Shown piece by piece: positions 1 through 64,000 of a stretch of 64,000 bases of DNA. Both the position numbers and the translations under genes were made by a program. Within the stretch, counting starts at the first letter, position 1; every line of letters starts with the position of its first letter. The notes beneath the pieces are model-generated. The model saw only the letters and a program-made list of their open reading frames with translations. It searched no databases and was not told the DNA's origin. Origin of the DNA: Arthrobacter sp. MYb229 (GTDB taxonomy: Bacteria; Actinomycetota; Actinomycetes; Actinomycetales; Micrococcaceae); NCBI RefSeq assembly GCF_002975405.1, contig NZ_PCPS01000007.1, forward strand, positions 62,001 through 126,000. The letters run 5' to 3'.

Positions 1-38
1 CGAGTCTCTGGATTAGGCTGAGCCAGGGGTCCGCGAAG

Positions 39-455
39 ATGAGCAGCGCCGCGACCGTGGTACGACGTCGCTTCCGGAGACAAGGCCCGGATGAGGCAGG
101 ATCGGCCGTGGCCGAATTCGTTATGATCACCAGCTTGCTGATCGTCATCACGTTAACGCTGATTCAATTGACGCTGGTGCTCCATGTGCGCAATACGCTC
201 ACCGACGCGGCGGCCAACGGCGCGCACTACGGGGCGTTGGCAAACCGAACTCCAGCCGACGCGGGCGGTCGAACCCGCCTGTTGATTGCCGAATCCTTGC
301 ATAGTGGTTTCGCCCAAAACGTGCAGGTGTCAACGAGCGCGGTTGGGGAAAGCCAGCTAGTGAGCGTCACCGTGTCGACGCGGGTGCCGTTGATCGGGCT
401 ACTGCCCAACGGGTGGAATTTGAGTGTTCGCGGCGATGCGGTGCGTTATGGCTAA
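39..455 (+). CDS. TadE-like pilus assembly minor protein (first of three)
   Basis: The 138-residue product has a basic N-terminus, then the TadE-type pattern GSAVAEF (residues 21-27) leading into one hydrophobic helix of about 25 residues, and a beta-rich extracytoplasmic tail. TadE/F proteins are minor pseudopilins of Tad/Flp pili, processed at the G/E site and assembled at the membrane. Two further proteins of the same design follow, overlapping or closely spaced, so this is probably the end of a tad operon whose ATPase and platform genes lie before base 1. The ATG at 39 has only a weak Shine-Dalgarno. Family assignment is good; the exact TadE/F/G role is not resolved. Confidence 0.75.
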   Translation: MSSAATVVRRRFRRQGPDEAGSAVAEFVMITSLLIVITLTLIQLTLVLHVRNTLTDAAANGAHYGALANRTPADAGGRTRLLIAESLHSGFAQNVQVSTSAVGESQLVSVTVSTRVPLIGLLPNGWNLSVRGDAVRYG

Positions 456-870
456 AAGTACGCCCCGTGCCTCGCACGATGAAGGCAGCGCCATCGTGGA
501 ATTTGTGTTCGCCTCCACGGTTCTGCTGATCCCAATGATTTACCTGATCCTCGCGGCCGGTCAACTCCAGGCAGGATCCTATGCAGTGGTCGGCGCGGCC
601 GACCAAGCCGCCAAGGTCTTCGCCGTCGCCGATACTCCCGCCCAGGCGCAGTCCAACGCCCATCAGGTGGTGGAGCGTGCGATGAATAACTTCGGTTTAT
701 CCGGTGCCAGCACGCAGATATCCTGCGATCTTGATTGTCTGAGCCCCGGTAGCATCGTCACGATTCAAGTGTCCTTGCGCGTGCAGCTGCCTTTTGTCTC
801 CGACTACTTTGATGTCTCCGTTTTCACCGTCGACGCTGCCTCGACACAACGAATCGACCGTTTTGGATAG
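448..870 (+). CDS. TadE-like pilus assembly minor protein (second)
   Basis: This 140-residue protein carries the motif DEGSAIVEF (residues 11-19) at the start of a single transmembrane helix (about residues 15-38), then a soluble domain of about 100 residues. The layout is the same as its upstream neighbour. The ATG at 448 overlaps the stop of the first gene by 8 nt, which suggests translational coupling. An in-frame GTG at 424 would add eight residues but lacks better support. It is probably a minor pilin subunit co-assembled with its neighbours. Two cysteines in the tail could form an extracytoplasmic disulphide. Confidence 0.75.
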   Translation: MAKSTPRASHDEGSAIVEFVFASTVLLIPMIYLILAAGQLQAGSYAVVGAADQAAKVFAVADTPAQAQSNAHQVVERAMNNFGLSGASTQISCDLDCLSPGSIVTIQVSLRVQLPFVSDYFDVSVFTVDAASTQRIDRFG

Positions 871-889
871 CGGCGGGAGGTGGCCGAGG

Positions 890-1327
890 TTGCTGCGGAC
901 TGCCCGCGCCGAGGACGGGCAGTCGCTGGTGCTTGCCATTGGGTTGTGCGCGATCACCTTGTTGACTATCTCGGTGGTGCTCGCCGCCAGCGCGGTGAAC
1001 CTCAAAGCGCGCCAGCTTTTGTCCGTCGCCGATGGTGCGATTGTCGCGGCCGTGGATGAGTTCGAATTTGTAGCCGACGGAGGTCAGCCACGGATCGAAC
1101 TGAACCAGGCTCAAGTGCGGGCGGCAGTTCAGCGCTATCTGCAGGATGTGGACGCGGGACAGCGTGTCGATAATCTTGCCATTGGATCGGTACAGATTCT
1201 GCCCGATGGCCAAGGCGCGCGTTTATCTCTGACTGGTTCGGTACAGCCACCGATCATCGGGTGGATCGTCCCGTCCGGGGTGAATATCAGCGTCAATTCC
1301 TCCGCGCGCACCGTTTTGAGCAGATAG
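890..1327 (+). CDS. TadG/TadE-like membrane-anchored protein (third)
   Basis: I start this gene at a TTG (890) because GGGAGG at 875-880 lies nine bases upstream, and this start removes an implausible Pro/Ser-rich extension that overlaps the preceding gene. The 145-residue product begins with a basic stretch, EDGQSLVLAIG, and a hydrophobic helix. That is the usual N-terminus of the TadG-like class often called a helicase/secretion-neighbourhood TadE-like protein in actinobacteria. The rest is a predicted extracytoplasmic domain with no motif I can name. It is the last gene of the pilus cluster; prfB follows 48 bases on, probably as a separate unit. Confidence 0.68.
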   Translation: MLRTARAEDGQSLVLAIGLCAITLLTISVVLAASAVNLKARQLLSVADGAIVAAVDEFEFVADGGQPRIELNQAQVRAAVQRYLQDVDAGQRVDNLAIGSVQILPDGQGARLSLTGSVQPPIIGWIVPSGVNISVNSSARTVLSR

Positions 1328-1375
1328 TGTCGCGAGCTTAAGCCGTCCGCTTTCATGGCGTAGGCTTAGATAACT

Positions 1376-2491
1376 ATGGCAAAAACTGACTTCTCCGCTG
1401 AAATTCGTTCGCTTCGATCCACTTTCTCTGCGATTGAGGACGTAAGCGACGTTGCTCAAATCAAGGCCGATATCGCCATGCTTTCGGAAGAGGCCGGTGT
1501 CCCTGACCTATGGGATGATCCAGCCAGCGCGCAAGTTGTCACCAGCAAGCTGTCCCATCGCCAGACAGAACTTGAACGCCTGAATAAGTTGCGCACGCGA
1601 ATTGACGATCTTGAAGTTCTCGTGGAACTTGCCGAAATGGAAGACGACGACGAAACCCTGGTCGAAGCCGACAAGGAACTCATCTCGATCCACAAGGCGC
1701 TGGATGAGCTGGAAATCGTCACATTGCTCAATGGCGAGTTCGATTCGCGCGGTGCGGTGGTGACGATCCGTGCCGGAGCCGGCGGCGTCGATGCCGCAGA
1801 CTTCGCCGAAATGCTGTTGCGCATGTACCTGCGCTGGGCGGAAAAGCACGGTTACAAGGCCACCGTAATGGATACCTCCTATGCGGAAGAAGCAGGGTTG
1901 AAATCCGCTACCTTCGAAATCGACGTTCCATACGTCTTCGGAACTCTTTCCGTCGAAGCCGGAACCCACCGCCTGGTACGGATCTCACCTTTCGACAATC
2001 AAGGGCGCCGTCAAACCTCCTTCGCTGCGGTGGAAGTTGTGCCCCTGATCGAACAGACCGACACCATCGAAATACCCGAATCCGAGCTTCGAGTGGACGT
2101 CTTCCGCTCCTCGGGACCAGGTGGACAAAGCGTGAACACCACCGACTCGGCGGTCCGCATGACGCACATTCCCACTGGCACCGTGGTGTCGATGCAGAAC
2201 GAGAAATCACAGATCCAGAACCGCGCCGCCGCCTTGCGCGTCATGCAGTCGCGTCTGTTGCTGATTAAGAAGCAACAGGAAAGTGCGCAGAAGAAGGAGC
2301 TGGCTGGAGACGTTAAAGCATCGTGGGGTGATCAGATGCGCTCCTACGTGCTCAACCCTTATCAGATGGTTAAGGATCTGCGTACCGAACACGAGGTCGG
2401 CAACACTCAGGCGGTACTCGACGGTGAAATCGATGATTTCATTGATGCTGGAATCCGTTGGCGAGCGGGAAACCGACGCCCCGCGAACTAA
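1376..2491 (+). CDS. prfB: peptide chain release factor 2 (RF2)
   Basis: RF2 recognises UGA and UAA in the ribosomal A site and triggers hydrolysis of peptidyl-tRNA. The 371-residue protein has the N-terminal helical domain, the RF2-specific stop-codon tripeptide SPF (about residues 204-206, in [12 protein letters not shown]), and the catalytic GGQ loop ([17 protein letters not shown], about residues 243-259). Length fits the family (about 365-375). The reading frame is continuous, so the programmed +1 frameshift that autoregulates prfB in many bacteria is absent. TAGGCT at 1361-1366 could be a -10 box with the ATG only about 10 nt beyond it. prfA is in the same window at 47.4 kb. Confidence 0.97.
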
Positions 2492-2498
2492 CTCAAAG

Positions 2499-2529
2499 GC
2501 CTGGAACTGAAATAGTTTCAGGCTTTTTT
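2499..2529 (+). terminator. intrinsic terminator after prfB
   Basis: GCCTG-G-AACT pairs with AGTT-T-CAGGC around a five-base loop and runs directly into six Ts. It lies eight bases past the prfB stop and is a canonical Rho-independent terminator. Confidence 0.85.
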
Positions 2530-3139
2530 GTTTCCAAATTTCTCTAATTTTTAGAACTAAAAAGTTCAAGTTTATCGCCGATTTCGAGGCGATATCCTAG
2601 GAATTCAGCTACCTGAAAATCAAGTACATGCTAGGATGAAATGGTTGCTGCGGGCATTGCACCCTGCGGTTTTCGCGATTCTAGTAGCTCAGAACCCGCT
2701 CGATGTAGGCACCTTGGCCTCTTTGAAGCCGTCGGAAGCGCCATCGATAATGGCAGATAGACGCGAAAATTAGGTGCATCATTTTGCGAGACCACGGCAA
2801 CGAATGAACAACCGAGAATCTATGGATTTGAACGGATGTTTGCGCGCAATTGTGTGTGGCATTTCGGTTTTTAAGGAAAGAAATCGCATTAATGCGACCG
2901 TGCTGTCCCGGAATCGGGACAGCTCTTTGCGTGCCAGTACGAGGATGCGAAGTAACTGAAAACGATACGTAACGATGAGTGAAGGAAGTGATTGATGGAT
3001 AGAGGGCTTATGTACGTCGGCTAAGCGAATCCTCGCGAATCATTTCGCGGGATGAGACGTGCGAACCACGCATCAAAGGTTCCGAGGCTTGCCTCGGAAG
3101 ATGCCAATTCTCAACTACGTCGTTTGAAGGAGGTGGCGT
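2530..3139. other. long AT-richer intergenic region before the symporter gene
   Basis: About 610 bases without a convincing gene. The only sizeable frame (2774-2959) has no ribosome-binding site and unnatural composition. I see three short hairpins: ATCGCC/GGCGAT near 2575-2596, a perfect CTGTCCC/GGGACAG near 2900-2922, and CCGAGG/CCTCGG near 3080-3098, the last about 40 bases before the symporter start. They may belong to a long 5' leader of the symporter mRNA. No known riboswitch class was recognised. Confidence 0.4.
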
Positions 3140-4849
3140 GTGAACAACCCGGAAACGGTCGGTTTCAGCGCCTTGATCATCGTACTTTTACTGGTCTTAT
3201 TCTATGGGGGAACTTTTTTTGTTTCCACGAAGATTGGCCAGAAAAATGAAAACGCCGACGGTTACATGACCGCAGGCAATAAAATCGGATTCGGAATCTC
3301 CGCGGCCAGTATGACCGCGACATGGATCTGGGCATCCTCAATGTATGCCTCCGCCGCCTCGGGCTACACCTACGGCATCAGTGGTCCTATTCACTACGGT
3401 CTCTGGGGCGCCCTGATGATTCTGTTCATCTACCCGTTCGGTAAGCGGATCCGTAAAGTCGCACCGAAGGCTCATACCCTGGCCGAAGTTATGCACGCCC
3501 GCCACGGTCGCTCTAGCCAGCTGATGCTAGCCGGTTCGAACATCGTCGGTTCGGTCATTTCATTGATGTCCAACTTCATCGCCGGTGGCGTGCTCATCTC
3601 CATGCTCTCTCCCTTCAACTTCATTCAAGGCGTACTCGCGGTAGCCGGTGGCGTACTGCTCTACACGCTGTGGTCCGGATTCCGCGCCTCGGTTCTCACC
3701 GACTTCATGCAAGTTATGGCGATGCTTGGCGCCGTGGCAATCATCGTCCCGTTCATTTTCTTCGCTGCCGGATTCCCCGCGGCGTTCGAGACCGGTGCCG
3801 GCAACCTGAGCGCCCAACAGTCGAACTTCTTCTCTTCCGAAGCATTCCTGAACCAGGGTGCCCCGTATATCGCAGCGGTGTTGGCTTACGCAATCGGTAA
3901 CCAAACCATCGCACAGCGTCTGTTCGCTGTTCGCGAGGATTTGATCAAGCCGACCTTCATCACCGCCACCATCGGCTACGGCGCCATGGTTATCGGTGTC
4001 GGCATGATCGGCGTACTAGCCCTGTACCTAGGCTTCGAACCAACCGATGGCAACGTCAACAACATCATTCCGGAAATGGCCATGAGCTACCTGCCTGGTA
4101 TCTTGTTGGCTCTGTTCTTCGTGATGATCATCGGTGCGCTTTCATCCACCGCTGACTCGGACCTAGCTGCTTTGTCATCGATCATGATGGCCGATGTTTA
4201 CGGTCAGAACGTTGCAGGCAAGAAGAAAGCCAATCCGAAGACCATGTTGTTGGTTGGACGTATCACGATGATCGTGGCAACGGTCTTGGCGGTCTGCCTC
4301 GCTAGTTTGCAATTGAACATCCTTGACCTTTTGGTCTTCGTCGGTGCACTCTGGGGAGCTTTGGTGTTCCCAGTGCTTGCCAGCTTCTACTGGAAAAAGG
4401 TCACAAACAAGGCCTTCACCGCAGCGGTATTGGCCGCCTTGGCTGTTTTCATTCCGGTGCGTTTCGACTTGATTCCAATGGTCGGATTCACCGCCATAGT
4501 CATTGAGCTCCTGGCGATTCTTGGTATCGGCATTGTGCTTGGTCTGATGAGTTTCGGCTTCTTTGGGCTGCGTCCTGCATTGATCGTCGGCACCATCGCC
4601 TCGCTCGTCGCAGCACCATTCTGCTTCGGCTTCTTGCGTGACTACACGACCTTGACCGCCTCGCTCGTCGCTTACTCGGTGAGTACCTTGATTTGTTACT
4701 TCATGTCGTTCCGTTCCAAGGAAGACTTTGACTTCGCGGTCATCGCCGAGCGCGCTGGCGACTTCGACCCGGTCGAAGAACTAATCAGCACCGCCACAAG
4801 TGGTGCGGATAAAACCGAAGGTACGAATACTCCGAAGGGGAAGGGATAA
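3140..4849 (+). CDS. sodium:solute symporter family (SSS) permease
   Basis: The 569-residue integral membrane protein has about 13 hydrophobic segments with the LeuT-fold SSS layout, including YGLWGALMILFIYPFG early and GALSSTADSDLAALSSIMMAD at about residues 333-353. That second motif is the diagnostic SSS helix-8 region whose Ser/Thr/Asp residues bind sodium. The C-terminus is a short acidic cytosolic tail. The substrate cannot be read; relatives take up amino acids, urea, organic acids or similar. The GTG start at 3140 follows a strong GAAGGAGGTGG ribosome-binding site. Three bases downstream is a 41-codon gene for a single-span membrane protein, probably a partner subunit. Confidence 0.85.
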   Translation: MNNPETVGFSALIIVLLLVLFYGGTFFVSTKIGQKNENADGYMTAGNKIGFGISAASMTATWIWASSMYASAASGYTYGISGPIHYGLWGALMILFIYPFGKRIRKVAPKAHTLAEVMHARHGRSSQLMLAGSNIVGSVISLMSNFIAGGVLISMLSPFNFIQGVLAVAGGVLLYTLWSGFRASVLTDFMQVMAMLGAVAIIVPFIFFAAGFPAAFETGAGNLSAQQSNFFSSEAFLNQGAPYIAAVLAYAIGNQTIAQRLFAVREDLIKPTFITATIGYGAMVIGVGMIGVLALYLGFEPTDGNVNNIIPEMAMSYLPGILLALFFVMIIGALSSTADSDLAALSSIMMADVYGQNVAGKKKANPKTMLLVGRITMIVATVLAVCLASLQLNILDLLVFVGALWGALVFPVLASFYWKKVTNKAFTAAVLAALAVFIPVRFDLIPMVGFTAIVIELLAILGIGIVLGLMSFGFFGLRPALIVGTIASLVAAPFCFGFLRDYTTLTASLVAYSVSTLICYFMSFRSKEDFDFAVIAERAGDFDPVEELISTATSGADKTEGTNTPKGKG

Positions 4850-4851
4850 AC

Positions 4852-4977
4852 ATGCTGGCACTCACCATTTACGTATTGGCCTGGCCCGTGGTCGTTGCCG
4901 GAGTGGCGATCTTTATTGGCAGGGCCTTCATCATCGAGGCCCGCGCAGCAAAGCGCAATGGCCACCCGCTGATCTAG
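4852..4977 (+). CDS. 41-residue single-span membrane protein, putative transporter small subunit
   Basis: This gene is too short for ordinary gene calling. The protein starts MLALTIYVLAWPVVVAGV, continues through one hydrophobic helix (about residues 3-27), and ends in a basic cytosolic tail of about 14 residues. The ATG follows the symporter stop by two bases, and GGGGAAGGG lies at the right distance as a ribosome-binding site, so the two are surely co-translated. A strong hairpin follows it. Small membrane proteins encoded next to solute transporters have been described as putative transporter small subunits. I infer it belongs to that group and stabilises or modulates the symporter; function is unproven. 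Confidence 0.7.
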   Translation: MLALTIYVLAWPVVVAGVAIFIGRAFIIEARAAKRNGHPLI

Positions 4978-4988
4978 CATTCTAAATT

Positions 4989-5027
4989 CGGGGGTAAGTG
5001 CCGGTCATGTGCCGACGCTTACCCCCG
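4989..5027 (+). terminator. hairpin terminator after the symporter operon
   Basis: A perfect ten-base stem (CGGGGGTAAG at 4989-4998 with CTTACCCCCG at 5018-5027) carries a small inner CGG/CCG stem. The following AGATATTTAA is a poor U-tract, so termination is probable rather than certain. Confidence 0.65.
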
Positions 5028-5335
5028 AGATATTTAACGGCGGCCAGATCAAGATCCCTTGTTGGATAGGTCGGGCCCTTGAGTTATCCGGAAGTACCGC
5101 TGATGTGCGGAAGGTCACCGGGGCCACTTGTTTGACGAAAAAGTAGTCAGGTCACTGTGCTTCACGGTTTGCGCCAAGCCTGTGGAAACAGCATGAATGT
5201 GACAACACACCGTCCCAGCCGCACGCGATGTTCACGTTGCACCGATAAGGTTTGGAAGACTGGCGCATCAAAAACGTTCGATCTCGACCTGAGTTTCCGT
5301 GGGTCGCGCCCCGACGGCAACTAGCGATTGAAGAC
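5028..5335. other. non-coding region upstream of ftsE
   Basis: About 300 bases with no plausible gene on either strand. It must contain the ftsEX promoter. TTGACG near 5132 and TAAGGT near 5246 are possible promoter elements, but no well-spaced -35/-10 pair stands out. Confidence 0.35.
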
Positions 5336-6130
5336 ATGATTAAATTCGAAAATGTCTCGATGGTTTACGAGCCGAAGCAGAAGAATGCTGCTTTGAATGA
5401 CGTAAACATCGAGGTTAACCGTGGCGAATTCGCCTTCTTAGTTGGAGAATCCGGCTCGGGAAAGTCTACTTTTCTGAGCTTGATACTGCGCGAAAAACGA
5501 GCCACGGACGGAGCGGTATACGTTGCAGGTCAAAACCTGAACCGTATCCCGAGCCGACGCGTGCCCAAATTGCGCCGCGACATCGGATTCGTGTTCCAGG
5601 ACTTCAGACTGCTTCGCGAACGGACCGTGTTCGATAACGTCGCGTTTGCGATGGAAGTTATCGGTGCCTCACGCGCGCAAATTCGTGAACGTGTTCCGGA
5701 CGCGCTGAGAATGGTCGGACTAGAAGATAAGGCCCGCCGTAAACCAACCGAACTTTCAGGTGGCGAGCAGCAGCGCGTGGGTATTGCCCGCGCCATCGTG
5801 AACAAGCCATCGATCCTGCTTGCCGATGAGCCGACTGGTAACCTCGACCGCAAAAACAGCGTCGAGGTCATGAACGTGCTTGATCGGATTAACCAGAATG
5901 GCACCACCGTGCTGATGGCCACGCACGCACATGAACTGGTCAGCGAATTCCGTCATCGCGTCATTGAACTGAGTAAGGGCAACGTCGTCCGCGACGAAGC
6001 TGATGGTCAGTACACGGCGATGACCACCGTAATTAATCAAGATGGTTCTCGCGAGCTGCTCACCGGTGAGGCCGCTAAGGAAGCATCTGGCGAGCTCGCA
6101 ACGAACGTAGAGAAGGACGAGGACCAGTGA
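5336..6130 (+). CDS. ftsE: cell division ATP-binding protein FtsE
   Basis: FtsE is the cytosolic ATPase of the FtsEX ABC complex, which couples ATP hydrolysis to activation of a periplasmic or cell-wall peptidoglycan hydrolase at the septum. From ATG 5336 (264 residues) I see Walker A GESGSGKST (37-45), the Q-loop in FVFQDF, signature LSGGEQ (140-145), Walker B ILLADEP (160-166) and the H-loop in MATHAHE. An unusual C-terminal extension of about 40 residues, rich in Thr, Glu and Ala, follows the core. An upstream in-frame start would add 28 basic residues with no homologous look. ftsX overlaps the stop by 4 nt. Confidence 0.95.
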   Translation: MIKFENVSMVYEPKQKNAALNDVNIEVNRGEFAFLVGESGSGKSTFLSLILREKRATDGAVYVAGQNLNRIPSRRVPKLRRDIGFVFQDFRLLRERTVFDNVAFAMEVIGASRAQIRERVPDALRMVGLEDKARRKPTELSGGEQQRVGIARAIVNKPSILLADEPTGNLDRKNSVEVMNVLDRINQNGTTVLMATHAHELVSEFRHRVIELSKGNVVRDEADGQYTAMTTVINQDGSRELLTGEAAKEASGELATNVEKDEDQ

Positions 6131-7041
6131 GACTAGGATTCATCCTCCGCGAGGCTGCTAAGGGCCTTCGGCAAAATGTCATCATGGTCGTCTCTGTTGT
6201 TTTGGTGACTTTCGTATCCCTGACCTTCGTGGGCGCTTCGGCGTTGCTGCAGCTGCAGATCAACCAGATGAAGGGTTACTGGTATGACCGCATGGAAGTT
6301 GCGGTCTTCTTGTGCGACGACAACACCGCCGCGCCGAATTGCGCCGGCGAGGGGGTCACCGATGAGCAGCGCACGAGTATCCAGCACCTGCTGGAATCTG
6401 ACGAGATGGCTCCGTACATCAAGGAATTCGCGTATGAGTCGAAGTCTGATGCGCTGAAGAACTTCAAGGAGCAGTACAAGAACTCCTCACTTGTCGATCA
6501 GGTCACCGAAGATCAGCTTCCGGAATCGTTCCGTGTTGGGCTAGTTGACCCGGAGAAATATCCGGTGATCAACGAGGCGTTCTCCACAGTAGCGGGCGTG
6601 GACTCGGTGGTGGACCAACGCGAACTTTTGGAAAAGGTTTTCCAGCTCGTACGAGTAGCATCGGCCGCCGCGGCGGTGGTGGCGATCGTGATGATTGCCT
6701 GCGCGGTGCTGTTGACCGGCACGACCATTCAACTTTCTGCGATGCACCGGCGTCTGGAAACCACGATTATGCGTTTAGTCGGTGCTTCGAAAACGACCAT
6801 TCAACTTCCGTTTATTATCGAAGGCGTGATTGCCTCCGTTATCGGTGGTTTACTTGCTTCGGGCACCCTGTGGCTGCTTGTGAAGTTCCTTGTTCAAGAT
6901 AAACTCGCCAACGAAAACGTTGGAGTTGCCTTCATTTCGACGAATGAAGTTCTACTCGTTGCTCCAGGGCTCTTGATTATTGGTATCGTTTTGGCCACAA
7001 TTTCTTCAGTGGTAACGTTGAAGCGTTACCTGAAGGTTTAG
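6127..7041 (+). CDS. ftsX: cell division protein FtsX (ABC permease)
   Basis: FtsX is the membrane half of FtsEX. The 304 residues show one N-terminal transmembrane helix (about 17-41), an extracytoplasmic domain to about residue 175 that recruits the hydrolase, then three further helices, ending in the FtsX-type C-terminus VVTLKRYLKV. The N-terminal FILREAAKGLRQN is typical of the family. The GTG start overlaps the ftsE stop (GTGA). An M23 peptidase gene follows 60 bases on and is the obvious candidate partner. Two cysteines in the external domain (in FLCDDN and APNCAG) could form a disulphide, a feature seen in other actinobacterial FtsX ectodomains. Confidence 0.95.
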   Translation: MRLGFILREAAKGLRQNVIMVVSVVLVTFVSLTFVGASALLQLQINQMKGYWYDRMEVAVFLCDDNTAAPNCAGEGVTDEQRTSIQHLLESDEMAPYIKEFAYESKSDALKNFKEQYKNSSLVDQVTEDQLPESFRVGLVDPEKYPVINEAFSTVAGVDSVVDQRELLEKVFQLVRVASAAAAVVAIVMIACAVLLTGTTIQLSAMHRRLETTIMRLVGASKTTIQLPFIIEGVIASVIGGLLASGTLWLLVKFLVQDKLANENVGVAFISTNEVLLVAPGLLIIGIVLATISSVVTLKRYLKV

Positions 7042-7101
7042 TTGTTCGTTATCTTTGGTCGAACTTCAGAACTTGATGCACAAAAACCTCTAAGGAGCAG
7101 T

Positions 7102-8565
7102 ATGCTGTCCAACGCGGTGCGACGTAAGTTCCTACGCGCCACCATCGGTGGAGCCCTTGCTTTGTCACTTACTTTGCCGGCGGGGATCGTACTCGCCGAC
7201 GAATTGGATGACCGTAAGGAAAAGGTCGAACAGAACATCGACAACCTCGAACAGGATATGGAAGTCCTAGACGCGGATATCGTTGAGACGGATCGCAAGC
7301 TGCGAGAGCAACAAGCACAAGTTCCGGTGGCAGAAGCGGCCTTGGCTGACGCGCAAAGCCGTGTAGCGAATGCCCAAGCCACCGTCGCTGACCTGACGAA
7401 TCGGTTGATCAGCGCCCAGGCCACGCGTGACAAGGTTGCCAAGGCGATCGAAGAAAACGCAGCCAAGATTGCTGAAGCTGAAAACACCATGGCGCAGATC
7501 GCCTCCGAGGCATACAAGCGCGGTGGAGTTTCTAGTGGTCTAGACATGATCCTGAACATGGACTCAGCCACTGCCATGGCCGAAGGTCTCGACATGGCCA
7601 ATAGGGCTATGGATTCTCAGAACGCCGTATATAACGATCTGGCGCAAGAGAAGGCAACGGACGAAAGCAACAAACTTCGCCTGGCCGCCGTAGAGGAAGA
7701 AATTTCTTCGCTCAAGGGGCAAGCCGAAGAAGCTCTCGCGCAGGAACAGGGCGCTCGCGATGCAGCGCAATCGGCCAAAGATGAACTGAACGCCCTCGTG
7801 GCCAGCACCGAATCACTCAGTGCCGAGCTGGAATCTAAGAAGCCGCAGATTCAGGCGAAGCTGAAGTCGCAAGAGCAGGAATACGCCACGGTTAACCAGC
7901 AGATCAAAGAACGCCAAGAGCGCTTGATCCGCGAAGAAGCCGAGCGCAAGCGCAAGGCGGAGGAGAAAGCTCGCAAGGAAGCCGAGGCGGAGCGTCAGCG
8001 CATCGCCAAAGAGAAGGCAGCCTACGAGGCCGAGCAGGAGCGCCAAGCCGCCGAAGCGAAGCGGAAGCAGCAGACGTACAAGAAGAAGCAATACGTCGCT
8101 CCCAAGGCAAAACCGAAAACCGAATCCCGCGCGGAACCAAGTAGCTGGGGCTTGATCAAGCCAACGAGCAGCTCGCGTATTACTTCCAGCTTCGGCTGGC
8201 GTCCGACCCCGGCGGGAACCATCGACTACACCGGTCGCGGCGGCTATGTTCACGCAGGCGTTGACTGGGGCTTCGGTGGCCAGTGTGGTTCGCCGGTTGT
8301 CGCAGCTACCAGTGGTGAAGTGTGGTTCGCCGGATGGGGTGGTTCCTCGGGCAACAAGGTGACTGTTTCGCACGGTGTCGTCAAGGGCAAGGCTTTGGCA
8401 ACGAACTACCACCACCTTTCACGTATCGCTGTGAGCAACGGCCAGCACGTCAACCAGGGCCAGGTCGTCGGGTACGTGGGCACCACCGGCAACTCGACCG
8501 GTTGCCACCTGCACTTCGAAACGATCATCAACGGTTCGCACGTGAACCCATTGGGACTTCTCTAG
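7102..8565 (+). CDS. secreted coiled-coil M23 (LytM) peptidoglycan endopeptidase, EnvC-like
   Basis: The ATG at 7102 follows AAGGAG and opens a signal peptide with a twin-arginine-like start (RRKFLR) and hydrophobic core. Residues about 35-260 and 270-345 are long Glu/Lys/Ala/Gln coiled coils. The last 125 residues form an M23 domain with HAGVD, the histidine of NYHHLS, and HLHFE, so all expected zinc and catalytic residues are present. Coupled to FtsEX, it resembles EnvC in architecture, but EnvC itself has a degenerate site whereas this one looks active. It probably cuts peptide cross-links at the septum under FtsEX control. It is 487 residues long. Confidence 0.9.
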   Translation: MLSNAVRRKFLRATIGGALALSLTLPAGIVLADELDDRKEKVEQNIDNLEQDMEVLDADIVETDRKLREQQAQVPVAEAALADAQSRVANAQATVADLTNRLISAQATRDKVAKAIEENAAKIAEAENTMAQIASEAYKRGGVSSGLDMILNMDSATAMAEGLDMANRAMDSQNAVYNDLAQEKATDESNKLRLAAVEEEISSLKGQAEEALAQEQGARDAAQSAKDELNALVASTESLSAELESKKPQIQAKLKSQEQEYATVNQQIKERQERLIREEAERKRKAEEKARKEAEAERQRIAKEKAAYEAEQERQAAEAKRKQQTYKKKQYVAPKAKPKTESRAEPSSWGLIKPTSSSRITSSFGWRPTPAGTIDYTGRGGYVHAGVDWGFGGQCGSPVVAATSGEVWFAGWGGSSGNKVTVSHGVVKGKALATNYHHLSRIAVSNGQHVNQGQVVGYVGTTGNSTGCHLHFETIINGSHVNPLGLL

Positions 8566-8619
8566 CGTTAGACTTGTTATTTGTGCGCGGGAATCCGCCC
8601 GCGACATGCAAGGAGTGTC

Positions 8620-9099
8620 ATGGCTAAGAAGAACCAAGAAGATCGCATCATCGCGAGCAACCGCAAAGCGCGCCACGATTTTGAGATTCTAGATACCTTC
8701 GAAGCGGGCATGGTGCTGACAGGGACCGAGGTCAAGTCGCTGCGCGAAGGTAAAGCTTCGCTGGTGGACGGATTCGGCCAGTTCTACCGCAATGAGCTCT
8801 ACATTGAGAATTGCTACATTCCTGAGTACCTGAACGGTTCGTGGACTAATCATGCCGCACGCCGCCGCCGCAAGCTCTTGCTGCATCGTGCAGAACTGCT
8901 TAAGATCGAACGAAAAATCTCTGAGTCAGGCCTGACCATCGTCCCGCTGAAGTTGTACTTCAAAGACGGGCGCGCGAAGATCGAAATCGGCGTGGCTCGC
9001 GGTAAGCGCGAATACGATAAGCGACAGACGCTGCGTGAACAGCAAGATAACCGCGAAGCACTGCGTGCAATGCGAGAGCGTAATCGCGGACACGCATAA
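8620..9099 (+). CDS. smpB: SsrA-binding protein SmpB
   Basis: SmpB binds the tRNA-like domain of tmRNA and takes it to stalled ribosomes for trans-translation. The 159-residue protein starts [20 protein letters not shown] and contains [22 protein letters not shown] and [10 protein letters not shown], all family hallmarks, with a basic C-terminal tail (from about residue 130) that enters the empty mRNA channel. ATG 8620 is preceded by AAGGAG. Its RNA partner ssrA lies 105 bases downstream, the usual actinobacterial arrangement after ftsEX. Confidence 0.97.
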
Positions 9100-9204
9100 G
9101 CGTGAGGCGAAACTCGTTGGGATACCCTCCAAGATTGCGCTATGATTGTTTAACGCACCTTTGGTGTGGTTGTACCCGGGAAACCGGGACTGACAACAAA
9201 ATAC

Positions 9205-9570
9205 GGGGATGATCGGTTTCGACGGTGTGAGTCGCGACAGATGAAGCGGGCCGAGGATGCAAAGTTATCTCGTAAACGCTCTTTGCAAAACAATAAGTGC
9301 CGACTCAAAGCGCACTGACTTCGCTCTCGCTGCCTAAGCAGCCAGACAGTCCGTAAGCCAGGGGATGCTATCGCCCCTGTACCTTACGTCATTTAGATAG
9401 CCCCTGTATCCAGCGGCCGTTACCGCTGTTGGGTACATATTTTGGTAACTGTGCCTGGATCAACCACATGTTTGCGTGATGGTTGGGGCAGAGAAAATCC
9501 GCAGCAAACTGCGCCCGGAGAAGACCTGGCAACACCACATCGGACGGGAGTTCAATTCTCCCCATCTCCA
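9205..9570 (+). ncRNA. ssrA: transfer-messenger RNA (tmRNA)
   Basis: The 5' end GGGGATGATCGGTTTCGACG and the 3' end, with a T-arm GTTCAATTC and then CATCTCC plus A, form the tRNA-Ala-like domain: GGGGAUG pairs with CAUCUCC. CCA is not fully encoded and must be added. The reading frame starts with resume codon GCC at 9299 and runs to TAA at 9335-9337, encoding the degradation tag ADSKRTDFALAA, a typical actinobacterial tag ending in ALAA. Pseudoknot-like repeats fill 9338-9530. smpB lies just upstream and a strong terminator just downstream. Confidence 0.97.
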
Positions 9571-9578
9571 CGTATTTT

Positions 9579-9616
9579 AGCCCCGGGATCCTAGTGATCC
9601 CGGGGCTTCTTTTTTG
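9579..9616 (+). terminator. intrinsic terminator of ssrA
   Basis: A twelve-base perfect stem (AGCCCCGGGATC at 9579-9590 with GATCCCGGGGCT at 9596-9607) is followed by TTCTTTTTTG. Confidence 0.92.
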
Positions 9617-10618
9617 CTCGACGCCCAAATCGGCTTGACCATTGGCCGCGCGACCATGGCTCAACACGATACGCGGCACCTCGTTACCTTCCAATCGTTT
9701 CTTTCAATCAAGGTCCGAGGGATCCTCGCGGAAAATGGCAACGCTACTGCTGCTGTCCGGCGTTCTCGGGGTCATATGACGCAGCTGAGGCGACGCGTAT
9801 CCCACCCGGACATCACAGCCTCGGCGTAGGCATGCGCGGTCTGAAGGTACACCCAGTAGGCGTCCTCGACGGTGATCACGAATGAACTTGTCTCCGGCGA
9901 TTCCCAGCTTGTGGTTCCGTGCTGCGGTGTCCAGCCTTTGAAGGCTGCGATGCTTCGAGCTACCAGACCATTGAGGTATTGGTTTATTTTCTCGTCGGCT
10001 GATTGCTGCGGGTTCTCCGGCGTGGTGAGCTCATTGGCATAGTAGCGCAGCTCGGTGGAACCGATGTTGGCCCCAGTTCCCGCCTCAAAGGCGGGCGTCA
10101 TCCGAGATCCCGGGGCACTTCATCGGCGGTAAAGCCGGCAAGGGGCAGCGCAACTGCCAGGGGGTGCGGGGCTAATCTCGTCAGGAATCCTCCGTCAGGC
10201 ATCGGCAGGAGTTGTATCGTTCGGGGTGGAGAAATATCGTCAGACGATGCAGAACCACGGCCACCTGCCCAGCGGTTTCGTGGGAAAATCTTTCGGCCGG
10301 CAATTAATGCGAGCAATAATCCAGCGGATAGGGCAGATCCAGGCAGGGTGGTCGAGGACGAATCGCTTACGGAACCTTGCGGAACCTTGCGGTGGCCGCG
10401 GCAATGAATATTGATGGCGCAACGTTTGCAACTCGGCTAACTCCGGTCTCCAGCAGGCTTCGGACCACCGGTTCCGGGCCCTCCCAGCTGTGGATATGAT
10501 AGGTAACAAGGAGCCTTGCGAGCGAGTCCATGTCGCGGGGCTGCCGTTTACCACCTAGACTTAAACAGAACGGCCAAGCCGATGGCCAGATCGCTGAAAC
10601 GGAGTGAGATCGAAAACG
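9617..10618. other. poorly coding segment downstream of tmRNA, possible insertion remnant
   Basis: About 1 kb separates the ssrA terminator from the next clear gene. It holds short frames only, mainly on the minus strand (54 aa at 10367-10531, up to 72 aa at 10098-10316, 109 aa at 9772-10101), the last two joined by an ATGA overlap. A perfect 10-base tandem duplication (GGAACCTTGC twice, 10371-10390) lies in the first of these, just before its stop. The 3' end of ssrA is a classic integration site, so a decayed island is plausible. No integrase or direct repeat of the ssrA end was seen. Confidence 0.4.
9772..10101 (-). CDS. hypothetical protein, unknown
   Basis: This 109-residue frame has natural-looking composition and GC-rich third positions. 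It is rich in Thr, Ala and aromatic residues (segments RYYANELTTPEN, AFKGWTPQHG, EDAYWVYLQTAHAYAEA), with no signal peptide, membrane helix or motif that I recognise. Its ATG overlaps the TGA of a preceding minus-strand frame (10098-10316) whose start contains a short hydrophobic run (GLLLALIAG), so the two could be pieces of one membrane-anchored protein broken by a frameshift. It may be a gene or a remnant; its position behind ssrA favours acquired DNA. Confidence 0.35.
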   Translation of the reverse strand: MTPAFEAGTGANIGSTELRYYANELTTPENPQQSADEKINQYLNGLVARSIAAFKGWTPQHGTTSWESPETSSFVITVEDAYWVYLQTAHAYAEAVMSGWDTRRLSCVI

Positions 10619-11098
10619 ATGGGTAAAAACGGTTCCCAGCGGGTATCACCGGCAATTTCGGCAATCTATGCTGTGATCGCGTTCCTCCTCGAGGTGGGAT
10701 TGCTTTTCGCCGCCGCGCTGGCCGCCATCGCCTTCATTCCCTGGCCGACGATTCCAGCGATCCTCGTGGTCGTGGTGCCTTTGCTGATCATCTGGGCGCT
10801 GTTCTTCTCGCCTAAGGCGAAGTTCCGGCTCCGCTTGCGCACACGCTTGATGCTCATTCATCTGATTTACCTGGTCGGTGCCTACGTGCTCTGGCTGAGC
10901 GTGGATCATTCATTCACCGATCAATCGCAAATCTGGGCGATCGCGATGCTTTCCTTGACTGGAATTAGCGCAATCTTGATTCTGGCTACCGGCGGATATG
11001 TGGTTCCACATGACCGCGAGAAGCGTGCACCGGTCGCGCCGCAACCTGCACAGGATGCCAAGCGCAGCCAAAATCGTGGACGCCGCGCGGCACGCTAA
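10619..11098 (+). CDS. DUF2568 (YrdB-like) four-helix membrane protein
   Basis: The 159-residue protein has four hydrophobic segments (about residues 14-38, 43-63, 75-95 and 105-125), a central FFSPKAKFRLR that matches the conserved turn of DUF2568 proteins, and a basic hydrophilic C-tail. Function of the family is unknown. ATG 10619 is preceded by GGAGTGAG; a GTG five codons earlier is possible. It stands alone between the ssrA-side segment and a convergent operon, with a terminator hairpin after it. Confidence 0.65.
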   Translation: MGKNGSQRVSPAISAIYAVIAFLLEVGLLFAAALAAIAFIPWPTIPAILVVVVPLLIIWALFFSPKAKFRLRLRTRLMLIHLIYLVGAYVLWLSVDHSFTDQSQIWAIAMLSLTGISAILILATGGYVVPHDREKRAPVAPQPAQDAKRSQNRGRRAAR

Positions 11099-11117
11099 GT
11101 TTTCGCTGCAAGTAATG

Positions 11118-11145
11118 AGGGGCTCGGTCGGCTGACCGGGCCCTT
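11118..11145. terminator. hairpin between convergent DUF2568 gene and crcB operon
   Basis: AGGGGCTCGGTC (11118-11129) pairs with GACCGGGCCCTT (11134-11145) through twelve pairs including wobbles. It lies between two converging genes and probably serves both directions, though it lacks a long U-tract. Confidence 0.6.
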
Positions 11146-11167
11146 GCTCATACCCGCCACGCAAGGT

Positions 11168-11578
11168 TTAGACGTTCAGCAACCAGCCCAGCAGCCCGGC
11201 GGTTCCGGCCAGTGACAGCGTGCCTAACAGGAACATGATGGCGCGGGCGCGGTTTACCTCGTAGAGCAGGTGGAAGCCGACGAAGAGGGTGCTTGCCGTC
11301 GTCAACGAACCGCAGAATCCGGTCGTCAGCAACCATAGCCGGTCCGCGGTAGATGTGCTGCCGGCGAAGTTATCCCGAGCGAGCTCTAGTCCGTGAGCGT
11401 GCGCATAGCCAAGGAAAAGGCCCAGCGCGAAGGTTCCAACGATGTTGGCGGCGAGGATTCCGAGCGGCCAGCCACGCCAGAGGCTGTGGGTATCGCCATG
11501 GGTGGCAGGAAGCGCTCTGTCAAGCAGATATCGTCCCACCGCGCCCAGCGCCCCAGCCAGCAGCAAGAGCCCGATCAT
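11168..11578 (-). CDS. crcB: fluoride channel/exporter subunit CrcB (Fluc), second of a pair
   Basis: Fluc proteins are small four-helix dual-topology dimers that let fluoride leave the cytosol. This 136-residue copy has GALGAVGRYLLDR at the N-terminus, the conserved Asn in ILAANIVGTFALG, and the channel motif TTGFCGSLTTASTL with the phenylalanine/threonine track. Its ATG overlaps the stop of the other crcB (ATGA). Where two crcB genes sit side by side, the products are usually an obligate heterodimer with fixed opposite orientation. It is the last gene of the aroA operon. Confidence 0.93.
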   Translation of the reverse strand: MIGLLLLAGALGAVGRYLLDRALPATHGDTHSLWRGWPLGILAANIVGTFALGLFLGYAHAHGLELARDNFAGSTSTADRLWLLTTGFCGSLTTASTLFVGFHLLYEVNRARAIMFLLGTLSLAGTAGLLGWLLNV

Positions 11579-11967
11579 GGGCGGCCCTCGGACGCTGGGA
11601 CCAGACGCAGGATGACTCGGTGGGTGGTGAAGACCGCGGCCAGGCACAGGGCGACGGTCAGGGCCAAATAGCCCAGGTAGCCGGTGGCGCTCATCGCGGT
11701 GAAGAGCAGCAGCACGGTGGACAGGGTGGTGAATGCGCCACAGAAACCGGTACCGGCGGCCAGCTGGAGCAGCGGATTCAATGGCCTGCGGGCGCCGTAG
11801 GCGCTCAGCCCGGCCAGGGCGGTGCTGCCCAGCACATTGACCAGCAATGTCGACGCGGCCCACTCGTTGGCTGGCAGGAGCATGTCCACCCCGACCCGGA
11901 CGTAGGCTCCGAGTGCGCCGCCAATTGCTACCGCAAAGAGCCGGTAGACGGTCTCCCTGCGGATCAC
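11575..11967 (-). CDS. crcB: fluoride channel/exporter subunit CrcB (Fluc), first of a pair
   Basis: This 130-residue paralogue carries AIGGALGAYVRVGVD, the pore asparagine in LLVNVLGSTALAG and GTGFCGAFTTLSTVLL, the Fluc signature. The GTG start at 11967 overlaps the TGA of the metalloregulator gene (GTGA), which fixes it against longer alternatives. It ends by overlapping the next crcB. No fluoride-riboswitch-like element precedes it inside the operon, so expression is tied to the upstream genes. Confidence 0.92.
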   Translation of the reverse strand: MIRRETVYRLFAVAIGGALGAYVRVGVDMLLPANEWAASTLLVNVLGSTALAGLSAYGARRPLNPLLQLAAGTGFCGAFTTLSTVLLLFTAMSATGYLGYLALTVALCLAAVFTTHRVILRLVPASEGRP

Positions 11968-12587
11968 AGTTCGCGAACCCAGATCAGCGATGCCGAGATG
12001 TAATCCAGGCCGTGCGGAATCTCGATAACCGCTCCGGGGACGAGCCCCAGGTCCTTGGCGCGGCGCAGGAAATCCGGGTCCTCGTCGCTGACCCGGCAAA
12101 TGACCGCGCGCGGTCCGTCGAAGCGGTCCAGCCGTTGCGCATCGCGTGCGGCCAGCACGCCGGCGGCCGAGGGGATTGCGTCTCCGTGCGGGTCTACCGC
12201 CGGGTGGCCCAGACGTGCATGCAGCGCGTCGATGAATCGGTCGGTGACGGTATGCTCGAGCTGTTCAGCCTCGTCGTGGACCTCGTCCCAGCCGTAGCCG
12301 AGCTCATCGCGCAGGAAGGTCTCCAGGATGCGGTGCCGGCGCACCATGCGCAGCGCTTCGCGCCGCCCGGTGGCGCGAAGCGAGATGGCCCCGCGCGGAA
12401 TATGGTCCACCAGGTTCTTGGCCGCCAGCTTTTGCACCATCGCGGTGGCCGAGGCGGGGGACAGGCCCAGCTGGTCGGCCAGCGCACCGGTGCCGACCGG
12501 TGTCTCTTCCCACTCGGTGAGCAGGTACAGCGCCTTGAGGTAGTCTTCCTCGCTGGTGGTCAGCTTGCGCGGATCATATCCGGGCAT
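11964..12587 (-). CDS. mntR: DtxR/MntR-family metal-dependent repressor, manganese-type site
   Basis: The 207-residue protein has the DtxR winged helix (TTSEEDYLKALYLL to about residue 75, with recognition helix SPASATAMVQKLAAK), the dimerisation domain with LRMVRRHRILETFL, and a C-terminal SH3/FeoA-like domain. Aligned by eye to DtxR, the primary-site Met10 is Asp15 and Cys102 is Glu108, while Glu111 and His112 are kept. Asp/Glu at those places are characteristic of MntR-type manganese sensors, so manganese is more likely than iron. The ancillary site (His85, Glu89, His104) is also kept. The gene sits two bases after hisN and overlaps crcB. The symbol is provisional. Confidence 0.85.
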   Translation of the reverse strand: MPGYDPRKLTTSEEDYLKALYLLTEWEETPVGTGALADQLGLSPASATAMVQKLAAKNLVDHIPRGAISLRATGRREALRMVRRHRILETFLRDELGYGWDEVHDEAEQLEHTVTDRFIDALHARLGHPAVDPHGDAIPSAAGVLAARDAQRLDRFDGPRAVICRVSDEDPDFLRRAKDLGLVPGAVIEIPHGLDYISASLIWVREL

Positions 12588-12589
12588 GG

Positions 12590-13384
12590 CTAGCCGCGGT
12601 TCAGATAGGGCAGGATCGCGTCGTGCAGCTTCCCGTTGCTGGCCAGCGCGTTGCCTTCGTGGCAGCCCTCCACGCCGGCGATGCTGGTGAAGCGGCCACC
12701 GGCCTCGCGTACGACGGGGACCAGCGCGGCCATGTCGTAGAGCTCCAGTTCCGGTTCGAAGGCGGCGTCCACCGCGCCCTCGGCGACCAGCGCGTAGGAC
12801 AGGAAATCGCCATAGCCGCGGGTGCGCCAGGCCGTCCCAAGCAGTTCGAGCAGGCCATCGAGCTTGCCGCGCTCCTTCCAGCCGTTCAGCGACGCGTAGG
12901 ACAGCGAGGCGTCGGGCAGTTCGGCCACCGCCGAGACCGCCAAGCGTCGTTGGCCTTCGCTGCCCGGCTCGGTGACGAACGCCCCCAACCCGGTGGCCGC
13001 ATGCCAGCGTCGGGAAAGCGCCGGAGCGGAAACCACGCCGAGCACCGGCTCGTCGTCGATGAGCAGCGCGATCAGCGTCGCCCACACCGGCACGCGGCGC
13101 ACGAAGTTCTTCGTCCCGTCGATCGGGTCGATGACCCACCGCCGGGAACCGGTGCCGTGCACCCCGAATTCCTCGCCGAGCACCGAATCTTCGGGGCGGT
13201 GCGCGGCGAGCTCTGCGAGGATCAGTTCCTCGGCGCCGCGGTCGGCGTCGGAGACCGGGGTCATATCTGGTTTGGTTTCCACCCGCAGGTCGTTCGAACC
13301 GTAGCGGGCCAAGGTGAGCGCATCGACCTTATCGGCCATCGCCAAGGCGAATTCAAGGTCTTGCTGCAAGGTGTATTCGGCCAT
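12590..13384 (-). CDS. hisN: histidinol-phosphatase, inositol monophosphatase family
   Basis: The 264-residue protein has the IMPase metal motifs: GEEFG (about residues 70-74), WVIDPIDGTKNFVRRVP and, near the C-terminus, ELELYDMAALVPVVREAGG. Actinobacteria use a HisN of this family for the last phosphatase step of histidine synthesis (histidinol phosphate to histidinol), which fits length and the N-terminus (LQQDLEFALAMADKVDALTL). A broader sugar or inositol phosphatase role cannot be excluded. It lies 12 bases after rsgA in the aroA operon. Confidence 0.85.
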   Translation of the reverse strand: MAEYTLQQDLEFALAMADKVDALTLARYGSNDLRVETKPDMTPVSDADRGAEELILAELAAHRPEDSVLGEEFGVHGTGSRRWVIDPIDGTKNFVRRVPVWATLIALLIDDEPVLGVVSAPALSRRWHAATGLGAFVTEPGSEGQRRLAVSAVAELPDASLSYASLNGWKERGKLDGLLELLGTAWRTRGYGDFLSYALVAEGAVDAAFEPELELYDMAALVPVVREAGGRFTSIAGVEGCHEGNALASNGKLHDAILPYLNRG

Positions 13385-13396
13385 GGTGTGGTGGCG

Positions 13397-14491
13397 CTAG
13401 AGCGCGCCCAGCTCCTTCTCGTGCGTGGTGTCCTCGGTGGTGATCAGTCGGCGGTAGGAAGCCAGCCGGGAGGCGGCGGCCGGAGGCGTTGCCGGATCCT
13501 GCACCCAGGCTTCCAGCGCGCAGCCGGCGGCGTTGGCATGGTGGTTGCAGCCGCGCGGGCAGCCGGTGGCGATATCCGCCAGCTCCTCGAAGGCGCCCAG
13601 AATATTGTCCGGATCCACCAGGCCCAGCCCGAAGGACCGGATGCCGGGGGTGTCGATCAGCCAGCCGCCGGCGGCCTCGCCCAGGCGCAGCGCCAACGCA
13701 TTCGAGGAGGTGTGCCGGCCGCGGCCGGTCACCGAGTTCACCTGCCCGGTGGCACGGGTGGACCCGGTCAGCGCGTTGACCAGCGTGGATTTGCCCACCC
13801 CGGAATGGCCGAGCACCACCGAGACGCAGCCGGAGAGCAGCTCTTCAAGTTCGTGCAGCGCGCCGACCGCGAGCCGGGCGCTGGATCCGTCGGCGCCGCG
13901 CGCATCCACCCCGGTGGCTTCATCCCCGGTGGTGCGCGAGATGACTACCGGCAGTGCCAGCCCCTCGTAGTGGCCCAGGAATTCGGCAGGGTCCTTCACA
14001 TCGGCTTTGGTCACGCAGAGCACCGGCTGGATCCCGGCGTCATAGGCGGCCACCAGGGCGCGGTCCACGAAGCCGGTGCGCGGCTCGGGGTTGGCTGCGG
14101 CGACCACGATCACCAGCTTGTCGACATTCGCCACGACCACCCGCGCGGTCGCGTCGGTGTCATCGGCGCTGCGGCGGAGCAGCGTGGTGCGTTCCTCGAT
14201 GCGCACCAGCCGTGCCAGGGTGTCGGGCTTGCCGCTGGTGTCGCCGACCAGCGCCACCAGATCCCCGGGCACCACCGCCTGGCGGCGCAGCTCGCGGGCG
14301 CGCGCGGCGACCACGATCCGCTCCTCGGGCGTGTCCTCGTCCAGAATCGCCGTGTAGCGCCCGCGGTCCACGGTGATGATGCGTCCGATGACCGCCTTCT
14401 CGTAGGTCGGGCGCTCCTTGGTGCGCGGGCGGGAGCCCTTCTTATTCGGCCGGACCCGCACGGTGAAATCGTCGTATTCGCTGTAGCTCAT
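13397..14491 (-). CDS. rsgA: ribosome small-subunit GTPase RsgA
   Basis: RsgA is a circularly permuted GTPase that checks late 30S assembly. The 364 residues show the N-terminal OB fold (about 40-110), G4 motif TKAD before G1 GHSGVGKST and G3 DTPG (the permuted order), and the C-terminal zinc knuckle CPRGCNHHANAAGC. The basic N-terminal tail (RVRPNKKGSRPRTKERP) is common in actinobacterial copies. ATG 14491 overlaps the aroA stop by one base (TGATG), so the two are translationally coupled. Confidence 0.96.
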   Translation of the reverse strand: MSYSEYDDFTVRVRPNKKGSRPRTKERPTYEKAVIGRIITVDRGRYTAILDEDTPEERIVVAARARELRRQAVVPGDLVALVGDTSGKPDTLARLVRIEERTTLLRRSADDTDATARVVVANVDKLVIVVAAANPEPRTGFVDRALVAAYDAGIQPVLCVTKADVKDPAEFLGHYEGLALPVVISRTTGDEATGVDARGADGSSARLAVGALHELEELLSGCVSVVLGHSGVGKSTLVNALTGSTRATGQVNSVTGRGRHTSSNALALRLGEAAGGWLIDTPGIRSFGLGLVDPDNILGAFEELADIATGCPRGCNHHANAAGCALEAWVQDPATPPAAASRLASYRRLITTEDTTHEKELGAL

Positions 14492-15831
14492 CAGCCAGCC
14501 TGACCCGGTGCGCCAGGCGCCGCGGTGCCGGCCATCTGCGCCCACAGCCGCGGGAAATCTGGCATGGTCTTGGCGGTGGTGGCGATGTTTTCCACGCGTA
14601 CCCCGTCGATGGCCAGACCCAGCAGCGCGCCGGCGGTGGCCATCCGGTGGTCCTCATAGCTGTGCAGGTCCGCCGCCTGTAGCGCACCGGGTTCGATGCG
14701 CAGCCCATCCTCGGTGGCGCGCACTCGGGCGCCCACCTTGGCCAGCTCGGTTTCCAGCGCGGCGAGCCGGTCGGTTTCGTGGCCGCGCAGGTGCCCGATG
14801 CCGTGCAGCGTACTCGGCGCATCGGCCAGTACGCACAGCGCCGCCAGGGTGGGGGCCAGCTCGGAGGCGTCCGCGTAGTCGATCCCGTGGATGGTCCCGG
14901 AGCCGCGCACCGAGAGCACCCCGTCCGCGGAGCGCGCGACCTCGGCGCCCATGGCGCTAAGGATCTGCACCCATTTACCGCCGACCTGGGTGGTGTTTTC
15001 GGGCCAGAAGGGCACCCGCACGGTGCCTGCGGTGGCCAGCGCCGCGGCCAGGAACGGTCCGGCGTTGGACAGGTCCGGTTCCACGGTGACGGTGAAGCCG
15101 GCGATGGCCCCGGGGGCGATCTGCCAGCCGCGCCCGTCGGCGTCCTCCGCGACCGCAACGCCTAGTTCGCGCAGCGTGGCCACGGTCATCAGGATGTGGT
15201 CGGGACTGGCGATCTGCCCTGCGGCGGCCCGCAGGTGCAGCCCGCCGGGCAGCGCATGCCCGATGAGCAGCATCGCGGAAATGAATTGGGAGCTGGCCGA
15301 AGCATCGATGGTGACCGATTCGCGCGCGGCCACCGCGGAGGCATCCATGGTGAAGGGCAGCATGGAGGGCTGTGCGTCGAAGTCGAATTTGACGCCGAGC
15401 GCGGCCAGCGCGTCAAGCACCGGGGCCATCGGGCGCACCCGGGCGGCGGGGTCCCCGTCGAAGTGGACCTTCGCCCCGGTGACGGCCGCCAATGCGGGCA
15501 CAAAGCGCATCACGGTGCCGGCCAGTCCGCAGTCCACGCGCGGGGTTTCGGCGCCCGCGGGGACACCGGGGGTGAGCACCACCGTGGTGGATCCGTCCTC
15601 CTGCGCGGTTCGCTGAACGCGCACGCCGAACTGCTCCAGGGCGCGCAGCATCAGTTCCGTATCGCGGCTGATCAGCGTGTTGTGGATCGTGGAGGGTGAA
15701 TCTGCCAGCGCGGCCAACACCAGATACCGGTTGGTCAAGGATTTCGACGCCGGAACGCTCACCGTCGCATCCAGCGCGCCGGAGGCAAAAGGTGCCTCCC
15801 ACCAGTTCAGCTCGCTTCCATGAGTGCTCAC
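14491..15831 (-). CDS. aroA: 3-phosphoshikimate 1-carboxyvinyltransferase (EPSP synthase)
   Basis: AroA transfers enolpyruvyl from PEP to shikimate-3-phosphate, the sixth step of the shikimate pathway. The 446-residue protein has [18 protein letters not shown] near the N-terminus, the [15 protein letters not shown] motif ([11 protein letters not shown] corresponds to the usual GNAGTAMR) and [13 protein letters not shown] near the C-terminus. The GTG start at 15831 is preceded by GAAGGAAG at a rather long distance. It is the first gene of the minus-strand operon aroA-rsgA-hisN-mntR-crcB-crcB and is divergent from sigH, an arrangement also seen in mycobacteria and other actinobacteria. Confidence 0.96.
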
Positions 15832-15878
15832 AGAGATAATCGCACTTCCTTCAAATCAGCCGTTGGACTCTTGGCATA

Positions 15879-15884
15879 ATTCTA
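15879..15884 (-). promoter_or_regulatory. candidate -10 box for the aroA operon
   Basis: On the minus strand CGGCTAGAATTATG contains TAGAAT, close to the actinobacterial -10 consensus. Transcription would start near 15871, leaving a leader of about 40 bases with GAAGGAAG before the GTG. No clear -35 was seen. Confidence 0.45.
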
Positions 15885-15899
15885 GCCGAGAGCGTGGCG

Positions 15900-15925
15900 G
15901 GAATAACCGCACAGCTACCGCGGTT
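15900..15925 (+). promoter_or_regulatory. SigH/SigR-type autoregulatory promoter of sigH
   Basis: GGAAT at 15900-15904 and GTT at 15923-15925 are separated by 18 bases, the consensus for actinobacterial SigR/SigH promoters (GGAAT-N18/19-GTT). It faces sigH and would start transcription around 15931-15934. An in-frame GTG sits at 15935, so the mRNA could encode a longer SigH isoform. Confidence 0.8.
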
Positions 15926-16019
15926 GAGATAAGTGTGACGACGATTGAAGACATTCAGACGCAGCAGACGGCTTGCCCCGGTGTGAGCCGCACCCTGTCC
16001 AGCCATCGGGCCAAGCGCG

Positions 16020-16025
16020 TAGACT
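16020..16025 (+). promoter_or_regulatory. candidate second -10 box (TAGACT) of sigH
   Basis: TAGACT (TANNNT type) lies eight bases before the ATG at 16034 and five before an in-frame GTG at 16031. With the usual 6-8 base discriminator this would give a leaderless mRNA for the short SigH. The -35 region is not recognisable. Confidence 0.4.
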
Positions 16026-16033
16026 CTGTGGTG

Positions 16034-16684
16034 ATGACTGATAACACCGTGGACACGGACTTGCCCGATGTGAGCAAGGAGACCGATCAACAACGTCGCG
16101 AGCGCTTCGAACGCGATGCGCTCGGCTATGTCGACCAGCTGTACTCGGCGGCGCTGCGCATGGCGCGCAACCCGTCGGACGCCGAAGATTTGGTTCAGGA
16201 GGCCTTCACGAAGGCCTACTCGGCATTCCATCAGTACAAGCCCGGCACGAATCTGAAGGCCTGGCTGTACCGGATTCTGACGAACACCTACATCAACCTG
16301 TACCGCAAGCGGCAGCGCGAGCCGCAACGCACCTCCACCGACACGGTCGAGGACTGGCAGATGGCCGCCGCGATGGAGCATTCCTCCACCGGGTTGCGCT
16401 CCGCGGAGGCCGAGGCCTTGGACCACCTGCCGGACTCGGATGTGAAGGCTGCGCTGCAGTCCATCGGCGAGGATTTCAGGATGGCTGTCTACTTCGTGGA
16501 CGTCGAGGGCTTCAGCTACAAGGAAGCGGCCGAAATCCTCGGGGTGCCGATCGGCACGGTGATGTCTCGGTTGCATCGCGGACGCAAGTCGTTGCGTGAA
16601 CTACTCGCAGATTATGCAGCCGACCGCGGCATCAAGCCGGCGGAGAGCAAAACCAAGGCCACAGCGAAGAAAGCAGAGAAGTAG
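16034..16684 (+). CDS. sigH: ECF RNA polymerase sigma factor SigH (SigR/RpoE group)
   Basis: SigH directs the thiol-oxidative and heat stress regulon. The 216-residue form from ATG 16034 contains region 2 ([27 protein letters not shown], quoted here in overlapping parts: [15 protein letters not shown] and [10 protein letters not shown]), [35 protein letters not shown] and region 4 [17 protein letters not shown], matching mycobacterial SigH and streptomycete SigR. The start is ambiguous: no Shine-Dalgarno precedes the ATG, and in-frame GTGs at 16031, 16028 and 15935 exist. The anti-sigma gene rsrA follows two bases after the stop. A SigH-type promoter precedes the gene, giving positive feedback. 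Confidence 0.95.
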
Positions 16685-16686
16685 CG

Positions 16687-16947
16687 ATGGACTGTAACTC
16701 ATTGGGGGATTGCGCCGATGACCGCATGGTGCGCATCTATGAATACCTAGACGGTGCGTTGACGCTCAATGACCTCAAAGACGTCAAGGCACACCTGGAC
16801 CACTGCCCGGAATGCACCGAGCAGTACGACCTGGAATGCATTATCCGTTCGGTGGTGCGCCGCAGCTGCCAGGAGCATGCCCCGCAGCAGCTGAAGGCGA
16901 ATATCATCACGCGTATTTCGCAGATTCGGATCGAATCCGGACACTGA
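16687..16947 (+). CDS. rsrA: zinc-binding redox anti-sigma factor RsrA/RshA
   Basis: This 86-residue anti-sigma factor holds SigH inactive while reduced and releases it when its cysteines are oxidised to disulphides and zinc is lost. The ZAS motif is H36-x3-C40-x2-C43 (AHLDHCPEC), and Cys3 and Cys9 near the N-terminus match the additional redox cysteines of RsrA (Cys3 and Cys11 in Streptomyces). A further cysteine pair follows (in LECII and RRSCQE). Its ATG is two bases after sigH with GAGAAG upstream, so it is co-translated. A bidirectional terminator follows. Confidence 0.94.
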   Translation: MDCNSLGDCADDRMVRIYEYLDGALTLNDLKDVKAHLDHCPECTEQYDLECIIRSVVRRSCQEHAPQQLKANIITRISQIRIESGH

Positions 16948-17001
16948 TTTTCACGCTTTTGCCGCCGGTGCGAGGCGCAGGCGGCCAAAGGGCATAAGAA
17001 A

Positions 17002-17047
17002 AACCCCGTATCCTTCGAAAAACTTCGAATGCTACGGGGTTCTTTTT
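17002..17047. terminator. bidirectional terminator between rsrA and bL37 gene
   Basis: AACCCCGTA (17002-17010) pairs with TACGGGGTT (17033-17041), with an inner TTCGAA/TTCGAA stem. T-rich tracts flank both ends (TCTTTTT on plus, TTTTTCTT on minus), serving converging rsrA and bL37 genes. Confidence 0.9.
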
Positions 17048-17058
17048 ACTCGCATCGC

Positions 17059-17133
17059 TTAGCTGTTTGGGCGCTTGCCATGGTTGGCACCGCCACGCTT
17101 GCGATCTTTACGCTTACGCGAACGCTTCGACAT
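17059..17133 (-). CDS. ribosomal protein bL37 (AURKAIP1/COX24-domain), 24 residues
   Basis: This tiny gene encodes 24 residues, beginning MSKRSRKRKDRKRGG and ending HGKRPNS. It matches the very basic actinobacterial proteins first annotated as AURKAIP1/COX24-domain proteins and later found as bL37 of the mycobacterial large ribosomal subunit. AAGGAG lies seven bases before the ATG and the gene ends just before a bidirectional terminator, so it is a complete transcription unit convergent with sigH-rsrA. Half of its residues are Lys or Arg, as expected for an rRNA-buried peptide. It is short enough to be missed by most gene callers. Confidence 0.9.
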   Translation of the reverse strand: MSKRSRKRKDRKRGGANHGKRPNS

Positions 17134-17229
17134 GGTGACTCCTTTGCGCGATCAATATTTCTCTTCCCGATTTCTCGGGTCGGCTAGTAGTCTTTCACAC
17201 CTTGATGTGATTTCCCTAACCAGAGGCCC

Positions 17230-17248
17230 GGGCCGCGATTCGCGGTCC
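17230..17248 (-). terminator. GC hairpin after the SGNH-like gene
   Basis: On the minus strand GGACCGCG/CGCGGCCC forms an eight-pair stem with a three-base loop just after the stop at 17255. There is no T-tract, so this is a weak call. Confidence 0.4.
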
Positions 17249-17254
17249 GACGGC

Positions 17255-17860
17255 TTAGCTGGCGTCGGGTTCGGGCAGGTCCAGCCAGGAGTACCAGCCG
17301 CGGTGCAGCACCAGCCACGCCATCAGCCCGTAGCCGGCCTGTCCGGGCACTCCGCCGGAAGCCGTCAGGTCGCTGCGCCACTGCGAATGCGCCCGCAAGG
17401 GCGTGAAGGTGTCGATGTAGTGGTGGTTGCGGCGCAGGGCCACATCCGAATAGACCCGATTTAATTCCGCCACACGTTCGTTGCGCGCGTCGTCCAAGCC
17501 CGGGGCCGGACCGACGAGCAAGGCCTTGATGCTCATCTGCGAGGCCGAGTCGAGAATGTTGGCCAGGTTCAGCCGGCTGCGCGCGGTGGTCAGCCCGAGG
17601 TCGACGTCGCGATCGGAGAGCGCGATGACCAGGCGGTTTTCTACCTGATCGCCGAAACGGCGGGAGGCTTCCCCCATCCAGCGTTCGGCCAAGGCCTCGG
17701 AACCTTCGGCGGGGCTGGCGAGCACGAAGGACTGCAAGCGCAATGCCGGGTCCTGGGTCCGAGCCAGCACGCGGCCGAACCAGCCCAGCGCACGCGGGTC
17801 GCCATGTCCTGCAAGTAGCTCATCGCCGATGGCGGTGATGCGGATGGTGCGAAACTCCAA
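17255..17860 (-). CDS. SGNH/GDSL-hydrolase-fold protein with altered catalytic residues
   Basis: From a TTG at 17860 (GAAAGG eight bases upstream) the product has 201 residues. It has an SGNH-like block I, AIGDELLAGHGDPRALGW, where Glu stands in place of the nucleophilic Ser of GDS(L). The C-terminal block reads ASGGVPGQAGYGLMAWLVLH; close relatives usually read SDGVHPxxxGYGLMAW, so Asp is Gly and His is missing. The fold is likely kept (ALLVGPAPGLDD for block III), but classical serine-esterase chemistry looks impossible. No signal peptide. Downstream of kgd but separated by a terminator. Confidence 0.65.
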   Translation of the reverse strand: MEFRTIRITAIGDELLAGHGDPRALGWFGRVLARTQDPALRLQSFVLASPAEGSEALAERWMGEASRRFGDQVENRLVIALSDRDVDLGLTTARSRLNLANILDSASQMSIKALLVGPAPGLDDARNERVAELNRVYSDVALRRNHHYIDTFTPLRAHSQWRSDLTASGGVPGQAGYGLMAWLVLHRGWYSWLDLPEPDAS

Positions 17861-17950
17861 CTTGGCGACCTTTCGTTGGGAAATCTGAATCTTTGTCAAC
17901 CTTAGCAGTGTTGACTTGCCGGATCGGGGAGGACAAGGCGGGTTAAATGC

Positions 17951-18002
17951 CACAGCCGGCGAACCCGGCTCCGTGTTGACGGGGTCGGGTTCGCCGGCTG
18001 TG
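17951..18002 (-). terminator. long hairpin terminator after kgd
   Basis: Seventeen perfect pairs (CACAGCCGGCGAACCCG at 17951-17967 with CGGGTTCGCCGGCTGTG at 17986-18002) around an 18-base loop, 23 bases past the kgd stop. No U-tract; the strength of the stem suggests a terminator of the actinobacterial type. Confidence 0.75.
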
Positions 18003-18025
18003 CGCCGTTCAACCGAGCGTGTCGG

Positions 18026-21000
18026 CTAGCGGGCGAAGGCCTGCTTCAGCAGCACCGCGGCTTCGGCGTCGTGACGCTTGGCGGTACCGGCAGAGGTCGC
18101 GGCCGAGGCCGGACGCGAGACCAGGGTGACCTTCTTCTCCAGCTCCGGGGCGACGTACAGGCCGAAGAACGGCCATGGGCCCTGGTTGGCTGGTTCGTCC
18201 TGAACCCACGAAACCGTGGCGTTCGGGTACTTGGCCAGCTCGGCAGCGATCTGCTCGGCCGGAGCCGGGTAGAGCTGCTCGACGCGGACGATCGCGACCT
18301 TCTCGTCCTGCGCCTTGGTGCGCGCGGCGAGCAGATCGTAGTACAGGCGACCGGAAACCAGCAGCACCTTCTCCACGGCATCCGCGTTGGCGATCGACTT
18401 GTCGCCGATGACCTCCTGGAAGCCGCCGGTGGTGAACTCCTCCACCGAAGTGGCCGCGGCCTTCAAGCGAAGCAGCTGCTTCGGGGTGAAGACGATCAGC
18501 GGCTTGCGTGGCCGGGCGTAGGCCTGGCGGCGCAGCAGGTGGAAGTGGTTGGCACCGTTCGAAGGCTGGGCGACCACCATGTTGTTCTCCGCGCACATCT
18601 GCAAGAAGCGTTCGATGCGCGCCGAGGAGTGGTCCGGCCCCTGGCCTTCGTAGCCGTGCGGCAGCAGCATCACCAGGGAGGTGGACTGCGACCACTTCTG
18701 CTCGGCCGAGGAGATGAACTCGTCGATCACGGTCTGCGCGCCGTTGACGAAGTCACCGAACTGCGCTTCCCACATCACCAGCGCATCCGGGCGCTCCACC
18801 GAGTAGCCGTATTCGAAGCCGAGGGCCGCGTATTCCGAAAGCAGCGAGTCGTAGATCCACAGCGGTGCCTGGCCTTCGCTCAGGTGGTGCAGCGGGTACC
18901 ACTCGTTGTCGTTCTCGCGGTCGTGGAAGACCGAGTGGCGCTGCACGAAGGTGCCGCGGCGCGAGTCCTGGCCTGCCAGGCGAACCGGCACGCCTTCCAT
19001 GGACAGCGAGCCGAGGGCCGCCAGCTCGGCGAAGCCCCAGTCGATGCCGCCTTCGCGGGACATCTTCTCGCGGCGTTCGAGCAATGCCTTGAGCTTGGTG
19101 TGCATGGTGAAGTCTTCGGGCACCGCCAGGTGGGCCGCGCCGATCTTCGCCAGCGTCTGCTCGCTGATCGCCGATCCGCGGGCGCCGTCGACGGTGTTCT
19201 CGTCGGCGGCCTGCGCGAAAGGCTTCTCCAGGTCGTTGATGGTCGAACCCGGGGTGATGATCGGGATCGGGGAGGTCTGGGCGGCATGCGTCTCGGAGAA
19301 GATGCGCTCCAGGTTCTCCTTGTATTCGGCCAGCACGTTCTCGGCTTCTTCCGCGGTGATGTCCCCGCGGCCGACGAGGGCCTCGGTGTACAGCTTGCGG
19401 GTGGAGCGCTTCGCCTCGATCAGGTTGTACATGATCGGCTGGGTCATCGAGGGGTCGTCGCCCTCGTTATGGCCGCGGCGGCGGTAGCAGATGAGGTCGA
19501 TGACCACGTCCTTGCCGAACTTCTGGCGGTACTCGAAGGCCATCTGGCCCACGTGCACCACTGCCTCCGGGTCATCCCCGTTGACGTGGAAGATCGGTGC
19601 CTGCACGGTGCGTGCCACGTCGGTGGCGTACACCGAAGAGCGCGAAGAACTCGGAGCGGTGGTGAAGCCGATCTGGTTGTTCACGATCACGTGCACGGTG
19701 CCGCCGGTCTTGTAGCCGGGCAGCTGGCTCATCGCGAGCACCTCGGAGACGACGCCCTGGCCGGCGAAGGCCGCATCGCCGTGCACCAGGATCGGCAGCA
19801 CGTTGTTCTTCGAGCCCATGCGGTCCAGCTTCGCGCGGGTGATGCCCTCGAGCACCGGATCCACGGCTTCCAGGTGCGACGGGTTGGCCGCCAGGTAGAC
19901 CTTGGTGGCGTTGCCGGCGTCCGAGGTGTAGGAGCCCTCGGTACCCAGGTGGTACTTCACGTCGCCCGAACCCTGGACGGAGCCCGGGGTTGCGGTGCCT
20001 TCGAATTCGCGGAAGACCTGTGCGTAGGTCTTGCCGGCGATGTTTGTCAGCACGTTCAGCCGGCCGCGGTGCGCCATGCCGATGGCCACCTCGTCCAGCT
20101 GCTCGTCGGCGGCGTCGGAGATGATCGCGTCGAGCAATGGAATCAGCGACTCACCGCCCTCCAGGGAGAAGCGCTTCTGGCCGACGAACTTGGTCTGCAA
20201 GAAGGTTTCGAAGGCCTCGGCGGCGTTCAGCTTGCTCAGGATGCGCAGCTGCTCGTCGCGGGTCGGCTTCGCGTAGCCGGACTCCAGCTTCGCCTGGAAC
20301 CACTCGCGCTCTTCCGGGTTCTGCAGGTGCATGTACTCGGTGCCGGTGGTGCGGCAGTAGGCGTCGCGCAGGATGCCCAGCACGTCGCGTAGCAGCGCGC
20401 GGTTCTTGCCGCCCAGCCCGCCGGCAACCCATTCGCGATCCAGATCCCACAGGGTCAGCCCATAGGTCTGGATGTCCAGGTCCGGGTGCTTGCGCTGGAC
20501 GTATTCCAGCGGGTTGGTGTCGGCCATCAGGTGGCCGCGCACGCGGTAGGAGTTGATCAGGTGCTGGATGCGCGCGACCTTGTTGACCGCCAGGTCGACG
20601 TCGACCTGGTTGTCGATGGCCCAGCGCACCGGCTCGTAAGGGATGCGCAGCTGCTCGAAGATCTCATCATAGAAGCCCTGCTCGCCGAGCAGCAGCGCCT
20701 CGACCAGCTTCAGGAATTCGCCCGAACCGGCACCCTGGATGACGCGGTGGTCATAGGTGGAAGTCAGCGTGATGTGCTTGCCGATGCCCAGGGACGCGAC
20801 GGTCTTCTCGGATGATCCGCGGTACTCGGCCGGGTATTCCAGCGCGCCGACACCGATGATCGCTGCCTGGCCCTTGGACAGGCGCGGCACCGAGTGCACG
20901 GTGCCGATGCCACCGGGGTTGGTCAGCGACACGGTGGTGCCGGAGTAATCGTCGGCGGTCAGCTTGTTGTTGCGGGCCCGCTTGATCAGGTCCTCGTAGG

Positions 21001-21799
21001 TGGCCCAGAACTCGTTGAAGCTCAGGGTCTCGGCGACCTTGATATTCGGGACCGCGAGCATGCGCGAGCCGTCCGGCTTTGGCATGTCGATGGCGATGCC
21101 GAAGTTCACGTGGGCCGGCTGGACGGCGGTCGGCTTCTTGTCGATCACATCGTAGGTGACGTTCATCGACGGGATCTGCTTCAGCGCGCGAATCACGGCG
21201 AAGCCGATCAGGTGGGTGAAGGAGATCTTGCCGCCGCGGGCGCGCTTGAGGTGGTTGTTGATGACGATGCGGTTATCGATCATCACCTTGGCCGGAACCG
21301 CGCGCACGGTGGTGGCGGTCGGCACGGTGAGGGAAGCATCCATATTGGTTGCGATGGCCTTCATTGGCCCGCGCAACGGGGTGCGCTTCTCCTCGCCGTA
21401 CAGCCCGGTGGAAGGCGTTGCCTTCGGAGCCTGGGCCGGAATCGGAGCAGTCTTCGGCGCTGCTTCCTTTGCTGCTGGTTCGGCTTTGGCCGCGGCCGGC
21501 GCGGGAGCCGATTCGGTGCTGCGCGCCTCGGCCGCGGCGCGTGGTGCGCCCTGGCCGTTGGCTACAGGAGCAGGTTTCGCCGCCGCTGCCGCCGCCGGCG
21601 GCGCGCTCGGCGCGGCCTTGGCCGCGGATGCTGCCGGTGCTGCCGGTGCGTTGTTTTCGGTGGTGAGGGACTCGAAAATGTCCCACCATTTCTTATCGAC
21701 CGAGTTCTTATCGACGAGATACTGCTGGTACAGCTCGTCTACTAGCCACTCGTTTCCACCAAACTCTTCAGTAAGTCGGTGGTGTGCTTGCTCTGGCAC
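18026..21799 (-). CDS. kgd: multifunctional 2-oxoglutarate metabolism enzyme Kgd (SucA with E2-like domain)
   Basis: Actinobacterial Kgd fuses a succinyltransferase-like (E2o) catalytic domain without lipoyl domain to the thiamine-diphosphate E1o. It acts as 2-oxoglutarate dehydrogenase E1, decarboxylase and 2-hydroxy-3-oxoadipate synthase in the TCA cycle. In the roughly 1257 residues I see the N-terminal FGGNEWLVDELYQQYL helix, an Ala/Pro-rich linker (about 55-120), the E2 domain with SFTHLIGFAVIRAL and DHRVIQGAGSGEFL, then E1 motifs GMAHRGRLNVLTNIAGK, HGDAAFAGQGVVSE and VNNQIGFTTAP. GTG 21799 has GAGG nine bases upstream; a TTG at 21805 is too close to it. The partner E2/E3 are not in this window. 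Confidence 0.96.
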   Translation of the reverse strand: MPEQAHHRLTEEFGGNEWLVDELYQQYLVDKNSVDKKWWDIFESLTTENNAPAAPAASAAKAAPSAPPAAAAAAKPAPVANGQGAPRAAAEARSTESAPAPAAAKAEPAAKEAAPKTAPIPAQAPKATPSTGLYGEEKRTPLRGPMKAIATNMDASLTVPTATTVRAVPAKVMIDNRIVINNHLKRARGGKISFTHLIGFAVIRALKQIPSMNVTYDVIDKKPTAVQPAHVNFGIAIDMPKPDGSRMLAVPNIKVAETLSFNEFWATYEDLIKRARNNKLTADDYSGTTVSLTNPGGIGTVHSVPRLSKGQAAIIGVGALEYPAEYRGSSEKTVASLGIGKHITLTSTYDHRVIQGAGSGEFLKLVEALLLGEQGFYDEIFEQLRIPYEPVRWAIDNQVDVDLAVNKVARIQHLINSYRVRGHLMADTNPLEYVQRKHPDLDIQTYGLTLWDLDREWVAGGLGGKNRALLRDVLGILRDAYCRTTGTEYMHLQNPEEREWFQAKLESGYAKPTRDEQLRILSKLNAAEAFETFLQTKFVGQKRFSLEGGESLIPLLDAIISDAADEQLDEVAIGMAHRGRLNVLTNIAGKTYAQVFREFEGTATPGSVQGSGDVKYHLGTEGSYTSDAGNATKVYLAANPSHLEAVDPVLEGITRAKLDRMGSKNNVLPILVHGDAAFAGQGVVSEVLAMSQLPGYKTGGTVHVIVNNQIGFTTAPSSSRSSVYATDVARTVQAPIFHVNGDDPEAVVHVGQMAFEYRQKFGKDVVIDLICYRRRGHNEGDDPSMTQPIMYNLIEAKRSTRKLYTEALVGRGDITAEEAENVLAEYKENLERIFSETHAAQTSPIPIITPGSTINDLEKPFAQAADENTVDGARGSAISEQTLAKIGAAHLAVPEDFTMHTKLKALLERREKMSREGGIDWGFAELAALGSLSMEGVPVRLAGQDSRRGTFVQRHSVFHDRENDNEWYPLHHLSEGQAPLWIYDSLLSEYAALGFEYGYSVERPDALVMWEAQFGDFVNGAQTVIDEFISSAEQKWSQSTSLVMLLPHGYEGQGPDHSSARIERFLQMCAENNMVVAQPSNGANHFHLLRRQAYARPRKPLIVFTPKQLLRLKAAATSVEEFTTGGFQEVIGDKSIANADAVEKVLLVSGRLYYDLLAARTKAQDEKVAIVRVEQLYPAPAEQIAAELAKYPNATVSWVQDEPANQGPWPFFGLYVAPELEKKVTLVSRPASAATSAGTAKRHDAEAAVLLKQAFAR

Positions 21800-22049
21800 G
21801 TGCAACGCCTCTTCCCTGATTTCTACGTTGTTCTAGCTTGAGCCGGTGGTAGCCCGAGGACGTGAATAATGGCCACCGATACTCACAAGATTTCTAGACC
21901 TGCGCCCCAGTCTAGTGACTTTTCCAAGGGATTTGCCACGAGTCGTCGGGAATCTCACGAAAGTGGCGCTTAACACTGCCCATTTAGCTTGTTTCCCGTA
22001 CCGCTGGTCGTGCGTGCGTGGCTATTGTGCGCGAAGCGGGTTCATTGGA

Positions 22050-22055
22050 TAGAAT
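22050..22055 (+). promoter_or_regulatory. candidate -10 box for the CNNM operon
   Basis: TTGGATAGAATG contains TAGAAT. TTGTGC about 19 bases upstream is a poor -35. Transcription from about 22062 would give a leader of about 170 bases. Confidence 0.4.
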
Positions 22056-22061
22056 GAATCG

Positions 22062-22230
22062 CACTATGGAATCTCATTCTCCTAGCCGGACCGCCGCCCG
22101 CGGGCGCAGTGCCGGCCACCTTTGCCATCGTCCGGAAGGCTCCGCCTCCCAATTGGAGCCTTCTAGTTGCCGCTTACGGCAACATAGACGCAATTTAACC
22201 CATTCACCCCGGGGGCGTGGTTAGCCGCCC
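22062..22230 (+). other. structured 5' leader of the CNNM/CorC-type operon
   Basis: Three stems in a row fill the leader: CCGGAC (22086-22091) with GTCCGG (22130-22135) enclosing a GCCCGCGGGC palindrome; GAAGGCTCC (22135-22143) with GGAGCCTTC (22155-22163); and GTTGCCG (22166-22172) with CGGCAAC (22177-22183), loop CTTA. No short peptide frame fits. Stems placed before genes for probable divalent-cation transporters make a regulatory RNA plausible. It does not match any riboswitch I can name with confidence. The rest of 21800-22061 holds nothing I can support beyond promoter-like sequence. Confidence 0.45.
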
Positions 22231-23553
22231 ATGGAATGGATCTACATACTTTTCGGCCTGCTGCTGATTCTGGGCACAGGCTTCTTCGTGGCCGTGGAAT
22301 TCTCCCTCGTTGCCCTCGACAAGAGCACCGTTCAACAGGCCATCGATCGCGGCGAACGCGGTTCCAAGGCGCTGTTGCAGTGCCTGACCTCGCTGTCCAC
22401 CCAGCTTTCCAGCTGCCAGCTGGGCATCACCCTGACCACCTTGCTCACCGGCTATGTGCTCGAACCGGCGATGAGCAAGCTCCTGGCACCGGTGCTCGAG
22501 AACATCGGCGTGGTGGGAGCCAGCTCCAAGGCCATCTCGGTGGTCATCTCCATGGTGATCGCCACGCTGCTCTCGATGCTGATCGGCGAGCTGGTGCCCA
22601 AGAACCTGGCCATCGCGAAGGCCATGGCCGTGGGCAAGGCGCTGGCCCGCCCGCAGCTGATCTTCACCGCCATCTTCAAGCCCGCCATTGTGCTGCTCAA
22701 CGGCTTTTCGAACTCGGTGCTGCGCAAATTCTTCGGGCTGGAGGCCAAGGAAGAAATTTCGGCCGCCCGCAGCGCCCAGGAGCTCGCCTCGCTGGTGCGC
22801 CGTTCGGCGGAACTCGGCACGCTGGACATCCAAACCGCGCGCTTCGTGGAATCGACCATCGAATTCTCCGAACGCACCGCGGCCGATGTGATGACCCCGC
22901 GCACCTCGATGTCCACCATCGAGTCCGAGGCGGCACTATCCGAACTGATCCTGATGAGCGCGGACACCGGGTTCTCCCGGTTCCCGGTCACCGAGGGATC
23001 GAGCGATGACATCCAGGGCATCTGCCATGTCAAGGCCGTGGTCTCGGTGCCGCGCGAACGCCGCGCGGCGCTGCAGGTCGGCGAATTTGCGCGCGATGCG
23101 CTCTACGTGCCGGAAACCATCCACCTAGACGTGCTGCTCGAGCAGCTGCGCGCCGCGGAATTCCAGGTGGCCATCGTGATGGACGAGTACGGCGGAACCG
23201 CCGGGCTGGTCACCCTGGAAGACCTGGTCGAAGAGATCGTCGGAGAGGTCTCCGATGAGCACGACGAGGACGAGGAAGAGGCGGTCACCCAGCCGGACGG
23301 CAAGTGGCTGTTCCCCGGCATGTACCGCCCGGACCAGGTCAACGAACACTTCGCGAGCGATATCATCGCCGACGATTCGGCCTACGACACCATCGGCGGG
23401 TTCATGCTCTCCGAGCTGGGGCGTTTGGCCGAACTGAACGATGCGGTGCAAACCGAGGCGGGAATTTTCACGGTGACCGAGCTCGATGGCCGCCGGATCG
23501 CCCAGGTGCGCTTCGAACCTGCCACGCACACCAAGGAGGAGTCCAATGAGTGA
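22231..23553 (+). CDS. CNNM/CorC (hemolysin-C-like) membrane protein with CBS and CorC domains
   Basis: The 440 residues comprise the DUF21/CNNM membrane domain (about 1-200, with FFVAVEFSLVALDKS and SSCQLGITLTTLLTGYVLEP), a CBS pair (about 215-335, with RFPVTEGSSDDIQGICHVK and IVMDEYGGTAGLVTLEDLVE), and a C-terminal CorC/HlyC domain (about 350-430). Related proteins export or control magnesium or cobalt; the name hemolysin is historical. The gene starts an operon of two with overlapping frames. Which ion is moved cannot be read. Confidence 0.9.
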   Translation: MEWIYILFGLLLILGTGFFVAVEFSLVALDKSTVQQAIDRGERGSKALLQCLTSLSTQLSSCQLGITLTTLLTGYVLEPAMSKLLAPVLENIGVVGASSKAISVVISMVIATLLSMLIGELVPKNLAIAKAMAVGKALARPQLIFTAIFKPAIVLLNGFSNSVLRKFFGLEAKEEISAARSAQELASLVRRSAELGTLDIQTARFVESTIEFSERTAADVMTPRTSMSTIESEAALSELILMSADTGFSRFPVTEGSSDDIQGICHVKAVVSVPRERRAALQVGEFARDALYVPETIHLDVLLEQLRAAEFQVAIVMDEYGGTAGLVTLEDLVEEIVGEVSDEHDEDEEEAVTQPDGKWLFPGMYRPDQVNEHFASDIIADDSAYDTIGGFMLSELGRLAELNDAVQTEAGIFTVTELDGRRIAQVRFEPATHTKEESNE

Positions 23554-24616
23554 TTTCATCGGGCTGGCCTGGCTGGTCGTGCTGCTGGCGGTCAATGCAT
23601 TTTTCGTCGCCGGCGAATTTGCGGTGATGTCCGCGCGCCGCTCGCAGATCGAGCCGCTGGCCGACGAGGGAAACAAGCGGGCGAAGATCGCGCTGTATGC
23701 GATGGAGCACGTCTCCATCATGCTCGCGGTCTGCCAGCTGGGCATCACCGTCTGCTCGCTGCTGATCCTGAACATCTCCGAACCGGCGCTGCACCACCTG
23801 CTGGAGGTGCCGATGACGGCGCTGGGCATGCCGGAGCAGATCGCGGACACCGCCGCCTTCCTCATCGCGCTGGTGCTGGTGACCTTCCTGCACGTGACCT
23901 TCGGCGAAATGGTGCCGAAGAACATCTCGGTCTCCGTCGCCGACAAGGCGGTGCTGGTGCTGGCCATGCCGCTGGTGGGCGTGGCCAAGGTGCTCAAGCC
24001 GATCATCTCGATGCTCAACGGCGCGGCGAACCTGTTCCTGAAGCTCTTCGGCGTCGAGCCGCAGGACGAGGTGACCAGTTCCTACACCGCAGCGGAGGTC
24101 CGCTCGATCATCGACACCTCCTCCCAGGAGGGCACGCTGCGCAACGAGCATGCGCTGCGGCTGACCAAGGCGCTGGAATTCTCCACCGTCACGGCCGCCT
24201 CCTGCATGGTTCAGGTCGATGACCTGTTCACCCTGGAGTGGGGGCAGACCACCGCGCGCGAATTCGAGAAGAAGGTCGGCAAGACCGGCTACTCGCGCAT
24301 GCTGATCACCCGCGACGAGGTGCCGGTGGGCTACTGGCATGTCAAGGACGTGATGCTGATCGACGACGCGCACTCCACCGCGCCGCTGCGCGACCTGCCG
24401 CTGCACCCGCTGGGCGTGGTCAAGCAGGACGCGGAAATCGAGGAGGCGCTGGAGAGCATGCGCCAGGAGGGCAACCACCTCTCGGCCGTGGTCGACGAGG
24501 CGGGGCACACCATCGGCGTGCTGTTCCTGGAGGACATCATCGAGGTGCTGGTCGGCGAGATCAGCGACTCGACGCAGAAGCGCCACGCTCCACCGAGCAA
24601 GGCGAACGGCAATTAG
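23546..24616 (+). CDS. CNNM/CorC-like membrane protein lacking the CorC domain
   Basis: The ATG at 23546 overlaps the previous stop by 8 nt and has AAGGAGGAG upstream. The 356-residue product repeats the plan of its neighbour: DUF21 membrane domain (NAFFVAGEFAVMSARRSQIE, QLGITVCSLLILNISEPALH) and two CBS motifs (YSRMLITRDEVPVGYWHVKD, SAVVDEAGHTIGVLFLEDII). It stops right after the second CBS, with no CorC domain. Paired CNNM genes of this long/short type are common in actinobacteria, and the products may act as a heterodimer. A strong terminator follows. Confidence 0.88.
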   Translation: MSDFIGLAWLVVLLAVNAFFVAGEFAVMSARRSQIEPLADEGNKRAKIALYAMEHVSIMLAVCQLGITVCSLLILNISEPALHHLLEVPMTALGMPEQIADTAAFLIALVLVTFLHVTFGEMVPKNISVSVADKAVLVLAMPLVGVAKVLKPIISMLNGAANLFLKLFGVEPQDEVTSSYTAAEVRSIIDTSSQEGTLRNEHALRLTKALEFSTVTAASCMVQVDDLFTLEWGQTTAREFEKKVGKTGYSRMLITRDEVPVGYWHVKDVMLIDDAHSTAPLRDLPLHPLGVVKQDAEIEEALESMRQEGNHLSAVVDEAGHTIGVLFLEDIIEVLVGEISDSTQKRHAPPSKANGN

Positions 24617-24663
24617 TCTCACAGCCAAACGCGTAATGCGAACCAGTCGCAACTGGTAGGATT

Positions 24664-24701
24664 GACTGCGGCACCGCTTCAGCGGTGCCGCAGTCTTCTT
24701 T
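24664..24701 (+). terminator. intrinsic terminator after the CNNM pair
   Basis: GACTGCGGCACCGCT (24664-24678) and AGCGGTGCCGCAGTC (24681-24695) form a 15-pair stem followed by TTCTTT. Confidence 0.88.
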
Positions 24702-24719
24702 AAGCGCGAAAGCCGGTTC

Positions 24720-25553
24720 ATGAGCACATCCCCGATTGTCACCTTCGACGCCGCACGCCTGGCCTTCGGGTCCCGGGTGCTGTGGGAGGGGCTGGACTTG
24801 CAAGTGCAGCCCGGGGAGTTCTTGGCGGTGCTCGGGCCCAACGGCTCGGGCAAAACCAGCTTCATCAACACCATGCTCGGCACCACGGCCCTGAATGCCG
24901 GTACCGTGTCCATCGCCGGGGACCCGGTGCGCCGCGGCTCGGAGCTGGTGGGCCTGATCCCGCAGCAACGCCCCTTCGGCGACAACGTGCCCCTGCGCGC
25001 CCGCGACCTGGTGGCCCTGGGCGTGGACGGCAACCGCCCCGGCATCCGGCTGGCCCGCCGAAAGGTTCACGCGAAGGTGGACGAACTGCTCGAATTGGTC
25101 GGCGCGCAGGACTACGCGCACCGCCCGGTCTCCGATCTTTCCGGCGGCGAACAGCAGCGGCTGCGCGCCGCGCAAGCGCTCGCGGGGGATCCGCGGGTGC
25201 TGCTCTGCGACGAGCCGCTGCTCTCCCTGGACCTGCACCACCAGCAGGCGATCAGCGAGGTGATCCACCGCCAGGCCGTGCAGCACGGGGCCGCGGTCAT
25301 CTTCGTCACCCACGAGATCAACCCGATCCTGCCCTATGTGGACCGGGTGCTCTACCTGGCCGAGGGCAAATTCCACCTGGGCAGCGTCGACGAAGTGATG
25401 CGTTCCGAGGTGCTGAGCGCGCTCTACGGCGCCCCGGTGCAGGTGTTGCGCGTCAACGGGCGGATCGTGGTGCTCAGCGGCGACGGGAACCGGCAGCTGC
25501 CGCCGGACGGGCATGAGCACCCCGAAGACCACGCACTAGAGACCGGAAGGTAG
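24720..25553 (+). CDS. metal (zinc/manganese-type) ABC transporter ATP-binding protein
   Basis: The 277-residue ATPase has Walker A GPNGSGKTS, the Q-loop in LIPQQRP, signature LSGGEQQ, Walker B VLLCDEPLLSLD and H-loop VTHEINP. With a ZnuB-like permease seven bases downstream and a Fur-type regulator gene converging on it, it is most likely the ZnuC-like motor of a zinc (or manganese) importer. The Walker B contains Cys before Asp, seen in this subfamily. The GDGNRQLPPDGHEHPEDH tail has metal-binding histidines. There is no binding-protein gene next to it. Confidence 0.85.
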   Translation: MSTSPIVTFDAARLAFGSRVLWEGLDLQVQPGEFLAVLGPNGSGKTSFINTMLGTTALNAGTVSIAGDPVRRGSELVGLIPQQRPFGDNVPLRARDLVALGVDGNRPGIRLARRKVHAKVDELLELVGAQDYAHRPVSDLSGGEQQRLRAAQALAGDPRVLLCDEPLLSLDLHHQQAISEVIHRQAVQHGAAVIFVTHEINPILPYVDRVLYLAEGKFHLGSVDEVMRSEVLSALYGAPVQVLRVNGRIVVLSGDGNRQLPPDGHEHPEDHALETGR

Positions 25554-25560
25554 GCGCGCG

Positions 25561-26418
25561 ATGAATTTCGCAGACTTCCTGGAGCGCACGCTGAATTTTG
25601 ATGACTACGCGCAGCTGCTGCCGCTGGTGACCAACTCGCTGATCGCCGGGGCGGCGCTGGGCATCGTCGGCGGGCTGATCGGCATCTTCATCATGATGCG
25701 CGATATGGCCTTCGCGGTGCACGGCATCGCCGAACTCTCCTTCGCCGGGGCGGCCTTTGCGCTGCTCATCGGCGTGGATGTGGTCACCGGCTCGGTGTTC
25801 GGCTCGCTGGTCGCGGCGCTGGTGCTCGGCGTGCTGGGCACCCGGGCCAAGGACCGCAACTCCATCACCGGGGTGCTGATGCCCTTCGGCCTGGGGCTCG
25901 GGATCCTGTTCCTCTCGCTCTACGAGGGGCGCAGCGCGAATAAGTTCGGCCTGCTCACCGGGCAGATCGTCGCGGTGGACGATGTGCAGCTTTCCGGCAT
26001 GCTGGCCCTTTGCGCGGTGGTGGTGCTCGCGCTGCTGGTCGTCTGGCGGCCGCTGACCTTCGCCTCGGTGGACCCGGTGCTGGCCAACGCCCGCGGGGTG
26101 CGCACCGGCGGGCTGTCGATAATCTTCATGGTGATCCTCGCCCTGGCGGTGGCCGTCGCCATCCAGGTGGTCGGCGCGCTGCTGGTGCTGGCGCTGCTGA
26201 TCACCCCGGCCGCCGCGGCCCTGCGGATCAGCTCCAACCCCGGGCTCACGGTGTTCCTGGCGATTCTCTTCGCCGAAATTTCGGTGCTCGGCGGGATCCT
26301 GCTGGCGCTGGCCGGCTCGCTGCCGATCAGCCCCTATGTGACCACCATATCCTTCGTGATCTACCTGGTCTGCCGGGGGATCGAGGCGCTGCGCTCCCCG
26401 CGCAAGCACCTGGTCTAG
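25561..26418 (+). CDS. metal ABC transporter permease (ZnuB-like)
   Basis: The 285-residue protein has about eight transmembrane helices and the family landmarks RDMAFAVHGIAELSFAGAA, the GVLMPFGLGLGILFLSL segment and ALLVLALLITPAAAALR, the coupling region of ABC-3 (ZnuB/MntB/TroC) permeases. It moves divalent zinc or manganese across the membrane using the upstream ATPase. The gap to the ATPase gene is seven bases with GGAAGG as ribosome-binding site. A pair of GC-rich hairpins separates it from the convergent zur-like gene. Confidence 0.88.
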   Translation: MNFADFLERTLNFDDYAQLLPLVTNSLIAGAALGIVGGLIGIFIMMRDMAFAVHGIAELSFAGAAFALLIGVDVVTGSVFGSLVAALVLGVLGTRAKDRNSITGVLMPFGLGLGILFLSLYEGRSANKFGLLTGQIVAVDDVQLSGMLALCAVVVLALLVVWRPLTFASVDPVLANARGVRTGGLSIIFMVILALAVAVAIQVVGALLVLALLITPAAAALRISSNPGLTVFLAILFAEISVLGGILLALAGSLPISPYVTTISFVIYLVCRGIEALRSPRKHLV

Positions 26419-26484
26419 CCGAGCGGGCCACCGGCCCGCTCGGCGCAGCGCAAAGGCCGCCCACCGTAAATGGCGGGCGGCCTT
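26419..26484. terminator. two hairpins between convergent permease and zur-like genes
   Basis: CCGAGCGGGCC (26419-26429) pairs with GGCCCGCTCGG (26433-26443); AAGGCCGCCC (26453-26462) pairs with GGGCGGCCTT (26475-26484). Short T runs flank the second. One probably serves each direction. Confidence 0.75.
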
Positions 26485-26509
26485 CGCCTTTGGGGTTCGA
26501 TGGAGCCGT

Positions 26510-26914
26510 TCAGCTGGCCTTGCGGCGGCACTCTTCGCAGAGCCCGTAGATTTCCACGGTGTGCTCCGGGTCGGTGAAGCCGTTTTCCTGCGCGACGCGC
26601 GCGGCCCAGCGCTCCACCGCCGGGGCGAGCACCTCCACGGTCTTCGAGCACACCCGGCAGACCAGGTGGTGGTGGTGCACCTCGGTGAGGCACTGGCGGA
26701 AGCGCGCCTCGCCGTCGCCGCTGCGCAGCACGTCCACCAGCCCGTCGTCGGCCATGGACTGCAAGAGCCGGTAGACGGTGGCCAGCGAGACCTTCTTCTG
26801 CGTATCCACCAGCCAGCGGTGCAGTTCCTGGGCGGTCGCAAAATCATCGACCTCGCCCAAGGCCTCGGCCACCGCGAGCCGCTGCTTGGTCACGCGGGTT
26901 TCTGGCTGCACCAT
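26510..26914 (-). CDS. zur: Fur-family transcriptional regulator, probably Zur
   Basis: From ATG 26914 the 134-residue protein shows the Fur winged helix (TKQRLAVAEALGEVDDFATA, VSLATVYRLLQSMADDGLVD), the HHHHLVCRVCSK zinc-site segment and a second CxxC in GLCEECRRK, which together make the structural zinc site. Convergence with a ZnuCB-like importer suggests the zinc-responsive type, repressing uptake when zinc is plentiful. I could not see a classical Zur operator in front of either gene. A longer start at 26989 would add 25 residues with no family match. Confidence 0.82.
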   Translation of the reverse strand: MVQPETRVTKQRLAVAEALGEVDDFATAQELHRWLVDTQKKVSLATVYRLLQSMADDGLVDVLRSGDGEARFRQCLTEVHHHHLVCRVCSKTVEVLAPAVERWAARVAQENGFTDPEHTVEIYGLCEECRRKAS

Positions 26915-27039
26915 CGACTTGCACCATTCCTTCTGAAAAGCTGTTTCGGGCGAAACGCGTTCGGCCCCGTTCCACCCAATTTTAGCCAACTTTTCGGCCG
27001 AGTGCGTGTCAGTGGCTGGCCGAGGGCGCGCCGTCGGCC

Positions 27040-27045
27040 TAGGCT
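27040..27045 (+). promoter_or_regulatory. -10 box of a probably leaderless mRNA
   Basis: TAGGCT is followed by exactly six bases (GAAGCT) and then ATG 27052, so transcription would begin at or beside the start codon. No Shine-Dalgarno precedes the ATG, which supports leaderless translation. Confidence 0.6.
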
Positions 27046-27051
27046 GAAGCT

Positions 27052-27771
27052 ATGCGCATCACATTACGCGGGCATTCCTGCTTGGAAGCCACCACCATCG
27101 ACGGTTCGCTGCTGCTGGATCCGGGCAGCTTTTCGCAGCTGGAGGGGGCCTTCGCCGGCATCAGCGCCGTGCTGCTCACCCACCAGCACCCCGACCATGC
27201 GGACCAGCGCCAGATCCTCGCCGCGGTGCAGGACAGCTCGCTGCTGCGCGGGTATGCCCCCGATGCGCTGGCCCGGATCCTGCGCGAGCAGCTGCCGGCG
27301 CCCAAGCGGGCGCAGATCATCACCGTGGCGCCGGGGGAGGACTTCGTGGTCGGCGGCATCCGGGTGCGCACCTTCGGCGGAACCCACGCCACCATCCACG
27401 GCTCGATCGAGCTGGTGGCCAACGTCGGCTACCTGCTGGGCGACGAACAGCTCTTCCACCCGGGAGACAGCTACCAGGTGCCGATCGGCATCCGCCCGCA
27501 GGTACTGCTGCTGCCGCTGATGGCCCCGTGGGCGAGGATCGGGCAGACCATGGACTTCGCCACCGCGCTGAACGCGCCGGTCTGGGTGCCGATCCACGAC
27601 GGGCTGCTCAACGAACGCGGACTGAACCTCTTCGACACCATGCTCGGCGCCCGCGCCGAAGCCAACGGCAGCCTGCTGCGCCGGCTGGAGGCGGGCACCA
27701 CCTACCTGCTCGACGAGCTGGCCGAAGGCAGCGGGCAGAATTCCGGAACACCGGCGGGAGAGAGAGAATGA
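27052..27771 (+). CDS. metallo-beta-lactamase-fold hydrolase, UlaG-like
   Basis: The 239-residue protein starts MRITLRGHSCLEATTIDGS and carries the metal motif THQHPDH (residues 43-49), FGGTHATIH, GDSYQVP and PIHDG, the zinc/manganese ligands of the UlaG-like branch of the metallo-beta-lactamase superfamily. Substrate is unknown; relatives include lactonases and phosphodiesterases. It begins a four-gene set (hydrolase, sulfurtransferase, HIT protein, unknown); the next gene overlaps by 4 nt. Confidence 0.85.
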   Translation: MRITLRGHSCLEATTIDGSLLLDPGSFSQLEGAFAGISAVLLTHQHPDHADQRQILAAVQDSSLLRGYAPDALARILREQLPAPKRAQIITVAPGEDFVVGGIRVRTFGGTHATIHGSIELVANVGYLLGDEQLFHPGDSYQVPIGIRPQVLLLPLMAPWARIGQTMDFATALNAPVWVPIHDGLLNERGLNLFDTMLGARAEANGSLLRRLEAGTTYLLDELAEGSGQNSGTPAGERE

Positions 27772-28601
27772 ACACGCTGATCAGCGCCGCGGAACTCGCC
27801 GCCAAGCTAGCCGATGAAAGCCTGGTGCTGCTCGATGTGCGCTGGGTGCTCGGCCGCAAGGACGGGCAGGAGCACTACGCCGCCGGGCATATCCCCGGCG
27901 CGGTGTTCGTCGAGATGGAAACCGAGCTTTCGGGGGCGACCGGAGCGCATACCGGCCGCCACCCGCTGCCCGAACCGGCCGACTTCGAGGCCGCCGCGCG
28001 CCGCTGGGGGATCGGAGCGGATTCCTTCGTTGTCGCCTACGATGATTCCGGGGCGCTGGCCGCCGCCCGCGCCTGGTGGCTGCTGCGCCACGCCGGCTTT
28101 GAGAACGTGGCCGTGCTCGACGGGGGACTGGATGCTTGGAAGGAACGCGGCGGCCACCTGGCCACCGGGATCGAAACCAGGGAGCCGTCGGAGGTGGCGC
28201 TGAGCTGGGGCGGGATGCCGGTGCTCGAATACCAGGAGCTGGCCAGCTACTCCGGCACGCTCATCGACTCGCGCGCCACCGCCCGCTACCTGGGCATCCA
28301 GGAGCCGATCGACCCGGTAGCCGGGCATATCCCCGGGGCGCGCAACCGGCCGACCACCGACAACCTCGACGCGCAGGCCAAATTCTTTTCCGCCGAGCGG
28401 CTCGCGGCGGCCTTCGCCAAAATCGCGCCGGAGCACCTTCCGCTGGCGGCCTATTGCGGCTCCGGGATCACCGCCGCCCACCAGGTGCTCGCCGCCGAGC
28501 ACGCGGGCCGCACGGCCGCCCTCTACCCGGGCAGCTGGTCGCAATACTGCTCCTACCCGCAGTCTCCGATCGCCACGAGCGATGAACAACACCGCCACTA
28601 A
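27768..28601 (+). CDS. sseA: thiosulfate/3-mercaptopyruvate sulfurtransferase (rhodanese)
   Basis: This 277-residue protein has two rhodanese domains. The first (LLDVRWVLGRKDGQEHYAAG, HIPGAVFVEME) lacks the catalytic cysteine as is usual; the second has HIPGARN and the active loop CGSGITA with Cys230 as persulfide carrier. The CGSG loop favours 3-mercaptopyruvate as donor over thiosulfate, by family rule. ATG 27768 overlaps the preceding stop (ATGA). It acts in the cytosol in sulfur transfer or cyanide detoxification. Confidence 0.92.
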   Translation: MNTLISAAELAAKLADESLVLLDVRWVLGRKDGQEHYAAGHIPGAVFVEMETELSGATGAHTGRHPLPEPADFEAAARRWGIGADSFVVAYDDSGALAAARAWWLLRHAGFENVAVLDGGLDAWKERGGHLATGIETREPSEVALSWGGMPVLEYQELASYSGTLIDSRATARYLGIQEPIDPVAGHIPGARNRPTTDNLDAQAKFFSAERLAAAFAKIAPEHLPLAAYCGSGITAAHQVLAAEHAGRTAALYPGSWSQYCSYPQSPIATSDEQHRH

Positions 28602-28621
28602 CCGAGCCGAGAAAGGCCGCC

Positions 28622-29050
28622 ATGAGCACGCTCTTCACCAAAATTATCGACGGCGAGATCCCCGGACGCTTCATCTGGTCCGATGAGAGCTGCGTCGCGT
28701 TCCTGTCCATCGGGCCGCTGACCGACGGGCACACCCTGGTGGTCCCGCGCGCGGAGATCGACGAATTCACCGACGCCGACGAGGCGCTGCTCAGCCACCT
28801 GAACCTGGTGGCCGCGAAGATCGGCCGCGCCCAGAAACGCGCCTTCAACGCGCAGCGCGCCGGGCTGATGATCGCCGGTTTTGAGGTCCCGCACCTGCAC
28901 GTGCATGTCTGGCCGACGAACTCGCTGGCCGATTTCGACCTGTCCAACGCGATGCTGAACCCGGAGGCGGCACGCATGGACGCGAGCGCGGCCAAGCTGC
29001 GCGCGGCCCTGCGCGAAGACGGGCACAGCGAATTTGTGCCCGCCGATTGA
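28622..29050 (+). CDS. HIT-family nucleotide-binding protein
   Basis: The 142-residue protein has FTKIIDGEIPGRFIWSDE at the start, GHTLVVPR and the histidine triad HLHVHVW (His91, His93, His95), the catalytic signature of the Hint branch. Such enzymes hydrolyse adenosine phosphoramidates or acyl-adenylates. GAGAAAGG precedes the ATG by about nine bases. It follows sseA by 20 bases in the same direction. Confidence 0.92.
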   Translation: MSTLFTKIIDGEIPGRFIWSDESCVAFLSIGPLTDGHTLVVPRAEIDEFTDADEALLSHLNLVAAKIGRAQKRAFNAQRAGLMIAGFEVPHLHVHVWPTNSLADFDLSNAMLNPEAARMDASAAKLRAALREDGHSEFVPAD

Positions 29051-29438
29051 GCCTGCGCGGTTCATCCGCTACCAGTCGCTGGCGCCCAATCAACGCGGGG
29101 TGCACCCCGGCATTTTCGCGCTGGTCAACAAGCTGGGCGCGCAGGGGGAGCTGAGCCCGGCCGAGCACGCGCGCTGGCGGGCCGGAAACGACTGGTACAA
29201 CGCGGCCTACCCGAATCCGTGCCTCAGCGACCCGCAGGTCTACGACCGGGTGCTCAACCCGGGCGCGGCCGCCTGGTTCAAGCACGGCGCCGTGCACCTG
29301 CTGGCGCGCGTGGAGCCCTACCTGCTGCTGCTCGATGCGCACCAGATCCGTTGGGAACGGCTGGAAACTGCCGATCCGGGCCGCATCGTCTACGAGGACC
29401 CGGTGCAGGTGATCGCCGCCGGCGGGCCCCGCGGCTAG
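29034..29438 (+). CDS. conserved-looking hypothetical protein overlapping the HIT gene
   Basis: The frame begins within the last codons of the HIT gene (TTG at 29034; the exact start is unsure because no good Shine-Dalgarno is visible). The roughly 130 residues are soluble, with RYQSLAPNQRGVHPGIFALVN, WRAGNDWYNAAYPNP and the ending DPVQVIAAGG. The composition and high GC third positions support a real gene. I do not recognise the family. It ends with a stop overlapping that of hrpA on the other strand (CTAG). Confidence 0.6.
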   Translation: MCPPIEPARFIRYQSLAPNQRGVHPGIFALVNKLGAQGELSPAEHARWRAGNDWYNAAYPNPCLSDPQVYDRVLNPGAAAWFKHGAVHLLARVEPYLLLLDAHQIRWERLETADPGRIVYEDPVQVIAAGGPRG

Positions 29439-32400
29439 AGCGCCGCGAGCCCGTCCTTGATGGCCTTGCGGATGCGCTTCTCGCTGACCGAATAGGCGGT
29501 GCCCAGCTCCTGGGCGAACAGCGAGATGCGCATCTCCTCGAGCATCCACTTCACCTCGCGCAGCCCGGCCGGGGTGCGCGCGCCCTCCGGCACCCGGCCC
29601 AGCGCGCCGTCGTAGTCGTCCTCCAGCTTCTGGATCACCGTCAGCGACTGCCCGTCGCGGGTGACCGCCCCGGAATTGAGCTTCACCAACCGCGATTCGA
29701 TGCCCGCCAGGTAGCGCGGCAGGCGCATCAGGTGCGCGGCCCCGGTGGCGGCGATGAACCCGGGGTAGATCAGCTGCTCCAGCTGCGAGCGGATGTCGCT
29801 GACCGCGGCGTACATCGCCAGCGACTTGGTGGACTTCAGCGCATTCGCCACCCGGGTCGCGGCGCCGAACACCTGGGAGATCACCGAGGTGATCGAGAAG
29901 ACCGTGTCGATCTGCTCGGCGCGCACGGTTTCGAAGAGCTTCTCGTAGCCCGCCTCATCCATCGGTAGCGCCTCGGGCACCAGCTTGTCCACCGCGGCCA
30001 TGGTGCAGTCGGCGATCAGCTCGTCGATCGACCCGTGCGGGTTCTGGCTGAAGGCCAGACGCTCGGCATTGCTCAGGTGCCCGATGACGAACTTCGCCGC
30101 CGGGGGCAGGCGCAGCATCAGCAGGCGGATGATCCCGGCCCGGTGCGCGGCATCGCGTTCGGCCGCGGTGCGGTAGACGCTCAGCGCCGCATCCTTGCCG
30201 GCGTCGTGCAGCCCCGGATAGGCGGTGATCTCCTGGCCCATCACCGTGGTGGTGACCTGGGCCGGCAGCGCGTTCCCGGCCGTGTGCAGCTTCGGCCAGC
30301 CGGTCAGCCCGCGCTGGTCCCACTGCCCGGAGCCAGGCGCCGACTTCGGAGCCTTGGCCGGCGGGGTGCCCTTGGATCCCTTCGCGCCCTTGGCCTGCGC
30401 CGGGGCCGCGGCGCGCACGGTGGCGGGGGAGTTGACCTGGCTGGACAGCGCGGCCCGGTTCGCCGCGGCCAGCTTGTACTGCAGGGCGGAGAGGTCATCG
30501 CCGTGCCCCAGCAGCTTTCCGGCGGCGTCCACCACCTCGAAGCCGAAGCGCAGGTGCGCGGGCAGCGCGGAGAAGTCGAAGATCGCCGGGTCCACCACGA
30601 TGCCGCGCAGCCGGCGCAGCACCAGCGCCAGGGAAACGGCCAGGTCATCGGTGCCGGGATCAAAATCCGCGTCGAGCATGGCCAGCGCCTGGCCTGCCAC
30701 ATCCGGGGCGGGCACGAAGTTCTTGCGGATCGCCTTGGGCATGGAGCGGATCAGCGCGGTGAGCAGCTCGTGGCGCAGCCCCGGGATCAGCCAGGCGAAG
30801 CGCGCCGGATCGAGCTGGTTGAGGAACACCACCGGCACCTGCAGGCTCACCCCGTCCCCTTCGGCGTCGGCGGCGGCCGGGTTGTACTCGTAGCTCAGCG
30901 GCAGCGCGATGGACCCGTGGGACCAGGTGCGCGGGAACGCGGTCTCATCGAGCTGCTGTGCGTCGCCGGCGAGCACCGCGGCCGGATCGAAGTCCAGCAG
31001 GCCCGGATCCTTGGCCGCCGCGCGCTTGAACCAGCGGTCGAAGTGCCGCTCGGAGACCACCTCTTCGCCCAGCCGGGCATCGTAGAAGTCGAACAGGTCC
31101 TCGTCGGAGATGCGCAGATCGTGGCGGCGCATCCGGGTTTCGAGCTCCTCCACCTCGGCGAGCACCGCCCGGTTGCGCGCGAAGAACTTATGGTGGGTGC
31201 GCCAGTCGCCCTCCACCAGCGCATGCCGGATGAACAGTTCGCGGGCCAGCGGCTTATCCACCCGCCAGTAGTGCATGCGGCGCTTGAGCACGATCGGCAG
31301 CCCGAAGAGCGTGACCTTCTCGTAGCCCATCACCGAGCCCATTTTCTTGGACCAGTGCGGCTCGGAGTAGCTGCGCTTGAGCAGATTCGGGGCGAGCTCC
31401 TCCACCCAGGCGGGGTCGATGACCGCCGCGGTGCGCGCCCAGAGCCGGGAGGTCTCCACCAGCTCGGCGGCCATCACCCAGGTCGGGGACTTCTTGAACA
31501 GCGCGGAGCCGGGGAAAATCGAGAAGCGCCCGCCGCGCGCACCCTGGTAGTCGCGTTTGCGCTCGTCATAGAGCCCGATATGCCCCAGCAGCCCGGACAG
31601 CAGCGACTTGTGGACCTGATCCTCGTTGGCCGCCGGGTCCACCGGGGCCGCGGCGACGGTGATGTCCAGCGACTTGGACAGCTGGCGCAGCTGGGTGAAC
31701 AGGTCCTGCCATTCGCGCACCCGCAGGTAGTTGATGTGCTCGGCCTTGCACAGCCGGCGGAAGGCCGAGGAGGACAGCTCCTTCTGCTGTTCCTGCAGGT
31801 AGGCCCACAAGTTCAGCAGCCCGATGAAGTCGGACTTCTCATCGGCGAAGCGCTTATGCAGTTCGGCGGCGCGTTCGCGCTGCCCGGTGTCCTCGCTGGG
31901 CCGCTCGCGCGGATCCTGGATGCTCAGCGCGGCGGCGAGCACCATCAGCTCCTTCGCCACCCCGCGCTCCGCGGACTCCAGGATCATCCGGCCCAGGCGC
32001 ACGTCCAGCGGCAGTTGGGCCAGCTTGCGGCCGATCTGCGTGACCTGCGCGCGCTTGTCTTCGCCCAGTGCGCCCAGTTCGCGCAGCAGATTCACCCCGT
32101 CGGAGATCGCCCGCGCGTCCGGCGGCTGCACAAAGCCGAAGTCGGCCACGTCGGCGGCGGTGGCCACTACGCCCATGGAGATCATCTGCAGGATCACGCT
32201 GGCCAGCGAGGTGCGCAGGATCTCGGGGTCGGTGAATTCCGGGCGCGCGGCGTAGTCCTCTTCGGAGTACAGCCGGATCGCGATGCCCTCCGAGACGCGC
32301 CCGCAGCGGCCCGAACGCTGATTCGCGCTGGCCTGCGAGACCCGCTCGATGGGCAGGCGCTGGACCTTGGTGCGGTGCGAATAGCGCGAGATGCGTGCGG

Positions 32401-33376
32401 TGCCGGTGTCGATCACGTACTTGATGCCCGGCACGGTCAGCGAGGTTTCGGCCACGTTGGTGGCCAGGATCAGCCGCGGCGCGGACCCCGGGTGGAAGAC
32501 CCGGTGCTGTTCGGCCAGCGAGAGCCGGGCGAACAGCGGCAGCACCTCGTAGCGCGGCAGCCGCTTGTTGCCGGCCACCATGGCGCGCAAGGCGTCGGCG
32601 GCGTCGCGGATCTCGCGCTCCCCGGAGAAGAAGATCAGGATGTCTCCCGGCTCCTCGGCGGACAGTTCGCGCACCGCGTCGGTCACCGCATCCAGCGGGT
32701 CGCGGTCATCTTCCAGTGCGTTCGCATCCGCCTCGTCCGGCTCTTCGCCGCCGGCCTCCAGCGGCCGGTAGCGGATTTCCACGGGGAAGGTGCGCCCGGA
32801 GACCTCGAGGATCGGCGCGGGCACCAGCGCACCTGCAGCATCGAGGGTGCCGAAGTGCGCGGCGAAGCGTTCGGGGTCGATGGTCGCGGAGGTGATGATG
32901 ATCTTCAGCTCCGGGCGCTGGACCATGATCTGCTTGAGGTAGCCGAGCAGGAAGTCGATGTTCAGGCTGCGCTCGTGCGCCTCGTCGATGATGATCGCCG
33001 AGTACTTCTTCAGCAGCCGGTCGCGCTGGATCTCGGCGAGCAGGATGCCGTCGGTCATCACCTTCAGCTTCGTTTGGCGCGAAACCTCCCCGGTGAAGCG
33101 CACATGGAAGCCCACCTCGTCGCCGATGCTCGTGCCCAGCTCCTCGGCGATGCGCTCGGCCACGGTGCGCGCGGCCAGTCGGCGCGGCTGGGTGTGCCCG
33201 ATCATGCCGTGCTTGGCCAACCCGAGCTCGAGCAGCATCTTGGGCAGCTGGGTGGTCTTGCCGGACCCCGTTTCGCCGGCGATGATCACCACCTGGTTCT
33301 GGCGCACCGCATCGAGGATGTCGGCGCGGCGGGCAGAAACGGGAAGGGCTTCGGGATAAGAAATGGTGAGGGCCAT
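29435..33376 (-). CDS. hrpA: ATP-dependent RNA helicase HrpA (DEAH-box)
   Basis: HrpA is a large DEAH helicase that rescues collided or stalled ribosomes and processes some mRNAs. The 1313 residues contain Walker A GETGSGKTTQ (about 34-43), TQPRRLAARTVAERIA, DEAHERSLNIDFLLG, SATIDPERFA and the motif VI QRSGRCGRVSEGIAIRLY, followed by HA2/winged-helix and OB domains (to about 650) and the long C-terminal DUF3418 region, interrupted by an Ala/Lys/Gly-rich linker near residues 985-1025. Length matches proteobacterial HrpA (about 1300). It overlaps the downstream convergent gene by 4 nt and stands alone. Confidence 0.95.
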   Translation of the reverse strand: MALTISYPEALPVSARRADILDAVRQNQVVIIAGETGSGKTTQLPKMLLELGLAKHGMIGHTQPRRLAARTVAERIAEELGTSIGDEVGFHVRFTGEVSRQTKLKVMTDGILLAEIQRDRLLKKYSAIIIDEAHERSLNIDFLLGYLKQIMVQRPELKIIITSATIDPERFAAHFGTLDAAGALVPAPILEVSGRTFPVEIRYRPLEAGGEEPDEADANALEDDRDPLDAVTDAVRELSAEEPGDILIFFSGEREIRDAADALRAMVAGNKRLPRYEVLPLFARLSLAEQHRVFHPGSAPRLILATNVAETSLTVPGIKYVIDTGTARISRYSHRTKVQRLPIERVSQASANQRSGRCGRVSEGIAIRLYSEEDYAARPEFTDPEILRTSLASVILQMISMGVVATAADVADFGFVQPPDARAISDGVNLLRELGALGEDKRAQVTQIGRKLAQLPLDVRLGRMILESAERGVAKELMVLAAALSIQDPRERPSEDTGQRERAAELHKRFADEKSDFIGLLNLWAYLQEQQKELSSSAFRRLCKAEHINYLRVREWQDLFTQLRQLSKSLDITVAAAPVDPAANEDQVHKSLLSGLLGHIGLYDERKRDYQGARGGRFSIFPGSALFKKSPTWVMAAELVETSRLWARTAAVIDPAWVEELAPNLLKRSYSEPHWSKKMGSVMGYEKVTLFGLPIVLKRRMHYWRVDKPLARELFIRHALVEGDWRTHHKFFARNRAVLAEVEELETRMRRHDLRISDEDLFDFYDARLGEEVVSERHFDRWFKRAAAKDPGLLDFDPAAVLAGDAQQLDETAFPRTWSHGSIALPLSYEYNPAAADAEGDGVSLQVPVVFLNQLDPARFAWLIPGLRHELLTALIRSMPKAIRKNFVPAPDVAGQALAMLDADFDPGTDDLAVSLALVLRRLRGIVVDPAIFDFSALPAHLRFGFEVVDAAGKLLGHGDDLSALQYKLAAANRAALSSQVNSPATVRAAAPAQAKGAKGSKGTPPAKAPKSAPGSGQWDQRGLTGWPKLHTAGNALPAQVTTTVMGQEITAYPGLHDAGKDAALSVYRTAAERDAAHRAGIIRLLMLRLPPAAKFVIGHLSNAERLAFSQNPHGSIDELIADCTMAAVDKLVPEALPMDEAGYEKLFETVRAEQIDTVFSITSVISQVFGAATRVANALKSTKSLAMYAAVSDIRSQLEQLIYPGFIAATGAAHLMRLPRYLAGIESRLVKLNSGAVTRDGQSLTVIQKLEDDYDGALGRVPEGARTPAGLREVKWMLEEMRISLFAQELGTAYSVSEKRIRKAIKDGLAAL

Positions 33377-33798
33377 GATGTGCCCATTCTATTCCGGCCA
33401 GGCGGCTGCCGGCAGTCACCGCGACTCAGCGCGCCCGCGGGGGCGCAAAACAGGCCGCGCGCCGGCAAAAACTCTTGATCTGCGTCACAGTGCGGCGAAG
33501 TCAATTTTTAAATCCGTCCACCGAAATGCCGGCAGCCTCGCTGGCCCGAATACGGATTCGCGCCCGAGAGCACGCCAAATGCCCAGTTGTGTCCGGCATT
33601 GGCCGAATCAAGGGGCAAACGTCTTTGGCATCACCGGGTTCATCGGCGAAGTGAGGTCTTTCACATGTAAGATCGTGGGTAATCACCTGCACGTGGTTCG
33701 GGCAGTTCCCGGTTCGCTTGTCTTCGCCGATGAGCTGGCTACCGGGCCAACGCGCACGGGGACATCACTCGCACAGGGAACATGTTGAAAGGATCACC
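33377..33798. other. divergent non-coding region between hrpA and the DUF534 ABC operon
   Basis: About 420 bases hold no convincing gene. It must carry promoters for hrpA (leftward) and for the lipoprotein gene (rightward). TTTCACATGTAAGATC near 33658-33674 with TAAGAT is a possible rightward -10. GAAAGGATC before 33799 is the ribosome-binding site. Confidence 0.35.
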
Positions 33799-34806
33799 AT
33801 GAAGCGATTCACAGCTTTGAAACTAGCCGCAGTGGCTGCCACCGGCGCCTTGGCGCTCACCGCCTGCGGCTCGGACACCGGCAGCGAGGGTTCCGGCGAC
33901 GGCGGAGCCGCCGCCGAGGGCCCGGTCAAGATCGGCATTTTCCAGTATGTCTCGCACCCATCCCTTGACGCCGTCACCAAGGGCTTCAAGCAGGGCATGG
34001 AAGACGCCGGCTACACCGGCGACAAGATTTCCTACGACGACAACAACGCGCAGGGCGACCAGGCCACCAACGCCTCGATCGCCGGCAAGCTCGCGGCCGA
34101 CAGCGACATCGACCTGGTGCTGGCGATCGCCACCCCGTCGGCGCAGGCCGCGGCCCAGTCGATCACCAGCATTCCGGTGCTCTTCTCCGCGGTTACCGAT
34201 CCGGTGGACGCGAAGCTGGTGGCCTCCAACGAGGCTCCAGGCGCCAACGTCACCGGCACCTCGGACAAGAACCCGGTCAAGGAGCAGCTGGAACTGCTCA
34301 AGACGCTCTCCCCGGATGCGAAGAAGGTCGGCATCGTCTACTCCTCGGGCGAGGCGAACTCCGCCATCCAGGTCCAGTGGGCCGAGGAAGCCGCCGGCGA
34401 GCTCGGCCTGACCATCGAGAAGTCCGCCATCTCCGCGCCTTCCGAGGTGCAGCAGGCGGCCAACTCGCTGGACGTCGACGCCTACTACGTGCCCACCGAC
34501 AACGCGGTAGTCTCCGCGCTGGAAGGCCTGCTGCAGACCGCGCAGGGCAAGAAGGTCCCGGTGATCGCCGCCGATGGTGACTCCGTAAAGCGTGGCGCCA
34601 CCGCCACCTACGGCATCAACTACGAGAAGCTCGGCGAGCAGACCGCGATGATGGCGGACAAGCTGCTCAAGGGCGAGGCGGAACCGGCCACCATGCCGGT
34701 GGAAACCCTCACCGAGGTGGAGCTGTACCTGAACGAAACCGCCGCGAAGAAGATCGGCATCGAGTTCTCCGCGGAACTGAAGTCCGAGGCGGTCGAAACC
34801 TACTAG
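33799..34806 (+). CDS. ABC transporter substrate-binding lipoprotein, DUF534/TrpX-like
   Basis: The 335-residue precursor has a lipoprotein signal ending LALTACG (Cys24), an Asp/Gly/Ser-rich linker and a periplasmic-binding-like core: VKIGIFQYVSHPSLDAV, DLVLAIATPSAQAAA, PVLFSAVTDPVDAKLV and KKVGIVYSSGEANSA. This is the DUF534 type (ABC-substrate-binding, Pfam ABC_sub_bind), whose characterised members bind aromatic amino acids such as tryptophan. The ligand here is not determined. Permease and ATPase genes follow after a strong hairpin. Confidence 0.88.
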   Translation: MKRFTALKLAAVAATGALALTACGSDTGSEGSGDGGAAAEGPVKIGIFQYVSHPSLDAVTKGFKQGMEDAGYTGDKISYDDNNAQGDQATNASIAGKLAADSDIDLVLAIATPSAQAAAQSITSIPVLFSAVTDPVDAKLVASNEAPGANVTGTSDKNPVKEQLELLKTLSPDAKKVGIVYSSGEANSAIQVQWAEEAAGELGLTIEKSAISAPSEVQQAANSLDVDAYYVPTDNAVVSALEGLLQTAQGKKVPVIAADGDSVKRGATATYGINYEKLGEQTAMMADKLLKGEAEPATMPVETLTEVELYLNETAAKKIGIEFSAELKSEAVETY

Positions 34807-34827
34807 GGCCAAAGCACCACCCACCTG

Positions 34828-34869
34828 CGAGGAAGGCGAGGCGAGCACGTAGACGCCTCGCCTTCCTCG
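34828..34869 (+). terminator. 16-pair intercistronic hairpin after the binding-protein gene
   Basis: CGAGGAAGGCGAGGCG (34828-34843) pairs perfectly with CGCCTCGCCTTCCTCG (34854-34869) around a ten-base loop. No U-tract follows. It may terminate part of the transcripts or shield the upstream mRNA from exonucleases, so that more binding protein than permease is made. Confidence 0.7.
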
Positions 34870-34905
34870 TGACCAAGAACTTTCCCACAACTCAAGGATC
34901 CAATT

Positions 34906-35826
34906 ATGATCACAGCGGTTGAACTCGGGCTCATCTACGCCCTGATGGCGCTCGGGGTATATCTGACGTTCCGCATCCTGGATTTCCCGGACCTCACCGT
35001 CGACGGCAGCTTCACCACCGGTGCCGCCGTCGCCTCGGTGGGCATCGTGAACGGGGTAAACCCCTGGCTTGCCACGCTGCTCGCCTTCTTCGCCGGCATG
35101 GTCGCCGGCGCGATCACCGGCCTGCTGCATACCAAGGGCAAGATCGACGGCCTGCTCGCCGGTATTCTGACGATGATCGCCCTCTATTCGATCAACCTGC
35201 GCATTATGGGCAAGGCGAATACGCCGCTGCTCGGCGAGGACACGCTGATCAGCCCGTTGCGCACGGCGGGAATTCTCGGCTCCGCGGGCTCGGTCCTGAT
35301 CCTCTTCGCCGTTGCACTGCTCTTCGTGGCCGCGATCGTCTGGTTCCTGCACACCGAAATGGGCATGGCGATGCGCGCCACGGGCGATAACCACGAGATG
35401 ATCCGCTCCTTCGGGGTGAGCACCGATAACCAGAAGATCCTGGGCCTGGCCCTGTCCAACGGCTTTGTCGCCCTCTCCGGCGCGGCGATCGCCCAGTACC
35501 AGGGCTTCGCCGATGTCGGCATGGGCATCGGCGTGATCCTGATCGGGCTGGCCTCGGTGATCGTCGGCCAGGCCATCTTCACCCAGCGCTACATCTGGCT
35601 TGCCGCGCTGGCCGTCGTCTTCGGCGCGGTCATCTACCGGCTGGTCATCCAGTTCGCACTGGTCGCCGGGCTGGAGGTCAACGACATGAAGCTGATCTCC
35701 GCGGTGCTCGTGGTGGTGGCGCTGCTGCTGCCGAAATGGAAGGGCTTCCAGAAGATCGTGAAAACCTTCAAACGCAAGGATTCGGACGCCGCGCCGATCC
35801 AGGAAGAGGTGCGCAGCAATGCTTGA
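34906..35826 (+). CDS. ABC transporter permease, TrpY-like (branched-chain type)
   Basis: The 306-residue protein has about eight hydrophobic helices and the motif GMAMRATGDNHEMIRSFGVS, the cytosolic coupling loop of the LivH/BPD_transp_2 family. FPDLTVDGSFTTGAAVASV at the N-terminus is typical of the permeases paired with DUF534 binding proteins. It forms the membrane channel of the importer. The ATPase gene overlaps its end by 8 nt. Confidence 0.88.
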   Translation: MITAVELGLIYALMALGVYLTFRILDFPDLTVDGSFTTGAAVASVGIVNGVNPWLATLLAFFAGMVAGAITGLLHTKGKIDGLLAGILTMIALYSINLRIMGKANTPLLGEDTLISPLRTAGILGSAGSVLILFAVALLFVAAIVWFLHTEMGMAMRATGDNHEMIRSFGVSTDNQKILGLALSNGFVALSGAAIAQYQGFADVGMGIGVILIGLASVIVGQAIFTQRYIWLAALAVVFGAVIYRLVIQFALVAGLEVNDMKLISAVLVVVALLLPKWKGFQKIVKTFKRKDSDAAPIQEEVRSNA

Positions 35827-36610
35827 AATTTCCAACCTCTCACGGACCTTCTTCCCGGGAACCGTCAACGAGCGCAAGGCGCTGCGCAATATCAACCTGA
35901 ACCTCGGGCCCGGCGAATTCGTCACCGTCATCGGGTCCAACGGAGCGGGCAAGTCCACGGTGCTGAACATGGTCGCCGGCAAGCTCTTCCCGGATACCGG
36001 GACGGTCACCGTCGACGGCAAGAACGTCACCAAGATGGCCGACTACACCCGCGCCAGGTACATCGGCCGGGTCTTCCAGGATCCGATGGCCGGCACCGCG
36101 CCGACGATGACCATCGAGGAGAATATGGCCCTGGCGCACGCCCGCGGCCGCTTCCGCGGTTTGGGCATGGGGGTGGGCGCCAAGCGCCGGAAGCTGTTCG
36201 TCGAGGAGCTCAAGTCCCTGGAGCTGGGGCTGGAAAAGCGCTTGAAGACGAAGGTCGGGCTGCTCTCGGGCGGCCAGCGCCAGGCGCTCAGCCTGCTGAT
36301 GGCCACCTTCTCCAAGCCGAAGATCCTGCTGCTCGATGAGCACACCGCCGCGCTGGATCCGCAGCGCGCGGCCCTGGTCTCGCGGCTGACCAACGAGATC
36401 GTGCAGCGCCATGCGCTGACCACGCTGATGGTCACGCACAATATGGAACAGGCGCTGGCCCTGGGCACCAGGCTGATCATGATGCATGACGGGCAGATCA
36501 TCCTGGACCTGGACCAGGAGGCGAAGAGCAAGATGACGGTCAAGGGCCTGCTGGGCGAATTCGAGAAGATCAAGGGCGCGCAGCTCGACGATCGCACGAT
36601 GCTGCAGTAG
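35819..36610 (+). CDS. ABC transporter ATP-binding protein of the DUF534-type importer
   Basis: The 263-residue ATPase has Walker A GSNGAGKST (about residues 39-47), a Q-loop in VFQDPMAG, the signature LSGGQRQ, Walker B ILLLDEHTAALDP and H-loop VTHNME. Glu-His replaces the common Glu-Pro after Walker B, a subfamily habit. It overlaps the permease gene (ATG at 35819) and completes the importer. A branched hairpin follows. Confidence 0.9.
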   Translation: MLEISNLSRTFFPGTVNERKALRNINLNLGPGEFVTVIGSNGAGKSTVLNMVAGKLFPDTGTVTVDGKNVTKMADYTRARYIGRVFQDPMAGTAPTMTIEENMALAHARGRFRGLGMGVGAKRRKLFVEELKSLELGLEKRLKTKVGLLSGGQRQALSLLMATFSKPKILLLDEHTAALDPQRAALVSRLTNEIVQRHALTTLMVTHNMEQALALGTRLIMMHDGQIILDLDQEAKSKMTVKGLLGEFEKIKGAQLDDRTMLQ

Positions 36611-36635
36611 CTTTTTCTTGGCTTTTGCCTCCGCT

Positions 36636-36676
36636 GGCCACCGGTGTTCCCTGTAGTTCAGGGTTCGCCGGCGGCC
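36636..36676 (+). terminator. branched hairpin after the ABC operon
   Basis: GGCC, CCGG and CCCTG on the left pair with CAGGG, CCGG and GGCC on the right, with single-base bulges. No T-tract follows, so termination is inferred from stem strength. Confidence 0.55.
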
Positions 36677-36797
36677 ATCGGTGCTTTAACCGGACAACGC
36701 GGCGGCGCGGGGCGTACTAGGGTTGGAGCGGTTGATGTTTCCCGCTCGCGGCTTCCGTAGCCCCGGCGAGCACCGCATGAAAGGTCCAGGTGGATAG

Positions 36798-37826
36798 ATG
36801 GCACGCAGGCAGATTCCGGTGATCGCGCTGACCGGATACTTGGGGGCCGGCAAAACCACCGTGCTCAACCACCTGCTGCGCACCCCGGGGGCGCGCATCG
36901 GGGTGGTGGTCAACGATTTCGGGACCATCAACGTCGACGCCGGGCTGATCACCGGGCAGGTGGACGCCGCGCAATCCATCGCCGGCGGCTGCGTGTGCTG
37001 CCTGGACGACTCCGGGGGACTGGATGAGGCCCTGGCCAGGCTCGCCGCACCGCGGCTGCGGCTGGACGTGATCATCATCGAAGCCAGCGGGGTGGCCGAG
37101 CCGCTGTCCCTGGCCCGGCTGATCCGCTTCAGCCAGGCGAAGAACATCCGCCCCGCCGGGCTGATCGAGGTGGTGGATGCGGCGAACTACTTCGAGACGG
37201 TGGACACCCATGCCGATCCGCCGGCGCGATTCGAGGCCGCCTCGCTGGTGGTGCTGAACAAGCTCGACCAGCTCGGGCAGGAAGCTCACCCGGGCGCGGG
37301 CCAAGCCGACGTCCTTGAGCGCATCACCGAGCGCATCGCCCTGCGCAATCCGCGCGTGCCGCTGGTGCACGCGGTGCGCGGGGCCATCGACCCGGAGCTG
37401 GTATTCGACGTGGCGCTGGCCGAAGACCCCGAGGACCAGCTGCCGCTCGGCGCGCTCATGCGGGCCGAACACGGCTCGCACACCCACCAGCATGCCGCCT
37501 CGGTGAGCGTGACCGCCGGCGCACCCATCGCCGCCGGCGCGCTGCTGGACCTGCTCGAGCGCCCGCCGTCCGGGGTCTACCGGCTGAAGGGGATCGTCCA
37601 GGTGGCCACGGCCCGCGGCGCGAAATCCTGGGCGGTGAATCTGGTCGGACGCCATATCCATGTGGCCGCGCATCCTTCAAGCGATGCTGCGGGGCTGGTG
37701 GCCATCGGCGTCGGGATCGATGAACATCTGGTGCGCGGAGCGCTAGCGCAAACGCTGCGGCCGGCACAGGGTCCGGACGCGGAAGGGATGCGCCGGCTGC
37801 AGCGCCATGCCCGGCTGAGCGCCTGA
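36798..37826 (+). CDS. COG0523 (CobW/ZNG1-like) metallochaperone GTPase
   Basis: G3E-family GTPases of this type deliver zinc or other metals to target proteins. The 342 residues show Walker A GYLGAGKTT (13-21), the metal motif CVCC (65-68), Walker B IIIEASGVAEP, NKLD for base recognition and a His-rich stretch HGSHTHQH before the C-terminal CobW domain. ATG 36798 has GGTGGA upstream. TAGGGT near 36719 could be its -10. With znuCB and zur about 10 kb away, a zinc role is attractive but not shown. Confidence 0.88.
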   Translation: MARRQIPVIALTGYLGAGKTTVLNHLLRTPGARIGVVVNDFGTINVDAGLITGQVDAAQSIAGGCVCCLDDSGGLDEALARLAAPRLRLDVIIIEASGVAEPLSLARLIRFSQAKNIRPAGLIEVVDAANYFETVDTHADPPARFEAASLVVLNKLDQLGQEAHPGAGQADVLERITERIALRNPRVPLVHAVRGAIDPELVFDVALAEDPEDQLPLGALMRAEHGSHTHQHAASVSVTAGAPIAAGALLDLLERPPSGVYRLKGIVQVATARGAKSWAVNLVGRHIHVAAHPSSDAAGLVAIGVGIDEHLVRGALAQTLRPAQGPDAEGMRRLQRHARLSA

Positions 37827-37875
37827 GCGCCAGCCTGCCGAGGCGGGGCAGCGATCGAGCGAGCGCGGGGAAAAG

Positions 37876-37905
37876 AAAAAGGCCCCGCGACTGCGGAACC
37901 TTTTT
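37876..37905. terminator. bidirectional terminator between the GTPase gene and tRNA-Arg
   Basis: AAAAAGGCCCCGC (37876 onward) pairs with GCGGAACCTTTTT using two G-U pairs. T-tracts on both strands serve the GTPase gene (plus) and tRNA-Arg (minus). Confidence 0.8.
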
Positions 37906-37907
37906 GC

Positions 37908-37983
37908 TGGTGCCCCTGAAAGGAATCGAACCTTCGGCCTTCTGCTCCGGAGGCAGACGCTCTATCCACTGAGCTACAGAGGC
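37908..37983 (-). tRNA. tRNA-Arg (anticodon CCG)
   Basis: The cloverleaf reads on the minus strand: acceptor GCCTCTG with CAGGGGC, D-arm GCTC/GAGC, anticodon stem TCTGC/GCAGA with loop CTCCGGA (anticodon CCG, codon CGG), T-loop TTCGATT and encoded CCA (37908-37910). It is divergent from argS, whose enzyme charges it. Confidence 0.96.
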
Positions 37984-38124
37984 ATGTTGCTGGGCAACAG
38001 GAAAAATACTATCAGGTGAAAGCGCCATCTGCGCAATTGGCCCGGCGGCGCGCCAACGCGGGTGATGCCTGCAGCATCACAGGGGGCAAAGTCATCAATG
38101 CCCAAGATGCCTGCGAAAAACCGC

Positions 38125-38130
38125 TATTCT
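38125..38130 (+). promoter_or_regulatory. -10 box for a probably leaderless argS mRNA
   Basis: TATTCT is followed by six bases (TGAACG) and then the GTG start of argS at 38137. No Shine-Dalgarno is present. Confidence 0.55.
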
Positions 38131-38136
38131 TGAACG

Positions 38137-39777
38137 GTGACTCCTGAAGAACTCTCCGCTGCCATATCCGCATGCCTGACGCAGGCCGTAGCCGCCGGCG
38201 AAATCGCCGTCGAGGTACCCGACACCGTGCGCGTCGAGCGACCCAAAAGCCGTGAGCACGGCGACTGGGCGACCAACATCGCGCTCCAACTGGGCAAGAA
38301 GGCCGGCATGGCCCCGCGCGACTTCGCGCAGATGCTGGTGCGCCGGCTTTCCGAAGTCCCGGGCGTCGGCGCGGTGGAGATCGCCGGACCCGGCTTCCTG
38401 AACATCACCGTGGACGCGGCGGCCGCCGGCGAGCTGGCCCGCTCCATCGTCGAGGCCGGGGCGGGCTTCGGGCACAACCAGGCGCTGGCCGGGCACGTGG
38501 TCAACATGGAATTCGTCTCCGCCAACCCCACCGGCCCGCTGCATATCGGCCACACCCGCTGGGCGGCGCTGGGAGACGCGATCGCCCGCGTGCTGCGCGC
38601 CTCGGGCGCCGAGGTGACCAGCGAGTACTACATCAACGACGCCGGCAACCAGATGAACGTGTTCGCCCGCTCGGTGTACAACCGCATGCATGGCCTGCCG
38701 GTCCCCGAGGGTGGCTACCCGGGGGAGTACATCAAGGAACTGGCCGACATCGTGCAGGCCGCCGCCCCGGAACTTGCCGAGCAGGACGAGGCCACCGCGC
38801 TGCCCAAGCTGCGCGAACTGGCCTACACCGCGCAGCTGGCGGACATCAAGTCCACGCTGGCTGACTTCGGCGTGCACTTCGACGTGTTCTACTCCGAATC
38901 CACCCTGCATGAGGGCGGTGCGGTGGCGGACGCCGTCGCCCGGCTGCGCGAACAGGGCCACATCTTCGATCTGGAGGGCGCGGTCTGGCTGCGCACCACC
39001 GACTTCGGCGACGACAAGGACCGGGTGCTGATCCGCGCCAACGGGGAACCGACCTACTTCGCCGCCGACGCCGCCTACTACCTGTCCAAGAAGGACCGCG
39101 GCTTCAGCGAGAAGATCTACCTGCTCGGAGCCGACCACCACGGCTACGTCAACCGGCTGAAGGCCATCGCCGCCTGCGCCGGGGACGACAAGGACAAAAA
39201 CATCGAGGTGCTGATCGGCCAGCTGATTTCCGTCAACGGGGCCAAGCTCTCCAAGCGCGCGGGCAATATCATCGAGCTGCGCGATTTGATCAACTGGATC
39301 GGCGCCGACGCGCTGCGCTACTCGCTGGCCCGCTACCCGGCCGATTCGCCGATCGCGCTGGATCCGGAGCAGCTGAAGAAGAACACCAACGACAACCCGG
39401 TGTTCTACGTGCAGTACGCCCACGCGCGCTCCTTCGGCGCCTCGGCGAACGCGGTCGCCAAGGGCGTCACCCGTGAGAGCTTCGACGCGGCGCTGCTCAC
39501 CGACCCGAGCGAGAACGAACTGCTGGCCGTGCTCGGCCAATTCCCCTCGGTGGTCGCCGGGGCCGCGCAGTCGCGCGAGCCGCATCGCATCGCCCGCTAC
39601 CTGGAGCAGGTCGCCGGGGCCTACCACTCCTGGTATGCGGCCACCCGCGTCACCCCGCTGGGCGACGAGCCGGTGCAGGAAGTGCACCACACCCGGTTAT
39701 GGCTGAACGACGCCACCACCCAGGTGCTGGCCAACGGACTCGGACTGCTGGGCGTTTCGGCCCCGGAGAGGATGTAA
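38137..39777 (+). CDS. argS: arginyl-tRNA synthetase
   Basis: This class I synthetase attaches arginine to its tRNAs. The 546 residues contain the N-terminal Add-1 domain, NMEFVSANPTGPLHIGHTRW with HIGH at 136-139, the KMSKS counterpart KLSKRAG, and the C-terminal helical anticodon-binding domain (DALRYSLARYPADSP onward, ending SAPERM). The GTG start at 38137 matches the start of relatives and appears leaderless. It begins the run argS-lysA-hom-thrC-thrB, an order common in actinobacteria. Confidence 0.97.
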   Translation: MTPEELSAAISACLTQAVAAGEIAVEVPDTVRVERPKSREHGDWATNIALQLGKKAGMAPRDFAQMLVRRLSEVPGVGAVEIAGPGFLNITVDAAAAGELARSIVEAGAGFGHNQALAGHVVNMEFVSANPTGPLHIGHTRWAALGDAIARVLRASGAEVTSEYYINDAGNQMNVFARSVYNRMHGLPVPEGGYPGEYIKELADIVQAAAPELAEQDEATALPKLRELAYTAQLADIKSTLADFGVHFDVFYSESTLHEGGAVADAVARLREQGHIFDLEGAVWLRTTDFGDDKDRVLIRANGEPTYFAADAAYYLSKKDRGFSEKIYLLGADHHGYVNRLKAIAACAGDDKDKNIEVLIGQLISVNGAKLSKRAGNIIELRDLINWIGADALRYSLARYPADSPIALDPEQLKKNTNDNPVFYVQYAHARSFGASANAVAKGVTRESFDAALLTDPSENELLAVLGQFPSVVAGAAQSREPHRIARYLEQVAGAYHSWYAATRVTPLGDEPVQEVHHTRLWLNDATTQVLANGLGLLGVSAPERM

Positions 39778-39782
39778 TTCTT

Positions 39783-41204
39783 ATGACCGCTTCACCACTG
39801 GCTCCGGCCTGGCTCAGTTTCCCCGCCGACCCCAACGCGCTGCGCGAGGTGCAGTGGGCCTCCGGAGTTTCCCGCGATGCCCACGGCGAGCTGGCCGTGC
39901 AGGGCGTGGCGGTCTCGGAACTGGCCAGGGAATTCGGCACCCCGCTGTTCGTGCTGGACGAAAACGACTTCCGCGCCCGCGCCCGCGGGTTCAAAACCGC
40001 CTTCGATGCCGCCTTCGCGCAGCTGTGCGGCGCGGTGGACGTGTACTACGCCGGCAAGGCGTTCTTGTGCACCGAGGTGGCCCGCTGGGTCACCGCCGAG
40101 GGATTGCGCCTGGACACCTGCTCCGGCGGCGAGCTCGCGGTGGCCCAGGCCGCCGGCGTGCCCGGGGCGAAGCTGTCGCTGCACGGGAACAACAAGTCCG
40201 TGCCGGAGATCGCCCGCGCCCTGCGCATGGGCGTGGGACGCATCGTCATCGACTCGCTGGACGAGCTGGAACGCGTGATCTTGGTCGCAGCCGCGGAGGG
40301 GATCACGGCGCAGGTGATGCTGCGCCTGACCCCCGGGGTGCACGCCTCCACCCATGAGGCCATCGCCACCGCGCACGAGGACCAGAAGTTCGGGCTGTCC
40401 ATCCAGCCCGGGCCCACCGGCACCTCCCCGGCGCTGGCGGCCATCGCCCGCGCCCTGGAGGCCCCGGGCATCAACCTGCTCGGCCTGCACGCGCATATCG
40501 GCTCGCAGATCTTCGACGCCGAGGGCTTCGCCATCGTCGCGCGCACGATGCTCGGCATCCTCGCCGAGGTGCGCGAACGCCACGGGGTCACGCTGCCCGA
40601 ACTGGATCTGGGCGGCGGCTACGGCATCGCCTACACCGAGGCCGACCACCCCTCCACCCCGGCGAAGCTCGCCGGGCAGATGGCCGAGGTGGTCGCCGCG
40701 ACCTGCGCGCAGCTGGGCATCGACTGCCCGCGCCTGTCCATCGAACCGGGCCGCGCCATCGCCGGGCCCTCGACCTTCACCCTCTACGAGGTGGGCGTGC
40801 GCAAGGACGTGTTCGTCGAGGACGGGGCCGGGGGCACCGCGCCGCGGCGCTACGTGTCGGTGGACGGCGGGATGAGCGACAATGCCCGGCCGGTGCTCTA
40901 CGACGCGGATTACAGCGCCGTGCTGGCCAACCGTGTGACGCAAAGCGACGCGATTATTTCTCGCGTAGTTGGGAAACACTGCGAGTCGGGTGACATAGTC
41001 GTGAATGACGTTTACCTGCCCGAGGACGTAGCCGCCGCCGATTTGCTGGCGGTTCCGGGCACCGGCGCCTATTGCTGGGCGCTGTCGAGCAACTACAACT
41101 ACCTGACCCGTCCGGCGGTGGTTGCGGTGCGCGACGGCCAAGCCCGTCTGATCGTGCGCAGGGAAACCGAATCCGATTTGTTGGCCCGTGACATGGGAGT
41201 TTAA
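39783..41204 (+). CDS. lysA: diaminopimelate decarboxylase
   Basis: LysA is the PLP enzyme that decarboxylates meso-diaminopimelate to lysine. The 473-residue protein has the PLP lysine in VYYAGKAFLC, DTCSGGELAVA, LHAHIGSQIFD, LDLGGGYGIAYTEADHP, SIEPGRAIAGPSTF and the C-terminal GAYCWALSSNYN, all of the alanine-racemase-fold decarboxylase family. ATG 39783 comes five bases after the argS stop, with GGAGAGG as ribosome-binding site inside the argS end. hom follows with no gap. Confidence 0.97.
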   Translation: MTASPLAPAWLSFPADPNALREVQWASGVSRDAHGELAVQGVAVSELAREFGTPLFVLDENDFRARARGFKTAFDAAFAQLCGAVDVYYAGKAFLCTEVARWVTAEGLRLDTCSGGELAVAQAAGVPGAKLSLHGNNKSVPEIARALRMGVGRIVIDSLDELERVILVAAAEGITAQVMLRLTPGVHASTHEAIATAHEDQKFGLSIQPGPTGTSPALAAIARALEAPGINLLGLHAHIGSQIFDAEGFAIVARTMLGILAEVRERHGVTLPELDLGGGYGIAYTEADHPSTPAKLAGQMAEVVAATCAQLGIDCPRLSIEPGRAIAGPSTFTLYEVGVRKDVFVEDGAGGTAPRRYVSVDGGMSDNARPVLYDADYSAVLANRVTQSDAIISRVVGKHCESGDIVVNDVYLPEDVAAADLLAVPGTGAYCWALSSNYNYLTRPAVVAVRDGQARLIVRRETESDLLARDMGV

Positions 41205-42494
41205 GTGAGCGGTGAAAAAAGCCTGAAGGTCGCCCTGCTGGGTTGCGGCACGGTAGGTGCCCAGGTGGCACGAATCCTGATCGAGGACAGCGGCGCCCTG
41301 GCGGCCCGCTCCGGCGCGAGCTTGGAACTGACGGGGATTGCCGTGCGCAACCTGGAGTCCAAGCGCGATGTGCAGCTCGACCAGCAATTGTTCACCACCG
41401 ATGCCAATGCGCTGATCGACGGCGCCGACGTGGTGATCGAGCTGCTCGGCGGCATGGAGCCGGCCGGGGAGTACATTTCCCGGGCGCTGGCCCGCGGGGC
41501 CAGCGTGATCACCGGGAACAAGGCGCTGATCGCCGCCCGGGGCGCCGAATTGAACGCGCTGGCCGCCGCCTCCGGCGCCCAGCTGCGCTACGAGGCCGCG
41601 GTGGCCGGGGCGATTCCGATCCTGCGCCCGATCGCCGATTCGCTGGCCGGGGACCACATCACCAAGGTGATGGGCATCGTCAACGGCACCACCAACTTCA
41701 TCCTCGACGCGATGGACACCACCGGCGCCGCCTTCGACGACGTGCTCGCCGAAGCCCAGGCGCTGGGTTATGCCGAGGCCGATCCGACCGCCGACGTGGG
41801 CGGGCACGATGCCGCCGCGAAGGCCGCGATCCTCGCCTCGCTGGCCTTCCACACCACCGTCTCCTCGGACCAGGTGCACACCGAGGGCATCACCGAGGTG
41901 ACCGCCGCCGACGTATCCGCCGCCGCCGCGGCCGGCTACGTGATCAAGCTGCTGGCCATCGCCGAGAAGTCCGAGCAGGGCATTTCGGTGCGCGTCTACC
42001 CGGCGCTGGTCAACCGCAACCACCCGCTGGCCACCGTGCACGGTGCGTTCAACGCGGTGTTCGTCCAGGCGCAGAACGCCGGGGACCTGATGTTCTACGG
42101 CGCAGGAGCCGGCGGCAACGCGACCGCATCGGCCGTGATGGGCGACGTAGTCGCCGTCACCCGCCAGCTGGCCGCCGGGGCCCCGCTGCCCAATGGCTCC
42201 GCGGATGCCGCCGCGAGCCTGATGGACTTCTCCGCGATCACCACGCGCTACTGGATCGGCTTGACCGTCTCCGACGAGCCCGGAGTGCTCGCGCGCATCG
42301 CGGCGATCTTCGGCGAGCATGGGGTCTCCATCGAATCCATGAACCAGCAGGCGGCGCACCCGGATGCGGCAGCCCAGCTGCGCATCCTCACCCACCAGGG
42401 CACCGAGGCCGCGCTCAGCTCCACCGTGGCGGCGCTCACCGCGCTGGACGCGGTGGATTCAGTCCTATCCGTAATGCGAGTTGAAGGAAACTAA
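41205..42494 (+). CDS. hom: homoserine dehydrogenase
   Basis: Hom reduces aspartate semialdehyde to homoserine, the branch to threonine and methionine. The 429-residue protein shows the NAD(P) motif LLGCGTVGAQVARIL, ITGNKALIA, AVAGAIPILRPIADSLAGD, MGIVNGTTNFIL, and the catalytic segment ADPTADVGGHDAAAKAAIL. A C-terminal ACT domain (about residues 350-429, YWIGLTVSDEPGVLARIAA) usually confers threonine feedback inhibition. Its GTG follows the lysA stop directly, and thrC follows its own stop directly. Confidence 0.97.
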   Translation: MSGEKSLKVALLGCGTVGAQVARILIEDSGALAARSGASLELTGIAVRNLESKRDVQLDQQLFTTDANALIDGADVVIELLGGMEPAGEYISRALARGASVITGNKALIAARGAELNALAAASGAQLRYEAAVAGAIPILRPIADSLAGDHITKVMGIVNGTTNFILDAMDTTGAAFDDVLAEAQALGYAEADPTADVGGHDAAAKAAILASLAFHTTVSSDQVHTEGITEVTAADVSAAAAAGYVIKLLAIAEKSEQGISVRVYPALVNRNHPLATVHGAFNAVFVQAQNAGDLMFYGAGAGGNATASAVMGDVVAVTRQLAAGAPLPNGSADAAASLMDFSAITTRYWIGLTVSDEPGVLARIAAIFGEHGVSIESMNQQAAHPDAAAQLRILTHQGTEAALSSTVAALTALDAVDSVLSVMRVEGN

Positions 42495-43595
42495 GTGGCG
42501 CATCAGTGGCGTGGAGTCATCCGCGAATATGCCGACCGGCTGCCGGTCGATGAGAACACCCAGGTCATCACGCTCGGCGAAGGCGGGACCCCGCTGGTCT
42601 TCGCCCCGGCGCTGAGCGAATTGACCGGATCGAGCGTCTATCTCAAGGTCGAGGGCATGAACCCGACCGGCTCCTTCAAGGACCGCGGCATGACCATGGC
42701 GATGACCGCCGCGGTGGCCGCCGGCGCCAAGGCCGTGGTCTGCGCCTCCACCGGCAACACCTCCGCCTCCGCCGCGGCCTACGCCACGCAGGCCGGGCTG
42801 AAGTGCGCGGTGCTCGTCCCGGAGGGCAAGATCTCCATGGGCAAGATGTCCCAGGCGATCGCGCACGGCGCGGACATCATCCAGATCGACGGCAACTTCG
42901 ACAACTGCCTGGACGTGGCCCGCAAGCTCAGCGAGAACTACCCGGTGTTCCTGGTGAACTCCGTGAATCCGGCGCGCATCGAAGGCCAGAAGACCGGCGC
43001 GTTCGAGGTCGTCGACTTCCTCGGCGACGCCCCGGACTACCATGTGCTTCCCGTCGGGAACGCGGGCAATATCACCGCCTACTGGAAGGGCTACAAGGAG
43101 TACGCGGCCGAGTACACCACCCAGGCCGGCGGCAAGCTGCCGGCGGTCTCCACGAAGACCCCGATCATGTGGGGCTTCCAGGCCGCGGGCGCCGCGCCGA
43201 TCGTGCTGGGCCACCCGGTCACCGAACCGGACACCATCGCCACCGCGATCCGCATCGGCAACCCGGCCAGCTGGGAGCAGGCCGAGGCCGCGCGCGATGA
43301 ATCCGGGGGACAGATCGATTCGGTGACCGACGAGGAAATCCTCGCCGCGCACCGCTGGCTCTCCTCCCGCGAGGGCGTGTTCGTGGAACCTGGTTCCGCC
43401 GCCGGGGTTGCCGGGCTGATCAAGCACCACGGCGCCGGCAACGTGCCGACGGGCAAGAAGATCGTCATCACCGTCACCGGCCACGGCCTGAAGGACCCGA
43501 ACTGGGCCCTGCAGAACCCGGACGGCACCACGGTGGAACCGACCAAGGTCGGCTTCGACGTGGTCGAAGTTGCCACCGCCCTGGGCCTGGCCTAA
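42495..43595 (+). CDS. thrC: threonine synthase
   Basis: ThrC converts O-phosphohomoserine to threonine with PLP. The 366-residue short-type enzyme has the PLP lysine in [29 protein letters not shown], the phosphate-binding [15 protein letters not shown] and the late [11 protein letters not shown]. The GTG start abuts the hom stop, so the two are coupled. A 15-pair hairpin separates it from thrB. Confidence 0.97.
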
Positions 43596-43606
43596 AAAAT
43601 GCAGCA

Positions 43607-43643
43607 TCGGCCCGCCGCATCATCCCTCGATGCGGCGGGCCGA
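43607..43643 (+). terminator. 15-pair hairpin between thrC and thrB
   Basis: TCGGCCCGCCGCATC (43607-43621) pairs perfectly with GATGCGGCGGGCCGA (43629-43643), loop of seven. No U-tract. It may attenuate or stabilise; thrB continues in the same direction 57 bases later. Confidence 0.65.
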
Positions 43644-43699
43644 GCACTATCCGAGCCAAGAATGATACGCCGATGAACCCCGAACTTCTCGAAGGAACC

Positions 43700-44632
43700 A
43701 TGACGCAGCAGATAGCCCTGGGCCAGCACCTCATCGTGGCCCCTCCGGCCACCAGTGCAAACCTCGGCCCGGGCTTCGACTCGCTGGGCCTGGCGCTGGA
43801 ATACCGCGACCGCCTCGAAATCCGCACGGTAGAGCAGAGCTCCGTGACGCTGACCGGGCAGGGCGCGGACACGCTGCCCACGGACGAGTCGCACCTGATC
43901 ATCGCGCAGATGCACGGCTACTGGAAGGCGCGCGGTTTCGCTCCGGTGGGCATCGAGCTGAAGGCGGAGAACAATATCGAGCATGCCCGCGGCATGGGAT
44001 CCTCCGCCGCGGCCATCGTTGCCGCCTTCGCCGCCGCCGACGCCTTGCTCCCGGAAGATGCGCGCGGCGGCATCGACGCCATCTTCCAGGCCGCCGCCGC
44101 CTGGGAGGGGCACCCGGATAACGTGGCCCCGGCCGTGTACGGGGGATTGAGCATTTCCACCACCGATGCGGCAGGTAGCTTCACCACGGTGGCCGTGCCG
44201 CTGCACCCGGCGGTGCGCGCGGTGCTCGCCGTGCCCTCGAACGGGCTCTCCACCGAGGCCGCCCGCGGGGTGCTGCCGGCGCAGATCGACCACGCGCAGG
44301 CCTCGGCGAACTCCGCCAGCGCCGCGCTGCTCATCCACGCGCTGAGCAATGACCCAAGCCAGCTGCTCGGCGGAACCCGGGACTACCTGCACCAGGACTA
44401 CCGGGCGGTGGCCATGCCCGAAAGCGCCGCGCTGCTGCGCGCCTTGCGCGGGAATTCGCTGGCCGCGGTGGTCTCCGGGGCCGGTCCCACGATCTTGACC
44501 CTGGTCTCCGATGAGGCCCAGCTGCAGGCCGCCCGCGCCGTAATCGAGTCATTCGCCACAGGATCTTCGGTGTCGTGGAGCATTAAAGTGCCCGAACTGG
44601 CCAAGAACGGTGTTACAGTAGAAGTGCTGTAA
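43700..44632 (+). CDS. thrB: homoserine kinase
   Basis: ThrB, a GHMP kinase, phosphorylates homoserine before threonine synthase acts. The 310-residue protein has APPATSANLGPGFDSLGLAL, the ATP loop ARGMGSSAAAIVAAFAA and AAVVSGAGPTILTLVSDEA. I prefer ATG 43700, preceded by GAAGGAAC at short spacing, over an ATG nine codons earlier that has no ribosome-binding site. Its order after thrC is typical of actinobacteria. Confidence 0.96.
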   Translation: MTQQIALGQHLIVAPPATSANLGPGFDSLGLALEYRDRLEIRTVEQSSVTLTGQGADTLPTDESHLIIAQMHGYWKARGFAPVGIELKAENNIEHARGMGSSAAAIVAAFAAADALLPEDARGGIDAIFQAAAAWEGHPDNVAPAVYGGLSISTTDAAGSFTTVAVPLHPAVRAVLAVPSNGLSTEAARGVLPAQIDHAQASANSASAALLIHALSNDPSQLLGGTRDYLHQDYRAVAMPESAALLRALRGNSLAAVVSGAGPTILTLVSDEAQLQAARAVIESFATGSSVSWSIKVPELAKNGVTVEVL

Positions 44633-44962
44633 CACTCACGGCAGACCGGATTGCTGAGCGCATTGCGCAGTAATGAATCCACTTGGCCAGTGTTGATCGG
44701 GCGAAATCGGTTTACCGAACTTTCGTTCGTCCAGCCGTTCCGGATCTTTTCTGCAGTTCGCAGCACCTCTGATATCCCACGTTTGTGCACTCCTCGTGCC
44801 GTCGAGATATCAACCTTTTAAGTCCAGCGTTTGCCTTACACAATCTTTTAGCGTGAGCGGCCTGGATGGCGTGACGACCATCGAATCTCGGTCGTGACGC
44901 CTATACATACGGCACAGTGGGTTGCTTGAACCAGCCCATCCTACGAGTCAGAAGGAACTTTC
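44633..44962 (+). other. long rho leader with an inverted repeat
   Basis: No gene is supported in these 330 bases. The most distinct element is GGCGTGACGACC (44868-44879) facing GGTCGTGACGCC (44890-44901): twelve positions with one mismatch. It sits directly before TATACA (44902-44907), which resembles a -10 box. It could be an operator or an RNA stem in the rho leader. AGAAGGAAC near 44950 is the ribosome-binding site. Confidence 0.45.
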
Positions 44963-47296
44963 GTGACCGAAACCACAAGCCTCAACGAAGGCGTGGACAC
45001 TAAGACTTCCGAAACCAAGAGCGCCGGCCTGGCCTCTTTGAAGATGACCCAGCTCCAGCAGCTGGCCTCCCAACTAGGCATTACCGGCGGATCGCGCATG
45101 CGCAAGGCCGATCTGGTGAAATCCATTGGCGATCATCAGCGCGGTGGCTCTGTAGCCTCCAAGGAAACCGGCAAGGAATCCGCCAAGGCAGCCAAGGCTC
45201 CGGCCAAGGAGCAGAGCGAAACCGCCGAAAAGGCTCCTGCGAAGAAGGCGGCGGCCAAGGCCCCGCGCGGTCGTCGCGCACCTAAGGCCGAGGCCGAAGC
45301 GCCAACTCAGGGCGAGGCTTCGACCCAGGCGGCAGCTCCGGCAGCTGCGGCAGAGCCGAAGACCGAGCAGGCCGAAAAGCCAGTGCGGGCACGTCGCACC
45401 TCGCGTCGCGTCACCGACTCGGGCAAGATCAGCGCTCCGGCAGCCGAAGGCGGCGAAACTCCGCAGCCAGCGGCCGAGCAGGCTCCGGCCGCGAAGGCCG
45501 AGCAGACGCAGGCTCCGCGCCAGCGTCGTAACTCGCGTGCGAAGGCCGAACCGGTCGCCGCGGAGAACACCGAAGCCGCTGCGGAAGCCAAAGCAGATGC
45601 TGGCGCATCGGCCCCGGCCGCCGAGGGCGAAAACCAGCCGGAGGCCCGCGAAGAGCGGCGCGAACGCGGCAACCGCCGGGAACGCAATTCCAATCGTCGC
45701 GAGCGCAACGCCGACCGTGGCGAGCGCACCGAGCGCAGCGAGGCCGATACCGACCGCAACGATCGCGAAGAGCGCGGCGAACGCGGCAACAACCGCAACG
45801 AGCGTGAAGAGCGCGGCAACAACCGCAACGAGCGCGAAGAGCGTGGCGAGCGCGCCAACGACCGCAATGACCGGCGTGAGCGCAGCAACGACCGCAATAG
45901 CGACCGCAACAACGAGCGCAACGACGAGCAGGGCGCAAACGACTCCGAAGACCGCAATGAGCGTTCCAACGATCGCAATGACCGCAATGCCGAGCGCAGC
46001 GAACGCAACCGCAACCGCCGCGAACGCAACCGCGGGGACCGGAACGACCGCAGCGATCGTAACGACCGCAATGATCGTAACGATCGCAACGACCGGAACA
46101 ACCGCAACCGCCGCAACCGCCGTGATGACCTGGACGAGCCACAGCTGAGCGAAGACGATGTCTTGCTGCCGGTGGCTGGCATCCTGGACGTGCTGGAGAA
46201 CTACGCGTTCGTCCGCACCTCCGGTTACCTGCCAGGCCAGAACGACATCTACGTCACCCTGGGCCAGGTCAAGAAGTACAACCTGCGCAAGGGCGATGCG
46301 ATCGTCGGTGCGGTCCGCGCTCCACGCGATGGCGAAACCCCGAATCCGCGCCAGAAGTTCAACGCCCTGGTGCAGCTGACTTCGGTGAACGGCAAGAAGC
46401 CCGAAGACAACAAGGAGCGCGTCGAGTTCAACAAGCTCGTCCCGCTGTACCCAACCGAGCGCCTGCGCCTGGAAACCGATCCGAAGCTGGTCGGCCCACG
46501 TGTGATCGACCTGGTCGCCCCGATCGGCAAGGGCCAGCGTGGCCTGATCGTTTCGCCTCCGAAGGCCGGCAAGACCCTGATCCTGCAGGCTATCGCGAAC
46601 GCGATCACCATCAACAACCCAGAAGTGCACCTGATGATGGTGCTCGTTGATGAGCGTCCCGAAGAAGTCACCGACATGCAGCGCACCGTGAAGGGCGAGG
46701 TCATCGCCTCCACCTTCGACCGTCCGGCAGATGACCACACCACCGTCGCCGAGCTCGCCATCGAGCGCGCCAAGCGCCTGGTGGAAATGGGCATGGACGT
46801 CGTGGTCTTGCTTGACTCGATGACCCGCCTGGGCCGTGCGTACAACCTGGCCGCTCCTGCTTCCGGACGTATCCTGTCCGGCGGTGTGGATTCGGCCGCG
46901 CTGTACCCGCCGAAGCGCTTCTTCGGTGCCGCCCGCAATATCGAGAACGGCGGCTCGCTGACCATTCTGGCCACCGCGCTGGTGGAGACCGGGTCCAAGA
47001 TGGACGAGGTCATCTTCGAGGAGTTCAAGGGCACCGGCAACATGGAGCTGCGCCTTTCGCGCAAGCTCGCCGACAAGCGCATCTTCCCGGCGGTCGACGT
47101 CAACGAGTCCTCGACTCGCCGCGAAGAGCAGCTGATGAGCGCCGAAGAGGTGCGCATCATGTGGCGCCTGCGCCGGATGCTCTCGGGCATCGATCCGCAG
47201 CAGGCCCTCGAGGTGCTCACCGGCAAGATTCGCGAAACCGAATCGAACGCCGAATTCTTGATGCTGGTCAACAAGACCACTCCCAACAAGGATTAG
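44963..47296 (+). CDS. rho: transcription termination factor Rho with large charged insert
   Basis: Rho is the hexameric RNA-translocating ATPase that ends transcription. The 777-residue protein is much longer than E. coli Rho (419). An N-terminal Rho_N helix domain (about 20-60) is followed by Ala/Lys/Glu-rich sequence and a disordered Arg/Asn/Asp/Glu-rich insert (about 225-390), then the cold-shock-like RNA domain, Walker A SPPKAGKT (about 532) and Walker B DVVVLLDSMTRLGRAYN (about 610). Such inserts occur in high-GC Gram-positives, where they help Rho act on structured RNA. GTG 44963 has AGAAGGAAC upstream. Confidence 0.97.
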   Translation: MTETTSLNEGVDTKTSETKSAGLASLKMTQLQQLASQLGITGGSRMRKADLVKSIGDHQRGGSVASKETGKESAKAAKAPAKEQSETAEKAPAKKAAAKAPRGRRAPKAEAEAPTQGEASTQAAAPAAAAEPKTEQAEKPVRARRTSRRVTDSGKISAPAAEGGETPQPAAEQAPAAKAEQTQAPRQRRNSRAKAEPVAAENTEAAAEAKADAGASAPAAEGENQPEAREERRERGNRRERNSNRRERNADRGERTERSEADTDRNDREERGERGNNRNEREERGNNRNEREERGERANDRNDRRERSNDRNSDRNNERNDEQGANDSEDRNERSNDRNDRNAERSERNRNRRERNRGDRNDRSDRNDRNDRNDRNDRNNRNRRNRRDDLDEPQLSEDDVLLPVAGILDVLENYAFVRTSGYLPGQNDIYVTLGQVKKYNLRKGDAIVGAVRAPRDGETPNPRQKFNALVQLTSVNGKKPEDNKERVEFNKLVPLYPTERLRLETDPKLVGPRVIDLVAPIGKGQRGLIVSPPKAGKTLILQAIANAITINNPEVHLMMVLVDERPEEVTDMQRTVKGEVIASTFDRPADDHTTVAELAIERAKRLVEMGMDVVVLLDSMTRLGRAYNLAAPASGRILSGGVDSAALYPPKRFFGAARNIENGGSLTILATALVETGSKMDEVIFEEFKGTGNMELRLSRKLADKRIFPAVDVNESSTRREEQLMSAEEVRIMWRLRRMLSGIDPQQALEVLTGKIRETESNAEFLMLVNKTTPNKD

Positions 47297-47310
47297 CACC
47301 CCTGACCGCC

Positions 47311-47357
47311 ATGGCGTTCAGGCAGTCGGCATTTCACGCCGACCGCCTGGACGCCAT
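47311..47357 (+). terminator. hairpin between rho and prfA
   Basis: ATGGCGTTCAGGC (47311-47323) pairs with GCCTGGACGCCAT (47345-47357), one wobble, and an inner GTCGGC/GCCGAC extends it. No T-tract; probably a terminator or processing stem. Confidence 0.6.
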
Positions 47358-47444
47358 CGGCGCGTCACACGACATAGACTTTGACTACAGCGCGCGACGC
47401 ACGATCCGTGGGCCGGGCAACGCATAACAGGAAGAACAGCCAAC

Positions 47445-48521
47445 ATGTTTGAATCCGTCAAGACGCTACTTGAGGAGCACGCCGCGATTCAGGCGGAGCT
47501 TTCAGACCCAGCAGTCTACGCCGACCAGGCCAAGGCCCGCAAGCTCGGACGACGTTCGGCTCAGCTCAAGGGCATCGTCGACGCGTACAACAAGTGGAAG
47601 CAGGCCACCGAGGATCTGGAAGCCGCGCAGGAAATGGCCGATGAGGATCCGGAGTTCGCCGAAGAGGTTGAAACCCTCAAGGTGGCCTTGCCCGAGCTGG
47701 AGGAGAAGCTGCGCCGCCTGCTGATCCCGCGCGACCCGAACGACGCACGCGACGTGATCCTGGAGGTCAAGGGCGGCGAAGGCGGCGACGAGGCGGCCCT
47801 GTTCGCCGCGGACCTGCTGCGCATGTACACCCGCTTCGCCGAGCACAAGGGCTGGAAGGTGGAGATGATCTCCTTCAACGAGTCCGATCTGGGCGGCTAC
47901 AAGGACGCCCAGGTGGCGATCAAGGGCAAGTCCAACGACCCGGCCGAAGGCGTCTACGCGCAGCTGAAGTTCGAGGGCGGCGTGCACCGCGTGCAGCGCG
48001 TGCCGCAGACCGAGTCCCAGGGCCGCATCCACACCTCGGCCGCCGGCGTGCTGGTGCTGCCCGAGGTGGACGAGCCCGAAGAGGTGGACATCCACGCGAA
48101 CGACCTGAAGGTCGACGTGTACCGTTCCTCCGGCCCCGGCGGGCAGTCCGTGAACACCACCGACTCCGCGGTGCGCCTGACCCACATCCCCACCGGCATC
48201 GTGGTCGCCATGCAGAACGAGAAGTCGCAGATCCAGAACCGCGAAGCCGCGATGCGCGTGCTGCGTTCGCGCCTGCTGGCCCACCAGCAGCAGATCATCG
48301 ACGAAGAGAACTCCGCCGTGCGTGCCAGCCAGATCCGCACCATGGACCGTTCCGAGCGCATCCGCACCTACAACTACCCGGAAAACCGCGTCGCGGATCA
48401 CCGCACCGGCTACAAGGCGTACAACCTGGATGCGGTGATGGACGGCGAGTTGGCTCCGGTGATCGAATCCTGCATCCAGCTCGATGAAGAAGAGCGCCTG
48501 GCGGCGCTGGGCGAACGCTAA
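47445..48521 (+). CDS. prfA: peptide chain release factor 1 (RF1)
   Basis: RF1 recognises UAA and UAG. The 358 residues include the RF1 stop-codon tripeptide region [16 protein letters not shown] (PQT in place of PAT/PVT) and the catalytic GGQ loop [17 protein letters not shown] at about residues 227-243. The C-terminal [20 protein letters not shown] is typical. ATG 47445 follows AGGAAGA. The next gene, prmC, methylates the GGQ glutamine of this factor. Confidence 0.97.
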
Positions 48522-48539
48522 GCGGCAAAGAGCCATAGC

Positions 48540-49412
48540 GTGGAGCAGCTGAATACCGCGCGGCGGGCCGCCGCCGCGGTTCTCTCCGACGCCGGGGTGC
48601 CAAGCCCCGGCGTCGATGCCGACCTCTTGCTGTGCTTCGTCACCGGGGACAGCCGTGCCGAGCTCAAATTGCGCGAGCTGCGCGGGGAAAACCTCGACGA
48701 GGCACAGTACGCACAATATCTGGACCTTGTAGACCGACGGGCGCGGCGCATCCCGCTGCAGCACCTGACCGGCGAGGGCCATTTCCGCTACCTGACCCTG
48801 CAGGTCGGGCCCGGGGTATTCTCGCCGCGCCCGGAAACCGAGTCGGTGGTGCAGGTAGGTCTGGACTTCATCGGCTCGCTACAAGGTTCACGTTGTGTAG
48901 ACCTGTGCTCCGGGTCCGGGGCGATCGCCGCCGCGCTGGCCACCGAACTGAGCGCATCCACCGTGTGGGCGGTGGAACTCTCCGCCGAGGCGATCGGCTA
49001 TACCCGGGCGAACTGCGAACCGCTGGGCGTGAGAGTCCTGCACCAGGACGCGGCGCAGCTGCCCGTTGCCCTGCACCGAACCATGGACCTGGTGATTTCG
49101 AACCCGCCGTACATCCCGCCCAACGCGATCCCGCGCGAGGTCGAGGTGCGCGAGCACGACCCGCAGATGGCGCTGTACGGGCTGGGCAGCGACGGGCTGC
49201 GGATCCCGCGGGCGGTTTCCGCCGAAGCCCTGCGGCTGCTGCGCCCGGGCGGCATGTACGTGATGGAACACGCGGAGGTGCAAGCCGCCAGCGCCGCCGC
49301 GATGCTGGACGAACTGGGTTTCGAGGCGGTCACCGGGCACCAAGACCTCACCGGACGGGCGCGAGCCACCAGCGGCCTTGCCCCGTTATCCTCCGACCGC
49401 ATGAAAGAATAA
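48540..49412 (+). CDS. prmC: release factor glutamine methyltransferase PrmC
   Basis: PrmC N5-methylates the GGQ glutamine of RF1 and RF2 using S-adenosylmethionine. The 290-residue protein has an N-terminal helical domain, RRIPLQHLTGEGHFRYL, FSPRPETESVV, the SAM loop VDLCSGSGAIAAALATE and the catalytic NPPY (about residues 188-191). LSSDRMKE ends the protein. The GTG start lies 18 bases after prfA, so factor and modifier are co-expressed. Confidence 0.96.
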   Translation: MEQLNTARRAAAAVLSDAGVPSPGVDADLLLCFVTGDSRAELKLRELRGENLDEAQYAQYLDLVDRRARRIPLQHLTGEGHFRYLTLQVGPGVFSPRPETESVVQVGLDFIGSLQGSRCVDLCSGSGAIAAALATELSASTVWAVELSAEAIGYTRANCEPLGVRVLHQDAAQLPVALHRTMDLVISNPPYIPPNAIPREVEVREHDPQMALYGLGSDGLRIPRAVSAEALRLLRPGGMYVMEHAEVQAASAAAMLDELGFEAVTGHQDLTGRARATSGLAPLSSDRMKE

Positions 49413-49416
49413 ACCC

Positions 49417-50103
49417 GTGAGCACAACATTTGATGTCAGCAACGCAGAGCAGCGCGCCGCAGCGATCACCGCAGCCAAGGAAACCCTCGGCGAGAAGCGC
49501 TGCATCGTCCTACCCACCGACACCGTCTACGGGATCGGCGCCGACGCATTCAGCCCGCAGGGCGTCGCCATGCTGATGGCCTCCAAGGGCCGCTCACGCA
49601 ATATGCCGCCTCCCGTGCTGATCGCCCAGGTCGCCACCATGGACGGGCTCGCCCGGGACATCCCCGATGAAGCCCGCAAGCTCGCCGAGGCCTTCTGGCC
49701 CGGCGCACTGACCCTCATCCTGCAGGCACAGCCCTCGCTGACCTGGGATCTGGGGGAGACCCGCGGCACCGTCGCGCTGCGCGTGCCCAACGACGACACC
49801 GCGCTGGAACTGCTTGGCGCCACCGGACCGCTGGCCGTCTCCTCGGCCAACCGCACCGGCCAGCCGGCGGCGACCACCGTGGACGAGGCGATCGCGCAGC
49901 TCGGCGAGAGCGTGGACGTGTACCTCGACGGCGGCGCGCGCGGCAGCTCCGATGGCGGCGCCACCCTGCCTTCGACCATCGTCGACGCCACCGGCGAGAC
50001 CCTCCGCGTGGTCCGCGCCGGCGCCATCGACATCGGCGAACTGCGCGTCGTGGTCCCGAACATTGCGGATGTGGAGCCCCAGGCTCCGAGCCAGGACGCA
50101 TGA
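49417..50103 (+). CDS. tsaC: L-threonylcarbamoyladenylate synthase (TsaC/Sua5 family)
   Basis: The enzyme makes threonylcarbamoyl-AMP from threonine, bicarbonate and ATP for the t6A37 modification of tRNAs. The 228-residue product has CIVLPTDTVYGIGADAFS, SKGRSRNMPPPVLIA, FWPGALTLILQA, VALRVPNDD and the SANRTGQPAATT loop. It lacks the extra Sua5 domain, so TsaC-type length. The GTG start at 49417 lies four bases after prmC, and the stop overlaps the next gene by 4 nt. Confidence 0.94.
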   Translation: MSTTFDVSNAEQRAAAITAAKETLGEKRCIVLPTDTVYGIGADAFSPQGVAMLMASKGRSRNMPPPVLIAQVATMDGLARDIPDEARKLAEAFWPGALTLILQAQPSLTWDLGETRGTVALRVPNDDTALELLGATGPLAVSSANRTGQPAATTVDEAIAQLGESVDVYLDGGARGSSDGGATLPSTIVDATGETLRVVRAGAIDIGELRVVVPNIADVEPQAPSQDA

Positions 50104-51218
50104 GAAGCTACGTCCTGCTGATCGCGTTCAGCTTCGCCACCTCCTTTTTGCTGACCCCGATCATCCGTTCGATCGGCCACCGCTTCACCCGCAGCCAAAT
50201 GGTGCGCGAACGCGACCAGCACAACGCGCCGATCGTGAAATTCGGCGGGTTGGCGATCATGATCGCCTTCGGCGCCGGGCTCTGGCTGGCCAGCCACTTC
50301 AGCTTCTTCGCCGGGGTCTTCGAAAACGGGCTGACCATCCGCGGCATCGCCATCGCACTGGTGATGATCGCGCTGCTCGGGCTGTGGGATGACGTCGGCG
50401 ACCTGCGCTGGTACTACAAGGCGGCAGGCCAGGTGGCCATCGGCGCGGTGATCGCCGGACACGGCATCCTGATCCGCTCGCTGCCGGTTGGCACCTGGCG
50501 GATCGAGGAGCCCTGGGCACAGGGAGCCCTGACGGTGTTTCTGGTCGTGCTGACCATGAACGCCATCAACTTCTCCGACGGGCTCGACGGGCTCGCCGCG
50601 GGCCTGGCCGCTATCGGCGCGGCCACCTTCTTCCTCTACTCCTACATCCTGGCCACCCATGTGAGTGCCGATGACTACGCGAATGTCGGAGCGCTGCTTT
50701 GCGCTTTGTTACTCGGTGCGTGTGTGGGATTCCTGCCACATAATTTCAACCCCGCGAACATCTTCATGGGGGAGACCGGGGTGCTGACCATCGGGCTGAT
50801 CCTGTCGGTTTCGGCCATCGCGGTCACCGGCGACGTGCAGGGGCTCGATGCCCATCGTTTCCGCAATGTGCCGGCCTACATGCCGATGGTGCTGCCGATG
50901 GTGATCGTCTTCCTGCCGGTGCTCGATCTGAGCCTCTCGGTGGTGCGCCGCCTGCTCAACAAGCGCTCGCCCTTCTCCCCGGATTCCAAGCACATCCACC
51001 ACCGCATGCTCTCCCAGGGCCACTCGGTGCGCAAAAGTGTGGTGTTGCTCTACATCTGGGCGGCATTGGTGGCCGCTACGGTCGTATCGATCGCCTTCAT
51101 ACCGCTGGTCATCTTGATCCCGGTCATCGTGATTCTGGTTATCGGAGCCGCCTTGCTCACCTGGTGGCCGCTGGTCTCGGTGCGTTACACCAACCTTCGG
51201 GCCAAGCTCGGGAAGTAA
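50100..51218 (+). CDS. undecaprenyl-phosphate GlcNAc-1-phosphate transferase (WecA/TagO/MraY family)
   Basis: The 372-residue protein has about ten transmembrane helices and the family motifs DQHNAPIVKFGGLAIM, the Asp pair in LLGLWDDVGDL, NAINFSDGLDGLAAG, NIFMGETG and the His-rich HIHHRMLSQGHS. It would move a sugar-1-phosphate from UDP-sugar to decaprenyl phosphate, starting synthesis of a cell-wall polymer or linkage unit (WecA/Rv1302-like). ATG 50100 overlaps the tsaC stop (ATGA). Its place just before the atp operon is conserved in actinobacteria. Confidence 0.93.
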   Translation: MRSYVLLIAFSFATSFLLTPIIRSIGHRFTRSQMVRERDQHNAPIVKFGGLAIMIAFGAGLWLASHFSFFAGVFENGLTIRGIAIALVMIALLGLWDDVGDLRWYYKAAGQVAIGAVIAGHGILIRSLPVGTWRIEEPWAQGALTVFLVVLTMNAINFSDGLDGLAAGLAAIGAATFFLYSYILATHVSADDYANVGALLCALLLGACVGFLPHNFNPANIFMGETGVLTIGLILSVSAIAVTGDVQGLDAHRFRNVPAYMPMVLPMVIVFLPVLDLSLSVVRRLLNKRSPFSPDSKHIHHRMLSQGHSVRKSVVLLYIWAALVAATVVSIAFIPLVILIPVIVILVIGAALLTWWPLVSVRYTNLRAKLGK

Positions 51219-51246
51219 CCAGAACCCAAGCAGTTTCTATCTCGTG

Positions 51247-51252
51247 TAGAAT
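51247..51252 (+). promoter_or_regulatory. candidate -10 box for the atp operon
   Basis: GTGTAGAATTC contains TAGAAT, near consensus. Transcription from about 51259 would give a leader of about 105 bases to the AtpI-like gene. The -35 is unclear. Confidence 0.45.
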
Positions 51253-51363
51253 TCATGGTGGATCATCTCCCGCGAGGGTAATAACCGTGCGGGGGAAATG
51301 AGTATCATCAGCATCATCCGGTGCCCGATGGATCGTCGAAAGTGAACAGAGGAGGATGCGGAG

Positions 51364-51798
51364 ATGAATTCACGTTCTGACCGCATAACCGCCTCTGCCG
51401 CTCCGAAGTCCATCTGGCTGCCAATTCTTGGTATCTCCGTGCTGTACTCGTTGATCGCAACGGCCGCATTTTTCCTGATTTCGTGGCTGCTTGCAGATTT
51501 GCGATACGCACTTTCCGGGGCGTTTGCCGCCGGCTTAGTGATCGGCTTCTTCGCCGTCAGCATCTTGATTGCTGAGGCCGCCGGACGAATCCGCAGCACG
51601 TGGGCGATGCCCGCGTTTCTGGGAACATTCGTCATCAAGGTATTTGGCATTGCCTTCGTGCTGTTGAACCTGGGGTTGCCCGAATGGGTCAACCGTCAGG
51701 GATTCGTGCTCGCAGCTGCGGTCTCACTCGTTGCCTGGCAGGTCGGCGAGGTTCGCGCCTTCATGAAGACGCGCCTTGCCATCTACAACGAGTCATAG
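51364..51798 (+). CDS. AtpI-like membrane protein at the head of the atp operon
   Basis: The 144-residue protein has four hydrophobic helices (about 18-45, 50-72, 82-104, 110-130) and short polar ends. Position, size and topology match the ATP synthase protein I-type genes that precede atpB and help assemble the c-ring in other bacteria; sequence identity to AtpI is not obvious. GGAGGATGCGGAG upstream supplies the ribosome-binding site. A 265-base gap, with a possible internal -10 (TAGGCT, 51845-51850), separates it from atpB. Confidence 0.65.
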   Translation: MNSRSDRITASAAPKSIWLPILGISVLYSLIATAAFFLISWLLADLRYALSGAFAAGLVIGFFAVSILIAEAAGRIRSTWAMPAFLGTFVIKVFGIAFVLLNLGLPEWVNRQGFVLAAAVSLVAWQVGEVRAFMKTRLAIYNES

Positions 51799-51844
51799 AC
51801 ATTTAGCCCGCGACGTTTATGTCATGGGTGAGCTGTGAGTTTGA

Positions 51845-51850
51845 TAGGCT
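51845..51850 (+). promoter_or_regulatory. possible internal -10 box ahead of atpB
   Basis: TTTGATAGGCTTAC contains TAGGCT about 215 bases before atpB. No clear -35. The rest of 51799-52063 shows no gene. Confidence 0.3.
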
Positions 51851-52063
51851 TACTACGGGTCATTTTCGGCAATTCGTTTAAATACGAGGGGCCGTCTCCG
51901 AAAGGCATTCTCAGGGGAACCTGAGGGTGGCACTTCATCAACGTCGATGTGCTATGCAAAAGCGCTGATGGAACCCGTTTGATTTTTTCTTCACAAGGTG
52001 AGAGGCAGTTACCGCCAGTCACCGCCTTTTGCCCGTGACCGTTACTGCAGAGAGGACAGCGCG

Positions 52064-52876
52064 TTGTTCGCGTTTGCGCTCCCAATGGCCTCAGAAGAAG
52101 GCGGATTCATTCCGCCATCCGTATCCGATACTCACCTCCCAGATATTTTCCCTTGGATGGTTGAGTACGGCACCGGTTTCGGCAAGCAGATGCTCATGAT
52201 CGTGCTTTCGATCGTGCTCATTACTTGGTTCTTCACCGCGGCCATCAAGAACCCGAAGCTGGTTCCAAGCAAGACGCAGTACCTCGCCGAGTCCGGCTAC
52301 GCCTTCGTGCGTAACGGAATTGGCCGCGACATCATTGGTGAGAAGAACTTCCGTCCTTGGATTCCTCTGCTGTTCGCGACCTTCTTCTTCGTCCTGCTGA
52401 ACAACCTCTTCGGAGCAATTCCGTTCCTGCAGATTCCATCGTTCTCACACGCTGGTTCTGCATACGCGATGGCCATCATCATCTACGGCACCTGGATTGC
52501 CGTGGGTTTGAAGAATCATGGTATTCGCTACTTCAAGTTGGCCGTCGTTCCATCCGGTGTTCCGGGCTGGATCATGCCACTGATGATTCCACTGGAAATC
52601 ATCTCTAACTTCATCGTTCGCCCACTGACGCACTCGCTGCGTTTGATGGCAACGATGCTGGCCGGTCACATGATCGTGATGCTGGCAGCTGCCGGCGCAC
52701 GTCACCTGATCGTTGTTCAGGATTCCTTGGCTATGAATGGTCTTGGCATCTTGGTCATCCTCGGATCGGTCGCAATGTACTTCCTGGAACTGCTGATCAT
52801 GGTGCTGCAGGCGTTCGTTTTCGCCTTGCTTACCGCGATCTACCTCCAGGGTGCAATTGAAGCCGACGCCCACTAA
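52064..52876 (+). CDS. atpB: ATP synthase Fo subunit a
   Basis: Subunit a forms the proton half-channels beside the c-ring. From TTG 52064 (GAGAGGAC upstream) the 270-residue protein has five to six helices, the essential arginine in RPLTHSLRLMATMLAGHM and the late ELLIMVLQAFVFALLTAIYL. Start choice rests on the ribosome-binding site; an ATG at 52085 would shorten it by seven residues. First subunit gene of atpBEFHAGDC. Confidence 0.96.
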   Translation: MFAFALPMASEEGGFIPPSVSDTHLPDIFPWMVEYGTGFGKQMLMIVLSIVLITWFFTAAIKNPKLVPSKTQYLAESGYAFVRNGIGRDIIGEKNFRPWIPLLFATFFFVLLNNLFGAIPFLQIPSFSHAGSAYAMAIIIYGTWIAVGLKNHGIRYFKLAVVPSGVPGWIMPLMIPLEIISNFIVRPLTHSLRLMATMLAGHMIVMLAAAGARHLIVVQDSLAMNGLGILVILGSVAMYFLELLIMVLQAFVFALLTAIYLQGAIEADAH

Positions 52877-52979
52877 GGCCAACACTTCTTCTAACCACTA
52901 AAGATCTTCCTTGAGTCGCTCAAGGAATACCTCACAACCTACCGGCAAAAGTTCGGTATCTTGAAAGGAACATAATCAC

Positions 52980-53192
52980 ATGTTGCATGGCTCCCTGAAT
53001 ATGATCGGCTACGGCCTGGCTGCAATCGGTTCGGCAATTGGCGTGGGCTTGATCTTCGCTGCTTACATCAATGGTGTTGCACGTCAGCCAGAAGCTCAGC
53101 GCATCCTGCAGCCAATCGCAATGCTTGGCTTCGCACTTGCCGAAGCACTTGCAATTTTGGGCCTGGTTTTCGCTTTCGTTATCGGCGCCTAG
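52980..53192 (+). CDS. atpE: ATP synthase Fo subunit c
   Basis: The 70-residue hairpin protein forms the proteolipid ring. Two glycine/alanine-rich helices flank the polar loop [10 protein letters not shown], and the proton-binding glutamate lies in [11 protein letters not shown] in helix 2. The absence of a sodium-ligand pattern (Gln in helix 1, Glu-Ser in helix 2) points to protons. GAAAGGAAC lies before the ATG. Confidence 0.97.
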
Positions 53193-53274
53193 TCTTTTCG
53201 CGACTGTAGTAGTGGCCTCGCCACTGTTGCGAGGCGTACACACATGCGGAAACTAGTAGATAGGAATAGTGAGA

Positions 53275-53829
53275 ATGAACAGCACTGAATTCATCCTCGC
53301 TGCGGGCGAATCGGTTAACCCGCTGTTGCCGAACCCGTGGGAGATTCTCGTCACGGGCGTTGGCTTCGCGGTATTGCTCTTCATCGTCATCAAGGTGATT
53401 GCTCCGAAGTTTGAGCAGTCCTATGAAGATCGCGTCACCGCGATCGAAGGTGGACTTGAGAAGGCTGAGGCCGCTCAGAAAGAAGCAGAGGAGACCTTGG
53501 CTCAGTACAAGGCCCAGCTTCTGGAAGCGCGCACCGAAGCTAACCGCATCCGTGAGGAAGCACGTAGTGAAGGTGCACAGATCCTTGCCGATCTGAAGAC
53601 CAAAGCAACCGATGAGGCTACTCGTATCACCGAGCAGGCTCAGCGTCAGATCGAAGCAGAGCGCACCAGCGCCCTTGCTTCGCTTCGCAGCGATGTTGGC
53701 TCTTTGGCCACCGAGCTTGCAAGCAAGATTGTTGACGAAGCTCTGCAGGACGATACCCGTGCACAGCGCGTGGTTAATTCGTTCCTGACCGATTTGGAAG
53801 CTCAGCAGAATGCAGGTGCATCGAACTAA
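53275..53829 (+). CDS. atpF: ATP synthase Fo subunit b
   Basis: Subunit b is the peripheral stalk. The 184-residue protein has one N-terminal helix (WEILVTGVGFAVLLFIVIKV) and a long charged Ala/Glu/Arg/Lys coiled coil. ATG 53275 has AGGAA nine bases upstream; a GTG two codons earlier is too close to it. Its stop overlaps the atpH start by one base (TAATG). Confidence 0.96.
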   Translation: MNSTEFILAAGESVNPLLPNPWEILVTGVGFAVLLFIVIKVIAPKFEQSYEDRVTAIEGGLEKAEAAQKEAEETLAQYKAQLLEARTEANRIREEARSEGAQILADLKTKATDEATRITEQAQRQIEAERTSALASLRSDVGSLATELASKIVDEALQDDTRAQRVVNSFLTDLEAQQNAGASN

Positions 53830-54641
53830 TGGCAAGTGTATCGAGCGAGTCATTGGCAAAGGCCTTGGAGTTCTTGGAACCAAAGCTGGCGCAGGCATCT
53901 GTTGATCTGCCGAAGGATCTGTTCGCGGTCCTGGAAGTACTGGATGCAAATGCCGGTCTTCGCCGCGCATTGACTGATCCAGCACGTGAAGCTGCCGCTA
54001 AGGCAGGCCTTCTGGCCCAGCTGTTGCGCGGAAAGGTTTCGGCTGACGCCGAAGCAATCGTCGCAGAGTTGGCTTCGTACCGCTGGAGCTCGGAACGCGA
54101 CATTAGCGATGCGCTCGAAACGCTGGCAGTCACCGCGGTCACCGCGGTGGCAGAGCAGCAGGACGGCGCTTCGGGGCTGGCCAAGCTGGAGCAGGATCTG
54201 TTCTCCTTCATCGAGGTAGTTCGTTCTAACCATGAACTACAGCGTGCGTTGGATGAGGCGCAGGCCCCAGCCGAAGCAAAGAGCGCCCTGGCGCTCAAGC
54301 TCGTGCCTAACGCGTCGCGAACCTCGAAGGTATTGATCCAGCAAGCGGTGGCAGCTCCTCGTGGGCTCAAGCCAATGGCCTTGGTGGAACGTTTCGTTGA
54401 GTTGGTGGCCAAGCGCCAGCAGCGCTGGATCGCTACGGTGACCAGCTCTGTCCAGCTTTCCGAGACTCAGCTTCAGCGACTTCAGCAGGGCTTGAACAAG
54501 TTCTACGCTCGCGAGCTGAACCTCAACACCTCCATCGACCCAAAGTTGGTCGGCGGATTGGTGGTCAAGGTTGGCGACGAAGTTGTCGACGCTTCCGTGG
54601 CATCACGCGTGGCCGATTTGCGCCGCGCACTGGCTAGCTAG
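53829..54641 (+). CDS. atpH: ATP synthase F1 subunit delta
   Basis: Delta links the peripheral stalk to the F1 head. The 270-residue protein is longer than E. coli delta (177), as in other actinobacteria, but it is a plain delta, not the b-delta fusion of mycobacteria. The C-terminal LNTSIDPKLVGGLVVKVGDEVVDAS, given here in parts as SIDPKLVGGLVVKVGD and VVDASVASRV, is the family signature. Start overlaps atpF. Confidence 0.95.
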   Translation: MASVSSESLAKALEFLEPKLAQASVDLPKDLFAVLEVLDANAGLRRALTDPAREAAAKAGLLAQLLRGKVSADAEAIVAELASYRWSSERDISDALETLAVTAVTAVAEQQDGASGLAKLEQDLFSFIEVVRSNHELQRALDEAQAPAEAKSALALKLVPNASRTSKVLIQQAVAAPRGLKPMALVERFVELVAKRQQRWIATVTSSVQLSETQLQRLQQGLNKFYARELNLNTSIDPKLVGGLVVKVGDEVVDASVASRVADLRRALAS

Positions 54642-54767
54642 GAATTTTCGGTGGGGGAGCGATCCCCGCATCGAAGTCCTAGCTAACCAGGACCACAACA
54701 GACTTCATTCATATTCGATTCGTAATCTTTTTCTACGGATCACAATTTAGGAGAGCAGGGACTGCAG

Positions 54768-56405
54768 ATGGCCGATTTGACCATCAATGCCGACGACGTC
54801 CGTAATGCCCTAAACGAGTTCGCTACTTCCTACGAACCGGGTAAGGCAGAGCGTACCGAGGTGGGACGCGTCGTCAGCGCGAGCGACGGCATCGCCAAGG
54901 TGGAGGGTCTTCCTTCCGTCATGGCCAACGAGTTGCTCAAGTTCGAAGACGGAACTCTGGGCCTGGCCCAGAACCTTGACACCCGCGAAATCGGTGTTGT
55001 CGTGCTTGGTGACTTCACCGGCATCGAAGAGGGCCAGAAGGTTGAGCGCACCGGCGAGATCCTTTCGGTTCCAGTAGGCGACGCCTTCCTGGGCCGCGTG
55101 GTTGACCCATTGGGTGAGCCAATGGATAACCTGGGCCCAATCGAGGCCGAGAGCCGCCGTGCACTGGAACTCCAGGCACCAGGCGTCACCCAGCGCAAGA
55201 GCGTGCACGAGCCAATGCAGACCGGTCTGAAGGCTATCGACGCCATGATCCCGATCGGCCGTGGCCAGCGTCAGCTGATCATTGGTGACCGCCAGACCGG
55301 TAAGACCGCTATCGCGGTTGACACCATCTTGAACCAGCGCGCCAACTGGGCCTCCGGCGACGAGACCAAGCAGGTTCGCTGCATCTACGTAGCGGTTGGA
55401 CAGAAGGCATCGACCATCGCTGCCGTACGTCAGACCCTCGAAGAGCAGGGCGCTTTGGAGTACACCACCATCGTGGCCTCCCCGGCATCCGACCCAGCTG
55501 GCTTCAAGTACCTCGCCCCATACGCAGGCTCGGCCATCGGCCAGCACTGGATGTACGGTGGCAAGCACGTGCTGGTAGTCTTTGACGATCTGTCCAAGCA
55601 GGCTGAAGCATACCGCGCCGTGTCGCTGTTGCTGCGCCGTCCACCAGGACGCGAAGCCTACCCAGGCGACGTGTTCTACCTACACTCCCGCCTGCTTGAG
55701 CGTTGTGCCAAGCTCTCCGACGAACTCGGTGCAGGTTCGATGACCGGTCTGCCGATCATCGAGACCAAGGCAAACGACGTGGGCGCGTTCATCCCGACCA
55801 ACGTGATCTCGATCACCGACGGTCAGATCTTCTTGCAGTCGGACCTGTTCAACGCCAACCAGCGTCCAGCCGTCGACGTGGGTATCTCCGTATCCCGCGT
55901 GGGTGGTTCGGCACAGGTCAAGGCCATGAAGAAGGTCTCCGGTACGCTGAAGCTCGAATTGGCCCAGTACCGTGACATGGCGGCCTTCGCCATGTTCGCT
56001 TCGGACCTGGACGCCGCTTCCAAGCAGCAGCTCACCCGTGGTGCACGTCTGATGGAACTGCTCAAGCAGGGCCAGTACCAGCCGTACGCCGTGGAAGATC
56101 AGGTTGTATCGGTTTGGGCCGGCACCAACGGCTACCTGGACGATGTTCCAGTGGAAGACGTCCGCCGCTTCGAAACCGAGTTCATCGATTACCTGCGTCA
56201 CCGCACTCAGGTTCTGACCGTTATCGGCCAGACTGGCAAGCTGGAGAACGAGACCGTGGAAGCCATGAAGGCTGCCGTCGTCGACTTCAAGGCTGGCTTC
56301 TTCGGTGAAGGCGATGACCAGCTGGTTGCAGCCGGCCACGAAGAGCATGACGCTCTGAACGCCGAGTCCGTCGACCAGGAAAAGATCGTCAAGCAGAAGC
56401 GCTGA
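54768..56405 (+). CDS. atpA: ATP synthase F1 subunit alpha
   Basis: Alpha forms the non-catalytic nucleotide sites of the F1 hexamer. The 545 residues include the P-loop [10 protein letters not shown] (about 170-179), VGQKAST, the [12 protein letters not shown] segment, [14 protein letters not shown] and the arginine finger region [11 protein letters not shown]. Length suits actinobacteria (about 540-550). Codons such as CCA for proline differ from the GC-rich middle of the window, as often in highly expressed genes. A hairpin (GGGGTGGGGCGC with GCGCCACGCCCC) lies before atpG. Confidence 0.98.
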
Positions 56406-56480
56406 CATTTTCTTTACGCAGGGGTGGGGCGCTGCTAGCGGCGCCACGCCCCGATCGTAAGGATTAAGGAAAGGACACAC

Positions 56481-58855
<2,375 letters not shown>

Positions 58856-58857
58856 CC

Positions 58858-59127
58858 ATGGCCGAACTTCAGGTCGAAATCGTTGCGGCGGACCACTTCG
58901 TGTGGTCCGGCGCTGCGAAGCTGGTCAAGGCACGTTCGGTTGACGGCGAGATCGGCGTTCTGCCCGGTCACGTTCCGATGCTGTCGGTGCTTGCCGCTGG
59001 GGATCTGGAAATCGATCCAGTTTCCGAAGCGCGCTTCTCGGTGCAGATCGACGGTGGCTTCTGCTCCGTCGATTCGGATCGCGTAGTGATCGTCGCCGAT
59101 AACGCTGTGATTGGTACCGCAGCGTAG
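58858..59127 (+). CDS. atpC: ATP synthase F1 subunit epsilon
   Basis: The 89-residue protein is the beta-sandwich domain of epsilon: VEIVAADHFVWSGAAKLV, GEIGVLPGHVPMLSVLAAG and VQIDGGFCSVDSDRVVIVAD. It lacks the C-terminal two-helix inhibitory domain found in E. coli epsilon (139 residues), as usual for short actinobacterial copies. The ATG is two bases after atpD. Confidence 0.96.
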   Translation: MAELQVEIVAADHFVWSGAAKLVKARSVDGEIGVLPGHVPMLSVLAAGDLEIDPVSEARFSVQIDGGFCSVDSDRVVIVADNAVIGTAA

Positions 59128-59135
59128 GCATTGAA

Positions 59136-59564
59136 TTGATCGAGATAACCGCACCAGTTCTGATAGCGCTGCTGGTATTAACCTGCATCGTGTTGTTCTT
59201 CGGTGCCATGGGTGTGCGCCGCATTCAATTGCGGCGCACCCTGGGCACCTTCGACGCCTCCATCCGCACGCCCAAGGGCCGCTGGATGATGGCGATCGGC
59301 CGCTACGGCGGGGGACATCTGGACCTGTTGCGGTTTTTCTCTGTCTCCCCGGTGCCCAGCTACGTGCTGCAGCGCCGCGGATTAGAAATGAACGGTTGGC
59401 GTCGGCCCAGCGAGGATGAAGCGATGCAGATTCCTCCGGGGTTCGTCATCGTGCAGCTCACCCAATCGGGCGAAGAGCAGCTGCTTGCGATGGACTACCG
59501 CGACTACACGGGTTTCTCCGCCTGGCTTGAAGCCGGGCCGATCGCCGGCAGCTGGCAAATCTGA
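59136..59564 (+). CDS. DUF2550 membrane-anchored protein
   Basis: The 142-residue protein has one N-terminal transmembrane helix (about 5-27) and a cytosolic domain with RRTLGTFDASIR, KGRWMMAIGRYGGGHLDLLRF, quoted in parts, and the ending AWLEAGPIAGSWQ. This matches DUF2550, which follows atpC throughout actinobacteria; its function is unknown. The TTG start at 59136 is eight bases after atpC. Confidence 0.85.
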   Translation: MIEITAPVLIALLVLTCIVLFFGAMGVRRIQLRRTLGTFDASIRTPKGRWMMAIGRYGGGHLDLLRFFSVSPVPSYVLQRRGLEMNGWRRPSEDEAMQIPPGFVIVQLTQSGEEQLLAMDYRDYTGFSAWLEAGPIAGSWQI

Positions 59565-59580
59565 GCCAGCGCCGCAAAAA

Positions 59581-59625
59581 CGCATCCCGCCGTGTCCACC
59601 CATTGGGTGGACACGGCGGGATGCG
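59581..59625. terminator. perfect 22-pair palindrome, bidirectional terminator after the atp operon
   Basis: The arms 59581-59602 and 59604-59625 are perfect reverse complements (CGCATCCCGCCGTG...CACGGCGGGATGCG) with almost no spacer. It lies between converging DUF2550 and nagA genes. TTT on the right and TTTTTG on the minus strand give short U-tracts. Confidence 0.85.
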
Positions 59626-59645
59626 CTGTTTAAACCGGATGCGGG

Positions 59646-60854
59646 TTAGAGGACCTGCCCGTTGCGGATCACCTGCTGCAGCTGCAGCTTCGCGTCTAGC
59701 ATCACCACGTCGGCGCAGAAGCCATAGTGCAGGCTGCCGACCTCGTCGGCCAGACCGATCAGCGCGGCGGGGATGGAGGTGGCGGACTCGATGGCCCGGG
59801 TCAGCGGGATGCCCGCGTCGACCGTGCAGCGCAGCACCTCAAGCAGGGTGCTGGTGCCGCCGGCCAGCGAACCGTCGGCCAGGCGGGCCTGCGAATCCTT
59901 GACCTCAACCTGCGCCGGGCCCAGCGAGTAGTGCCCGTCGCTCAGCCCCGTGGCGGCCATCGAATCGCTGACCAGCACCACATGGCGCCCGCCGATCAAG
60001 TTGAACACCAGGCGGACCGTATCGGGGGACAGGTGCACATCATCGGCGATGAGTTCCACGAAGGCGTTGCCGCGCGAGGCCTCCTCCAGGCAGGCGGCGA
60101 CCGGACCGGGCTCACGGTGATGCAGCGGAGGCATGCCGTTGAACAGGTGGGTGACGGTGGGCTTCTCGGTGAAGCCGTCCACCCCGGCGTTGCTCAGCTG
60201 GTCGCGGGCGTAGCGCAGGGATGCGGCGGTGACCTCGGCGCTCGCGTTCGTGTGGCCCAGGGAGGGCACGACGCCGAGGATCACCAGCTGTTCGATCAGC
60301 TCCTCGCAGCCGGCCAGCTCCGGGGCGTAGGTCATGGTGCGCAGCTGGCCGCGGCTGGCGGCCACGAGCTCTTCGACAAATTCGGGGTCCGGGTCGGTGA
60401 GGTAGCGCGGATCTTGCGCCCCGCAGCGCGCCGCTGAAAGGAAGGGGCCTTCGGCGTGGATGCCGGCGATCTGGCCCGCCTCGGCGAATTCGGCCAGAAT
60501 TTCGGCCGCCCGGGTCATCTCGCCCTGCTCGGCGGTGACCAGCGAGGCGAGCAGGGTGGTGGTGCCGGCGCGGTGCAGGTACTCCAGGGCGTCGGTGACC
60601 GGCCCGTGTTCCGGGGCGGCGAAATCGGCGCCGAGGGCCCCGTGGCAGTGCAGGTCGATCAGCCCGGGGATGAGGATGGTGCCTTCGGGCACCGGATAGT
60701 CGGTGAATTCTTCCGCCTCGGGCAGGGCGAGCCAGTCGTCGCGGTTGCCCGCGAAACGGATTCGATCGTCCTCGATGGCCAGCACGCCATCGCTGACTTC
60801 CTGTCCATCGGAGACGAGAGTGGCGAAAATGGCGTAACGCGAAGCGGTATTCAT
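59646..60854 (-). CDS. nagA: N-acetylglucosamine-6-phosphate deacetylase
   Basis: NagA deacetylates GlcNAc-6-phosphate in amino-sugar recycling. The 402-residue amidohydrolase shows IPGLIDLHCHGALGADFA, HAEGPFLSAARCGAQDP (with the metal glutamate), PSLGHTNASAEV, VTHLFNGMPPLHHREPG, VLVSDSMAATGLSDG (catalytic Asp) and ADVVMLDAKLQLQQVIRNG at the end. ATG 60854 lies nine bases after nucS, so they are probably co-transcribed. Confidence 0.95.
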   Translation of the reverse strand: MNTASRYAIFATLVSDGQEVSDGVLAIEDDRIRFAGNRDDWLALPEAEEFTDYPVPEGTILIPGLIDLHCHGALGADFAAPEHGPVTDALEYLHRAGTTTLLASLVTAEQGEMTRAAEILAEFAEAGQIAGIHAEGPFLSAARCGAQDPRYLTDPDPEFVEELVAASRGQLRTMTYAPELAGCEELIEQLVILGVVPSLGHTNASAEVTAASLRYARDQLSNAGVDGFTEKPTVTHLFNGMPPLHHREPGPVAACLEEASRGNAFVELIADDVHLSPDTVRLVFNLIGGRHVVLVSDSMAATGLSDGHYSLGPAQVEVKDSQARLADGSLAGGTSTLLEVLRCTVDAGIPLTRAIESATSIPAALIGLADEVGSLHYGFCADVVMLDAKLQLQQVIRNGQVL

Positions 60855-60863
60855 GTACCTAGC

Positions 60864-61559
60864 TTAGAAGAGTCTGCCCGCAGAGTCATCGACTCCGCGC
60901 ATTGCATCGTAATCCAGGGTCAGGCAGCGGATCCCGCGGTCCTCGGCCAGGGTGCGGGCCTGCGGCTTGATCTGCTGTGCGGCGAACACTCCGGTGACCG
61001 GTTTGAGCAGCGGATCGCGGTTGAGCAGCTCCAGGTAGCGGGTGAGCTGCTCGACACCGTCGATGTCTCCGCGGCGTTTGAGTTCCACCGCCACCGCGGC
61101 GCCGGAGGAATCGCGCGCCAGGATGTCCACCGGGCCGATGGCGGTCATGTACTCGCGGCGCACCAGCCGGTGACCGTCGCCGAGCAGCCCGATCTGCTCC
61201 GCCAGCAGGCGCTGCAGATCGGCCTCCACGCCGTCCTTGATCAGCCCCGGGTCCACGCCGAGCTCATGAGCCGAATCGTGCTCGATCGAATGGAAGCTGA
61301 TGGTCAACTTGTCATCGGTCTTCGCGCTGGTCACATGCCAGACGCTGAGCGCGCCGAGGGCGGCGGCGTCCTCATCGGGACTCGCCTCACGTAATACCAG
61401 CGGCGGATTCATCCAGTTCAACGGCTTGTAACTGCCGCCGTCGGAATGGATCAGCACCGAACCATCGGCCTTGACCATGATCAGCCGGGTAGCTAGGGGG
61501 AGGTGGGCTCGAAGACGGCCCTCGTAATCTACTGAACACTTTGCAACCACTAAACGCAC
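60864..61559 (-). CDS. nucS: mismatch-specific endonuclease NucS
   Basis: NucS cuts both strands at mismatches and replaces MutS/MutL in most actinobacteria. The 231-residue protein begins [16 protein letters not shown] (GTG start) and has [20 protein letters not shown], then the nuclease core GPVDILARD with VAVELKRRG (PD-ExK type) and QLTRYLELL. It ends SAGRLF, like the C-terminal sliding-clamp-binding tail of NucS. The GTG 61559 matches relatives; TAAAGT seven bases before it suggests leaderless mRNA. nagA follows. Confidence 0.96.
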
Positions 61560-61566
61560 CCGACCT

Positions 61567-61572
61567 ACTTTA
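61567..61572 (-). promoter_or_regulatory. -10 box for a probably leaderless nucS mRNA
   Basis: On the minus strand TAAAGT is followed by seven bases and the nucS GTG. No Shine-Dalgarno is seen before the GTG. Confidence 0.5.
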
Positions 61573-61614
61573 CCGGTTCGTGCCGCCGGTGCGCGATACG
61601 GCATGATTAAAGGC

Positions 61615-61956
61615 ATGCCACGTTCGAACCGCCCGCGCCGCAAACCAGGATCCGCACCGAATGCTCGTTCGCGGTCCAGCGCGCCGCAGGGCAATGACGA
61701 AGATTGGATGCAGCGCGCCCGCTATGGGGTGGTGCGCCTGCAGGATGCCCCGGACGGGCAATGGCATGTGCGCAAGGTGTCCCCGCTGAACGCGGTGAAA
61801 ACCTATACCTGCCCGGGCTGCCATCGAATGATCACCCCGGGCGTGGCGCACCTGGTGACCTGGCGGGCCGATCATTGGTCCGGGGACGATGCGGCCGCGG
61901 CGAATCGCCGGCACTGGCATCCGAACTGCTGGGAATCGCGCTCCTACCGCTACTAG
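61615..61956 (+). CDS. small putative zinc-ribbon protein of unknown function, next to nucS
   Basis: The 113-residue protein begins with a very basic, Pro/Arg/Ser-rich tail ([18 protein letters not shown]) and ends in a domain with CPGCH (Cys-x2-Cys-His) and RRHWHPNCW, candidate zinc ligands. Similar actinobacterial proteins are often labelled ATP/GTP-binding without evidence; I see no P-loop. The start could be ATG 61603 or 61615. It is divergent from nucS, and its TAG overlaps the stop of the convergent transporter gene by four bases. Confidence 0.65.
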
Positions 61957-63239
61957 AGCCGGTCCTGGCGGGCGATGAACACCTCGCGCAGCAGGATCAT
62001 CGCCGAGGCGGCGACCGGGATGGCCATCAGCGCCCCGGTGATCCCCACCAGCGTGCCGCCGGCGATCACCGAGATCACCGCGACGGCCCCGGGCACCGCG
62101 ACGGCCTTGTTCATTATGCGCGGGGAGACGAAGTAGGCCTCCAGCTGCAGGTAGCCGAAGTAGCAGACCGCGTAGATCAGCGCCGTCTGCCAGCCCAGGG
62201 TGAGGGTGACCAGGGTGACCAGCACCCCGGCGATCACCGCGCCGACCAGCGGAATGAAGGCCAGCATCGCGACCAGCAAGGTCAGCAACGCCGCGAAGGG
62301 GACCTCCAGCAGGGTCATCAGCGCCAGCGCGACGAGCGCGTTGAGCACCGCCACCGAGGCCTGGCCCATGACGTAGTTGCCCACCGAGCGGGTGATGCGG
62401 GTAGCGATTTCGCTGGCGCGCGTCCGCTTGGAGCGCGGGACCAGGCGCATCGAAAACGACATCATGCCCGGCAGCGAGGCGAGGAAATAGATCGCCAGGA
62501 CCAGCACGATCAGTACGCCGAACATCGACTGGGCCACCGTCTGGGAGACGCCCAGCACGCCGCCGAACACATTGGTGACCGCGCCGGAATCGCCGAAGAA
62601 GCGCTGCACCTCGGTATTAACGCGCGCCGAGAGCGCATACTGCGCATCGATCTGCCTGACCCACTGGCTGTTGAGGAAGTTGTCGGTGATTTCCGGGGCG
62701 CGGGAGATGAATTGGGTGATCTGCGTGACCAGCGTCGGGATGATCAGCGCCATGAACCCCGCGAAGATCGCCAGCAACCCGACCATTGTGGAGGTGACCG
62801 CCAGCGGCCGGTTCAACCCGCGGCGCATCAGGAACCGCACCACCGGGTCCAGTCCCAGGGCGATGAACAGGGCGATCGCAATCCAGGTGATCAGCGAGCC
62901 GACATTGGTCAGCAGGTAGTAGCCGGCCAGCGCCATTCCCACGCCGATGGTGCCCAAGAAGCCCATGGAGATCGGGTGCAGGGCGGGGATCGGCTCGGGG
63001 GTCCCCTGATCGGTGGCCTCCGGGAGCTCACCGAACGCGTTGGGGCGGCGCGGGGACTTCAGCAGTGCGTTCACCTTGGCGGAAAGCCGGCGCGCCCACT
63101 GCGCGGTGGGGGATTCGGGCTCGGTGGAACCCTGCTCGGGCTGCCCGGCGGACGGCTCGGTGGCGGAGGGGTGCGCGGGGTTGGTTGCCGGGTCCGGAAG
63201 TTCATTGGGCGGCTGATTACTCTCCATGGCACCGAGCAT
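61953..63239 (-). CDS. AI-2E family transporter
   Basis: The 428-residue protein has an N-terminal Pro/Glu/Ser-rich cytosolic tail (about 1-95), eight hydrophobic helices and the family motifs GLDPVVRFLMRRGLNRPLAV, AFIPLVGAVIAGVLVTLVTL and, late, a PxIMNKAVAVPG-like PRIMNKAVAVPGAVAVIS. The family was named for autoinducer-2 export by TqsA; other members are Na+/H+ antiporters or unknown. ATG 63227 is an alternative start four codons in. Confidence 0.88.
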   Translation of the reverse strand: MLGAMESNQPPNELPDPATNPAHPSATEPSAGQPEQGSTEPESPTAQWARRLSAKVNALLKSPRRPNAFGELPEATDQGTPEPIPALHPISMGFLGTIGVGMALAGYYLLTNVGSLITWIAIALFIALGLDPVVRFLMRRGLNRPLAVTSTMVGLLAIFAGFMALIIPTLVTQITQFISRAPEITDNFLNSQWVRQIDAQYALSARVNTEVQRFFGDSGAVTNVFGGVLGVSQTVAQSMFGVLIVLVLAIYFLASLPGMMSFSMRLVPRSKRTRASEIATRITRSVGNYVMGQASVAVLNALVALALMTLLEVPFAALLTLLVAMLAFIPLVGAVIAGVLVTLVTLTLGWQTALIYAVCYFGYLQLEAYFVSPRIMNKAVAVPGAVAVISVIAGGTLVGITGALMAIPVAASAMILLREVFIARQDRL

Positions 63240-63386
63240 ACCGCCGGAATGGGTTCTGAAAGTGCTCTATGACACTCCGACATGGTCATTTGAGCCACTT
63301 CACAGGTAGATCGCGGAACCATTGGGGCAATGGACTCGTTAGACTTGTGAAAGAACAGCTGTGACCGTTGGCGAATAGGTGAAGTC

Positions 63387-64000
63387 GTGCGAAAAGTTAT
63401 CTCCGTGATCGCGATCCTGCTTGGGGCCGTTGCCCTGGTGGTAGGGATCGGACAGAAGACCTTTTGGGCTCCGCCCGAAACGGTCACCGCAAGCATGCCA
63501 GAATTTGAATCCGAGGCGCCGCTGACGGTTATCCAACCGTCGGTGCAGAATGCCAATGCCGAACCGGTGGAGCTGGTGATCAGCGGAGACGGCGAGTTCA
63601 CCGCCTCGCTGGCGCGCAGCTACGACGTCGAGGCGTGGGTCGACAACGCCTCCCATGTCGAGCTGACCGGCGTGGACCGCGAAAACCACCAGCTGGTCGC
63701 CGAACTGATCGACGGGGAGAAGAAGACCCCGAACCCGGCTGGCGATGACCTGTTCTTCGACTCGCAGAAGGCCGATGGCACGATGACCTACCGCTGGACC
63801 GCGCCGGATAACGGCGACTGGTCGCTGCTGCTGGCCGCCGATGGCACCAAGGCGGCGCCAACCGATATTTCGGTCACCTATGCCAACGACGATGCCATGC
63901 CATGGGCGCTGCCGCTGATCATCATCGGCGCGCTGCTGCTCGTCTTCGGTGTGGCCCTGCTGCTGATGCGCGTGATCAAGCCTTCCAAGCCTGCACGCCG
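63387..64000 (+). CDS. two-TM extracytoplasmic protein, truncated at the window end
   Basis: The frame opens at GTG 63387 (AGGTGAAG upstream) and runs off the end; 204 codons are visible. It starts RKVISVIAILLGAVALVVGI (a membrane anchor), then an extracytoplasmic beta-rich domain of about 150 residues (ELVISGDGEFTASLARSYDV, TYRWTAPDNGDWSLLLAAD), and a second helix WALPLIIIGALLLVFGVALL followed by basic residues. I do not recognise a family name. TAGACT near 63340 may be its -10. Confidence 0.7.
   Translation, partial: MRKVISVIAILLGAVALVVGIGQKTFWAPPETVTASMPEFESEAPLTVIQPSVQNANAEPVELVISGDGEFTASLARSYDVEAWVDNASHVELTGVDRENHQLVAELIDGEKKTPNPAGDDLFFDSQKADGTMTYRWTAPDNGDWSLLLAADGTKAAPTDISVTYANDDAMPWALPLIIIGALLLVFGVALLLMRVIKPSKPAR

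Follow-up and report, generated by a model that had tools for sequence, protein, structure and literature searches.

A very probable upstream open reading frame with an acid-proline core, coupled to a CNNM gene pair and conserved across the Micrococcaceae

The window, that is, the whole stretch of 64,000 nucleotides of Arthrobacter sp. MYb229 that was analysed, contains two overlapping genes of CNNM type, preceded by a leader whose other flank is a kgd-type gene. The locus comprises the following features, of which the upstream open reading frame (uORF), the promoter element and the helices are predicted.

18026-21805, minus strand: kgd-type 2-oxoglutarate dehydrogenase gene, the other flank of the leader
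22050-22055, plus strand: putative -10 box TAGAAT, 10 nt 5' of the uORF ATG
22066-22224, plus strand: putative near-leaderless uORF of 52 aa, MESHSPSRTAARGRSAGHLCHRPEGSASQLEPSSCRLRQHRRNLTHSPRGRG, with stop codon TAG at 22222-22224
22069-22071, plus strand: uORF codon 2 (Glu), a position with D or E in 102/115 uORFs
22085-22090, plus strand: 5' arm of predicted helix P1, pairing with 22111-22116 (97.2% of cells paired)
22111-22116, plus strand: 3' arm of P1; inner helix at 22095-22098/22103-22106
22156-22170, plus strand: core codons GAG CCT TCT AGT TGC (E31-P-S-S-C35)
22213-22217, plus strand: 5' arm of the predicted start hairpin, GGGCG, a ribosome-binding-site-like G run
22226-22230, plus strand: 3' arm of the start hairpin, adjoining the CNNM ATG
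22231-23553, plus strand: CNNM/CorB-type gene 1, with domains CNNM, CBS and CorC_HlyC
23546-24616, plus strand: CNNM-type gene 2, with domains CNNM and CBS; its start overlaps the end of gene 1

The domain matches of gene 1 (PF01595, 1.7e-37; PF00571, 3.7e-09; PF03471, 1.5e-16) place it in the CNNM/CorB-CorC family, and its best solved chains are 4hg0 (CorC) and 7m1u/7m1t, which are labelled as a hemolysin with CBS domains and which we take to be archaeal CorB. An earlier note on this DNA had placed the leader before a pair of CNNM/CorC-type genes, which the open reading frames and domain matches confirm. The pair is probably a Mg2+/Co2+ transport operon; by analogy only, its CNNM proteins would be Mg2+ exporters. 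Downstream of the operon, at 24720-26989, an ABC transporter ATPase is followed by a membrane ORF that by eye resembles an ABC permease, with a Fur-family-like ORF, also recognised by eye, on the opposite strand, and the region resembles a zinc uptake locus. On the far side of the leader, a 773-aa open frame at 18071-20392 (plus strand) runs antisense to the kgd-type gene and is most likely a consequence of high G+C content.

In the earlier note, positions 22062-22230 were read as a three-stem structured leader resembling the 5' half of an M-box, and a metal-responsive RNA was suggested. The M-box (ykoK) riboswitch, presumably RF00380, stands before Mg2+ transport genes. The complementary segments of the three stems exist (CCGGAC/GTCCGG, AAGGCTCC/GGAGCCTT and GTTGCCG/CGGCAAC), and the words AGGCTCC, TGGAG, TGCCGC and AGACGC are present in the order described. 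The minimum-energy fold of 22062-22230 (z = -2.13; 4/200 shuffles equally stable) contains stems 2 and 3 and lacks stem 1 as described. Across 18 Glutamicibacter leaders, however, the stems are not conserved as RNA: 57.6% of cells are paired (54.6, 82.6 and 31.2% for stems 1, 2 and 3), a level that 500/500 shuffles match or exceed, and no pair is changed on both sides. Little of stems 1 and 3 is thus preserved, and stem 2 is kept partly, without compensatory change. The few short words shared with the M-box are not accompanied by a match to its covariance model, as cmscan of the whole window at the gathering threshold returned only a tmRNA (9205-9573, plus strand) and a tRNA gene (37911-37983, minus strand), and a scan of 21900-22400 up to E 10 gave five sub-threshold matches (E 2.3-8.1), none of them M-box. 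Membership of the M-box or another Rfam family was rejected for want of any covariance-model match, as were the three stems as conserved RNA, given their 57.6% pairing and lack of double-sided changes. The three-stem, M-box-like basis falls because both computations proposed in the note, the covariance-model match and the compensatory changes, came out negative, whereas the description as a leader that is conserved, looks regulatory and belongs to a probable Mg2+/Co2+ transport operon stands. In the aligned leaders, the main feature appears to be a uORF that had been missed, rather than the stems, and what is worth keeping is a coupled uORF with an acid-proline core, not a three-stem metal riboswitch.

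A different set of helices is better kept in these leaders. Helix P1, its inner helix and the start hairpin are together paired in 97.4% of cells, against 93.4% in shuffles (0/500 reach this value). P1 is nearly invariant, the pair 22090/22111 being UG in 8 leaders, CG in 7, UA in 2 and unpaired in 1. In the start hairpin, 2/5 pairs show changes in both arms, each pair in 7 sequences, giving 14 double-changed cells against 4.6 in shuffles (0/500); no excess is seen for the number of double-changed pairs (2 vs 1.8, with 398/500 shuffles attaining it) or for the number of pair types (6 vs 5.9; 404/500). Covariation support is therefore moderate, as pair numbers and types lie at shuffle level, the signal comes from counts of cells in related leaders, and the structure was partly read off the same sequences on which it was scored. 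On these alignments, the start hairpin nevertheless appears better supported than the three stems. Start-proximal folding has a mean z of -1.58 in the 18 Glutamicibacter leaders and -0.55 over all 114 loci, against +0.24 in a control stretch inside the CNNM gene (48 loci); it is clearly strong only in Glutamicibacter and elsewhere slightly above shuffles. RNAalifold also suggests a candidate long-range pairing of 22061-22066 (GCACUA), which surrounds the uORF start, with 22164-22170 (UAGUUGC), which lies within the core and just past it; the bases of both segments are almost invariant in Glutamicibacter and so give no covariation by which to judge it.

The start of the uORF lies 10 nt after the TAGAAT box, which reads TAGACT in the remaining 17 Glutamicibacter leaders, and the probable transcript start is therefore only a few nucleotides from the uORF ATG. 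Its stop codon sits in the loop of the predicted start hairpin and ends 6 nt 5' of the CNNM ATG, a spacing that differs from the RTGA overlap of the mycobacterial coupled class. The core E31-C35 occupies a position common to all 18 Glutamicibacter species, and its codons are common to them as well, except for one base in one species.

The frame was then followed through related genomes. The window was assigned to Glutamicibacter (Micrococcaceae, Micrococcales), the name borne by most of the closest named loci, a few of them being labelled Arthrobacter sp. The genus set comprised matches in 18/18 Glutamicibacter genomes; L019-L024, repeats of six genus genomes, were omitted. The family set of 122 loci combined these 18 genomes with 104 of 114 further family genomes. 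Ten family genomes were unused: one had the CNNM gene at a contig edge, two had it broken or partial, two lacked a good orthologue, and the other five belong to one genus whose matches reach just 41-43% identity. Under a strict rule, the uORF has its ATG 8-11 nt downstream of TAnnnT, comprises 20 codons or more and stops between -20 and +25 of the CNNM start; this rule recovers the uORF architecture in 112/122 family loci, and a looser rule in 115/122. The -10-like hexamer 8-11 nt 5' of the uORF ATG in 112/122 loci is recognised from sequence only. The stop codon begins 5-2 nt 5' of the CNNM start in 81/122 loci, and uORF lengths range from 23 to 105 aa. The strict rule is satisfied by 34/7320 dinucleotide shuffles and 13/1458 reverse-strand pseudo-starts. 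Among crude sets of other ORF-like genes, it holds for 1/277 in 400 kb of one Glutamicibacter genome and for two of a 42-gene set from the window, namely the CNNM leader, which appears there before an overlapping ORF of different frame, and one site inside what reads as an upstream ABC-type gene. As the leaders are related to one another, these counts are not independent. Ten of the 122 loci fail the strict rule and seven the looser one; inspection of these seven by eye showed that L038 and L044 have a different leader, that the -10 box of L046 deviates, that in L079 an early stop is followed by a second start and that in L088, L089 and L091 the frame continues into the gene. From this distribution, the uORF is very probably real and coupled to the CNNM gene.

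Beyond the family, under a rule allowing a spacer of 6-11 nt and at least 15 codons, the uORF is found in 35/49 loci of other Micrococcales families and in 0/35 loci from other families of the class, against 20/4200 mononucleotide shuffles of these 84 loci, which are a subset among the best matches listed and may include CNNM paralogues. At several loci from those other families of the class, coupled frames of a different kind are seen. In one Micrococcales family (f17: L137, L147, L159, L160, L264, L265, L270, L271 and L276), the rule finds the uORF in 0/9 loci; by eye, the CNNM gene at several of them seems itself leaderless, starting directly after a TAGGAT box. In family f36, several of L161, L163, L165-L167, L169, L170, L172 and L174 have a short ORF of the type MKDSDDAGCSS...VDR after a GGAAGGGATC site, with a stop that overlaps the CNNM start, which by eye is an acidic leader of another make.

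Most of the uORF peptide appears to drift under weak constraint. Pooled over 18 groups chosen by the analyst and covering 84/115 uORFs, pN/pS comes to 0.75 for the reading frame and to 1.02 and 0.97 for the two alternative frames; of the three values, that of the reading frame is the smallest in 15/18 groups and exceeds 1 in 2/18, and 151/199 pairwise gaps are multiples of three, as against 48/199 that are not. Acid-proline neighbours are in excess (260 vs 179.8 in 2000 residue permutations; sd 11.7, maximum 221), with no enrichment of 'PP' alone (49/115 uORFs vs 57.7 permuted). A broad core, [DE]x?P[PSFC][SPR] with x as D, E, H, Q, R or K, is found in 85/115 uORFs and missing from 30/115. The narrow core [DE]P[PS][SRTPC] occurs in the coupled frame of 68/122 family loci (179 coupled frames), against 3/181 uncoupled and 4/366 antisense frames, and in 24/84 loci of other families (110 coupled frames), against 6/137 and 10/252. 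Examples are LEPSSC in the window genus, SEPSSP, ADHPPP, DDQPPS, MDDPPSC, PDDPPSRR and MGEPPST; the core occupies residues 31-34 in the window genus and residues 2-6 in the MDDPPS forms.

Some of the same genomes carry a separate CNNM paralogue, about 45% identical, with a putative leaderless uORF of its own that begins MDDPPSH or MDDPPTH; the rule finds it in L301-L307, and in L310 the peptide is present with the -10 box absent by rule. Exact scans of 100 genomes placed the MDDPP[ST]H-type start directly 5' of the CNNM paralogue at 8/8 sites (reversed pattern: 1 match), and the MDSxSR start before CNNM at 11/12 sites, the twelfth lying at a contig end (reversed pattern: 0 matches). By these comparisons, the acid-proline core appears to be frame-specific and to recur before the CNNM paralogue and in other families. 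A third kind of coupled-looking uORF was noticed by eye before CNNM paralogues in L308, L309, L312 and L314 and in L311, L313 and L315, after G-rich ribosome-site-like sequences, with starts such as MDASGDSR... and MSTPGDSPG... and with GAC AGT codon pairs.

The best explanation of these observations is a model, to which we give even chances, in which completion of the uORF gates translation of the CNNM gene and the core serves as a checkpoint for ribosomes, with Mg2+ as the likeliest signal. Ribosomes would load at or near the mRNA 5' end on the ATG at 22066 and translate a peptide mostly free to vary, apart from the acid-proline core (E-P-S-S in the window; EPPS, DPPS or DHPPP elsewhere), at which they would slow or drop off. 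Termination would take place within the ribosome-binding site of the CNNM gene or next to it; with the uORF stop in the hairpin loop, a terminating ribosome should open the start hairpin and could restart on the CNNM ORF, so that CNNM translation would depend on ribosomes reaching the uORF stop. Since low Mg2+ would favour drop-off on such nascent chains, plentiful Mg2+ would let ribosomes complete the uORF and make the exporter, whereas under scarcity of Mg2+ the uORF would be aborted. The transcription start, translation, pausing or abortion, reinitiation and the Mg2+ signal are steps that we infer, and they differ in strength: a checkpoint role of the core is somewhat better than an even bet, and Mg2+ as the signal, proposed by analogy, is tentative. 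The conserved coupled frame, its core and the start hairpin of the genus can be read from the compared leaders.

The analogy draws on several systems, described here from excerpts of the papers cited. Completion of the uORF mgtL sets downstream expression of the Mg2+-transporter gene mgtA, and acidic and proline residues of MgtL (EPDP) are reported to hinder its translation in a Mg2+-dependent manner (PMC11282234, PMC11552253). At the motif level at which they were compared, mgtL of Salmonella and E. coli and the window uORF are alike as short acidic/proline uORFs in Mg2+-transporter leaders; in mgtL, however, the completed uORF turns an importer off through Rho-dependent termination, whereas the window uORF has a stop that abuts or overlaps the gene, so that completion should turn the gene on. 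An MgtL-type leader for intrinsic ribosome destabilisation (IRD) would be a translated short uORF with acidic or proline residues within about its first 30 positions; set beside it, the compared sequences show a conserved open frame and the acidic residue 2 noted above, but in the window genus the core begins only at residue 31, whereas the acidic effects described in E. coli fall within the first 30 residues (PMC11282234). In mgtQ (mgtCBRU, Salmonella), Asp2 and Glu5 are reported to hinder translation of a tiny ORF and control the ribosome-site hairpin of a Mg2+ transporter gene, ribosome destabilisation itself not being demonstrated for mgtQ (PMC8092293). Its likeness to the window uORF lies in the acidic ORF and the ribosome-site hairpin; it differs in being 8 aa long, in lying between two genes and in its opposite output, less mgtQ translation giving more mgtB.

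CorC-domain genes of Salmonella and E. coli provide a second line of comparison. In Salmonella, high Mg2+ induces both corC and mgpA, the latter only if the pH is neutral or alkaline; an N-terminal IRD sequence is ascribed to corC in work cited there, and yoaL overlaps mgpA (yoaE), with the yoaL start codon required for full MgpA translation (PMC12421838). The likeness extends to CorC-domain genes and, for mgpA, an overlapping leader ORF, but the membrane domain of MgpA is TerC, unlike the CNNM domain of the window gene, and the excerpt of PMC12421838 gives no motif or signal for YoaL. S. aureus requires MpfA, a protein resembling CNNM, when Mg2+ is high (PMC6711546). By these precedents, a uORF translated to its end at high Mg2+ would yield the exporter when it is needed.

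A simpler explanation is constitutive coupling, in which the leaderless uORF would be a mere ribosome entry site for the CNNM start, with no sensing and the peptide a by-product. That most of the peptide is only weakly constrained (pN/pS 0.75) is in its favour, and so are mycobacterial leaderless coupled small ORFs, described without sequence conservation in the excerpt of PMC4633059, in which a small ORF at the mRNA 5' end has a stop overlapping the next start. The mycobacterial class is genome-wide, however, whereas the window type belongs to one gene family and its core recurs over many genera. The frame-specific core in 68/122 loci, the acidic residue 2 in 102/115 uORFs, the 8/8 exact MDDPP[ST]H-type matches before the CNNM paralogue and the almost fixed EP[SP][SR] codons would not be expected of a by-product, and we regard constitutive coupling as unlikely, albeit the strongest of the alternatives.

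The codons themselves are unusually constrained. At 63 EP[SP][SR] sites, Glu is always GAG (63), followed by CCT (50) or CCC (13), by TCT (36), TCC (23) or CCG (4), and by AGT (51) or AGA (12), with AGC and AGG at 0/63 sites; the 45 sites outside Glutamicibacter show the same picture, and in the outgroup families the core codons are looser. Such near-fixed codons exceed what a peptide signal needs and point to selection at the codon or RNA level; the nascent-peptide model does not explain them. No base-pairing partner for them was found by eye in the printed sequences of other genera. They could instead be the object of control, with CCY, TCY and AGU/AGA sensing the state of a tRNA (Pro/Ser/Arg charging or modification) rather than Mg2+ through the nascent chain. 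The constancy of GAG-CCY-(UCY/CCG)-AGU/AGA at 63/63 sites would fit such sensing, as would the scarcity of AGU elsewhere (12% of other uORF Ser codons, with AGC at 17%; 3% in the CNNM stretches counted) and the interchange of Ser and Arg at the core while AGW is retained. However, other families have TCT, AGC or CGT at that place, several uORFs carry DHPPP with CCG codons instead, and we know of no link between CNNM and amino-acid supply, which makes control by specific codons improbable.

Somewhat less probable still is a cis-acting RNA element, an idea to which the earlier note had given another form; here P1, the core block and the start hairpin would together make up a riboswitch or a site for a protein. 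Pairing of P1, inner helix and start hairpin in 97.4% of cells (0/500 shuffles) is what such an element would show, as is the conservation of two leader blocks through third codon positions in Glutamicibacter; yet the leader has zero Rfam matches, the near invariance of P1 leaves little covariation, other families keep the coupled core without the P1 sequence, and the three stems described earlier fail. That the uORF product is a functional small protein partnering CNNM is highly improbable, since, for all its conserved co-occurrence with CNNM, four peptides scanned gave no credible Pfam/NCBIfam match (best E 0.61), lengths vary from 23 to 105 aa with near-neutral pN/pS, and no long hydrophobic stretch was seen by eye.

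Gating by completion of the uORF may be placed in a wider frame. It is possible, although we consider it doubtful, that these leaders form a new, widespread class in Actinomycetota of Mg2+-gated, coupled and often leaderless uORFs with a [D/E]-P-[P/S]-S core, in which the core would let ribosomes pass at high Mg2+ only and so turn a CNNM exporter on, and which would be a mirror image of mgtL of independent origin. Among the matches listed for open-licence PMC articles, no title or abstract beginning describes a uORF before CNNM genes in Actinomycetota. To our knowledge, few regulatory nascent chains have been described from bacteria other than Proteobacteria and Firmicutes. Because it is conserved throughout one family of bacteria and recurs in others, the uORF offers a directly testable cis-element; if the gating model is true, Mg2+-dependent ribosome stability would be used here in a sense opposite to that of mgtL, and a peptide motif with an unusual codon constraint would be added to the regulatory nascent chains of that small group.
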